Positions 1 through 44,785 of a stretch of DNA of 44,785 nucleotides are shown one piece after another. Numbering within the stretch: the stretch's first letter is position 1; each line of letters starts with the position of its first letter. The translations under genes and the position numbers were made by a program. Source of the DNA: Hyphomicrobiales bacterium (lineage in GTDB: Bacteria; Pseudomonadota; Alphaproteobacteria; Rhizobiales; Xanthobacteraceae); assembly GCA_019237215.1 (NCBI GenBank), contig JAFAHL010000443.1:1-44785 (forward strand). Reading direction: 5' to 3'. Under the pieces are notes generated by a model. It did not search any database, was not told where the DNA came from, and saw nothing but the letters and a program-made list of their open reading frames with translations.

Positions 1-861
1 TCATTTCTTCGCCGCCGGTTTCGATCGTTGATCGACCGTTGCGAGCCGGAACGGTTCGAACGTCGGTTTGTAGGATTTCTCGTCGAGGAATTGCCGCATG
101 CCGGTATTGTAGGAGTCTTCTTTGTCGGCCACTTTGATCGCCTTGCCCTTCTCGGCGAGATAATCGTAGGCCTGCGCGACGTCCATGGTTCGCACGTGCC
201 GAATGGCCTGCTTGGTCGCGCGCAACACGGCGGCGCTTTTCTTCATCAGTTTCTCGGCGAGCTCGATGGTCGCAGCCTCGAGCTTGTCGGGCGGAACGGC
301 GTAGTTGACCATGCCGATGCGCGCGGCCTCCTTGCCGTCGAACGGCTCGCCCAGGCAGGCGTAATAGAGCGCGTGGCGCGGCAGCACCGTGTCGGCGACC
401 GCCTTCGACACCAGCGCGCCGGGCAGAATCCCCCAGTTCACCTCCGAAAGGGAGAAGGTCGCGTTCTCGGCCGCGATCGCGAAATCGCAGGCGAGCAGCT
501 GCATGAACGCACCGCCGACGCAGTAGCCGTGCACCATCGCGATCGTGGGCTTGTCGTAGCCGTAGAGCCGCTCCCATCGCCAGCGATTGGCGGCGGCGGC
601 GGCCTTCTTGCGTTCGGCCGGATCCCTCTCCAGCTCGCGGAAGAACTTCTTCAGATCCTGTCCGGCGCTGAAATTGCCGCCCTCGCCGGTCACCACGACG
701 ACCTTGACCGCGTCGTCGACTTCGAGCCGCGCCAGCGCGTCATCCATCTCGTAGTGGAGCGCGGGCGACATGGCGTTGCGTTTTTCCGGCCGGTTGAGGG
801 CTGCCCAGGCGATGCCGTCGCGCACCCTGACGTTCACGAAATCGTATTTGTAGTCGGTCAT
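1..861 (-). CDS. p-hydroxycinnamoyl-CoA hydratase/lyase (feruloyl-CoA hydratase/lyase-like), crotonase superfamily
   Basis: 286-aa ORF with crotonase motifs (NRPEKRNAM, GGNFSAGQDLKKFF, ATFSLSEVNWGILPG) and HCHL-like C-terminus (EDSYNTGMRQFLDEKSYKPTFEPF). Confidence 0.85.
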   Translation of the reverse strand: MTDYKYDFVNVRVRDGIAWAALNRPEKRNAMSPALHYEMDDALARLEVDDAVKVVVVTGEGGNFSAGQDLKKFFRELERDPAERKKAAAAANRWRWERLYGYDKPTIAMVHGYCVGGAFMQLLACDFAIAAENATFSLSEVNWGILPGALVSKAVADTVLPRHALYYACLGEPFDGKEAARIGMVNYAVPPDKLEAATIELAEKLMKKSAAVLRATKQAIRHVRTMDVAQAYDYLAEKGKAIKVADKEDSYNTGMRQFLDEKSYKPTFEPFRLATVDQRSKPAAKK

Positions 862-1104
862 CGGCGATCCTCCAATTCGTGGTCGCGACGGCGGGCGCGG
901 GCGCCGTTATGGAAATATCCTCGAGCAGGCGGCTCTTGGTAGAAGAACATTCCGCATTCGCGGCTTCAAGCAGCAATATTCCGGTGTAGCCTCTGCTTGC
1001 CGATTTCAGGTTTGCCGCGCCGGCATGGCAGAGCCCCGACATGGTAGGCCGATTGTCTCGCCCGTGGCGCGGGCCTATATGAGGCGTCCGGCCCGCCGCG
1101 GCCG

Positions 1105-1983
1105 ATGGATGACGCGAAGGGAATGCAGCCGAAGGCGAGGGAGTTGCCCATGGTTGAGGTCATCGAGCGGGAAACGGTCGGCGAGGCCATCGAGGCCACC
1201 GTCAACTACATTGTCGATAACGGCGAGAAGATATTTACCCAGACCGCTTCGCCTGGCTCGACCGACGTACGCAGCGGCGGCACGCTCGATCCCCATCGCG
1301 TGACCATCCGCAATGCGCGGTTGCAGGCAGGGCCGTTTGCGCTCGATCGCGAGGGCTTCCGTTTCGTCCGGCACGACACCAAGGTCGCCGATTTCTTCGA
1401 CGCAGACGAAATCCGCCGCGTCTACTACCCGGAGATGGAGGCGCTGGTGAAGGCCGAGAGCGGCGCCTCGCGCGTGGTCGTGTTCGATCACACCTTGCGC
1501 ACCGCCGACGCCGATGAGCGCGAGGCGCGCAAGATCCGCGAGGTGGTGCGCCGCGTGCACAACGACTACACCGAATGGTCGGGCCCGCAGCGCGTGCGCG
1601 ACCTGCTCCCGGACGAGGCCGACGAGCTCCTGAAACGCCGCTTCGCCATCGTGCAAGTGTGGCGGCCGATCCGCCACCCGGTCGAGAGCTTCCCGCTCGC
1701 GATCTGCGATGCGCGCAGCATCTCGCCGCGCGATTTCGTGGTGAGCGAGCGCCGCTATCCCAACCGAGTCGGCCAAACCTACGCCATCACCTACAACCCC
1801 GAGCACCGCTGGTACTGGTTGCCGCGCATGCGGCGCGAGGAGGCGCTGGTATTCAAAGTCTACGACTCTTCGAAGGACGGCCGCGCCCGCTGGTCCGCCC
1901 ACACCGCGTTCGAGGACCCGACCTCGCCGCCCAATGCGCGGCCGCGCGAGAGCATCGAAATCCGCACACTGGCGTTTTTCTAA
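1105..1983 (+). CDS. CmcJ/NvfI-family (GA4-desaturase-like) non-heme iron oxidoreductase
   Basis: 292-aa ORF; family-like HNDYTEWSGPQRVRDLLP and VQVWRPIRHPVESFPLAICDARS motifs. Start may be ATG at 1150. Confidence 0.7.
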   Translation: MDDAKGMQPKARELPMVEVIERETVGEAIEATVNYIVDNGEKIFTQTASPGSTDVRSGGTLDPHRVTIRNARLQAGPFALDREGFRFVRHDTKVADFFDADEIRRVYYPEMEALVKAESGASRVVVFDHTLRTADADEREARKIREVVRRVHNDYTEWSGPQRVRDLLPDEADELLKRRFAIVQVWRPIRHPVESFPLAICDARSISPRDFVVSERRYPNRVGQTYAITYNPEHRWYWLPRMRREEALVFKVYDSSKDGRARWSAHTAFEDPTSPPNARPRESIEIRTLAFF

Positions 1984-2056
1984 AAGCCCGCGATGGCGCA
2001 GCCGCGCAAGCCCGCGCGCGCCTGAGTAAGTGCGACCCGGTAGCAACCGCGACCTT

Positions 2057-2125
2057 CGTAGCCCGCATTGAGCGAAGCGAAATGCGGGGGAGTCCCGGAT
2101 GTCGCTTCGCTCCATCCGGGCTACG
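2057..2125. repeat. REP-like intergenic palindromic element
   Basis: cgtagcccgcattgagcgaagcgaaatgcggg...cccggatgtcgcttcgctccatccgggctacg: outer cgtagccc/gggctacg pair plus two inner hairpins (cccgcatt..aatgcggg and cccggatg..catccggg), each with an AGCGAAGCGA-type loop. Confidence 0.75.
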
Positions 2126-2236
2126 CGCTGTGCTGCCGCCTTTCCCGCTCCGAAAAATGTGTTTGCAGCGAATGATCGAGCCGATACGCTTTGTTGCCAA
2201 GTTGGCCGTTCACGCTGAGGCGAACCGGGGCTCGAC

Positions 2237-3235
2237 ATGGGCGGACTCGACATGGGCGGATTTGACGCAAAGGCCGCGGCGCGGCGAATGGCATGCTTGA
2301 TCGTGCTTGCGGCCGCGACGGCCGACGCAGCCCTCGGGCAGCCGGTCACATTGCGCATCGGCTACGGTATGGCGGCGGAAGAGCCGCTGTGGGTGCTCGT
2401 TGCCAAGCCCGATCTGGCCAAGAACCACGGCAAGGCCTACGCGCTCGACGCGACGCGGTTCACCGGCTCGGACAAGCGCAGCCAGGCATTCGAGGCCGGT
2501 GCCATCGACCTCGCCGCCAGCAGCGCGAACGGCGTGATTTTCGCGGCGGCGGAAGGCGTGGCGGCCAAGATGATCGCGTCGATTTCCCGCGAAAGCCCCC
2601 GCGGCTTCAGTACGAGCTTCTACGTCAGGGACGATTCGCCGATCAAATCGGTAGCCGACTTGAAGGGCAAGATTGTCGGCATCAACGGCTTCTACACGTC
2701 CGGTCACCTCTGGCTGAAAACCGCGCTTGAAAAGCAAGGGTTGGCCGAGACCGATGTCACGATCACGCCGGTTCCGTTCCCGGCGATGCAGGAAGCGCTC
2801 GAAGCCGGAAAGGTCGATCTCGGGATGTTTCCGCAGCCGTTCGCCGCGCTCGCGGAAAAGCAGGCGAAGGTCCGCAAAATCTTCGATGCCAAATATGGCG
2901 TACCATTCGAGGAGGAGCTGATCGTCCTCATCGGAAAGGGCGAATTCCTGAAAAAGAACGCGGGTGCGGTGCGCGCATTCCTCGAAGATCTTAAAGCGAG
3001 CATGCAGTTCTATCTCGAAAAGCCGCGCGAGGCCCGGCAACTCCTGATCGATCATAAGATGGTCCGCGTGAACCCCGACGTCTACCTGGCCATGAACGAC
3101 TACTATCGCGACCCGACGTTGCGGGTCGATGTCGAAGCGCTCGAGAAGATGCAGGCAGCGCAGATCGCGGCCGGGTTCCAGAAAAAGAGGGCCGACGTGA
3201 GGTCGCTGGTGGATCTCGGTCATCTGCCGAAATGA
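2237..3235 (+). CDS. ABC transporter substrate-binding protein, NMT1/SsuA/TauA-like
   Basis: 332-aa ORF with signal peptide (MACLIVLAAATADAALG), DLKGKIVGINGFYTSGHLWLKTALEKQGL; directly followed by matching ATPase and two permeases. Confidence 0.85.
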   Translation: MGGLDMGGFDAKAAARRMACLIVLAAATADAALGQPVTLRIGYGMAAEEPLWVLVAKPDLAKNHGKAYALDATRFTGSDKRSQAFEAGAIDLAASSANGVIFAAAEGVAAKMIASISRESPRGFSTSFYVRDDSPIKSVADLKGKIVGINGFYTSGHLWLKTALEKQGLAETDVTITPVPFPAMQEALEAGKVDLGMFPQPFAALAEKQAKVRKIFDAKYGVPFEEELIVLIGKGEFLKKNAGAVRAFLEDLKASMQFYLEKPREARQLLIDHKMVRVNPDVYLAMNDYYRDPTLRVDVEALEKMQAAQIAAGFQKKRADVRSLVDLGHLPK

Positions 3236-3247
3236 GCTTGCGCAAGA

Positions 3248-4042
3248 ATGCCCGCGACCATGCCGCTGTTGGAGGTCACGGACCTCGATAAGACGTTCAC
3301 GGTCGACAGCCGCAGCGTTAGAGCCATCGATCATCTCTCTTTGTCGATCGACGAGCACGAATTCGTCTCCATCGTCGGGCCTTCGGGCTGCGGCAAGAGC
3401 ACGTTCCTGCACATCATCGGCGGCTTCGAGCCTGCGACCGCTGGTGAGCTGCGGCTGAGCGGACGGCCGATCGGCCCTCCAGCTCCCGATCGCGGCATGA
3501 TGTTTCAGGAGCTTTCGCTATTTCCTTGGCTCACCGCCATCGAGAACGTCGCATGGCCGCTCGAGATGAAGGGATTGCCGAAACGCGAGCGTACCGCCAA
3601 GGCGGCCGAATATCTCGATCTCGTTCATCTTTCTCGTTTCGCCGATGTCTATCCCGGCCAACTGAGCGGCGGAATGAAACAGCGCGTTGCCCTGGCACGG
3701 CTGTTTGCGCTCGATCCGGAAATTATGCTGATGGATGAGCCGTTCGGCGCACTCGATTCCCAGACTCGGGAATTGCTGCAGGAGGAGTTGCAGTCGATCT
3801 GGCGGCGCGCCCGCAAGACGGCGCTGTTCGTGACCCACGACATCGACGAGGCGATCTATCTAGGAACGCGGGTGATCGTGTTCACGGCGCGTCCCGGCCG
3901 CATCAAGGCCGACATCCGCATTCCCAATCTCGATCGTTCCGGCGACTACCGAAAGTCTAAGGAATACCTCGCTTTGCGGGTCGAAGTCTGGGACCTCCTT
4001 CGGGACGAAGTATTGAAGGCGCGCGCGCTGGAGGAAGCATGA
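3248..4042 (+). CDS. ABC transporter ATP-binding protein, SsuB/TauB-like
   Basis: Walker A GPSGCGKST, signature LSGGMKQRVALAR, Walker B IMLMDEPFGALD, H-loop VTHDIDEA. Confidence 0.95.
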   Translation: MPATMPLLEVTDLDKTFTVDSRSVRAIDHLSLSIDEHEFVSIVGPSGCGKSTFLHIIGGFEPATAGELRLSGRPIGPPAPDRGMMFQELSLFPWLTAIENVAWPLEMKGLPKRERTAKAAEYLDLVHLSRFADVYPGQLSGGMKQRVALARLFALDPEIMLMDEPFGALDSQTRELLQEELQSIWRRARKTALFVTHDIDEAIYLGTRVIVFTARPGRIKADIRIPNLDRSGDYRKSKEYLALRVEVWDLLRDEVLKARALEEA

Positions 4043-4815
4043 GACTCAACTCGGCTTCGATCCAGAATTGGATTTTGCCGGTCGCGGCGTTGGCGGCTTG
4101 GGAAATTCTCGGCCGCGCCGGGGCGCTGCCGCGCTATCTGTCGACGCCGAGCGCGATCCTTGCGGCCCTGTGGGAAATCGCGCTGACGGGCGAGCTCTTC
4201 GTCGCGCTGGCCGCCAGCCTCTATCGGGTGTCGGTCGGGTTTGCGCTGGGCACGGCTGCCGGCATCGTCGTTGGCCTTGGCGCGGGGATTGTCCCCGGTG
4301 TGCGCCATTTCTTCGATCCGCTGGTATCCTTTCTTTACTCCATCCCGAAGGTCGCGTTTCTGCCGATCTTTCTGCTTCTGTTCGGCCTCGGGCATGCATC
4401 CAAGATTGCCATCATCGCATTTTCAGGTTTCTTTCCCGTGTTCGTGGCCTCGCGTCACGCCGTGCTGTCCGTCGACAAGCTTCTGCTCTGGGCGGCGCGC
4501 AATATGGGAACGCCGTCGCGGACGATCTTTTTCCGCGTCGTCATTCCGGCGGCCGCGCCGCAATTGTTCGGCGGCGTCCGCATCGGGCTCGCGCATGCCT
4601 TCGTGGTGCTGTTTGCGGCCGAGCTGATCGGCTCGAAGGCAGGGCTCGGTACGATCATCTCCTACGGCGAGGAGTGGGTGCGGTTCGATTTGATGTTCGC
4701 CGGCATCGTCTGCTTCGCCGTGCTGGGGTTTGTGAGCGACCGCTTGTTGCTGGCGATCCGATCGCGCCTGCTCAAGGGCCAAATGATCGGCACGGAGGAG
4801 GAAATCGTACGATGA
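4039..4815 (+). CDS. ABC transporter permease, SsuC/TauC-like
   Basis: 258-aa membrane ORF with the loop typical of the family (FLYSIPKVAFLPIFLLLFGLGHASKI); overlaps ATPase stop. Confidence 0.9.
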   Translation: MRLNSASIQNWILPVAALAAWEILGRAGALPRYLSTPSAILAALWEIALTGELFVALAASLYRVSVGFALGTAAGIVVGLGAGIVPGVRHFFDPLVSFLYSIPKVAFLPIFLLLFGLGHASKIAIIAFSGFFPVFVASRHAVLSVDKLLLWAARNMGTPSRTIFFRVVIPAAAPQLFGGVRIGLAHAFVVLFAAELIGSKAGLGTIISYGEEWVRFDLMFAGIVCFAVLGFVSDRLLLAIRSRLLKGQMIGTEEEIVR

Positions 4816-5588
4816 CCGCTCGAACCTTGGCGCAAGCCCGCTCGCTGATCGGGCGCTGGTACTCGATCCCGCTGCTGCTTGCGGTTTGGCAAGTGGCGGT
4901 CGCGAGCGGTCTGGTGGACTCCCGTCTGCTTCCGAGCCCGGGGAAAGTTTGGACCGCGCTTGCGACGGAAGTCGGCAATGGGACGCTCGTCTACCATGCA
5001 GGCGTGACGGTGTCGCGCGCTCTCGCCGGTTTCTTGCTCGCGGCGCTCGTCGGGATTCCGTTCGCCAGTGCGATGGGACGATCCGTGCTAGTGCGCAATC
5101 TGTTCGAGCCGATTTTTTTCATCGGCTATCCGATACCGAAGATCGCCTTGTTTCCCGTTTTCACCTATATATTCGGCATCGGAACGCCCTCGAAGATCGC
5201 GTTCACCTTTCTCGAATGCCTCTATCCGATCGTGGTGACGTGCTATTTCGGCTTCCGCGGGGTCCAGACGCGGCTGATTTGGAGCGCGCAAAATTGCGGC
5301 GCAAGCCGATCCATAATTCTGCGGCGGGTCATTTTGCCGGCGACGATGCCCAGCATTTTCTCGGGGCTGCGTGTCGCACTGCCTGTTGCGATCATCGTCG
5401 TCGTCATCACCGAAATGATCGGGGATTCCATCGGGCTTGGATATTACATCACCATCTGGAGCACGCGCTTCACCTTTGCCAACGTCTACGCCGCGATCAT
5501 CGTGATTGGAATCTGCGGCTTGGCGCTCGATCAGGCTTTGCTCCTGCTACGGCACAGCGCGATTTATTGGCAGCGGGAAGAGGCGTGA
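4812..5588 (+). CDS. ABC transporter permease, SsuC/TauC-like (second permease)
   Basis: ATG at 4812 overlaps previous TGA (ATGA); MTARTLAQARSLIGRWYSIPLLLAVWQ... FFIGYPIPKIALFPVFTYIFGIGTPSKI. Confidence 0.9.
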   Translation: MTARTLAQARSLIGRWYSIPLLLAVWQVAVASGLVDSRLLPSPGKVWTALATEVGNGTLVYHAGVTVSRALAGFLLAALVGIPFASAMGRSVLVRNLFEPIFFIGYPIPKIALFPVFTYIFGIGTPSKIAFTFLECLYPIVVTCYFGFRGVQTRLIWSAQNCGASRSIILRRVILPATMPSIFSGLRVALPVAIIVVVITEMIGDSIGLGYYITIWSTRFTFANVYAAIIVIGICGLALDQALLLLRHSAIYWQREEA

Positions 5589-5643
5589 TCAGTAGCGAGA
5601 TGCGTGGCGCCCCGCCTATCTTCGGCTGACCGGTGGACGCGCG

Positions 5644-8079
5644 ATGACGGCAGAGCAAGCGCACGAGCAAGGCAGCTACATCGGCCAGGCGCTGCGGCGC
5701 CGCGAGGACGTTCGCTTCATTCAAGGAAAAGGTCGATACGTCGACGATATCGTTCTGCCCGGCGTCGCATGGTGCGCCTTCGTGCGCAGCCCGCATGCGC
5801 ATGCGCGAATTCGCTCGTTGTCGACCCAGGCCGCGGCGATGCGGCCGGGCGTGCTGTTGACCCTGACAGCTGAGGATTGGGTCAAAGCGGGGCATGGCGA
5901 GCTCACGGTCGTACATCCGATGTCGTTCACCGACGGGCGGCCCATGAACGCGGCTCCCCGTCCGGCCTTCGCCCGCGGCAAGGTCAATCACGTCGGCGAC
6001 ATCGTTGCCGCGGTCGTGGCCGACAGCAGGTTCACCGCGGAAGAGGCCGCCGAGGCGGTGGAAGTCGACTACAGCCCGCTGCCGGCGGTGGTCGCGGCGC
6101 GCTTGGCCGTGAAGCCTGGCGCGCCGCTCGTGCACGAGCAATTCGGAACCAACGTCGTGTTCGAGATCGAGCGCGGAAATCGTCACCAAACGGAGGCGGC
6201 GATGTCCTCGGCGTCGAAAGTCGTCGAGCTCGATCTCACCAACAACCGTGTCTCGGCCAACCCGATCGAGCCGCGCTCCTATCTTTGCGATTATGATGCC
6301 ACGAGCGACCGTTACACGCTCTATGCGACTAGTCAGCAGCCGCACTACCTGCGCCGGTGGCTTTCGGTCTACACGCTCCACATTCCCGAACATAAGCTTC
6401 GGGTCGTCTCGCCCGATGTCGGCGGAGGCTTCGGGGCCAAGGGAGTCTTTTCCACCGAGGTCTCCACGGTCGTATGGGCAGCGCAGATTCTACGCCGGCC
6501 AGTCAAGTGGACCGCCACGCGAACTGAAACCTTCCTCTCCGATGCGCAAGCGCGCGATCACGAGACGACCGCTCGCATGGGTTTCGATCGCCATGGACGC
6601 GTCGTTGCCATGCAGATCGATACCTTGGCCGCGCTCGGGGCGTATCTGAGCAATTTCGCGCCGAGCATTCCCGGCAACTCCTATCCGCAGACCGTCACCG
6701 GCCTCTACAAGACGCCCAACCTTCATTTGCGGGTACGGGGTGTCTATACCAACACCGTACCGGTCGACGCCTACCGCGGTTCGGGACGGCCCGAGGCAAC
6801 GTGGATCAACGAGCGCCTCATCGAGTTTGGCGCGCACGAGCTTGGTATCGATGTGGTCGAGATGCGGCAGCGCAATCTCATCACGCGGGGCGAATTTCCT
6901 TATTCTGCGCCGGGAGGACGCGTCTACGACTCCGGCGATCCGCCGGCGCTGCTGCAACGGCTCTTGACGCTGGCCGACTATCCCGCGCTCCGGCGCGAAC
7001 AGGCAAGCCTGCGTACGAACGGAGTTTTGATGGGGATCGGGCTTGCGGCCTTCGTCGACAAGGCCGGCACCGGGCCGAGCACCAATCTCGCGCAACGGGG
7101 CGCCCTGCACGGCGGCTGGGAAAGCGCCGTGGTGCGCGTGCACAGTGATGGCAAGGTGACCGTGGTTGCGGGGACGCATTCGCACGGGCAAGGGCACGAG
7201 ATCACATTCTGTCAAATCGCGGCGGATCGGCTGCGCCTCCCGATCGACGATATCCGTCTTCTCGAGGGAGATACGGATCAAATCGCCTTCGGCAACGGGA
7301 CCTGGGGGGCGCGCTCGGCTTCGGTGGCGGGAACTGCAATTTACCGCGCCTGCGACAAGGTTCTCGACAAGGCGCTGCGTCTCGCCGCGCAAGCGCTGGA
7401 ATGCGCGGAGGGCGACATCGACTATGGCGGCGGCAGGTTCAAAGTGCGCGGCACCGACCGGTCGATCGGCTTCGCCGACGTCGCCAATATCGCCTACCAT
7501 GGAGTGGGGTTGCCGCCGGGCTGCTCGCCGGGTCTCGAAGTCGCCGAGTTCTACGATCCGCCGGATACCAACGATCCGCAAGCCATGCATCTCGCCGTCG
7601 TCATCGTCGATCCGGAGACCGGCTTCGTCGAGTTGCGCGGTCTTTATGCCGCCGACGACTGCGGCGTGGTCATCAATCCGATGATTGTCGAGGGGCAGGT
7701 GCACGGCGGCTTGGCGCAAGGCGTCGGCCAAGCGCTTGCGGAACATATCGTCTACGACCGCGTCTCCGGGCAGCTCTTGACCGCGAGCTTTCTCGATTAC
7801 GGCGTGCCGCGGGCGGTCGATGTTCCCGCCTTCGGCACCACCTTCCTTGCGAGCGCCGCGCCCAGCAATCCACTCGGCGTCAAGGGGGCAAGCGAGAGCG
7901 GAACGATCGGAGCGCCCGCCGCAATCGGCAATGCGGTCATCGATGCGCTGTGGCATCTTGGCGTACGCGATATCACCTTGCCGATCAGATCTGAAACCGT
8001 CTGGCGCGCAGTGTGCGACGCGCGCCGCGCGCGGCGAGGGGAGGAGGTGCAGGCGAGCCATGAACGACAAGTCGTCTGA
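5644..8079 (+). CDS. Xanthine dehydrogenase-family molybdopterin-binding (large) subunit, CoxL form-II-like
   Basis: 811-aa ORF; GGGFGAKGVF, AYRGSGRPEATW, DDCGVVINPMIVEGQVHGGLAQGVGQAL, KGASESGTIGAPAAIGNAV motifs. Confidence 0.9.
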   Translation: MTAEQAHEQGSYIGQALRRREDVRFIQGKGRYVDDIVLPGVAWCAFVRSPHAHARIRSLSTQAAAMRPGVLLTLTAEDWVKAGHGELTVVHPMSFTDGRPMNAAPRPAFARGKVNHVGDIVAAVVADSRFTAEEAAEAVEVDYSPLPAVVAARLAVKPGAPLVHEQFGTNVVFEIERGNRHQTEAAMSSASKVVELDLTNNRVSANPIEPRSYLCDYDATSDRYTLYATSQQPHYLRRWLSVYTLHIPEHKLRVVSPDVGGGFGAKGVFSTEVSTVVWAAQILRRPVKWTATRTETFLSDAQARDHETTARMGFDRHGRVVAMQIDTLAALGAYLSNFAPSIPGNSYPQTVTGLYKTPNLHLRVRGVYTNTVPVDAYRGSGRPEATWINERLIEFGAHELGIDVVEMRQRNLITRGEFPYSAPGGRVYDSGDPPALLQRLLTLADYPALRREQASLRTNGVLMGIGLAAFVDKAGTGPSTNLAQRGALHGGWESAVVRVHSDGKVTVVAGTHSHGQGHEITFCQIAADRLRLPIDDIRLLEGDTDQIAFGNGTWGARSASVAGTAIYRACDKVLDKALRLAAQALECAEGDIDYGGGRFKVRGTDRSIGFADVANIAYHGVGLPPGCSPGLEVAEFYDPPDTNDPQAMHLAVVIVDPETGFVELRGLYAADDCGVVINPMIVEGQVHGGLAQGVGQALAEHIVYDRVSGQLLTASFLDYGVPRAVDVPAFGTTFLASAAPSNPLGVKGASESGTIGAPAAIGNAVIDALWHLGVRDITLPIRSETVWRAVCDARRARRGEEVQASHERQVV

Positions 8080-8578
8080 AAGAGGCAAGCGCATCGCGGA
8101 TGAGCTTGCCGCGTGCGGCGTGCGGCTCGTTGCGTCGCTTCCCGACAACTGGTTGACGGGCGTCATCGACGCCGTCGACCGGGACGACCGCTTCGTGCAC
8201 ATCCCGGTCAATCGGGAGGAATCCGCGATCGGGCTTTGCTCCGGCGCCTATATGGGCGCCATGGGGTGCGCGGCGCTGATGGGCGCGTCGGGCTTCATGA
8301 CGGTGATCTACGCCATCACCAAGATCAACTACACCTATGAAATTCCGCTGTTTTTGCTGCTCACTTTGCGCGGCGGCGTCGGCGACCATCACAAGCACCA
8401 CGCGTCGAACAGCCTTTATCTTCGCCCGGTGCTCGATGCCATCAACATGCCCTATCAGATCATCGACGAACCCGGCGATATCTCCGTGATCTCCCGCTGT
8501 TATCGCCACACGCGCACGTTCTCCCGGCCGATGGCCGTCGTTTTCACGCGCGATCTGCTACGGGGCGGCCGGGCATGA
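8060..8578 (+). CDS. TPP-dependent decarboxylase alpha (PYR-domain) subunit, sulfopyruvate/phosphonopyruvate decarboxylase ComD-like
   Basis: 172 aa from ATG 8060; LVASLPDNWLTGVIDAV...VNREESAIGLCSGAYMGAMGCAALMGASG, with the conserved Glu of the PYR domain. Confidence 0.75.
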   Translation: MNDKSSERGKRIADELAACGVRLVASLPDNWLTGVIDAVDRDDRFVHIPVNREESAIGLCSGAYMGAMGCAALMGASGFMTVIYAITKINYTYEIPLFLLLTLRGGVGDHHKHHASNSLYLRPVLDAINMPYQIIDEPGDISVISRCYRHTRTFSRPMAVVFTRDLLRGGRA

Positions 8579-9186
8579 ATTACCTCGACTGTTTTCGAGC
8601 ACTCGCGCGCCGCCGCACCGATCAGCTGGTCGTGACCTCGGCGGGCAATTCCAGCCAAGCCTGGTGGGCGGCCACGCACGATAGCGAGGCAAGCTTTTAT
8701 CTCGATGCGTCGATGAGCCTCTCGACGATGTTCGCATCCGGGCTCGCGCTCGCGCGACCGGAGCTCAAAATCTGGGCCTTCATGGGCGATGGCGCGTTTT
8801 GCATGAACCCGGGCATGCTCATGGTCGAGCGGCAGATGAACCTGCCGAACTTGACGCACTTCCTGGTCTCGAACCGGGTCTATGGCGCGACCTCCAATGC
8901 GGGGCTGCCCAATGTCGGCAGCAACGATTATGCGGCGATCGCGCGTGCCATGGGTCTCGAGCGCGTGTTCGAGTTTCGCACTTTGGAGGCGCTCGAACGC
9001 GACTTCGCGACGGTGATGGCCGCGAACGTGGCCGGTCATACTTTCGTGGTGCTCGAGGTGAAGCCTTTTTCGGATGCGGAGCAGAAGCTCGAGCAGCCGC
9101 CCTTCGACGGACCAGAACTGAAATACCGCTTTGGACGCTACATCGAAGCGCGAACCGATTGCGATATTTTCGGATATCGGCTGTGA
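8575..9186 (+). CDS. TPP-dependent decarboxylase beta (PP-domain) subunit, ComE-like
   Basis: 203 aa; TPP motif GDGAFCMNPGMLMVERQMNLPNLTHFLVSNRVYGAT; translationally coupled to the alpha subunit (ATGA). Confidence 0.8.
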   Translation: MNYLDCFRALARRRTDQLVVTSAGNSSQAWWAATHDSEASFYLDASMSLSTMFASGLALARPELKIWAFMGDGAFCMNPGMLMVERQMNLPNLTHFLVSNRVYGATSNAGLPNVGSNDYAAIARAMGLERVFEFRTLEALERDFATVMAANVAGHTFVVLEVKPFSDAEQKLEQPPFDGPELKYRFGRYIEARTDCDIFGYRL

Positions 9187-9378
9187 TCCAATCTCTTGGA
9201 AACTAGCTTCGATCCTGTCCGAATGAGATCGTTACGGCTTGATCGGAACGTCGGGAAGTATCCCGGACGGTAGATCTGTTCCACTGTGAGCGAAATCAAA
9301 GCGGGCACGGACGACGAGATGATGCAAAGGAGCCGCCTCGCAGATTGACGCCCAGTTTCCCCACGGAGAAGCAAGCGC

Positions 9379-9777
9379 ATGCCCAAGCAGCAGATCACCT
9401 CGGCAAAAATCCGCCAGCCGTCGGGCCATTTTTCCCATGCCACGATGGTTGCTGCGCGCGGCCGCATCGTCTTCATTTCCGGCATGACCGCGCGGCGGCC
9501 GGACGGCACGATTGCGGGCATCGGTGACGTCGAAGCGCAGACCCGCCAGGTGTGCGAGAATTTGAAGGCCGCGGTCGAGCAGGCCGGCGGCAACATGGAC
9601 GACATCTGCCGGGTCGACGTCTACGTCCGCAACATGGAGCATTTCGAGCAGATCCACAAAGTGCGGCGTGAATATTTTCGTCCGCCGGCGCCGGCCTCGA
9701 CGATGGTCGAGGTCTGCAAGATGACGTCGCCCGACTATCTCATCGAGATCAACGCCATCGCGGTCATCGCCGAGTGA
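9379..9777 (+). CDS. RidA family (YjgF/YER057c/UK114) protein
   Basis: 132 aa; VFISGMTARRPDG...GDVEAQTRQVCENLKAAVEQAGGNMDDICRVDVYVRN...YLIEINAIAVI. Confidence 0.88.
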   Translation: MPKQQITSAKIRQPSGHFSHATMVAARGRIVFISGMTARRPDGTIAGIGDVEAQTRQVCENLKAAVEQAGGNMDDICRVDVYVRNMEHFEQIHKVRREYFRPPAPASTMVEVCKMTSPDYLIEINAIAVIAE

Positions 9778-9920
9778 CGTGTGGCAACGCCGCCGCGCTG
9801 AGCAAGTCAGCGTGTTGTTGTTGTCGACGGGACGCCGATGAGGGTGCGGATTTTCGTGATGGAGGGCAGCGCAGGACCTGCGGGAGCACGCCGCTTCGGC
9901 GCCCAACCCGTCCTTTGCGA

Positions 9921-10736
9921 TCATGTTTCGAACTGGGCCTTGCGCCATTTCAACGCGGCGCCCAATCCTTCCTTGCGGGCGAGCTCGCGGAACTGGGTTG
10001 CGACCTCGGTCTGCGCGGCATAGAGCGGCGCGACCACGTCGATACCGGCCTGCATCGCGTTGCGAAAGCCGGCAGCGTCGGCACCGCGATTGATGGCGAG
10101 CTTGGTGGCCGCAAGCGCCTCGGGGGCGATCAGCGCCATGCGCCGGGCAAGTTTCAGCGTGTCGTCGGATAGACTGTCACGCGGCACCACGCGGTTGACC
10201 ATGCCGAGCTCGAGCGCCGTCGGCGCGTCGATCATGTCGCCGAGATAGAGGAGCTCGCGCGCCTTCTTGAAGCCGATAATCCACGGCATCACGAAGCCGG
10301 GCCCGGCCTGCGAGTATCTACTTTCCGGCTCGCCGAACATCGCATCGTCCGCCGCGATCGTAAGGTCGCAGAACATGGCGAGCTCGCAGCCGGCTCCGAG
10401 CGCGTGGCCCTGCACCGAGGCAAGCACGGGTTTGCGCATGTACCAGGGCATCAGCTCGAGCGCGAGGCTGGTGCCGAGCCGCTCGTGATATTTGAGCGCA
10501 TCGTGTCGCCAGGCCTCGCTGCCGGAACCGCCGGCGAGGTCGTAGCCCACGCAGAAGCTGCGGCCGGCGCCGCGCAGCACCACCACGCTGGTCGCCGGAT
10601 CCTCGTCCGCCCTGGTCAGCGTCGCGGCAAGCTCGCGGCGCAGATCCGTACTCAGCGCATTGAGCTTTTCCGGACGATTCAACGTGACGAAACCAACCTT
10701 CGCGTCGGTCTCGTAGAGCACCAGAGCCTGGGTCAT
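9921..10736 (-). CDS. Enoyl-CoA hydratase/isomerase family protein
   Basis: 271 aa from ATG at 10736 (MTQALVLYETDAKVGFVTLNRPEKLNALS); oxyanion-hole motifs GAGRSFCVGYDLAG and GHALGAGCELAMFCDLTIAA. Confidence 0.88.
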   Translation of the reverse strand: MTQALVLYETDAKVGFVTLNRPEKLNALSTDLRRELAATLTRADEDPATSVVVLRGAGRSFCVGYDLAGGSGSEAWRHDALKYHERLGTSLALELMPWYMRKPVLASVQGHALGAGCELAMFCDLTIAADDAMFGEPESRYSQAGPGFVMPWIIGFKKARELLYLGDMIDAPTALELGMVNRVVPRDSLSDDTLKLARRMALIAPEALAATKLAINRGADAAGFRNAMQAGIDVVAPLYAAQTEVATQFRELARKEGLGAALKWRKAQFET

Positions 10737-10758
10737 TCCCGGTTCCCCTGCCGCCGTG

Positions 10759-11841
10759 CTAGGAGGCGAGCCACTGCGTGAAGCGCTCTTCGAGCGCGAC
10801 GATCCGGTCCGCCTCCCATTCGTCGTCCTCCCGGATCGAAACCGCGAGATTCTCGCTGTAGGTCGGCAGCACAACCGCGATGTCGTGCGGGATGAATTCG
10901 AAGGCCGCCGGATTGGTCGGGCCGTAGTAGAGCCGCCGGTTGAACTCGGCCTGGGGCTTGGCTTGCGCGGAGAACTGGATGAATTCCCACGCGAGCTTGC
11001 GGTTGGGCGCGCCCTTGAGCACGCACCACGTGCTCGTGCTGCGGACCGCGCCGTTCCAGATGAGCTCGACCGGCACCCCCGCCTCCTTCAGTTCGCTCGC
11101 GCGTCCGTTCCAGATCGACATCATATCGACCTCGCCATCGCGGATGAGCTGTTGCGATTGGTTGCCCTCCCGCCACCAGACCTTGATGTGCGGTTTGATC
11201 TGGTCGAGCTTCTTGAACGCGCGGTCGATGTCGAGCGGATAGAGCCGATCGGCGGGCACGCCGTCGGCGAGCAAGGCAAAAATCAGCGTGCGCGGGGAAT
11301 CGTTGATGCACAAGGCGCGGGCGCCGGGGAATTTCCCGGCGTCCCAGAAGTCGGCCCAGCTCCGGGGACCGCCGTCGGGGAATTTGTCGCGGCGATAGCA
11401 CAGGTTCGTGCCCTGAATATTGGAGGCGACGCCATGACCGTTGGCCACGATCGCCTCCGCCGGCAGCGTGCCCCTTTTGAAGATCGCCCAATCGATCGGC
11501 TCGGCCAGTCCCTCGCGGCTGGCGCGCAGCCACTGCATGGAGTTGACAGATGTCATGTCGAATTCGTATCGGCCGGCTTGCACCTGCGCCTTGATCCTCG
11601 CATAGGACACCGGCGTGACGGTGCGGACCTGGATGCCGGTCAAGGCGGTGAACGGCTTGAAATAGGCGGCCTCCTGCGCGGCGGTAAAGCTCCCGCCCCA
11701 GGAGTTTACATATAAGGTGCGCGTCTGCGCGATCGTGCGGTCGGTGATAATGAGCGGACCAAGCGCCGCTGCGGCTGCCGCGGCGCCCGCTTTCTGCAGA
11801 AAGCGCCGACGCCTGCGGACGAAACGCCAAGTCGTCCTCAT
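10759..11841 (-). CDS. ABC transporter substrate-binding protein, PotD/spermidine-putrescine-like, Tat signal
   Basis: Start ATG 11841; twin-arginine RRRRFLQKAG leader; TLYVNSWGGSF...IKVWWREGNQSQQLIRDGEVDMMSIWNGRA. Confidence 0.87.
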   Translation of the reverse strand: MRTTWRFVRRRRRFLQKAGAAAAAAALGPLIITDRTIAQTRTLYVNSWGGSFTAAQEAAYFKPFTALTGIQVRTVTPVSYARIKAQVQAGRYEFDMTSVNSMQWLRASREGLAEPIDWAIFKRGTLPAEAIVANGHGVASNIQGTNLCYRRDKFPDGGPRSWADFWDAGKFPGARALCINDSPRTLIFALLADGVPADRLYPLDIDRAFKKLDQIKPHIKVWWREGNQSQQLIRDGEVDMMSIWNGRASELKEAGVPVELIWNGAVRSTSTWCVLKGAPNRKLAWEFIQFSAQAKPQAEFNRRLYYGPTNPAAFEFIPHDIAVVLPTYSENLAVSIREDDEWEADRIVALEERFTQWLAS

Positions 11842-11880
11842 CTTCCGCCCTCCATCCGCTCGGGCCGAAATGACCACATT

Positions 11881-12046
11881 CTAGTGTGGTGGATTTGAAG
11901 TTCCTACGAGTATGCAGCAAGCTCGTATAGGAACTTCAAATCCAAAAACCACACTGGAGTCATAAGTTTGCTAGTGTCCCTTTGATTCCGAAGTTCGCAC
12001 GCGAGCGCGCTGCAAGGTCTTGCGAACTTCGGAATCGGGACACTAG
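11881..12046. repeat. 166-bp bipartite palindromic (BIME-like) element, copy 1
   Basis: Hairpin A 11881-11957 (ctagtgtggt ggatttgaagttcct.../...aggaacttcaaatcc aaaa accacactgg), spacer of about 13 bp, hairpin B 11971-12046 (ctagtgtccc ttt gattccgaagttcgca/tgcgaacttcggaatc gggacactag). Confidence 0.9.
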
Positions 12047-13113
12047 CGCCGAGCGAGCACGTACGCATCGACCACCGCCCAGGCTAGCGGCAATGTTACG
12101 CCCGGGCGCAGAACCTCGGGATCGCCGCCGACGATGCGCGCGCGCAGCGGCAGCCCGCGCGCCTTGCCGATCACCAGGATGGAATCGCCGTAGTTGATGA
12201 TGTCGTCGACCACGAGGTCGATCGCATTGTCGGCGCCGTCGGTCGCGCCGGGCGGGCGCAGCCGCAGGCGTTCCGGCCGGATCATGAGATCGACGTCGCC
12301 GGGCGGGAGCGTCGCTTGCTGGGCGACCCGCACCGGGCCGATCGCGGCGAGCTCGACCCATCCCGGACGCGACGGATCGACCCGACCGGCCAAGAAATTA
12401 CTGTCGCCGATGAATTCCCCGACGAAGCGGTTGGCCGGGCGGTTGTAGACGTCGAGCGGGGATCCGACTTGTTCGATCTTGCCGTTGCAGAATACGGCGA
12501 TGCGATCGGACATCGTCATCGCCTCGGTCTGGTCATGCGTGACGTAGATCATGGTGATGCCGATTTCGCGGTGGATGCGCTTGATCTCGACTTGCATCTG
12601 CTCGCGCAAATTCTTGTCGAGCGCGCCCAGCGGCTCGTCGAGCAAAAGCACGTCCGGATTGAACACGAGGCCGCGCGCGAGCGCGACACGCTGCTGCTGG
12701 CCGCCGGATAATTCGCGCGGATACCTGTCGGCGAACCGGCGCAAGCCCACGAGCTCGAGCATGTGCCGTGCGCGCTTTTCGATGTCGCTTTTGGGAAACC
12801 GCCGCATCTTGAGCGGAAACACCACGTTCTTCGCCGCCGTCATGTGCGGGAACAGGGCATAGTTCTGGAACACCATGCCGATGTTGCGCTCGTAGGGCTT
12901 GCTGCGAACGAGATCGTGTCCATCGAGTTCGATGACGCCGCTGGTTGGAGTCTCGAACCCGGCGATCATCAGCAGCGTGGTGGTCTTGCCGGAGCCGCTG
13001 GGGCCCAGCAACGTGACGAATTCCCCTCGCTCGACGTCGAGCGAGACATCGTCGACGGCGTTGCTCCTGCCGTCGTACGATTTCACGACTTGGCGCAGGC
13101 GAAGATAGGCCAC
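12043..13113 (-). CDS. ABC transporter ATP-binding protein, PotA-like
   Basis: 356 aa; GPSGSGKTTTL, ELSGGQQQRVALARGL, VLLLDEPLGALD, TOBE-like C-terminus. TAG stop lies inside hairpin B of the repeat. Confidence 0.93.
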   Translation of the reverse strand: MAYLRLRQVVKSYDGRSNAVDDVSLDVERGEFVTLLGPSGSGKTTTLLMIAGFETPTSGVIELDGHDLVRSKPYERNIGMVFQNYALFPHMTAAKNVVFPLKMRRFPKSDIEKRARHMLELVGLRRFADRYPRELSGGQQQRVALARGLVFNPDVLLLDEPLGALDKNLREQMQVEIKRIHREIGITMIYVTHDQTEAMTMSDRIAVFCNGKIEQVGSPLDVYNRPANRFVGEFIGDSNFLAGRVDPSRPGWVELAAIGPVRVAQQATLPPGDVDLMIRPERLRLRPPGATDGADNAIDLVVDDIINYGDSILVIGKARGLPLRARIVGGDPEVLRPGVTLPLAWAVVDAYVLARR

Positions 13114-13131
13114 GGATCATCCCCGTGCCGG

Positions 13132-13200
13132 GCCCGCCGTCGCCAAGGCTATGGCGGGCTTGGTCATAAGCCCGCCGAAGCTTCAGCGGAGGCGGGGGCT
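13132..13200. repeat. Two adjacent GC-rich palindromes, REP-like; the second encodes the C-terminus of the downstream-strand gene
   Basis: gcccgccgtcgccaaggctatggcgggc (13132-13159) and agcccgccgaagcttcagcggaggcgggggct (13169-13200). Confidence 0.6.
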
Positions 13201-15305
13201 CTCGCGACGATCAGCGCATCGACGACGATGCAGCCGCGCCCCTGCGGCAGCGCCTTGATCGGGTTGAGATCGACTTCCTCGAGAACATCGGCGTTGTGTT
13301 GAGCGAAGTCCGCGAGCGCCTCGAGACAGGTGACGACGCTCCCGACATCGGCCGCCGGCTGGCCGCGCACCGATGCCAGCAGCGCGGCGCCGCGCACCTC
13401 GGCGATCATCGCCTCGGCGTCGCCCTCGCGCAGCGGCAGCATGCGCAGCGCAAAGTCGCGGGTGACTGCGATGGCGGTACCGCCCATGCCGACAGCAAGC
13501 GACAGGCCGAAATCGGGATCGCGCGAGATGCCGGCGAAGAGCTCGACGCCGTCGGCTACGAACTCCTGCACCAGGAAGGCGCGCTCCGACGGCGGCGGAT
13601 CGAGGCGCTCGAGGCGCTCGCTCAACCGTGCGAAGGCGCGCGCAAGATCCTCGTCGTTCTCGAGGCCGACGGCGACGAGGCCAAGCTCGGTCTTGTGGGC
13701 GATTTCGTCCGCCAGCGACTTGAGCACGACGGGGTAGCTCAGCTCGCGCGCGGCGCGCGTGGCCTCTGCGATCGTCGCCACCCGAGATTCGCGCGCAACG
13801 GGCACGCCGAAGCCCGACAACAGCCGCTTCGAATCGTATTCGTTGATGGTGCGCCGTCCCGGCCTTGCCGCGAGCAGGTCGGCGAGTTCCGGGCCGCAGC
13901 GATTGGCCGATGTCCGCACCGGCCTTTGCCCCATCATGTGGCGCGCGACGCGGTCGATCGCGCCGAGGCCCTGGCGCGTGCCGCCGATCTGCACGAGGCC
14001 GGCTTCGCGCAGCGCTTTGGCCTGCCGCAGGTTCATCACCCCCGGCCGCGAACTCATGAGGTAATGCGGCTTGTGCGAGCGCTGCGCGGCCTCGACCAGC
14101 ATCTTTACGTTTTCCAGCACGCGCCCAGGATGGCCAAGCTGGCCGTCGTTGCCGGTGTCCGCGCAATAGACGATTGCCGCGATGCGCTCGCTGTCGTTCA
14201 CGACCGACATCGCGTGCGGCAGGTTGACGGCGTAGTCGCCGTTGCCCCAGGCGTCGAAGGGGTTGCCGTCGCCGGTGATGCGGCCGATCACGCGCTCGGC
14301 CTCGGCGCGCTCCGCGGACGAGAGCGCGGGAAGGTCGAGGCCCGCGGCGGTGGCGTTGTCGAGGATCATCTCGGCGAGGCCGCCGGAGCCGGTCACCACC
14401 GAAATCCCCCGGCCGCGCGGCCAGCGCTCGCCTTGGCATACCGCGAGCACCTCGCTCATCTCATCGAGGTCGCTCACCTCGATCGCGCGATGCGCCTTCA
14501 ACACTTCCGAGAACACGCGCGACTCGCCGGCGAGCCCGCCAGTATGGCTGGTGATCGCGCGCTGCGTGCGCTCCGAGCGTCCGACCTTGAGCACGACGAC
14601 CGGCTTTCCGGCGGCGGCGGCGCGGTCGAGTGCGGCGACGTAGCGCTCAGGCTCGCGCACCGTCTCGGTGAACGTCGCGATGACCTTGGTGGCGGGATCG
14701 TCGATGAGATATTCGAGATAGTCGACCGTTCGGGTGACGGCCTCGTTGCCGGCCGAGACCGAGAGGCTGATGCCATAGCGGCGCAGATCGGACAGCAGCG
14801 CAATGCAGACCGAGCCGCTCTGCGACACGATCCCGACATTGCCGGCAAGGTCGCTCGGATCCATCACGGTCTGCTTGTAGGTGGTCGAGCGCGCCGTCGG
14901 ATTGAGGATGCCCATGCAGTTCGGCCCGCACACGGGCATGCCAGCCTCGCGGCATAGATCCGCGATTTCGGCTTGCTCGCGCGCTCCATCCTCGCCGAGC
15001 TCGGCGAAGCCGGCATCGTAGATGACGGCGGCGCGCGCGCCGCGTTTGACCGCCAACCGTATCTGCTCTGGGAGGAGCGGCTTGCGGATGCTGAAGACGA
15101 CGACGTCGGGCGCCTCCGGCAGATCGGTCAGGCTCGGGTAGCAGACGAGATTGCGGACGGTTTGATATTTGGGGTTGACCGGATAGATCGCTCCGGGAAA
15201 GCCGATGGCGCCGAGCGACTCGATGACGGAGCGCGCGGGACCGACGCGATCGGTGGCTCCCACGATTGCGACCGAACGAGGTTTGACCAGCGGATCAAGC
15301 GGCAT
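13164..15305 (-). CDS. Acetate-CoA ligase (ADP-forming)-family / acyl-CoA synthetase: CoA-binding plus ATP-grasp domains
   Basis: 713 aa; KPRSVAIVGATDRVG, YPVNPKYQTV, CGPNCMGILN, SQSGSVCIALLSD, ATP-grasp SYPVVLKSLADEIAHKTELGLV, VDLNPIKALPQG. Confidence 0.9.
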   Translation of the reverse strand: MPLDPLVKPRSVAIVGATDRVGPARSVIESLGAIGFPGAIYPVNPKYQTVRNLVCYPSLTDLPEAPDVVVFSIRKPLLPEQIRLAVKRGARAAVIYDAGFAELGEDGAREQAEIADLCREAGMPVCGPNCMGILNPTARSTTYKQTVMDPSDLAGNVGIVSQSGSVCIALLSDLRRYGISLSVSAGNEAVTRTVDYLEYLIDDPATKVIATFTETVREPERYVAALDRAAAAGKPVVVLKVGRSERTQRAITSHTGGLAGESRVFSEVLKAHRAIEVSDLDEMSEVLAVCQGERWPRGRGISVVTGSGGLAEMILDNATAAGLDLPALSSAERAEAERVIGRITGDGNPFDAWGNGDYAVNLPHAMSVVNDSERIAAIVYCADTGNDGQLGHPGRVLENVKMLVEAAQRSHKPHYLMSSRPGVMNLRQAKALREAGLVQIGGTRQGLGAIDRVARHMMGQRPVRTSANRCGPELADLLAARPGRRTINEYDSKRLLSGFGVPVARESRVATIAEATRAARELSYPVVLKSLADEIAHKTELGLVAVGLENDEDLARAFARLSERLERLDPPPSERAFLVQEFVADGVELFAGISRDPDFGLSLAVGMGGTAIAVTRDFALRMLPLREGDAEAMIAEVRGAALLASVRGQPAADVGSVVTCLEALADFAQHNADVLEEVDLNPIKALPQGRGCIVVDALIVARAPASAEASAGL

Positions 15306-16085
15306 ATCGCTCCCCCTTGCGCGGCCGTTGTCGAAAGAACAACGAGATCAGAACGCCGAGCAGCACCGCGCCCGTGAGCAGCGTCGACACCACGGCGATA
15401 ACGGGATCGGATTCGAGGCGGATCGATTCGAACATCTTTTTCGGCAGGGTCGACGCGTCGCGGCCGGCGATGAAGATTGCGACCACCGCTTCGTTGAAGG
15501 AGTGCAGGAACGCGAACAGTGCGCCGACCAGGATTGCGGGCCGCAGCACCGGCAGCGTCACCCAGAGGAAGGTGCGCAGCGGTCCGGCGCCGGCGCTCAT
15601 GGCGGCGCGTTCGAGGTTGCGGTCGAAGCCCTTGAGCGCGGCGGCGACGACCAGGAAGGCGACCGGTATCGACAACACGCTATGCGCGACGATCATGCCG
15701 GCGTAAGTGCCCACCAGGCGCAAGGGGCTCAAGAAGCTGTAATAGCCGAGCGCGCTCACGACCGCGGGCACGATGATCGGCAACATCATGACGAGGTTGA
15801 GCACGCTCTTGCCGCGGAAGCGGTAGCGCACGAAGCCGAAGGCGGCGGCAGCGCCGCGACCAGCGTGAGCGCCATCGATGCGAACGCGATGATGAAGGAG
15901 TTGGCGGTGGCCTCGAGCCACGAATGGCTCGAGAAGTATTGCGCGTAATAGCCGGTCCAATAACCCGGCGGCGGAAACTCGAACGAGATCGCCTTCGAAA
16001 AGGACATCGGCACGATGATCGCCATGGGCGCGACCAGGAAGATCGCGGCGAGCGACGCCAATAGGAGCGGAACGTGACGCGCCAT
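15295..16085 (-). pseudogene. ABC transporter permease (PotC-like) with apparent 1-nt frameshift near 15843-15852
   Basis: N-terminal half (MARHVPLLLASLAAIFLVAPMAIIVPMSFSK...FIIAFASMALTLVAALP) is in one frame and C-terminal half (AAFGFVRYRFRGKSVLNLVMMLPIIVPAVVSALGYY...) in another; restoring one G in ctgccgccgcc joins them. Confidence 0.85.
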
Positions 16086-16090
16086 CGCCC

Positions 16091-16960
16091 TTATCCCCAC
16101 AGCCGATCCAAGCCGGCAAAGCGATTGTAGACGCCGAGCAGCACAAGCGTGGACGCCAGCAGGACGACCGCGATCGCCGAGGCAAAGCCCCAGGCCAGCA
16201 GGTCCTCGATCTGCTGGCTGATGAGTTGGGAGATCATCATGTCCTTGGGCGTGCCGAGCAGGATCGGCGTAATGTAGAAGCCGAGACACATGGTGAACAC
16301 GAGCACGCAGCCATTGACCACGCCCGGCAGGCTGAGCGGAAGGAACACGAGGCGGAATGCGCCGAAGGGACGCGCGCCGAGCCCCTCGGCGGCGCGTATA
16401 TAAGAGGGATCGATCTTGCGCATGACGCCGTAGAGCGCCAGTACCATGTAAGGGAGGAGGACGTGGGTCATGCCGAGCGTCGAGCTGAACGAGGTGAACA
16501 GGAGTTGCGGCGGCTTGCCCCATCCGGCCAAGGCGTAGGTTGCCGCGACCGGACCCTTGTTGCCGAGAATGATCAGCCAGGCATAGGTGCGGACCACGAA
16601 GCCGGTCCAGAAGCTCAAGCCCACCGCGACGAGAAAGATGACGGCCACGGCGTCGTTGCGTCGCGCCATCACGTAGGCCAGCGGGTAACCGAGCGCGAGG
16701 CATGCCAGCGTCACGATCAACGACGTCCGGAACGTGTTGACCATCACGTTGGCGTAGAGCGGAACGGTGAAGAAGCGGCGGTAATGATCGAGCGACACCG
16801 TCGGATCGGTGACGCTGAGCAGGAGCACGTAGCCGATCGGAACGATGAACAGCACGGTAATGCACAGGACCGCCGGTGCGACCAGCAGCCAAGCCGTCAA
16901 GCCATCGCGGGACGGCAGGCCGCGCCTCAAGCCCGCCTGCATCGACGCAGCTTTGCTCAT
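16091..16960 (-). CDS. ABC transporter permease, PotB-like
   Basis: 289-aa polytopic ORF; family-typical EGLGARPFGAFRLVFLPLSLPGVVNGCVLVF. Confidence 0.9.
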   Translation of the reverse strand: MSKAASMQAGLRRGLPSRDGLTAWLLVAPAVLCITVLFIVPIGYVLLLSVTDPTVSLDHYRRFFTVPLYANVMVNTFRTSLIVTLACLALGYPLAYVMARRNDAVAVIFLVAVGLSFWTGFVVRTYAWLIILGNKGPVAATYALAGWGKPPQLLFTSFSSTLGMTHVLLPYMVLALYGVMRKIDPSYIRAAEGLGARPFGAFRLVFLPLSLPGVVNGCVLVFTMCLGFYITPILLGTPKDMMISQLISQQIEDLLAWGFASAIAVVLLASTLVLLGVYNRFAGLDRLWG

Positions 16961-16977
16961 CTCGGCAATGATGTAAC

Positions 16978-18102
16978 ATGAGCGGCCGGCGCGAGGCTAT
17001 CGACCGGCAACGGCTTTGCCGCGGCCTTGGCGCCGCAAAACGGGGGATGGGAATGGCAGCTCGGATGCCCCGCCGCCGCGCGTTGGCGCTTGGCGCCGGC
17101 GCGCTCCTCGGTGCGCCCGCGATCCTCCGGGCGGCGCGCGCGCAAGGCAAAACCGTCTATGTGAATTCCTACGGCGGCGTCTGGGAATCCTCGTGGCGGA
17201 GGGCCTTCTTCGAGCCGTTCACGGCGCAGACCGGCATCGAGATCAAGACCGTGCCCGGCGTCTCGTTCGCCAAGCTCAAGGCCCAGGTTCAAACCAGGAA
17301 TTTCGAGTGGGACGTGGTCAATCTCGGTGACGTCGAATACGCCCAGGCCGTGCTCGAGGGATTGCTGGAAAAGGTCGACCGGGAAGCCGCCAAGGCCGAT
17401 CAATTGCCCCCGCACATGGTGCGCGACTACGGCATCACCAGCTACTCGCTCGGCACCAATCTGGTCTACCGCAAGGACAAGTTTCCGAACGGCGGGCCGC
17501 AAAGCTGGGCCGACGTCTGGGACGTCAAGAAATTCCCCGGCAGCCGTTGCTTCTACGACCGCTCGTTCAGCTGCCTCGCGTTCGCGCTGTTGGCCGATGG
17601 CGTGCCTGCCGACGAGCTCTATCCCATGGATGTCGACCGCGCCTTCCGCAAGATGAGCGAGATCAAGCCGCACATCAAAGTCTGGTGGCGCGAGGGATCG
17701 CAGTCGCAGCAACTCATCCGCGACGGCGAGGTCGACATGATCGCGATGTGGAGCGCGCGCGCCATCGATCTGATCGAGGACAACGTGCCGCTCGAAATCG
17801 TCTGGAACGGGGCCGAGATCTACTATGCCAACCTGGTGATGCCGAAGGGCGATCCCAACGCGAAGGCGGCGTGGCGATTTTGCAATTTCGTGGCGCAGGC
17901 CAAGCCCCAGGCGGACTTCGCGATGCTGTTGCCCTACGGTCCGGCCAATCCCGACGCGCGCGCGCTGATGACGCAGGCGCGGCTGCGTCAGACACCGGCC
18001 TGGCCCGAGAACGAAAGGATAGCGTTCAAGCATGACGCCGCCTGGATCGCGCCGCGGCTCGCCCAGCTGCGCGAGCGCTGGACCCAATGGCTCACGACGT
18101 GA
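16978..18102 (+). CDS. ABC transporter substrate-binding protein, PotD-like (paralogue of 10759-11841), Tat-type leader
   Basis: 374-aa ORF; MPRRRALALGAGALLGAPAILRAARAQG leader, TVYVNSYGGVWESSWR...IKVWWREGSQSQQLIRDGEVDMIAMW. Real start probably downstream (ATG 17041-17065 region). Confidence 0.87.
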   Translation: MSGRREAIDRQRLCRGLGAAKRGMGMAARMPRRRALALGAGALLGAPAILRAARAQGKTVYVNSYGGVWESSWRRAFFEPFTAQTGIEIKTVPGVSFAKLKAQVQTRNFEWDVVNLGDVEYAQAVLEGLLEKVDREAAKADQLPPHMVRDYGITSYSLGTNLVYRKDKFPNGGPQSWADVWDVKKFPGSRCFYDRSFSCLAFALLADGVPADELYPMDVDRAFRKMSEIKPHIKVWWREGSQSQQLIRDGEVDMIAMWSARAIDLIEDNVPLEIVWNGAEIYYANLVMPKGDPNAKAAWRFCNFVAQAKPQADFAMLLPYGPANPDARALMTQARLRQTPAWPENERIAFKHDAAWIAPRLAQLRERWTQWLTT

Positions 18103-18187
18103 GCGTGGACGAGACTACGATCGCCTTGGCGACAACGATGCCATCGATCGAACATGTTCGCTCGGTTGAGCAACAAGGGAGAGTCAA

Positions 18188-19486
18188 ATGAAGACGCATT
18201 CCAAGCTAGCGCCGGCCATTTTCGCCGGCACGTTGCTCGTCATCTCGCACGGCGCAGCAACGGCGCAGACGGTCGTGGTCGCGACCGGAGCTCCGGCAAG
18301 AGTCCATCTGCTTCCGGCAACCATGGAGACCACGCAGATGGGCTGGTACGACAATGCGCAGAAGCCGGTGCTCACCATCAAGCCTAGCGACAGCGTCGTC
18401 ATGGAAACAATGATGCATTTCCACGATCGCCTCGTGCCGGGCGCGAGCTTGGACATGCTGCTCAAGATTCGCCAGGAGCTGCAGGGCCGTGGCGCGCACA
18501 CCCTCACCGGGCCGATCTATGTCGAAGGCGCCGAGCCCGGCGACGTGCTCAAGGTGAAGATCAACAAGATCGTGCCGCGCTCCTATGGGGTGAACATGAA
18601 TTATCCCGGAATCGCCGGGCAATTCCCCAAGGAGTTTCCGGAAGGCAGAGTCCGCTACGTCTATCTCGACTGGGACAACAAGGTGGCCGAGTTCCTGCCC
18701 GGCGTTTTCGTTCCGCTGCGGCCGTTTCCCGGAATTCTCGGCGTCGCCCGCGCCGAGCCCGGACGCTACAGCACCGTCCCGCCGGGACGTTACGGGGGCA
18801 ATCTGGACCTGCGTGAGCTCACCGCCGGGTCGACCCTTTATTTGCCGGTGTTCGTGAAGGGCGCGCTGTTGTGGGCGAGCGATGCGCATGCCGCGCAAGG
18901 CAATGGCGAGATCAACCTCACCGGCATCGAGACCGCGTTCAGGGAATTCAACATCACCGTCGACGTGATCAAGGGCCGATCGCTCGAATGGCCCCGCGTC
19001 GAGACGCCGACACACTGGCTCACCCTCGGCTACGATGAAGACCTCAACAAGGCGCTCGAGATTCTCAAGTCGGAGACCGTGAAGTTCATCGCGGAGGAGC
19101 GGCGTGTCGCCGCGCCGGACGCCCAGCGCATCATGATGCAGCGCTGGGATTGCCGCATCTCCGAAGTCGTCGACATCGTGAAGGGCACGTTCTGCTTCAA
19201 TCCGAAGGACGCAAGGGCGAGGCTTCCGGCGGCGCTGCCGAGCAAGGAAACGGCGACCGACTACGTTACCGTCGGCAGCAACGCCGATCTCAACAAGGCG
19301 ATGGACGCCGCATCGATGGCGATGATCAACCTGATCGCCGAGAAGCGGCAGCTCGATCGCCTCGACGCCTACGGTTTGGCCAGCGTGGCCATGGATTGCC
19401 GTATCGCGCCGCCAACCGGCAGCGAAGTCGCCGTCCACTGCCTGACGCCGAAGAGCCTGTGGCGCACCCCGGCGCGCACGCAGTGA
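18188..19486 (+). CDS. Acetamidase/formamidase family protein with signal peptide
   Basis: 432 aa; leader MKTHSKLAPAIFAGTLLVISHGAATAQ; HLLPATMETTQMGWYDN, LTGPIYVEGAEPGDVLKVKI, and DAHAAQGNGEI as in FmdA/AmdA. Confidence 0.85.
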   Translation: MKTHSKLAPAIFAGTLLVISHGAATAQTVVVATGAPARVHLLPATMETTQMGWYDNAQKPVLTIKPSDSVVMETMMHFHDRLVPGASLDMLLKIRQELQGRGAHTLTGPIYVEGAEPGDVLKVKINKIVPRSYGVNMNYPGIAGQFPKEFPEGRVRYVYLDWDNKVAEFLPGVFVPLRPFPGILGVARAEPGRYSTVPPGRYGGNLDLRELTAGSTLYLPVFVKGALLWASDAHAAQGNGEINLTGIETAFREFNITVDVIKGRSLEWPRVETPTHWLTLGYDEDLNKALEILKSETVKFIAEERRVAAPDAQRIMMQRWDCRISEVVDIVKGTFCFNPKDARARLPAALPSKETATDYVTVGSNADLNKAMDAASMAMINLIAEKRQLDRLDAYGLASVAMDCRIAPPTGSEVAVHCLTPKSLWRTPARTQ

Positions 19487-19535
19487 TCGATGGCCGTGAT
19501 CTCCAAGAACAGGTACCTACGGCCAGAGAACTACA

Positions 19536-20498
19536 ATGACCGGAACAATCGTCGCCACGCTTGTCGCGTTGATCGCGGTCAGCAGCGTGGCGGCGGCGCC
19601 GGATTATCCTGATCGTCCGATCAAGCTCATGCATGGCTTCCCGCCGGGAGGGAACGTCGACATCATCGGCCGGCTTCTTGGAAACGAGATGTCGAAAGGG
19701 CTTGGGCAATCGATCGTCATCGAGCCCAAGCCCGGCGTCGCCGGCAGCCTCGCCGCGGAGGCTGTGGCGCGCAGCGAGCCGGATGGTTACACCCTGCTGG
19801 TCGTTCCCAGTGCGCACCCCGCGCATGGCGCACTCTCCAGGAACGTAAACTACAAAGTCGTCGATGATTTCGAATGGATTTCAGTCGCGAGCTTCTATCC
19901 GTTCCTTATTTGCGTGCGCAAGGACTCTCGCTTCCAGACGCTCACGCAACTGATCGATGAGGCGCGCAAGAATCCCGGCGTCCTGAAATACGGCTCCGCT
20001 GGCGTGGGCTCGATCCTGCACACCACGGTCGAGCTCATCGGCAATGAGACCAAAACAAAGTTTCTGCACATTCCCTATCGCGGCGAGGCGCCGGCCATGA
20101 CCGGCCTCCTGCAGGGCGACATCGATTTCATCGCGGCAACGTCAGGACCGATCAGCGCGCGCATCCGCTCGGGGGAATTCCGCGCGCTCGCCGTCACGGG
20201 CAAGACGCGCTGGCGCGATTTTCTCGACGTGCCCACGGTCGCGGAGGAAGCCATCCCGGGATTTGAAGTCATCTCGTGGACCGGGCTCGCGGGTCCCGCG
20301 AAGCTGCCAAGGCCGATCGTCGACAAGCTCAATGCCGAGGTGCGCCGCGCCATTTCAGTCCCCGACGTCAAGGACAAGCTCGAGAGCATGGGCGGCGATC
20401 CACGCGCGACCACACCGGCCGAGATGCGTGCACTGGTGGCCAGCCAGTTCGCGACCTGGAGCAGACTAGCGAAAGAGGCGAACATCTCGGTCGATTAG
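19536..20498 (+). CDS. Tripartite tricarboxylate transporter (Bug family) substrate-binding protein
   Basis: 320 aa; YPDRPIKLMHGFPPGGNVDIIGRLLGNEMSKGLGQSIVIEPKPGVAGSLAAEAVARSEPDGYTLL. Confidence 0.92.
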   Translation: MTGTIVATLVALIAVSSVAAAPDYPDRPIKLMHGFPPGGNVDIIGRLLGNEMSKGLGQSIVIEPKPGVAGSLAAEAVARSEPDGYTLLVVPSAHPAHGALSRNVNYKVVDDFEWISVASFYPFLICVRKDSRFQTLTQLIDEARKNPGVLKYGSAGVGSILHTTVELIGNETKTKFLHIPYRGEAPAMTGLLQGDIDFIAATSGPISARIRSGEFRALAVTGKTRWRDFLDVPTVAEEAIPGFEVISWTGLAGPAKLPRPIVDKLNAEVRRAISVPDVKDKLESMGGDPRATTPAEMRALVASQFATWSRLAKEANISVD

Positions 20499-20626
20499 AT
20501 GTCACCGTCGGCGTGCCGCGTCCCGGAGGGAATAAGGACGAGGCCTTCTGTACCCGAGACGCGTTGAAAGGCCGACCTGCAAAGGCGAGAAGGCCAAGTT
20601 TGGTGGCACATGGGTATCCTCGCGGG

Positions 20627-21727
20627 CTACGACGCCCGCTCGAGATCCGCCTTGAGCGCCACCAGGAAACGCGCGGCCTCGCCTCCGGTCACCACACGAT
20701 GGTCGAAGGTGAGCGACAATGGCAGCACGCGGCGCGCCGCCGGTTGACCGTTGTGGACCAGCACGCGTTGGTCGATGCGGCCCGCGCCGACGATCGCGAC
20801 CTGCGGGGGAACGACGATCAGGTTGGCAAAGCGGCCGCCGATCATGCCAAAATTCGACAGCGTGATCGTGGCACCGCGCAGCTCCTCGGGCGGGATCGAG
20901 CGCGCGGCGGCGTCGGCCCGCAGCCGGTCGAGGCCGGCACGCAGGTCGCTCGCGTCGCGCTCGCCGACATTGCGCAACACCGGCACGATGAGGCCGCCCT
21001 CGGTATCGACCGCGATGCCGATGTCGATGCGCTTGATCAGCCTTCGCTCGCCCGCCTCGGCGTTATACCAGGCATTGAGCGAGGGCTCGGCCTGGCAGGC
21101 GGATGCGATGGCGCGCACGATGCGGATGGTGACGTCCTCGCGCTGCTGCCAATCGTCGATGTCGGCCTCGTCGTTCACGGTGGTGCGAACCACCTCGGCA
21201 TGGGCCGCCGCCATCCGTTGCGCCATCGCCCGGCGCATGCCTCGCAGCGGCTCGGCCGGCCCCGCTTCGGCCAGGCTCTTGGCGGCGCGCTCGACGTCCG
21301 CGCGCGTGATCGTCCCGCCGGGCCCACTGGCTTGCACGAGGTTGAGATCGACGTCGAGCTTGCGCGCCAGCGCCCTGACCGCGGGAAGGACCTGAAGGGT
21401 CCGCGCCGGCGCCGGGGTGGCTGGCTCGGCGCCGCGCGCAGCCTTCTCCTCCTGCCCGAGCTCGCCCACGACCGTCCCCGTGTCGCCTTGCGCGCCCTCG
21501 GCAAATTCGACGAGCGGGGCTCCGACCTTGATCAGGTCGCCCTTGCCGCCGAACAAGCGCGCGATGCGGCCGCTCCAGGGGGACGGCACCTCGACCACCG
21601 CCTTGTCGGTCTCGAGCGAGACGAGCGGCTGATCGACGACCACGCGGTCACCCTCGTTGACGTGCCACGTCACGATTTCGGCTTCTTCGAGCCCTTCGCC
21701 GAGATCCGGCAAGATGAATTGGCGCAT
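20627..21727 (-). CDS. 2-oxoacid dehydrogenase E2 (dihydrolipoamide acyltransferase)
   Basis: 366 aa; lipoyl domain VSLETDKAVVEVPSPWSG, peripheral-subunit-binding segment VLPAVRALARKLDVDLNLVQASGPGGTITRADV, catalytic region LTFDHRVVTGGEAARFL. Confidence 0.93.
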   Translation of the reverse strand: MRQFILPDLGEGLEEAEIVTWHVNEGDRVVVDQPLVSLETDKAVVEVPSPWSGRIARLFGGKGDLIKVGAPLVEFAEGAQGDTGTVVGELGQEEKAARGAEPATPAPARTLQVLPAVRALARKLDVDLNLVQASGPGGTITRADVERAAKSLAEAGPAEPLRGMRRAMAQRMAAAHAEVVRTTVNDEADIDDWQQREDVTIRIVRAIASACQAEPSLNAWYNAEAGERRLIKRIDIGIAVDTEGGLIVPVLRNVGERDASDLRAGLDRLRADAAARSIPPEELRGATITLSNFGMIGGRFANLIVVPPQVAIVGAGRIDQRVLVHNGQPAARRVLPLSLTFDHRVVTGGEAARFLVALKADLERAS

Positions 21728-21742
21728 GGAAGGTTTCCGGTT

Positions 21743-22723
21743 TCAGCTGAACTGACAGACTTTGCGGGTCGCGGCTACGATGCGGGCGACGGAGGGGATA
21801 TAGCGTTGCTCGAGCCGCGGCAGCGGCATGATCGTATCGTAGCCCGTGACCCTGGCGATTGGCGCCACCAGGGAGGTGAGCCCGCGCTCGGCGAGGAGCG
21901 CGGCGATCTCGGCGCCGAAGCCGCCGGTGCGCGCCGCCTCGTGCACGATGACGCAGCGCCCGGTCCTCGTCACCGAGGCCAGCACGGTCTCCTCGTCGTA
22001 CGGTTTGAGGGTGGCCAGATCGATGACCTCCGCGTCGATGCCCTCCGCGGCAAGCTCGTCGGCCGCCGCGAGCGTCTCTTTCACCGCGGCGCCCCAGCTG
22101 ATCAGAGTAACGTCGCGCCCTTGCCGCAGCACGAAGGCGACATCGAGCGGCAACGCCTCGCCGTTATCCTCGATCTGTCCCTTCGACGCGCGGTAGATGC
22201 GCGTCGGCTCCAGGAACACCACCGGATCCGGATCGCGGATGGCGGCGAGCAAGAGGCCGTAGGCGCGTTCGGGCGAGGACGGCATGACGACGCGCAAGCC
22301 CGGAATATGGGCGAGCATCGCCTCGGTGCTCTCGGAATGATGCTCGGGCGCGCGGATGCCGCCGCCATGGGGCGTGCGCAGGACCATGGGACAGCTCAGC
22401 CGCCCCTGGGTTCGGTTGCGCAGCCTCGAGGCGTGATTCACCAGCTGATCGATGCAGGGATAGATGAACCCCATGAACTGAATCTCGCCGACGGGCTTGA
22501 GGCCTTGCGCCGCCATGCCGACGCACAGCCCGCTGATCAACAGCTCCGCCAGCGGGGTGTCGATCACGCGCTCGGCGCCGAATCGCTGCTGCAGCCCGAC
22601 GGTGGCGCGGAAGACGCCGCCGTTGACGCCGACGTCTTCACCGAGCACGACCACGTTGGCATCCTCTTCCATGGCGCGGGCAAGCGCCAGATTGACCGCT
22701 TCGACCAACGTGACCTCAGGCAT
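21743..22723 (-). CDS. 2-oxoacid dehydrogenase E1 beta subunit
   Basis: 326 aa from ATG 22723 (MPEVTLVEAVNLALARAMEEDANVVVLGEDVGVNGGVFRAT). Confidence 0.93.
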   Translation of the reverse strand: MPEVTLVEAVNLALARAMEEDANVVVLGEDVGVNGGVFRATVGLQQRFGAERVIDTPLAELLISGLCVGMAAQGLKPVGEIQFMGFIYPCIDQLVNHASRLRNRTQGRLSCPMVLRTPHGGGIRAPEHHSESTEAMLAHIPGLRVVMPSSPERAYGLLLAAIRDPDPVVFLEPTRIYRASKGQIEDNGEALPLDVAFVLRQGRDVTLISWGAAVKETLAAADELAAEGIDAEVIDLATLKPYDEETVLASVTRTGRCVIVHEAARTGGFGAEIAALLAERGLTSLVAPIARVTGYDTIMPLPRLEQRYIPSVARIVAATRKVCQFS

Positions 22724-23801
22724 CGGAGCCTCCGCTGAGCTCCGCCCGCTGGCTGGCATAGGCTCGCGGGAGTTCGGCGTACAGATGGTCGAACATCGTC
22801 TGTGGCGCGCGCGGCGCGGTCGCCAAATAGCGCTCGATCGCCGCCTCGATCTGCTTTTGGCAGTCGGCCGCGAGCTCCTCCTCCTGCGATTTGCCCCACG
22901 CCTTTTGACTTACGAGATAAGCGCGCAGGCGGGCGATCGGCTCCTCCTTCCAACGCGCTTGAACCTCCTCGGGCGGACGGTAGCGTGCCGCGTCATCGGC
23001 GGTCGTGTGGTCGCTGAGGCGGTAGGTCACGGCCTCGATCAAGCGCGGTCCGCCGCCGGCGCGGGCCTGCGCGATCGCATCCTCCGCCGCGGCGCGCACC
23101 GCGACGACGTCGTTGCCGTCCACCTGCTCGCCGCAAAAGCCCGCGGCGATCGCCTTCTGCGCCAGCGTCTGCGACGCCGTTTGCAGGTTAAGCGGCACCG
23201 AGATCGCCCACTGATTGTTGTTGGCGACGAACACGACGGGCAACTTGTGCACCCCGGCGAAGTTCATCGCCTCCCACACGTCGCCCTTGGAGGTAGCGCC
23301 ATCGCCGAATAGGCAAACCGCAACGCGCGGCTCCTTTCTGAGCTTGAACGCATAGGCGACGCCCGCGGCGTGCGGCGCCTGGGATGCGACCGGGATGCAG
23401 TATGGAAAATCGTGGGCGGGCCCGGAGGAAAGATTGCCGCGCTCGTCGCCGCCCCAGAACAGCAGGATTTCCTCCATCTTGGTCCCGCGCCACAGCAGCG
23501 TGCCGTTGTCCCGGTAGGAGGGAAGCACGACGTCCTCCTCCCGCATGGCGCTGGCGATGCCGACCGAAACCCCCTCTTGGCCGAGCGAAACGGCGTAGGT
23601 GCCGAGCCGCCCCGTGCGTTGCAGCGAGACGGCTTTGAGATCAAAGGCTCGCGTCAGCACCATGCCGCGATAAAGGGAGATGAGGACGCCGGTGTCGGAG
23701 GCAAAGCTCGGGAGCGGTCGCAGCACCGTGCCGTCCGGCGCGAGGTAGCTGCGCCGGCGCACCTCGAAGCGTGCAATGACGGGAAGCTCTTCGTCGGCCA
23801 T
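22716..23801 (-). CDS. 2-oxoacid dehydrogenase E1 alpha subunit (PDH/BCKDH-like)
   Basis: 361 aa; FGDGATSKGDVWEAMNFAGVHKLPVVFVANNNQWAIS TPP motif, RLSDHTTADDAARYR phosphorylation-loop region. Confidence 0.93.
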   Translation of the reverse strand: MADEELPVIARFEVRRRSYLAPDGTVLRPLPSFASDTGVLISLYRGMVLTRAFDLKAVSLQRTGRLGTYAVSLGQEGVSVGIASAMREEDVVLPSYRDNGTLLWRGTKMEEILLFWGGDERGNLSSGPAHDFPYCIPVASQAPHAAGVAYAFKLRKEPRVAVCLFGDGATSKGDVWEAMNFAGVHKLPVVFVANNNQWAISVPLNLQTASQTLAQKAIAAGFCGEQVDGNDVVAVRAAAEDAIAQARAGGGPRLIEAVTYRLSDHTTADDAARYRPPEEVQARWKEEPIARLRAYLVSQKAWGKSQEEELAADCQKQIEAAIERYLATAPRAPQTMFDHLYAELPRAYASQRAELSGGSDA

Positions 23802-24044
23802 TGTTTTTTATCCCTCGGCTTTGATGATTTTGCTTGCCTCGCGGCGACGGAAAGACCTGCGCCCCGCCATTGCAACGGGAGTTTGCGATCAAGCTTAGGG
23901 ACTCCGCGCACGCAAACAAGCTTTTAGGCGGCGCAATGCACCATTCCTGAGGTTAAAATAGGAACCGCGTTCGCTCTCCGGACGATCGCGATGGGCCGCG
24001 CGCCTTGACCTCGCGCGGCAGGCACTGTGCGTGAAGGTGGCAGC

Positions 24045-25403
24045 ATGGACCCGGCGACAAGCGCATTGCTGACCGATCTCTACCAGCTCAACATGATGCA
24101 GGCCTATCTGGATCGGGGCGAGACCAAGACCGCGAGCTTCGAATTTTTCGTACGCAAACTTCCTAGCCAGCGCGGCTTTCTGATCGCGGCCGGGCTCGAA
24201 CAGGTGCTCGAGTTTCTTAGCCATCTGCGGTTTGCTCCCGAAGAGCTTGATTGGCTCGCGCGCACCGGACGGTTCGGCAGAGACCTCATCGATTATCTCG
24301 CCGACTTGCGCTTTGCCGGCGACATCCACGCCATGCCGGAAGGGACAGTGTTCTTCGCCGACGAGCCGATCCTGCGCGTGACGGCCCCTTTGCCCCAAGC
24401 CCAGCTCGTCGAAACGCGAGTAATCAATCTCCTGCAGTTCCAATCGATGATCGCCGCCAAGGCCGCTCGCATGGTGCTGGCCGCGCCGGGCAAGCGTCTC
24501 GTCGATTTCGGGCTGCGCCGTGCGCACGGCGCCGAGGCCGGCCTGCTTGCCGCGCGCGCGAGCTACATCGCGGGCTTTGCCGGCACTGCAACGGTGCTCG
24601 CCGACCAGCTTTTCGGCATCCCTATCTTCGGCACCATGGCGCATTCCTACGTCCAGATGCACGACGATGAGGCCGAAGCATTCGAGAATTTCGCGCGCGC
24701 GCGGCCCAAGAATCTCACGTTGCTCATCGACACCTACGACACCGAGGCCGCGGCGCGTAAGGTCGTCGCGCTCGCCCCTCGGCTCAGGGCCGCGGGCATT
24801 TCGGTGGGCGGCGTGCGCCTCGACAGCGGCGACCTGATCGCGCTCTCCAAGAAGGTGCGGCGCATCCTCGACGAGGGCGGGCTCGGCGCCGTGACCATCT
24901 TCGCCAGCGGCGGCATCGACGAGAATTCGATCGCGACTATGCTGCGAGCGGGCGCCCCCATCGATGGCTTCGGCATCGGAAGCAGTTTGACCACCTCGTC
25001 CGACGCGCCGGGGCTCGATTGCGCCTACAAGCTCGAGGAGTACGCTGGGCTGCCCCGGCGCAAGCGCTCCGCCGGCAAAGCCACCTGGCCGGGGTGCAAG
25101 CAGGTATGGCGCCGGTTCGCTTCGGACGGCCGAATGGCCGGCGACATCTTATCCGTGGAGGATGACGATCGCCCCGGCGAGCCGCTGATCGAACTCGTCA
25201 TGCGAGCTGGCAAGCCTCTCGAACCGCGGCCGACGCTCGACCAGATTCGGACGCGCGCGGCGCGTGAGCTCGAGCGCCTGCCCGAGCCTTTGCGCAGGCT
25301 CGAACCCGACGCATCGTATCCGGTCGAGGTGAGTGAGGCGCTGCGGCGGCTTGCGGCCGAAGTCGATGGGCGCATGGCGCAGGCGCAGGAGGCGAAGCGA
25401 TGA
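24045..25403 (+). CDS. pncB: Nicotinate phosphoribosyltransferase
   Basis: ATG 24045; MDPATSALLTDLYQLNMMQAYLDRG, FVRKLPSQRGFLIAAGLEQVLEFL, DFGLRRAHGAEAG, GGVRLDSGDL, FASGGIDE, GFGIGSSLTTS. Confidence 0.93.
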   Translation: MDPATSALLTDLYQLNMMQAYLDRGETKTASFEFFVRKLPSQRGFLIAAGLEQVLEFLSHLRFAPEELDWLARTGRFGRDLIDYLADLRFAGDIHAMPEGTVFFADEPILRVTAPLPQAQLVETRVINLLQFQSMIAAKAARMVLAAPGKRLVDFGLRRAHGAEAGLLAARASYIAGFAGTATVLADQLFGIPIFGTMAHSYVQMHDDEAEAFENFARARPKNLTLLIDTYDTEAAARKVVALAPRLRAAGISVGGVRLDSGDLIALSKKVRRILDEGGLGAVTIFASGGIDENSIATMLRAGAPIDGFGIGSSLTTSSDAPGLDCAYKLEEYAGLPRRKRSAGKATWPGCKQVWRRFASDGRMAGDILSVEDDDRPGEPLIELVMRAGKPLEPRPTLDQIRTRAARELERLPEPLRRLEPDASYPVEVSEALRRLAAEVDGRMAQAQEAKR

Positions 25404-26038
25404 CCGACACGATCACGATCGGCGAAAGCGATGTCCTGCTGGTGGTCGACATCCAGAACGACTTCTGTCCGGGCGGCAAGCTTGCCGTTCCGCGCGGCGA
25501 CGAAGTCGTGCCGATCATCAATCGCGTCGCCACGCGTTTCCGGCACGTGGTGCTGACGCAGGATTGGCATCCTCCCGGCCACCGCTCGTTTGCATCGTCG
25601 CATCGGGGCAAGCGTCCATTCGAGACCATCACCGTCGACTACGGAGCGCAGATCCTGTGGCCGGATCATTGCGTTCAAGGCACGCCCGGTGCGCAATTCC
25701 ACGACGGTTTGCAGATTCCCCACGCCGAGCTCGTCTTGCGCAAAGGCTTCCGGCCCGCGATCGATTCCTATTCGGCCTTCTATGAGAACGACCGCAAGAC
25801 CCCGACCGGCCTTGCCGGTTATCTGCGCGAGCGGGGCCTCACCCGCGTCTTCGCCGCGGGTCTCGCGCTCGATTTCTGCGTACGCTACTCGGCCGAGGAC
25901 GCGCGCCGCGAGGGCTTTGCCGTGGTCGTGATCGAGGATGCGTGCCGCGGCATCGACGTCGACGGCTCGGTCGCCGCCACGCGCGAGAGCTTCGCGCCGT
26001 TGGGCGTCACGGCCGTTGCCGCTGACGCTATCGGTTGA
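25400..26038 (+). CDS. pncA: Nicotinamidase (isochorismatase-like hydrolase)
   Basis: VVDIQNDFCPGGKLAVP, TQDWHPPGHRSFASSH, WPDHCVQGTPGAQFH, GLALDFCVRYSAEDA (catalytic Asp/Lys/Cys context); overlaps pncB stop. Confidence 0.93.
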   Translation: MTDTITIGESDVLLVVDIQNDFCPGGKLAVPRGDEVVPIINRVATRFRHVVLTQDWHPPGHRSFASSHRGKRPFETITVDYGAQILWPDHCVQGTPGAQFHDGLQIPHAELVLRKGFRPAIDSYSAFYENDRKTPTGLAGYLRERGLTRVFAAGLALDFCVRYSAEDARREGFAVVVIEDACRGIDVDGSVAATRESFAPLGVTAVAADAIG

Positions 26039-26217
26039 GCCGACCCTGCTGCGAGCATCTGCGGGAAGGTCTTTCCCAATTTGGCCGCGCGTGTGAAGAT
26101 TGCAGGCCCGCCGCCTGATGTCGTGTCCGGTCCTCTTCGGCGGCCGATCTGTCAGCAGGCGAGGGGGGAGGTCGCCGCCAATCCCAAACTCCGTGCGGCG
26201 CAACGAGGAGGCGGCCC

Positions 26218-27633
26218 ATGCGTTCAGCGCCGACCGGGGCCTCCGCCCGCGCTGTCGATGCGTTCTTGAGCCGATACCCCGCGCGTGCGCTGTTCGCCGC
26301 AACGGTCGCCCTGGCTTTGCTGGCGAGCGAGGTTGCGGCCGCGCCGCGCGCGGTGGTGCTCGAGATCGAGGGTGCGATCGGTCCGGCGGTTGCCGATTAC
26401 GTCGTACGCGAGCTGCGCGGCATCGGGCAATCCGACACCCGCCTCGTTGTCTTGCGCATGAATACGCCGGGCGGGCTCGACACGTCCATGCGCACCATCA
26501 TTCGCGCCATCCTGTCGTCGCCGGTGCCGGTTGCCGCCTACGTGGCGCCGAGCGGCGCGCGGGCGGCGAGCGCGGGCACCTACATCACCTACGCGAGCGC
26601 GATCGCCGCCATGGCTCCGGGCACCAACCTCGGCGCCGCCACTCCGATCCAATTGGGACGCGTCCCGAACCTTCCGGGCGGGGCTCCGGAACAGCCAGCC
26701 GGGCAAAAAGGCAAGGAGAAGGGGAGCGAGGGCAACTCCGGCGCCGAGCCCGCGGATACCGAGACCCGCAAGGCGGTCAACGACGCCGTGGCCTACATCC
26801 GCGGCTTGGCCGAGCTCAATGACCGCAACGCCGACTGGGCGGCGGAGGCGGTGCGCACGGCGGTGAGCCTCCCGGCATCCGAGGCGCTCAAGCTTCACGT
26901 CATCGACGTGATTGCCGACGACGTGCCTGATCTTCTGCGCAAGATCGATGGACGGACCGTGAAGGTCGCGGGAAAGCCTGAGCGCTTGGCGACCGCGGGA
27001 CTCGACGTCGTGACGGCGGCACCGGACTGGCGGACCGAGCTGCTCGCCGTCATCACCGATCCGAACGTGGCTTTCATATTGATGCTGATCGGGGTGTACG
27101 GGCTGATATTCGAATTCCTCAATCCCGGAGCGGTCGCCCCTGGTCTCGTCGGGAGCATCAGCCTCTTGGTCGCGCTCTATGCGCTCAACCTGCTCCCCAT
27201 CAACTACGCCGGCGCGGCGCTGGTGCTGCTCGGTATCGGGCTCATGGTGGCCGAGGCCCATATCGGCTCCTTCGGCGTCATCGGGGTCGGCGGCATTATC
27301 GCGTTCGTGATCGGCGCGATCATGATGTTTCCGCCCGGCGCGCCGGGCCTCACCCTTTCGCTTTCGGTGGTCGCAGCGGCGACCGCCACGACCGCGGCGC
27401 TATTCCTGCTGGTCCTCACCATGCTGCTGCGGTCGCGGCGGCGGCCGGTCGTCACCGGCAAGGAGGGGCTGCTCGGCGCCGAGGGCGAGACGGTAGCGTG
27501 GGACGGAGAAGAGGGAAGAGTGCGCGTCAACGGGGAGATCTGGCGTGCGCGCGCTCGCCTGCCGCTGCAGCCGGGGGCTCGCATCAAAGTCATCAACCGC
27601 GAGGGCCTCGTTCTCGTCGTCGAACCGGCCTGA
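26218..27633 (+). CDS. NfeD family membrane-bound ClpP-class serine protease
   Basis: 471 aa; [49 protein letters not shown]-terminal NfeD TM helices and OB-like domain ([29 protein letters not shown]). Confidence 0.92.
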
Positions 27634-27665
27634 CGATCCCCCACCGACCACAAGGAGGAAGACCA

Positions 27666-28430
27666 ATGCTTTCCCTCGCCACCATCGCCGTTTTGGCGAT
27701 CTTCGTCGTGATCATCCTGTTCTCGGCGGTCCGGATCCTGCGCGAATACGAGCGCGGCGTCGTGTTCACCCTCGGGCGTTACACCGGCACGAAGGGACCG
27801 GGGTTCTTTCTGCTCGTGCCGCTGGTGCAGCAGATGGTGCGGGTCGATCTTCGCGTGGTCGTCGACGAGGTGCCGACCCAGGACGTAATTTCGCGCGACA
27901 ACGTGTCGGTCAAAGTCAATGCCGTGATCTACTTCCGCGTCGTCGATGCCGAGCGCGCGGTCATTCAGGTCTACAATTATCTCGCCGCAACCAGCCAGCT
28001 TGCGCAGACCACGCTGCGCTGGGTGCTGGGCAAGCGCCAGCTCGACCAGATGTTGGCCGAGCGCGACAAGCTCAATGCCGACATTCAGGACGTGCTCGAC
28101 AAGCAGACCGAAGGGTGGGGTATCAAGGTCTCGACCGTGGAAATCAAGCGCATCGATCTCGACGAGAGCATGATCCGCGCGATCGCCCGCCAAGCCGAGG
28201 CCGAACGCACCCGCCGCGCCAAGATCATCAACGCCGAGGGAGAGCAGCAAGCGGCGCAAAAGCTGCTCGACGCCGCCCAAATCCTCGCGCCGGTGCCGCA
28301 GGCGATGCAGCTGCGTTATCTCGCGACCTTGTTCGATATCGCGGGCGAGCGCAGCTCGACCATCGTGTTTCCGTTCCCCATCGAGATGATGCAGGCTTGG
28401 ACGTCGCATGCCCCCGCGGCAAAGGGCTGA
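27666..28430 (+). CDS. Slipin / stomatin-like SPFH (band 7) protein
   Basis: 254 aa from ATG 27666; [67 protein letters not shown]. Confidence 0.95.
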
Positions 28431-28472
28431 GCCGTTTGCACGCGGCCGCGTGGACAAGGACCGGTGGAGCGA

Positions 28473-28503
28473 CAAAAAAAGGCCGCTTGACGTTTCAAGC
28501 GGC
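28473..28503 (-). terminator. Rho-independent terminator for the minus-strand transcript
   Basis: Reverse complement reads ggccgcttga aacg tcaagcggcc ttttttt: 10-bp perfect stem followed by T tract. Confidence 0.85.
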
Positions 28504-28648
28504 CCAAGTTTGGGAGGAACGCGACAGACGAACTAATGCCGCCCATCGCACCGCTTCATTTGCGAAGTGCGTCATCGAAATTCAAGTGCCGTACGTCGGC
28601 GCGCCTCCTCGCTTCGCGAATCCCGTTACCCATAAGAATTTGCTTCGC

Positions 28649-29527
28649 TCAAGCGGCGAGGCGGGCGTAGTCCTTGGTCGCCATGACCTGCACGCGGCGC
28701 ATGTAGCGCGGCTCATCCGGGAGGTAGTCGGCCACGGCGTTGTGCACGGTGCCGATATTGTCCCACATCAGCACGTCGCCCTCCGCCCATGCGTGGGCGT
28801 AGAAATATTTCCGCTGCTGCTGATGCTTGAAGAGATACTCCAGCAGCTCGGCGCTTTCGGCCTCGGGCATGCCATCGATACGTGTGGCGTAGCCCGGGTT
28901 GCAGTAGAGGACGGTGCGGCCGGTGATGGGGTGAGTGCGAAAGATCGGCTGCGACACCGGCGGCTTTTTGGCGCGCTGCTCCGCCGTTAGCGCTGCGCGG
29001 CGCGAGCCGGGCCGCGCGCGCATCATGTCCCAGAATTTAGCGAAGTCGTGGGTGGCGGTGCGGCCTTCGAGCCGCCTTTTGATTTCGTCGGGTAGATCCT
29101 CGTAGGCCGCATGCATGTTGCGGAACTGCGTATCGCCCAGCGGCCGGCCGTCGCGCGCAGGCACCTTGATGGCGTAGAGGACGTTGGCGAGCGCGATTTC
29201 CTTGCTGTAGGACATATCGGTGTGCCAGCCCTGTCCGGCGTCGCCGAGCCCGATCGGTTTGCCGTTCTCCGTCATGTTGGACAGCACCATCACCTCGGGA
29301 AAGCCGGGCTCGTGGAACTGATTGGCGACGTTGATCTCGAGCTCGCCGAACCTGCGCCCGAAGCGCGCGAATTGCTCCGTCTCGAGCCGCTGCTTGGGAA
29401 AGCACAGCACGCCATGCTCGCCGAGCGCCCGCAGGATCTGCTTGAAGTCGCTGTCCGGGATCGGTTGGGCCAGATCCATCCCCTCGATGCTGGCGCCCAG
29501 TGCCTTACCGCTGGAATGGATGTCCAT
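28649..29527 (-). CDS. TauD/TfdA-family Fe(II)/2-oxoglutarate-dependent dioxygenase
   Basis: 292 aa from ATG 29527; GWHTDMSYSKEIALANVLYAIKVP (HxD), TGRTVLYCNPGYATRIDGM, AEGDVLMWDNIGTVHNAV (distal His), Arg-containing C-terminus. Confidence 0.9.
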   Translation of the reverse strand: MDIHSSGKALGASIEGMDLAQPIPDSDFKQILRALGEHGVLCFPKQRLETEQFARFGRRFGELEINVANQFHEPGFPEVMVLSNMTENGKPIGLGDAGQGWHTDMSYSKEIALANVLYAIKVPARDGRPLGDTQFRNMHAAYEDLPDEIKRRLEGRTATHDFAKFWDMMRARPGSRRAALTAEQRAKKPPVSQPIFRTHPITGRTVLYCNPGYATRIDGMPEAESAELLEYLFKHQQQRKYFYAHAWAEGDVLMWDNIGTVHNAVADYLPDEPRYMRRVQVMATKDYARLAA

Positions 29528-29541
29528 GCCTTGCCCAGTCC

Positions 29542-30528
29542 TCAGTCGATATGCGCGCCCGACGCCTTGATGATCGGCGCCCACTTCGCCAGCTCCGCTT
29601 TGATGAACGCGGTAGCCTGCTTCGGCGTGCTGCCCGGCGTCGGGTCGATGCCGGCCTCCTGCAGGCGTTTGAACACCGCAGGGTCGTCGAGGGCCTTGTC
29701 TATAGCCTCGCTGAGGCGCTCGACGATCGGCTGCGGCGTGCCCGCGGGCGCGAGGATTGCGTTCCAAGTATAGCACTCGAAGCCCTTCAACCCCTGCTCC
29801 TGCAACGTCGGCAGCTCCGGCATCGCCCGCATACGCGTCGCCATGCCCGCGCCGATGGCGCGGATCGCGCCCGACTGCGCCTGCGGCAGTGCGGTTGGCG
29901 TGGCATCGAACGCCATCGAAATCTGGCCGCCGACCAAATCCGACATCATCGGCGCGGACCCGCGATAGGGCACATGCACGATGTTGATGCCGCCCGCCAG
30001 CGCTTTGAATTGCTCGCCGCACAGATGCAGGATCGAGCCAAGGCCGGAGGAGCCGTAGGTGAACTTCCCGGGATTTTCCCTGATCAACGCGACAAGGCTC
30101 TTGACGTCCGTCGCCGGAACGGAAGGGTGGACCCCGAGCAGCGTCGGCGTCACGCCGACCTGCCCGATCGGCGCGAAATCGCGAACCGGATCGTACGGCA
30201 TGCTCTTGTACAGCCCCGGATTGATGGCGTGGGTGGACACCGTCGCCATCAGCAAGGTGTAACCGTCAGGTGGCGCCTTCGCGACCAGATCGGCGCCGAT
30301 GTTGCCGCCCGCGCCCGCCTTGTTCTCCACCACGAACTGCTGCCCCAGCAGGTCGCCCATCTTCGCACCCATGACGCGCGCGACAGTGTCGGTTGGGCCG
30401 CCGGCCGAGAACGACACGACGATGCGGACCGGTTTGGATGGATACCTGTCTTCGGCCTTCGCGCCCCCGAACGCGAATGCCACGACAATGCCGGCGAGAA
30501 TGGCCGGCGTTCGATGCGGCGCGTCCAT
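29542..30528 (-). CDS. Bug family (TTT) substrate-binding protein
   Basis: 328 aa from ATG 30528; YPSKPVRIVVSFSAGGPTDTVARVMGAKMGDLLGQQFVVENKAGAGGNIGADLVAKAPPDGYTLL. Confidence 0.92.
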   Translation of the reverse strand: MDAPHRTPAILAGIVVAFAFGGAKAEDRYPSKPVRIVVSFSAGGPTDTVARVMGAKMGDLLGQQFVVENKAGAGGNIGADLVAKAPPDGYTLLMATVSTHAINPGLYKSMPYDPVRDFAPIGQVGVTPTLLGVHPSVPATDVKSLVALIRENPGKFTYGSSGLGSILHLCGEQFKALAGGINIVHVPYRGSAPMMSDLVGGQISMAFDATPTALPQAQSGAIRAIGAGMATRMRAMPELPTLQEQGLKGFECYTWNAILAPAGTPQPIVERLSEAIDKALDDPAVFKRLQEAGIDPTPGSTPKQATAFIKAELAKWAPIIKASGAHID

Positions 30529-30678
30529 GGCGTCTTCTCCCAGATTTTGTGAACACGATAGCATGTCGTGAAAACCGGATCATCAACCGACTTGCAGTCC
30601 TTTTACCGGCGGGCTTGACTAGCGACGGCGGACCGCTGCGGCGATACGTAGCGGCCCTGACGACGGGAACGGTGCCGC

Positions 30679-31818
30679 GTGAGTTCATCTAGACAAAAGC
30701 CTACGGCATCTCGGCCAAAGCCCTTGGCATCGATGCAGGGGCTTACGCTCTTGTTTGCTCTCTTGCTCGTTGTCCTGCTCGCTTTCTTGTTCGCTCTCTT
30801 GGGCTCGTGCGCGCAGAGCGTGCCCGCATCGGCGCAAACCAGTCAACCGCCCGCGGCGGACTTGGCGGCATATACCGGCGCGGATCGCATGGAGAAGCTC
30901 GTCGCGGCGGCGAAGAAGGAGGGCTCCGTCGCCGTCTACAGCTCGGCGGCGCCCGACGACATGGCGGCGCTCATCGCCGCGTTCGAGAAGAGGTATGGCG
31001 TCAAGGTCCGGCTCTGGCGCGCCAGCTCGGAAAACATCGTGCAACGCGCGGTGGTCGAGGCCCGCGGCGGCCGTTTCGATGCCGATGTGTTCGAGACGGG
31101 CGCCATCGCGATGGAGTCGATGCAACGCGAACGGCTGTTCCGGGAGATCAAAACGCCCGCGCTATCGGCGCTCCTTCCGGCTGCAATCTTGCCGCATCGG
31201 GAGTGGATCGGCACACGCTTGAACATTTTCGTCGCCGCCTACAACACCGGACTCATCAAGAAGGGCGAGCTGCCGAAACGTTACGACGATCTCCTCGATC
31301 GGCGCTGGGCGGGCAAGCTCGGCGTCGAGGCCGAGGACAGCGACTGGTTCGGCGGGGTCGTGAGCGCGCTGGGCGAGGACAAGGGCCTCAAGCTGTTTCG
31401 CGATATCGTCGCCGCCAACGGCATATCGGTGCGCAAGGGTCATACCTTGCTGGCGAACCTCGTGGTCTCGGGTGAAGTTCCGCTCGCCCTCTCCGCTTAC
31501 GCCTACAAGGCCGAGCAGTTGCGCAAGAACGGCGCGCCAATCGACTGGTTCGTCATTCCGCCCGGCGTGGCACGCTTCGAAGGCGCCGGCGTCGCCCGCC
31601 GCGCCTCGCATCCGAATGCCGCAATCCTCTTTTTCGAGTTCATGCTCACCGATGGGCAGGACATCCTGCTTGCTCGCGATTTCTTTCCGGCTCGGGCGAA
31701 CGCAAGGCCGCTGCCTGAGGGTGCTGCCATGCACTTTCTCGATCCCGCCAAGGGGCTGGACGAAGATCCGAAATGGAGTAAACAATACCGCGATATCGTC
31801 GCCAATCAGGCGCACTGA
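30679..31818 (+). CDS. ABC transporter substrate-binding protein, iron(III)/AfuA-like extracellular solute-binding family
   Basis: 379 aa from GTG 30679 (alternative ATG 30733); KLVAAAKKEGSVAVYSSAAPDDMAALIAAFEKRYGVKV, RRASHPNAAILFFEFMLTDGQ. Possible lipobox LGSC. Confidence 0.8.
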   Translation: MSSSRQKPTASRPKPLASMQGLTLLFALLLVVLLAFLFALLGSCAQSVPASAQTSQPPAADLAAYTGADRMEKLVAAAKKEGSVAVYSSAAPDDMAALIAAFEKRYGVKVRLWRASSENIVQRAVVEARGGRFDADVFETGAIAMESMQRERLFREIKTPALSALLPAAILPHREWIGTRLNIFVAAYNTGLIKKGELPKRYDDLLDRRWAGKLGVEAEDSDWFGGVVSALGEDKGLKLFRDIVAANGISVRKGHTLLANLVVSGEVPLALSAYAYKAEQLRKNGAPIDWFVIPPGVARFEGAGVARRASHPNAAILFFEFMLTDGQDILLARDFFPARANARPLPEGAAMHFLDPAKGLDEDPKWSKQYRDIVANQAH

Positions 31819-31881
31819 GTACGTGCGATCGTAGAGAAAGCCACAGAGGAATACGCGTGGGCGACAAACGGGACGATCCGC

Positions 31882-32586
31882 TTATGGAAGCGGCAGCAGC
31901 GGCTTTTGTCCCGGATGCAGCTGCATGTCGACGGCAGCGAGCAGCGCCGCGGTGCCGGCATAATTTCCCATCAGCATCACCAGCTCGACGAGCTTGTTCG
32001 GCCCCAACAGCGCTTTGACCTTGGCGAAGATTTCCGGCGTTACCCTATGGTCGCGGAAAATCTGCCGGCCGAGCTCGATCACCGTCGCATCGGTTTCATC
32101 GAGGCCCGCGGTGCTCAGCCGGTGCTTGATCACGTCGATGACGCGCGGCTCGATGCCTTCCTTCAACGCCTCCGGCTCGTGCGCCGACCATTCGAATTGG
32201 CTGTCCATCTCGCGCGCGGTGGTGAGGATCGCGATCTCGCGGATGCGCGGGGCAAAGCCCGCCTCGAAGCGCAGGTAACGGTTGAGCGCGCGCGCGTGCG
32301 CTGACGCCTTCGGGCTGTAGAGCCCGATCCCGGTCGGGCCCTGAAGGCCCGCGATCGATGCACCCGGCGCCGTTGCACGGTCGTAGTGGGCCTTGCCGGC
32401 CTCGTCCAAATCTTCGCGTTTTGGCAGCGGCAGGCGAAACCCCGATTGGGGGTCGATGTCGGATGGCATGCTAGGTCTAGGTCCCATGGTCGGCGGGGAG
32501 CCAACCTGCGTGAAAGCCGGCTGCGCCCCGGCGAGAATGGCGGCGGCGCCGGTGAGGCAAATAAGCTGGAGGCAGCGCCGGCGCAT
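31882..32586 (-). CDS. Carboxymuconolactone decarboxylase (AhpD-like) family protein with signal peptide
   Basis: 234 aa; leader MRRRCLQLICLTGAAAILAGAQPAFTQ; PRIREIAILTTAREMDSQFEWSAHEPEALKEGI and LVELVMLMGNYAGTAALLAA typical of CMD proteins. Confidence 0.82.
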   Translation of the reverse strand: MRRRCLQLICLTGAAAILAGAQPAFTQVGSPPTMGPRPSMPSDIDPQSGFRLPLPKREDLDEAGKAHYDRATAPGASIAGLQGPTGIGLYSPKASAHARALNRYLRFEAGFAPRIREIAILTTAREMDSQFEWSAHEPEALKEGIEPRVIDVIKHRLSTAGLDETDATVIELGRQIFRDHRVTPEIFAKVKALLGPNKLVELVMLMGNYAGTAALLAAVDMQLHPGQKPLLPLP

Positions 32587-32876
32587 GAGCCATCCCCATT
32601 GGGATACTCAATGCCGGGAATTGTCGTCTATCTGAATGCAATCCGCCAGGCGTTCTTGAATGCCGGCCAGGGCCTGAGGGGATATCGCCGGTATATTCCG
32701 TAGTGCAGCAGGAGGCGTTGCAGGAATAGCACCTTGTCCACTCCCATTCTCGGTATCCACCAACGCCAAGGCGGCGCGATGGTTCCGATCTTTTCTGAGT
32801 CGGCGGGATCAGTCGAGAAAATATGCGGCCCTGGTCCAGTCGACGCCAGCGGCTCCCTGCCGGAGCATGGTCAATA

Positions 32877-32928
32877 CGGCCGGCCGGGAGTACTCAACTC
32901 AACGCCGGGACAATCTCCCGACCGGCCG
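32877..32928. repeat. Intergenic hairpin, 14-bp arms (13/14 paired)
   Basis: cggccggccgggag ... ctcccgaccggccg in an approximately 520-bp region without convincing ORF. Confidence 0.55.
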
Positions 32929-33107
32929 GGCCTTACGGAACGAGTGCGGCTGAAATCTCCTGAAGGTACGGCGGACACCGGGCGGAAATTCAAGCCCGCG
33001 TGGATACCCTTAGAACGAGTGTGTTTCGCTTTGATGACGCCGGCGCGACAGTCCAGCGTTGAAAGGGCGTGGCCGGCGGGAACGGGGCGTCAGGGCTGGC
33101 GGCGGCG

Positions 33108-34439
33108 TCAGATGGCGGCTGCGATCGTTCCGCGGCATTCCCCCAGCCCGATGGTTGCAAAGCCTTGGCGCCGGCAGCGCGCCCGCATGACAACGGTGTC
33201 GCCGTCTTCGAGGAAACGGCGCGTTTCGCCGGATGGGAGTTCGATCGGCCGTCGTCCGCCGGCCGAGATCTCGAGCAAGCTGCCGAGCCCGCTGTCCTCC
33301 GGCGCCGAGATCGTGCCGGTGCCGAATAGATCGCCCGCACGCAGATTGCAGCCGCCGCTGCTGTGATGCGTCACGAGCTGGGCCACGGTCCAGTAAAGAT
33401 GGCGTGCGTTGCCGACGCACAATCGTTGCGGGGCAAGTCCTTTCGCCTGCAGACCCGGCGTGAGCAGAAACACCTCGAGCTCGATGTCGAGGGCGCCCGC
33501 GGCCTGGTCCGCCGCGTCCAAGAGATGGGGCAGAGGCGCTGGATCGCCCACCGGCCGCGGCGCCTGCGCCATCCGAAACGGCGCCAGCGCCTCCGGGGTG
33601 ACGACCCAGGGCGAGATGGTGGTCAAAAAGCTCTTGCCGAGGAAGGGGCCGAGCGGCTGGTATTCCCACGCCTGGACGTCGCGCGCGGACCAATCGTTCA
33701 GCAGGCAGAAGCCGGCGATGTGGCTTGCCGCATCTGCGATGGCAACCGGTGTGCCCAGCTCGTTGCCAGGGCCGATCCAAACTCCGAGCTCGAGCTCGTA
33801 GTCGAGACTGCGGGAAGGCCCGAAGCTCGGCACCGTTTCGGTTGACGGTTTGCGCTGGCCGCTCGGGCGGCGCAGCATCGCCCCCGACACGGCGATGGAG
33901 GAGGCGCGGCCGTGATAGCCGATCGGCACGTATTTGTAATTCGGCAGCAGCGGATTGTCGGGGCGAAACAGCTTACCCGCATTGGCGGCGTGGTGGATGC
34001 CGGCGAAAAAATCGGTGTAGTCGCCGATCGCCGCCGGAAGCTCGAGGCGGCAATCGTCGGCGCGGTGAACGAGCCGCGGTCGCAGCGCTTCGATCTTGGC
34101 GCGCTGGCGGCCATCGGCGTCGAGAATGTCGCCGAGGCGGCGGCGGAGCGCGACGCGCGCCTCGCGGCCGAGCGCGAACAGCGGGTTGAGCGCCGCGCCG
34201 CAAGCGGCCTCGGCGGCCCGACCGGCGAGCCCATCGAACAGGCCGAGCTCGAGCGCGGCGGCGAGGTCGAAGATCTCGTCGCCGATCGCGACGCCGCCGC
34301 GGGCGGCGCCTCCCGGCGGCGCGAACACGCACAGCGGCAGGTTCTGGATCGGAAAGTCGGCGTGCGCATTGGCCGAGGCGACCCAGCTGCGCCGCGCCGG
34401 TGAATGGGTCGCATCGATCATGGCCTGATGTGCGCTCAC
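33108..34439 (-). CDS. fahA: Fumarylacetoacetase
   Basis: 443 aa; [95 protein letters not shown]. Confidence 0.95.
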
Positions 34440-35797
34440 GGTTTCGCGCCGCTCGGATCGAAGTGCCTGCGCAAACCCTTCCAGCAGTCGATGTAGTCGT
34501 CCTGCCGCTCCTTGAGGTTGGCGGCGTATTTCGTCAGCCGCTGCGGGAACCGGGTCTCGAACATGAACGCCATGGTGTCGGTCAGCTTGACCGGCTTGAG
34601 CTCGCTGTTGCTCGCATGCTCGAAGGCGGTCTCATCCGGTCCGTGCGGCAGCATGCAATTATGGAGCGAGATGCCACCCGGCACGAAACCCTGCGGTTTC
34701 GCGTCGTAGACGCCGTAGATCAGCCCCATGAACTCCGACATCAGGTTGCGGTGATACCACGGCGGCCGGAAGGTATTTTCCGCCACCTGCCAGCGCTCCG
34801 GGAAAATGACGAGATCGACATTGGCGGTGCCGGGCGTTTCCGACGGCGCGGTCATGACCGTGAAGATCGACGGATCGGGGTGATCGAACAGCAACGCCCC
34901 CACGGGGGAGAAACGCCGCAGATCGTATTTGTAAGGCGCGTAGTTGCCGTGCCAGGCGACCACGTCGAGCGGCGATTGGCCGATCTCGGTCGCGTAGAGC
35001 TCGCCGCCCCACTTCACCAGCAGGGTCGAGGGCTCCTCCTTATCCTCGTACGCGGCGACGGGGGTGAGGAAGTCGCGCGGATTGGCGAGGCAATTGGCGC
35101 CGATCGGTCCGCGATAGGGCAGCGTGAAAGCGCCGCCGTAGTTTTCGCACATATAGGCGCGCGCGGGCCCGTCGAGGAGCTCGACCTTGAAGATCATGCC
35201 GCGTTGGATCACGCAGATCTCGCCGGGCGCGATGTCGATCACGCCGAACTCGGTGCGGAAGCGAAGCTTGTTCTGCTGCGCGACGATGAGGAGCTCGCCG
35301 TCCGCGTTGAAGAAATACTCGTTGCGCATGGATGCGGTCACGAGCAGCACATGCGCTGCCATGCCGGCGCGCGTCTCGGCGTCGCCGGCCGTGGTCATGG
35401 TGCGCAGGCCGCTCACGAAGGTGAGCGTCTCCTGCGGTATCGGGATCGGCCCCCAACGCAGCTGCCCGATCGGCAGGTCGCTCTCCTCCCGAGCTGCCGG
35501 CGCAGTGCGCATGAACCCCTTGTCTATCCTGCGGTAACGCGCCGAATGCTTGACCGTGGGCCGGATGCGGTAAAGCCAGGAGCGCTGGTTGGTGGATTGC
35601 GGCGCGGTGAACGGCGAGCCGGACAGCTGCTCGGCATAGAGGCCGAACTTGACCTTTTGCGGGGAATTGCGCCCGACCGGCAGCGCGCCTGCAAGCGCCT
35701 CGCTCTCGAACGAGTTGCCGAAGCCCGACATGTAGCCGGCAACGAGACTGGCAGGATCGGCCTTTGCTCCAAATCGCGACGCATCCTGAACGTTCAT
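34436..35797 (-). CDS. hmgA: Homogentisate 1,2-dioxygenase
   Basis: 453 aa from ATG 35797; [83 protein letters not shown]. Overlaps fahA start (ATGA). Confidence 0.96.
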
Positions 35798-35842
35798 GGC
35801 GATCCTCCGTTCGGTCGAAGCCGTGAGGCAGAGGATCATACT

Positions 35843-37129
35843 CTAGCGCATCGTCGCGGGCAGCCAGAGCGCGATCTGCGGAAAAATCATCAGCAGCACG
35901 GTCGTGATCACGATCGACAGCATGAGGATGCTGGTTCCCTTGTAGACCTTCATGAGATCGACGCCCGCCGTCGCGCTCACGATGAACGCGACCAGGCCGA
36001 CCGGTGGGAACACGAGTCCCATCGCCACCATCATCATCGAGATCACCCCGAACCAGATCGGATCGAAGTCGAGCGAGGTGATCAGCGGGAAGGTGAGCTG
36101 GAGCGTGAGCAGCAGCAGGGGAATTTCGTCCATGAACATGCTGATGACGAAGTAGGCCACCACGATGCCGATGACGACCACCCAGCGATTGAGCTCCATG
36201 GCGATGACGGCGGTGACCACCTCCTGGGGAATGCGGCTCAATGCCATGTAGTAACCGAAGATCGTCGCGCCGAGGAGGATGAGAAAAATCATCGCCGAGG
36301 TACGAATGGTGGATTTCACGGCGTCGATCGCCTCCGCGAAAGTGAGGCGGCCGAATACTGCGCCGATCACGCCGGCGAGCAAGGCGCCGAGCGCGCCCAC
36401 CTCCGTCGGCGTCGCGACGCCGGTGTAGAGCAGCACCAGCACGAGCAGGATGAGCAGCAGGCTCGGCCAGATGCGCACGAGGCTCGCCCACCGTTCCTGC
36501 GCGCTGACGCGGTAGGTCGAGGGTGCGTGCTTGGGGCTGATGACGACCCACAGATAGACCATGACCGCGAGTAGGATGCCGGCGATGATTCCCGGCACGA
36601 CTCCGGCGATCAGCAGTTTGCCGATCGAGGTTTGGGTGGCGATGCCGTAGATCACCATGGCGATGCTCGGCGGGATCAAAATGTCGAGCGTCGCTCCGAT
36701 GCCGATCGCGCCGGCGGCGAGCTCGTCCGAATAGCCATGGCGGCGCATTTCCGGCATCGCGATCTTGGACATGACCGAAGCCGCGGCGGTGCTCGCGCCG
36801 GACATGGCGCCGAAAATGCCGCAAGCGAAGACGGTGGCGATGGCGAGCCCGCCCTTGATATGCGAACACCAGTTGCTGGCGGCGGCATAAAGGTCGCGGG
36901 CGAGCCCGCTCGAGGCGGAGAAGAACGCCATCAGGATGAACATGGGGATGGTAGTCAGCGCGTAGTCGGCAACCGTGCTGAACGGCGCCAGGCTGAGGAT
37001 GCCCATCACCTTGCTGGCGTCGCCGGTGACGAGATAGATGCCGAGCATGCCCGAGCCGGCGAGCGCGACCGCGATCGGCACGCCGAAGACGAGCGCAACA
37101 ACCAGCACCAGGAGGGGGAGAGCGACCAT
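35843..37129 (-). CDS. TRAP transporter large permease (DctM)
   Basis: 428 aa from ATG 37129 (MVALPLLVLVVALVFGVPIAVALAGSGMLG); IPMFILMAFFSASSGLARDLY, LDILIPPSIAMVIYG. Confidence 0.93.
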   Translation of the reverse strand: MVALPLLVLVVALVFGVPIAVALAGSGMLGIYLVTGDASKVMGILSLAPFSTVADYALTTIPMFILMAFFSASSGLARDLYAAASNWCSHIKGGLAIATVFACGIFGAMSGASTAAASVMSKIAMPEMRRHGYSDELAAGAIGIGATLDILIPPSIAMVIYGIATQTSIGKLLIAGVVPGIIAGILLAVMVYLWVVISPKHAPSTYRVSAQERWASLVRIWPSLLLILLVLVLLYTGVATPTEVGALGALLAGVIGAVFGRLTFAEAIDAVKSTIRTSAMIFLILLGATIFGYYMALSRIPQEVVTAVIAMELNRWVVVIGIVVAYFVISMFMDEIPLLLLTLQLTFPLITSLDFDPIWFGVISMMMVAMGLVFPPVGLVAFIVSATAGVDLMKVYKGTSILMLSIVITTVLLMIFPQIALWLPATMR

Positions 37130-37144
37130 CTGCGATCTTGGCGG

Positions 37145-37310
37145 CCAGTGTGGCGGTTCAGAAGTCCGCATCATTTTTGCAGCGAGTCCGAAATGCGGAC
37201 TTCTGAACCAAAGCCACACTAGATTAATAAGCTGCTAGTGTCCTTCGATTCCGAAAGTTTGCAGACGAGGCTGCGGCACAATGATGCGAACTTCGGAATC
37301 GGGACACTAG
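37145..37310. repeat. 166-bp bipartite palindromic (BIME-like) element, copy 2
   Basis: Hairpin A 37145-37222 (ccagtgtggc ggttcagaagtccgcat/atgcggacttctgaacc aaa gccacactag), spacer attaataagctg, hairpin B 37235-37310; the last 26 bp (tgcgaacttcggaatcgggacactag) are identical to copy 1. Confidence 0.9.
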
Positions 37311-37831
37311 GCGGACGGCGCCTCTTCCCTGAACAGATACGACCGGCCGCTGCGGATGCGCGTGAAGTCGATCAACATGAGAATAGTCAGCGCAAAAAAG
37401 CCCAAGGGGACGAGGCAGTAGGCCGGTCCGACCAAGAGCGGCAGCGCGCTCAGCGTCGTCTCCTCGCGCAGTCCGCGCAGCGCCTGCTGGCCGGTTGCCA
37501 CCAGCGTGATCAAGCAGAACAGCAGCGACACGAGGTGTGCGGCATAATTGACCGACAGCTGCAGCGGGCGAGACAGCCGGTCGACCAGGAACGTCACGCG
37601 GATGAAAACGCCGCCGCGATAGGCATATGAGAGCCCCAAAAAAATCGCCGCCACCATCAAGTACTTTTCAGTGATTTCGTAGGCGCCGGTGATCGGCCGA
37701 TTGAAAAGATAGCGGCTGAGCGCATCGGCGGATGTGAGACACATGATAGCGATGGTCGCGACCACGCTGGTGTAGACCAGCGCAAGCTCGCAGCACCACA
37801 ACACCTTGCCGATGGCGCGCAGGACGCTCAC
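37307..37831 (-). CDS. TRAP transporter small permease (DctQ)
   Basis: 174 aa with 4 TM helices; SADALSRYLFNRPITGAYEITEKYLMVAAIFLGLSYAYRGGVFIRVTFL. Confidence 0.9.
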   Translation of the reverse strand: MSVLRAIGKVLWCCELALVYTSVVATIAIMCLTSADALSRYLFNRPITGAYEITEKYLMVAAIFLGLSYAYRGGVFIRVTFLVDRLSRPLQLSVNYAAHLVSLLFCLITLVATGQQALRGLREETTLSALPLLVGPAYCLVPLGFFALTILMLIDFTRIRSGRSYLFREEAPSA

Positions 37832-37877
37832 CGTGTTGCCGCGGCGCCGCTGGACGGCCAGTGAGGAAGGTTGCGCA

Positions 37878-38909
37878 CTAGTTCTTGAGCAGTTCGAGGG
37901 CGGCGTTGAGGATTTCGCGCGCGTTGGCGTGACCCTTGCCCTCCATCTTCTTCACCCACTCGTTCCAGATCGGCTCGCCCGCGAGCTTGGTCCAGCGCGC
38001 AAGCTCGTCGGGCGGGACCATATAACGGTTGAGCTCGTAGTTTCCGGCTTTGGCTCGCTCGATCACGCCTTGCTTCGCGGTATCGAAGAAATTCCTGCCC
38101 CAGAATTTTGCTCCCGTCAGACCGCTGACGGTCATGATCGCGCCGCGCACGTCCTGGGGCAGCGACTGCCACTTTTGCTTATTGGCGCACAGCGAGAAAT
38201 ACGCCGCGTAGAACGGGGCGATGGTGTAGTTTTTCGCCACCTCGTAGAGCCTGAATGCCTGCACCGCCTCCCACGGAGCGGCGGCGCCGTCGACCACGCC
38301 TTTATCGAGCGACTGGTAGACGTCGGGCATCGGAATCAGCGTCGGCACTGCTCCGAGCGCCTTGGCCATTTCGGTGGGTGGCCCGCCCAAGACGCGGAAC
38401 TTCAATCCCTTGAATTCATCGAGCGTGTTCACTTGCCGCTTGGAGACCAAGACGTTGGGCGAACTTGTGTAGAGGACGAGCGGCTCGATCTCGCTGTATT
38501 CCTTCTGCACCGCCGGGAATTTCTCATAGAGCTTCCAAAGCGCTTCGCTTCCCTTCTCGGCCGAGCTGATCGGCAAAAACGGCAGCGAGACGACGTCCGA
38601 CAACGGCGTCTGCTCGGGCCAATAGCCCTGCACGCACCAGCCGATATCGGCGATGCCGCCGCGGATGCCCTTCCACATGTCCACGCCCTTGATCAGGGTC
38701 TGCGATGGATAGATCTCGATCTTGACGCGGCCCTTGGTTGCCTCCTCGACCTGTTTCACCCAGGGCTGCAGCGCGTGCGAGGGCCCCCATCCGGTCGGAG
38801 AGTTCTGGTCGGCAAGCGTCAGCTTGATCTCTTGTGCCGCCGCCACCCCCGCCCAGGCAAAGGACGCAGCGATCAGACCGGCCAGGGCCAGGGTCTTTGT
38901 CTCGGGCAT
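37878..38909 (-). CDS. TRAP transporter substrate-binding protein (DctP family)
   Basis: 343 aa from ATG 38909; leader then EIKLTLADQNSPTGWGPSHALQPWVKQVEEATKGRVKIEIYPSQTL...FRVLGGPPTEMAKALGAVPTLIPMPDVYQSLDKGVVDGAAAPWEAV. Confidence 0.93.
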   Translation of the reverse strand: MPETKTLALAGLIAASFAWAGVAAAQEIKLTLADQNSPTGWGPSHALQPWVKQVEEATKGRVKIEIYPSQTLIKGVDMWKGIRGGIADIGWCVQGYWPEQTPLSDVVSLPFLPISSAEKGSEALWKLYEKFPAVQKEYSEIEPLVLYTSSPNVLVSKRQVNTLDEFKGLKFRVLGGPPTEMAKALGAVPTLIPMPDVYQSLDKGVVDGAAAPWEAVQAFRLYEVAKNYTIAPFYAAYFSLCANKQKWQSLPQDVRGAIMTVSGLTGAKFWGRNFFDTAKQGVIERAKAGNYELNRYMVPPDELARWTKLAGEPIWNEWVKKMEGKGHANAREILNAALELLKN

Positions 38910-39136
38910 GTTCACTCCCTTCCGCGTTAGTATTTTAATCGTTGACGCGCCCGCGCGCGCAGCGGTGGCGATAGTGCCGCTCCTCCCGCGCTCAGACAAG
39001 CGACATTGCGTGAGCCGCCCGCATCCCAAGCATCGGTGCAGCGCTCGGGATTGTTACTTGATGAGCCGGTTCGTATAGAGATCGTCCGCGACTTGAGCTT
39101 CGAGTCGCCGCGCGAGAATTCCTGCAGCTTGCCGAG

Positions 39137-40186
39137 ATGCCGTCGAACAGCAAATTGCACGTCATTGCGAGCGCCGATCTCCAGCGCTTCGCGAGCGCGC
39201 TGTTTGCGGCGGCGGGCGTTGCGCCGCCCATGGCAGATGAATGGGCGAAGTCGCTGGTTTGGGCGAATCTGCGAGGCGTTGATTCGCACGGGGTCTTACG
39301 GATCCCGGGCTACATCGAACGGCTGAAGACCAAGGCCATCAACCCCGCTCCGGACATGCGGGTGGAGCAGCGCTCCGGCGCGATCGCGATTTTGGAGGCG
39401 GATCGAGCGCCGGGAGCGGTGGCCATGGCGATGGCGATGGACGAGGCGATCGCGCGTGCGCGCGAAATCCACCTCGGCTGGTGCGCCGCGCGCAATATCA
39501 CCCACGCGGGCGCCGTCGGCTACCTCGCGCTGCAGGCCGCGAATGCGGGAATGGCAGGCATCGTCATGTCGGCGTCGGGACCCATGATGGCCTACCACGG
39601 TGCCAAGGTCGCCGGCGTCTCGAGCAATCCGCTCGCGATCGCCTTTCCTGCCAGAAACCGACCGCCGCTACTACTCGATATGTCCACGTCGAATGTCGCC
39701 ATGGGGAAGGTGATGAGCGCGCGCGATGCCGGGCGCGAGATTCCGCTCGGCTGGGGGCTGGACGCGCACGGACGCGATACCACCGATCCCAGGAAGCTCG
39801 CGACGCTGCTGCCGCTCGGCGGAGCAAAAGGGTCCGCTCTTTCCTTCATGATCGAGTGCCTCTGCAGTCTCACGGTCAACAACCCGATCATCGCGCCCGC
39901 GCTTGCCGCCGGCGGCAAGCTCGATGCTCCGTTTCTCAACGGTGTTGCAATCGCGCTCGATCTCGCGGCGTTCGGCGATCGCGAGCGCATTCTCGGCGAG
40001 GCGGATCGCCTCGCACGCTTCATTGCGGCGCTTCCCCCTGCCGATGGCGTCGAACGCATCTACCTTCCGGGCGAGCGCGGCGACAGCATCTTGCAGGCGC
40101 GAATGCGCGACGGCATTCCCCTGCCGCAGGGCACGTGGTCGCGGCTGCTGGCCTGCGCCAAGGCGCTCGCAGTGGCGCCGCCGTGA
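39137..40186 (+). CDS. Ldh family oxidoreductase (malate/L-lactate/sulfolactate dehydrogenase type)
   Basis: 349 aa; WANLRGVDSHGVLRIPGYIERL, NITHAGAVGYLALQAANAGMAGIVMSASGPMMAYHGAKVAGVSSNPLAIAFP, LPLGGAKGSALSFMIECLCSL. Confidence 0.9.
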   Translation: MPSNSKLHVIASADLQRFASALFAAAGVAPPMADEWAKSLVWANLRGVDSHGVLRIPGYIERLKTKAINPAPDMRVEQRSGAIAILEADRAPGAVAMAMAMDEAIARAREIHLGWCAARNITHAGAVGYLALQAANAGMAGIVMSASGPMMAYHGAKVAGVSSNPLAIAFPARNRPPLLLDMSTSNVAMGKVMSARDAGREIPLGWGLDAHGRDTTDPRKLATLLPLGGAKGSALSFMIECLCSLTVNNPIIAPALAAGGKLDAPFLNGVAIALDLAAFGDRERILGEADRLARFIAALPPADGVERIYLPGERGDSILQARMRDGIPLPQGTWSRLLACAKALAVAPP

Positions 40187-40236
40187 CGCGGGCGACCCCT
40201 CAGGGGCTTGTGTCGTCCCCTAACGAGCCGGGTTCG

Positions 40237-41031
40237 CTATTCCTCATGCCGCCAGGCGGGCTTGCGCTTGTTGAGAAATGCTTCCATGCCTTCGCGCCCT
40301 TCGGACGACGCGCGGGCCTCGGCGATGCTGCGAACGGTCAAAGCCTCGAGCGCGTCGTCGACCGGGCGACCCGCGATCTCGGCTATCAGCCGTTTCGCGC
40401 GCGATTGGGAGTGCGGACCTCCGGCAAGCAAAGCAGAAATCACTCCCTCGATCGCTTCGTCGAGGCCGCTCTGCGGAACCACTTTGTGCACGAGGCCCAA
40501 TCGGCACGCGTCCGCGGCGGAAAACGACTCCCCGGTCAAGAAGTAGCGGCGGGCTGCTCTGGCGCCGATGGCCGCGAGAACGTAAGGGCTGATCGTCGAG
40601 GGGACGAGGCCGATGCGCACCTCCGAGATCGAGAACACCGCCTCGTCGGCGGCGACCGCGATATCGCACGCTGCGACCAGCCCGATGCCCGCGGCGTAGG
40701 CCGCGCCATTGACCCGGGCTATGGTCGGCTTTGGCAGCTCATTGAGCGCGCGCAGCATCGCGCTGATCGTTTTTGCGCTCGCCAAATTCTCCGCTTCACG
40801 ACCAATCGCCATGCGGCGCATCCAGTCGAGGTCGGCGCCGGCCGAAAACGCGACGTCACGGCCGGTGAGAACAACGATGCGCGTTTCGCCGTCTGTGCCG
40901 AGCGTCTTGAACGCGTCGGTCAGCGAACGGATGACAGTGTCGTCGATTGCATTGCGCACACGCGGCCGGTTGATCGCGACGGTGGCAACGCCGCGCGCGT
41001 CCTTGGCGACGATAACCGAGGGTTCGCTCAT
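40237..41031 (-). CDS. Enoyl-CoA hydratase-related protein, methylglutaconyl-CoA hydratase-like
   Basis: 264 aa from ATG 41031; INRPRVRNAIDD, FSAGADLDWMRRM (LiuC-like), NGAAYAAGIGLVAACDIAVA. Confidence 0.85.
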   Translation of the reverse strand: MSEPSVIVAKDARGVATVAINRPRVRNAIDDTVIRSLTDAFKTLGTDGETRIVVLTGRDVAFSAGADLDWMRRMAIGREAENLASAKTISAMLRALNELPKPTIARVNGAAYAAGIGLVAACDIAVAADEAVFSISEVRIGLVPSTISPYVLAAIGARAARRYFLTGESFSAADACRLGLVHKVVPQSGLDEAIEGVISALLAGGPHSQSRAKRLIAEIAGRPVDDALEALTVRSIAEARASSEGREGMEAFLNKRKPAWRHEE

Positions 41032-41286
41032 CTCAGCGCCTCCGCCATCGCAGGCTCGCAACGAATGGAATTCTCCACACTGCACTATTTCTCGCCGCTC
41101 GCAAACCGCCATGGGGCCGCGTTGAAGCTGGTTTGGTGCCGAAACCCGCATTCAGACGAGAAACTTACGGCTGGGTCTGCGCCGCTGTCCCCGCCTCTCG
41201 CGTCGGACGATCGCCAATGTCACACAATCGTCATGGGCATCGAATGTAACAGGTCGAAGCCAACGCCAAATCCTGGGTTCCCATCC

Positions 41287-42201
41287 ATGACCAATGATCT
41301 GAAGGCGCGGTCCGACCGCATCAATGGCGAGATGCTCGACACCATCGACGAAGAACTCGAGATGGAGATCGACGACGATCGCCTGGCCAAGCTGTTGACC
41401 GAGATCGCCGAGCATCCCCAGCCGGCGACGCTCGATCGTCGCGTCTACTTCAAGGAGTTGCTTCGTCTGCAAGGCGAACTAGTGAAACTGCAGGACTGGG
41501 TCGTGCACCACAAGCTGAAGGTCGTGGTCCTCTTCGAGGGCCGCGACGCGGCGGGAAAGGGCGGGGTCATCAAGCGGATCACGCAGCGCCTCAATCCGCG
41601 GATCTGCCGGGTCACGGCGCTTCCGGCTCCCAGCGAGCGCGAACGCACCCAGTGGTATTTTCAGCGCTACGTGGCGCATCTGCCGGCCGGCGGAGAAATC
41701 GTCCTGTTCGACCGCAGCTGGTACAACCGCGCCGGCGTCGAGCGGGTGATGGGATTCTGCACGGAAGAACAATACCAGGAATTCTTCCATTCCGTTCCCG
41801 AATTCGAGCGCATGCTGGTGCGTTCCGGCATTATCCTGCTGAAGTACTGGTTTTCCATCAGCGACGAGGAGCAGCAATTTCGCTTCCTCATGCGCATCCA
41901 CGATCCACTCAAGCAATGGAAGCTCAGTCCCATGGACGTCGAGTCGAGGGCGCGCTGGGAGCAATACACCAAAGCCAAAGAGATCATGTTGGAGCGCACT
42001 AATATCCCCGAGGCGCACTGGTGGATCGTCGACGCCGACGACAAGAAGAAGGCGCGCCTGAATTGCATCTCGCACCTATTGAGCCAAATTCCCTATGAGC
42101 ACATCCATCATCAGGAGATCGCGTTGCCGCCGCGTGTCCACAACCCCGATTATCACCGGGGACCTATCCCCGAGCAGATGCACGTCCCAGCGATCTATTA
42201 G
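41287..42201 (+). CDS. ppk2: Polyphosphate kinase 2 family protein
   Basis: 304 aa from ATG 41287; FEGRDAAGKGGVIKRITQRLNPR (Walker A), FDRSWYNRAGVERVMGFC, RFLMRIHDPLKQWKLSPMD. Confidence 0.95.
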   Translation: MTNDLKARSDRINGEMLDTIDEELEMEIDDDRLAKLLTEIAEHPQPATLDRRVYFKELLRLQGELVKLQDWVVHHKLKVVVLFEGRDAAGKGGVIKRITQRLNPRICRVTALPAPSERERTQWYFQRYVAHLPAGGEIVLFDRSWYNRAGVERVMGFCTEEQYQEFFHSVPEFERMLVRSGIILLKYWFSISDEEQQFRFLMRIHDPLKQWKLSPMDVESRARWEQYTKAKEIMLERTNIPEAHWWIVDADDKKKARLNCISHLLSQIPYEHIHHQEIALPPRVHNPDYHRGPIPEQMHVPAIY

Positions 42202-42326
42202 GCTGGGAACGCGTAGATGACGCCGGTATCGGATTGCCTGCGCCCCGAAGCGAGCTGATTTACTGCAAGGCGGAACAAACCACGCAGTGGCGGCCGAAAA
42301 GCGACCAGCTCAGCGTCGCCAACGCT

Positions 42327-42624
42327 TCAGAGCGACGCCAGCAATTTGCCGAATGCGTGGATCGCGCCAGCGACCTTGCCCCGCCGCAGCGAGCTCCCGA
42401 TCATCGCATTGAGCCAAGTGACGACGGTCGTATCGAGGTCCTTTTCCAAGAGCTCGATATTGTGGATGCTGCCCCAGCCGCCGCATGGAATGTAAATGCC
42501 GTCGGGCTTGGTCGCGGCTGCGAGATAGGTCTTGCGCGCCACGTTATACTCGACCGGAATCGGCAGGCGCCGCGATCAACGCGAGCACAGACAAGCACGC
42601 CAGCGCGGTCGTGACCCGACGCAT
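42327..42624 (-). pseudogene. Chimeric remnant: secretion leader of a lost gene joined out of frame to the C-terminal part of an arylmalonate decarboxylase/Asp-Glu racemase-superfamily gene
   Basis: ATG 42624 encodes MRRVTTALACLSVLALIAAPADSGRV-stop; the other frame reads VEYNVARKTYLAAATKPDGIYIPCGGWGSIHNIELLEKDLDTTVVTWLNAMI, resembling the C-terminal Cys-containing region of AMDase-like proteins. Confidence 0.6.
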
Positions 42625-42638
42625 TGCCGGGATACCTC

Positions 42639-43841
42639 TTAGGCCACCGCCGTGCCGCCCACGCGCGACGGCATCGCCGCAGCGCGCGAGGTCTGCGCCG
42701 GCGCGAACGGCGCGCGCAATCCCGCCTGCACCATCAGTGGAAGCACCTCTTCGTTCCACTGCGCGAGCTCTTCCTTGTATCTGACCCAGGAGATCAGGCA
42801 GCCGTCGACCCCGATATCGGCGAGCTTGCCGAGCTCGTCGACGATCTGTTCCGCCGTCCCCACCAGCGGGTAGCCGCCGTGACCGGCGATGAAATGCGCC
42901 TTGTGTCCATCCAGCGTCTTGGCGTCGAGGGTCTGATTGTGCAGCCCGAAGATCTTCAAGAGATTGCCGGCGGCTTCCCAATCGCCCTTCTCGTAGACGT
43001 AGTAGTTGAGATAATCCTTGGCCTCCTTCTCGCTCCCCCGGCAGACGACGTAGACGTGGATCCAAATCCGCGTTTCGCGCCCATGCGAACGGGCCATTTG
43101 CTTGAGATGATCGATCTGCGCCTTCGCGCCTTCGAGGTACGTGCGGTCCTTGAGGATGACGAAATTCATGTCGCAGTAGCGCGTGGTGAATTCTTGCGCC
43201 GCCGGCGATCCGCCGGCGTTCATGATCGGAGGATGGGGCTTCTGCAGCGGCTTGGGCTGGCTCCACACCGCGGCGGCATTGAAGCTCTCGCTGGTGAAAT
43301 CGAACTCGTCGTCCTGCGTCCATGCGCGGCGCACGAAATCGAGCCATTCGGTGGCGTATTTGTAGCGATCGTCGTGCGGGCGCATGTGGGCGCCGAACAT
43401 GTCGAATTCGTTCTTGAACCATCCGCACACCACGTTCATGGCGAAGCGGCCGCCGGTCACGTGATCGATGGTCGCCGCCATCTTGGCCGCCATCAGCGGG
43501 TGCACCAGGGGCACGTGGACGGTGGCGAGCACGGTGCAATAGTTGGTCACCGCGCCGATCGCCGACGCCCAGGTGAAGCTCTCGAAGGTGCAGTTGTTGA
43601 AGTTGGAGGGCCCGCCGTATCCCTTCCAGCGCCCGACCGGCAGCAGCGCCTCCATGCCGGCGCGATCCACCGCCTGCGCGATGTCCTTGGTGTCGGACCA
43701 GTTGAGCTTCCAGGCCTCCGGGACGGTCGTGATGGTGGAGCCGTGGCTGCAATTGAAGGCCATGACTCCGAGTTTCATGCGGTTGCCGCCGAACAGCCGC
43801 GCGCGGGCGGTATAGTCGTGAGCGAGTGTGCCAGAGCTCAT
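42639..43841 (-). CDS. LLM class flavin-dependent oxidoreductase (luciferase-like monooxygenase, RutA/SfnG-like)
   Basis: 400 aa; GGNRMKLGVMAFNCSHGSTITTVPEAWKLNWSDTKDIAQAVDRAGMEALLPVGRWKGYGG, VTGGRFAMNVVCGWFKNEFDMFG. Confidence 0.9.
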   Translation of the reverse strand: MSSGTLAHDYTARARLFGGNRMKLGVMAFNCSHGSTITTVPEAWKLNWSDTKDIAQAVDRAGMEALLPVGRWKGYGGPSNFNNCTFESFTWASAIGAVTNYCTVLATVHVPLVHPLMAAKMAATIDHVTGGRFAMNVVCGWFKNEFDMFGAHMRPHDDRYKYATEWLDFVRRAWTQDDEFDFTSESFNAAAVWSQPKPLQKPHPPIMNAGGSPAAQEFTTRYCDMNFVILKDRTYLEGAKAQIDHLKQMARSHGRETRIWIHVYVVCRGSEKEAKDYLNYYVYEKGDWEAAGNLLKIFGLHNQTLDAKTLDGHKAHFIAGHGGYPLVGTAEQIVDELGKLADIGVDGCLISWVRYKEELAQWNEEVLPLMVQAGLRAPFAPAQTSRAAAMPSRVGGTAVA

Positions 43842-43876
43842 GTTTTCGCGCCTTGTTGCCGAGTACTCGCCTGTCG

Positions 43877-43894
43877 CTCCCGCGAAGGCGGGAG
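43877..43894. repeat. Short palindrome of a REP-like type (gctcccgcgaaggcgggagc)
   Basis: ctcccgcgaaggcgggag hairpin in the gap between two minus-strand genes. Confidence 0.45.
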
Positions 43895-43950
43895 CCCATA
43901 TTCCAGAGGCGGTGGCTGCGGGCCTCCCGGTTGAAGAGTCGATGTTGAGT

Positions 43951-44785
43951 TCACCACTTCATCGGGCATTCCTGGTGATAGGGATCCTGCCAATCTTTGA
44001 TCGCGGTGTCCTTCAGCGCGGCCTTCAGATTTCCGTTCTCGTCCTTCTTCACCTCCATGATGTAGAGGTTCTGGATCGGGAAGTGGTTGTTGTTGAACTT
44101 GAACGCGCCGCGCACCGATTGGAAGTTGGCCTTGCGCAGCGCGGCACGCACGGCGTCTTTGTTCTCGATCTTGCCGCCCACATCCGCAACCGCCGAGTCG
44201 ATGAGCTTGATGGCGTCGTAGCCGAGCGCAGCGAAGGTGGCGGGTAGGCGGTTGTACTTCGCGGTGAACGAGGCGACGAACTTCTTGTTCGCTGCATTGT
44301 CGAGGTCGGCCGTCCAGTTCGTGCCCATGATCACGCCGAGCGCGGCATCCCCTTGCGCCGGGAACGTCAGCGGGTTTGCGACGGGGTCTTCGGTGTAAAA
44401 GGGAAGCTGATGTTGCAGGCCCGCCTGCGCGTACTGCTTGACGAAGGCGACGCCGCCGGCGCCCACCAGGAAGGCGAACACCGCGTCGGGCTTTTCGGCG
44501 CGGATGCGGGCGATCTCGGGCGCGAAGTCGAGCTGGGTCAGCGGTGTGTAGACCGGGCCGATGGCCTTGCCTTTGAAGTAGCGGATGGCGGCACCGACAT
44601 GCTCGTAGCCGGCCTGATAATCCGCGCCGAGGAAGAACGCGCTCTTGACGCCCTTGTCGGTCATGTATTTGCCGACGGCCGCCGGCCAGTCGTCGTTCGA
44701 GAACGAGACGAAGAAGCCGTTCGGGTGGCATTCCTTGCCCGCGAATTGCAACGGGCCCGCCAACGCGCCGACCACGAAGATGCCG
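43951..44785 (-). CDS. ABC transporter substrate-binding protein, LivK-like (Leu/Ile/Val-binding family), 5' end outside window
   Basis: FSNDDWPAAVGKYMTDKGVKSAFFLGADYQAGYEHVGAAIRYFKGKAIGPVYTPLTQLDFAPEIARIRAEKPDAVFAFLVG; frame open to the window edge. Confidence 0.9.
   Translation of the reverse strand, partial: GIFVVGALAGPLQFAGKECHPNGFFVSFSNDDWPAAVGKYMTDKGVKSAFFLGADYQAGYEHVGAAIRYFKGKAIGPVYTPLTQLDFAPEIARIRAEKPDAVFAFLVGAGGVAFVKQYAQAGLQHQLPFYTEDPVANPLTFPAQGDAALGVIMGTNWTADLDNAANKKFVASFTAKYNRLPATFAALGYDAIKLIDSAVADVGGKIENKDAVRAALRKANFQSVRGAFKFNNNHFPIQNLYIMEVKKDENGNLKAALKDTAIKDWQDPYHQECPMKW

What the first reader, a model, noticed from the sequence alone, without database searches (positions are those of the whole stretch)
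37145..37310. Second copy of the 166-bp element with compensatory stem changes, splitting dctQ from dctM
Same length (166 bp), order and orientation as 11881-12046. Hairpin B right arms are identical over 26 bp (12021-12046 and 37285-37310). Hairpin A stems differ at about seven positions between copies, and at least five of these (T to C, A to T, T to C, T to A, T to C along the arm) are matched by complementary changes in the partner arm, which implies selection on, or template-switch maintenance of, the fold. The element sits between the TRAP small- and large-permease genes, which normally abut, so a structured insertion now lies inside a stoichiometric membrane complex operon.
Basis: partly seen in the sequence, partly recalled or inferred. 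Interest (0 to 1): 0.7.

Follow-up and report, generated by a model that had tools for sequence, protein, structure and literature searches.

The report
Mobile double-hairpin DNA element, IS630-linked
The 166-base element between dctQ and dctM is one copy of a family of small, gene-less mobile DNA elements, widespread but patchy in Alphaproteobacteria, made of two inverted DNA hairpins and probably moved by an IS630-type transposase into CTAG sites, here at the dctQ stop codon.

Summary
Two 166-bp copies exist, in the same order and orientation. Hairpin B right arms are identical over 26 bp. Hairpin A stems differ at 9 positions, 7 of them fully compensated. Across 74 diverse copies, 96% of stem cells pair, 34 of 53 pairs show double changes, and all slid controls collapse.

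The sister genome G005 has the empty dctQ-CTAG-dctM site, so the window copy is an insertion, not an ancestral spacer. G·T and A·C mismatches are equally rare (101:103), pointing to DNA-level rather than RNA-level pairing.

The element is two homologous hairpins in inverted orientation. Each outer arm is uninterrupted; each inner arm carries about 3 extra nt some 10 bp from its CTAG end. The host genome has a 1,186-bp IS630-family IS flanked by CTAG whose ends match outer arms at 18/22 positions. IS630 prefers TA in CTAG (literature).

Best reading: a non-autonomous, IS630-mobilised MITE with double-hairpin architecture. GANTC sites recur, recalling Caulobacter CIR repeats. How the hairpins stay complementary (selection for mobilisation or template switching) is unresolved. 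Host regulation at dctQM is untested.

The parts
37145..37310 (+). Full element, the copy asked about (CCAG...CTAG, 166 bp)
   Evidence: model R1 165 bits; empty site in G005
37145..37222 (+). Hairpin A: outer arm 37145-37171, loop 37172-37192, inner arm 37193-37222 with AAA bulge 37210-37212
37223..37234 (+). 12-nt spacer ATTAATAAGCTG between the hairpins
37235..37310 (+). Hairpin B: inner arm first, outer arm 37285-37310 identical to the other copy; GANTC sites at 37247 and 37296, a third in loop A at 37184
11881..12046 (+). Second copy in the window: hairpin A 11881-11957, spacer 11958-11970, hairpin B 11971-12046
   Evidence: model R1 166.8 bits
37307..37310 (.). Terminal CTAG = target sequence; contains the dctQ stop codon TAG (minus strand), as in the empty site of G005
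37307..37831 (-). dctQ, TRAP small permease; protein intact
   Evidence: Pfam PF04290 2.2e-24
35843..37129 (-). dctM, TRAP large permease; ATG at 37129, 177 nt after the dctQ stop (15 nt in G005)
   Evidence: Pfam PF06808 1e-76
37878..39029 (-). dctP, TRAP solute-binding protein, same operon
   Evidence: Pfam PF03480 1.1e-42

Best explanation
The element is a non-autonomous mobile DNA element (MITE) built of two homologous hairpins in inverted orientation. Its uninterrupted outer arms act as terminal inverted repeats for an IS630-family (Tc1/mariner-type) transposase supplied in trans, which inserts it at TA within CTAG. The inner arms carry about 3 extra nt some 10 bp from their CTAG ends; this probably stops them serving as transposon ends and leaves them as hairpin partners of the outer arms (inferred). 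Shown: repeat family, insertion at the dct locus, DNA-level covariation, CTAG ends, and an IS630 element with matching ends in the same genome. Inferred: mobilisation by that transposase group, and that complementarity is kept by selection on mobilisable source copies, possibly helped by hairpin-templated correction. At dctQM the insertion kept the dctQ stop codon but put dctM 162 nt further downstream; any effect on expression is untested.
For: Empty dct site with a single CTAG in G005. Ten further G000 copies have a full-length empty-site match in G005, and two insertions in relatives (L203, L267) have CTAG empty sites in other genomes. L007: GTAG became GTAG...CTAG, as TA duplication predicts. 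Insertion sites are mostly lineage-specific. Tandem copies share one CTAG. 53-pair fold with strong covariation; G-T and A-C mismatches equal, 101:103. IS630-family IS in the own genome (L402, 1,186 bp between CTAGs; NF033545 1.3e-85) with ends matching element outer arms at 18/22 each, 0 of 2000 shuffles. Other IS630 elements match at 15-16/22 (p 0.0005-0.004), one of them carrying the CTAGTGG..TAACA variant that also defines an element subfamily, while the L401 type does not match. G116 IS end CTAGTGTCCTGAACCGGAAGTTCG is 20/24 to the common B arm by eye.
Against: No IS630 DDE_3 gene was detected in copy-rich G003, G004, G016 and G031, and P0001 relatives were found in only 6 of 26 carriers. 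Two empty sites contain no TA (GCAG in three genomes for L332; TCGA in G005 for L329), and CTAC or CTGA occur at three others. IS ends have no inner arms, so the hairpins are not explained by the IS alone. No transposition was observed. G000 and its nearest relatives are fragmented assemblies.
Confidence: 0.72

Rival explanations
1. The element carries its own CTAG core and is integrated by a site-specific recombinase (tyrosine- or serine-type) through a 4-bp overlap that is usually CTAG, so the target 4-mer is replaced by the element's.
For: Filled sites show CTAG at both ends even where outgroups have GCAG (three genomes) or TCGA. In some copies the outer 4-mer changes together with the inner 4-mer, e.g. 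CTCG...CGAG.
Against: Most empty sites are CTAG or one base off. IS630 elements with matching ends exist. No recombinase gene was found linked to any copy.
Confidence: 0.1
2. A REPIN-like element moved by a RAYT (Y1 HUH transposase) that recognises the bulged single-stranded hairpins.
For: Two hairpins in inverted orientation with a bulge, tandem clusters and compensatory changes, as described for REPINs (PMC3116915).
Against: Y1_Tnp (PF01797) absent from G000, G004, G005, G016, G025 and G031, all with many copies. Ends are CTAG on both sides and paired, not an unpaired GTAG or CGTC tag. The IS630 match is specific.
Confidence: 0.04
3. A cis-acting RNA element (attenuator, processing or stabilising hairpin) kept by selection for host regulation at each locus.
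For: Stable fold; stems change more slowly than flanks in shared insertions, 3.1% against 6.1%; located between operon genes.
Against: No G-U preference, no terminator, no Rfam family, insertion sites mostly lineage-specific, orthologous sites empty.
Confidence: 0.07
4. The compensated stems come mainly from DNA template switching (one arm copied onto the other during replication) and need no selection on the fold.
For: 16 private compensated changes against 77 private one-sided changes, far above independent double mutation; the terminal 4-mer also changes in pairs; DNA-level symmetry of mismatches.
Against: In seven shared insertions 19 of 20 stem events are one-sided; private doubles may descend from unsampled source copies.
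Confidence: 0.3

Closest known systems
IS630-linked MITEs (e.g. RUP of S. pneumoniae with IS630-Spn1, as summarised in PMC2229807)
   Same: Short, non-coding, multicopy, TA at the ends, ends resembling an IS630-family IS in the same genome, empty sites in relatives
   Different: Two complete inverted hairpins with covarying stems and interrupted inner arms; specific CTAG target; spread over many alphaproteobacterial families
CIR elements of Caulobacter and Brucella (Chen and Shapiro 2003, via PMC2229807)
   Same: Two long stem-loops joined by a linker, GANTC sites, TA at the termini, intergenic, Alphaproteobacteria
   Different: CIR reported as about 110 bp with GANTC at a loop; here usually 166 bp (117-133 bp in G105) with GANTC in B stems, often also in loop A or spacer; sequences could not be compared (paper not held)
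REPINs / GTAG and CGTC REPs (PMC3116915, PMC3733652)
   Same: Inverted hairpin pairs acting as the unit, tandem clusters, compensatory changes
   Different: CTAG paired ends, stems of about 27 bp, no RAYT in many carriers, IS630-type ends
MITEPsy1 of Pseudomonas syringae (PMC3189936)
   Same: Short MITE inserting at CTAG (or YTAA)
   Different: IS5-type (ISPsy2) ends, single pair of inverted repeats, 4-bp duplication
RIME and Bru-RS palindromic repeats of Rhizobiales
   Same: Alphaproteobacterial intergenic palindromic repeats of similar size (from own knowledge; only citations seen)
   Different: Sequences not available here; relation not tested

Membership tests
IS630-linked MITE | Ends match terminal inverted repeats of an IS630-family IS | tested here: met
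   18/22 at both ends of L402 in the own genome, 0 of 2000 shuffles; two further ISs p 0.0005-0.004
IS630-linked MITE | TA target duplication | tested here: inconclusive
   CTAG targets and the L007 GTAG case fit; GCAG and TCGA empty sites do not
IS630-linked MITE | No coding capacity, multicopy, empty sites in relatives | tested here: met
   166 bp; about 25 copies or fragments; empty sites
IS630-linked MITE | Mobilised by the transposase in trans | not testable with these tools
   needs a transposition assay
IS630-linked MITE | An IS630 gene present in carrier genomes | tested here: inconclusive
   Present in G000, G005, G007, G010, G116; not detected in G003, G004, G016, G031
REPIN / RAYT | Y1_Tnp (RAYT) gene in carrier genomes | tested here: not met
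   PF01797 absent in G000, G004, G005, G016, G025, G031
REPIN / RAYT | Unpaired GTAG or CGTC tag at one end of the hairpin | tested here: not met
   CTAG at both ends, base-paired
CIR element | Two stem-loops joined by a linker, with GANTC | tested here: met
   definition from PMC2229807
CIR element | Sequence identity with CIR1-CIR4 | not testable with these tools
   CIR sequences not held
Known Rfam RNA family | Match above gathering score | tested here: not met
   no match in the window

The most novel reading that the evidence does not exclude
An IS630-type MITE family whose ends must be DNA hairpins: either the transposase (or a host factor) uses extruded or single-stranded hairpins, or hairpin-templated copying rewrites the inner arm whenever the outer arm tracks a new transposase specificity. 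This would be a DDE-mobilised element with structure-dependent or structure-driven co-evolution, possibly tied to CcrM methylation (GANTC kept through compensated swaps).
Probability: 0.25. Interest if true: 0.7.

Novelty: new variant of a known kind. Interest (0 to 1): 0.45.

Why it matters
It gives a candidate mobiliser, IS630, for a widespread class of alphaproteobacterial double-hairpin repeats that resembles the unexplained CIR elements. It is also a natural system, with dozens of copies and empty sites, for asking whether DNA hairpin complementarity in mobile repeats is kept by selection on mobilisation or by template-switch mutation. The CTAG target, often a gene's TAG stop codon, explains how such elements enter operons without destroying the upstream protein.

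Tried and rejected
RNA regulatory element: Rfam negative, no terminator, no G-U preference. RAYT/REPIN: no Y1 gene in many carriers. An autonomous copy with a gene between the hairpins: none among 113 GTDB stretches and the fetched relatives; nearly every apparent single hairpin has a partner, a truncated partner, or is a ~73-bp deletion chimera of two outer arms. Plasmids: no match. Classical 4-bp CTAG duplication: contradicted by L007. A flank all-against-all comparison was swamped by element copies and tandem arrays and was replaced by empty-site searches. Strict IS630 dependence in every carrier: not shown. Chen and Shapiro 2003 and Osteras 1995 were not held, so CIR and RIME sequences could not be compared.

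Full report
Observation. The window holds two 166-bp copies, 11881-12046 and 37145-37310. Hairpin A stems differ at 9 of 27 pairs; 7 are fully compensated, 2 are one-sided or unpaired. Hairpin B right arms are identical over 26 bp. The single-stranded fold of the 37145 copy has z = -10.7. The neighbours are dctQ, dctM and dctP by Pfam.

Family. The own genome (5.0 Mb, 794 contigs) has about 25 copies or fragments in at least two subfamilies. Relatives in the same genus and family have dozens. A 24-base arm pattern hit more than 113 stretches in named genomes. Most are Alphaproteobacteria (Bradyrhizobium, Afipia, Hyphomicrobium, Rhodoplanes, Nitrobacter, Caulobacter, Phenylobacterium, Magnetospira and others); a few records labelled Acidobacteria, Conexibacter or Solirubrobacter also matched, the last two only with degenerate palindromes. 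A covariance model found the family in 15 of 192 genomes drawn evenly over the class, so it is widespread but patchy.

Anatomy. From 219 full elements: each is two homologous hairpins, mostly 75-78 nt, in inverted orientation, joined usually by 12-13 nt. Both hairpins start and end in CTAG. The outer arm runs without interruption (CTAGTGTSSC plus 16-17 nt); the inner arm usually has 2-4 extra nt (AAA, GA, GAA and so on) 9-10 bp from its CTAG. One genome (G105) has a variant with tiny loops, 117-133 bp.

Covariation. On 74 diverse copies, 96.0% of stem cells pair (shuffled 86.0%, slid 23-41%). 34 of 53 pairs show double changes, 366 double-changed cells against 95 in shuffles, 0/500 shuffles reaching the observed values. 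One A-stem position uses all four Watson-Crick pairs. Mismatches are 101 G-T, 103 A-C and 197 others in 10,731 cells. An RNA fold under selection should favour G-U over A-C; this does not.

Insertion. G005 (about 95% identical DNA) has the dct locus empty...GATCTTGGCGG CTAG GCGGGCGG..., where the window has CCAG...CTAG. For ten further G000 copies G005 has a full-length empty-site match: L002, L004, L005, L006, L007, L019 and L324, L329, L332, L334. Two insertions in relatives (L203, L267) have CTAG at the empty site in other genomes, L203 in three. L007 was GTAG and became GTAG...CTAG, which fits TA duplication rather than 4-bp CTAG duplication. Exceptions: GCAG in three genomes (L332), TCGA in G005 (L329), CTAC twice, CTGA once, and L334 differs by a small deletion. 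CTAG is rare in the window (23 against 147 expected from base composition), so elevated loss of CTAG in outgroups may explain the single-base cases, but not easily GCAG or TCGA. Tandem copies share one CTAG (L058; L165 and L182).

Mobiliser. Y1/RAYT genes are absent from six copy-rich genomes. An IS630 search found, in the own genome, a 1,186-bp IS between CTAGs (L402). Its 386-aa open frame is IS630 family (NF033545, 1.3e-85; DDE_3). Its ends match element outer arms at 18/22 each (0 of 2000 shuffles). IS630 elements in the genome of L109 and in Bradyrhizobium pachyrhizi match at 15-16/22. The first carries the CTAGTGG..TAACA variant that also defines an element subfamily. A different IS630 type (L401) does not match. 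A relative in G116 (67% identical transposase) has an end CTAGTGTCCTGAACCGGAAGTTCG, 20/24 to the common B arm by eye. IS630 is known to prefer TA in CTAG (Tenzen and Ohtsubo 1991, seen as a cited title in PMC2170065). Several copy-rich genomes lack a detectable IS630 gene, so the link is strong but not universal.

How complementarity is kept. Seven insertions shared by G000 and G005 show 3.1% change in stems, 7.3% in unpaired parts and 6.1% in flanks (stem against flank p = 0.0025); 19 of 20 stem events are one-sided. Across all copies, 16 private changes are compensated and 77 one-sided. Post-insertion compensation is therefore rare, and the compensated differences mostly separate subfamilies, that is, source lineages. 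Selection on mobilisable copies and hairpin-templated correction both remain possible.

Methylation sites. GANTC (the CcrM site) occurs at 17.9/kb in elements and 4.6/kb in flanks. The B arm keeps GAWTC in 202 of 219 copies through a T-A/A-T swap. This and the two-arm design recall CIR repeats as summarised in PMC2229807; sequence identity with CIR could not be tested.

Local effect. The dctQ stop is the TAG of the CTAG both in the empty site and in the window. DctQ is intact, and dctM starts 177 nt instead of 15 nt after it. Loss of translational coupling is an inference to be tested. Over 355 intact ends, long open frames that end at the CTAG's TAG outnumber the other two frames (104 against 62 and 60), so stop codons are a frequent target.

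Noticed in passing
12043-12046 and 37307-37310: Both copies end where a minus-strand gene stops: the ABC transporter ATPase (12043-13113) and dctQ (37307-37831) both use the TAG inside the element's terminal CTAG as stop codon.
   Followed up: yes
whole window: CTAG is strongly depleted: 23 found against 147 expected from base composition and 50 from trinucleotides; six of the 23 belong to the two elements.
   Followed up: partly
L131, L147, L157, L194, L100; L095:6012-6082: Recurrent ~73-bp chimeras join one outer arm of each hairpin through a single loop, as if the inner arms and spacer were deleted precisely.
   Followed up: partly
L182:11-336 and L182:2159-2485: Two tandem dimers flank about 1.8 kb, a composite-transposon-like arrangement.
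   Followed up: no
L410-L417 (G105): Short-loop variant of 117-133 bp with the same two-hairpin design, about the reported size of CIR elements.
   Followed up: partly
L402:436-1621 and L406:130-1268 (own genome): Two different IS630-family ISs in the own genome, both flanked by CTAG.
   Followed up: partly
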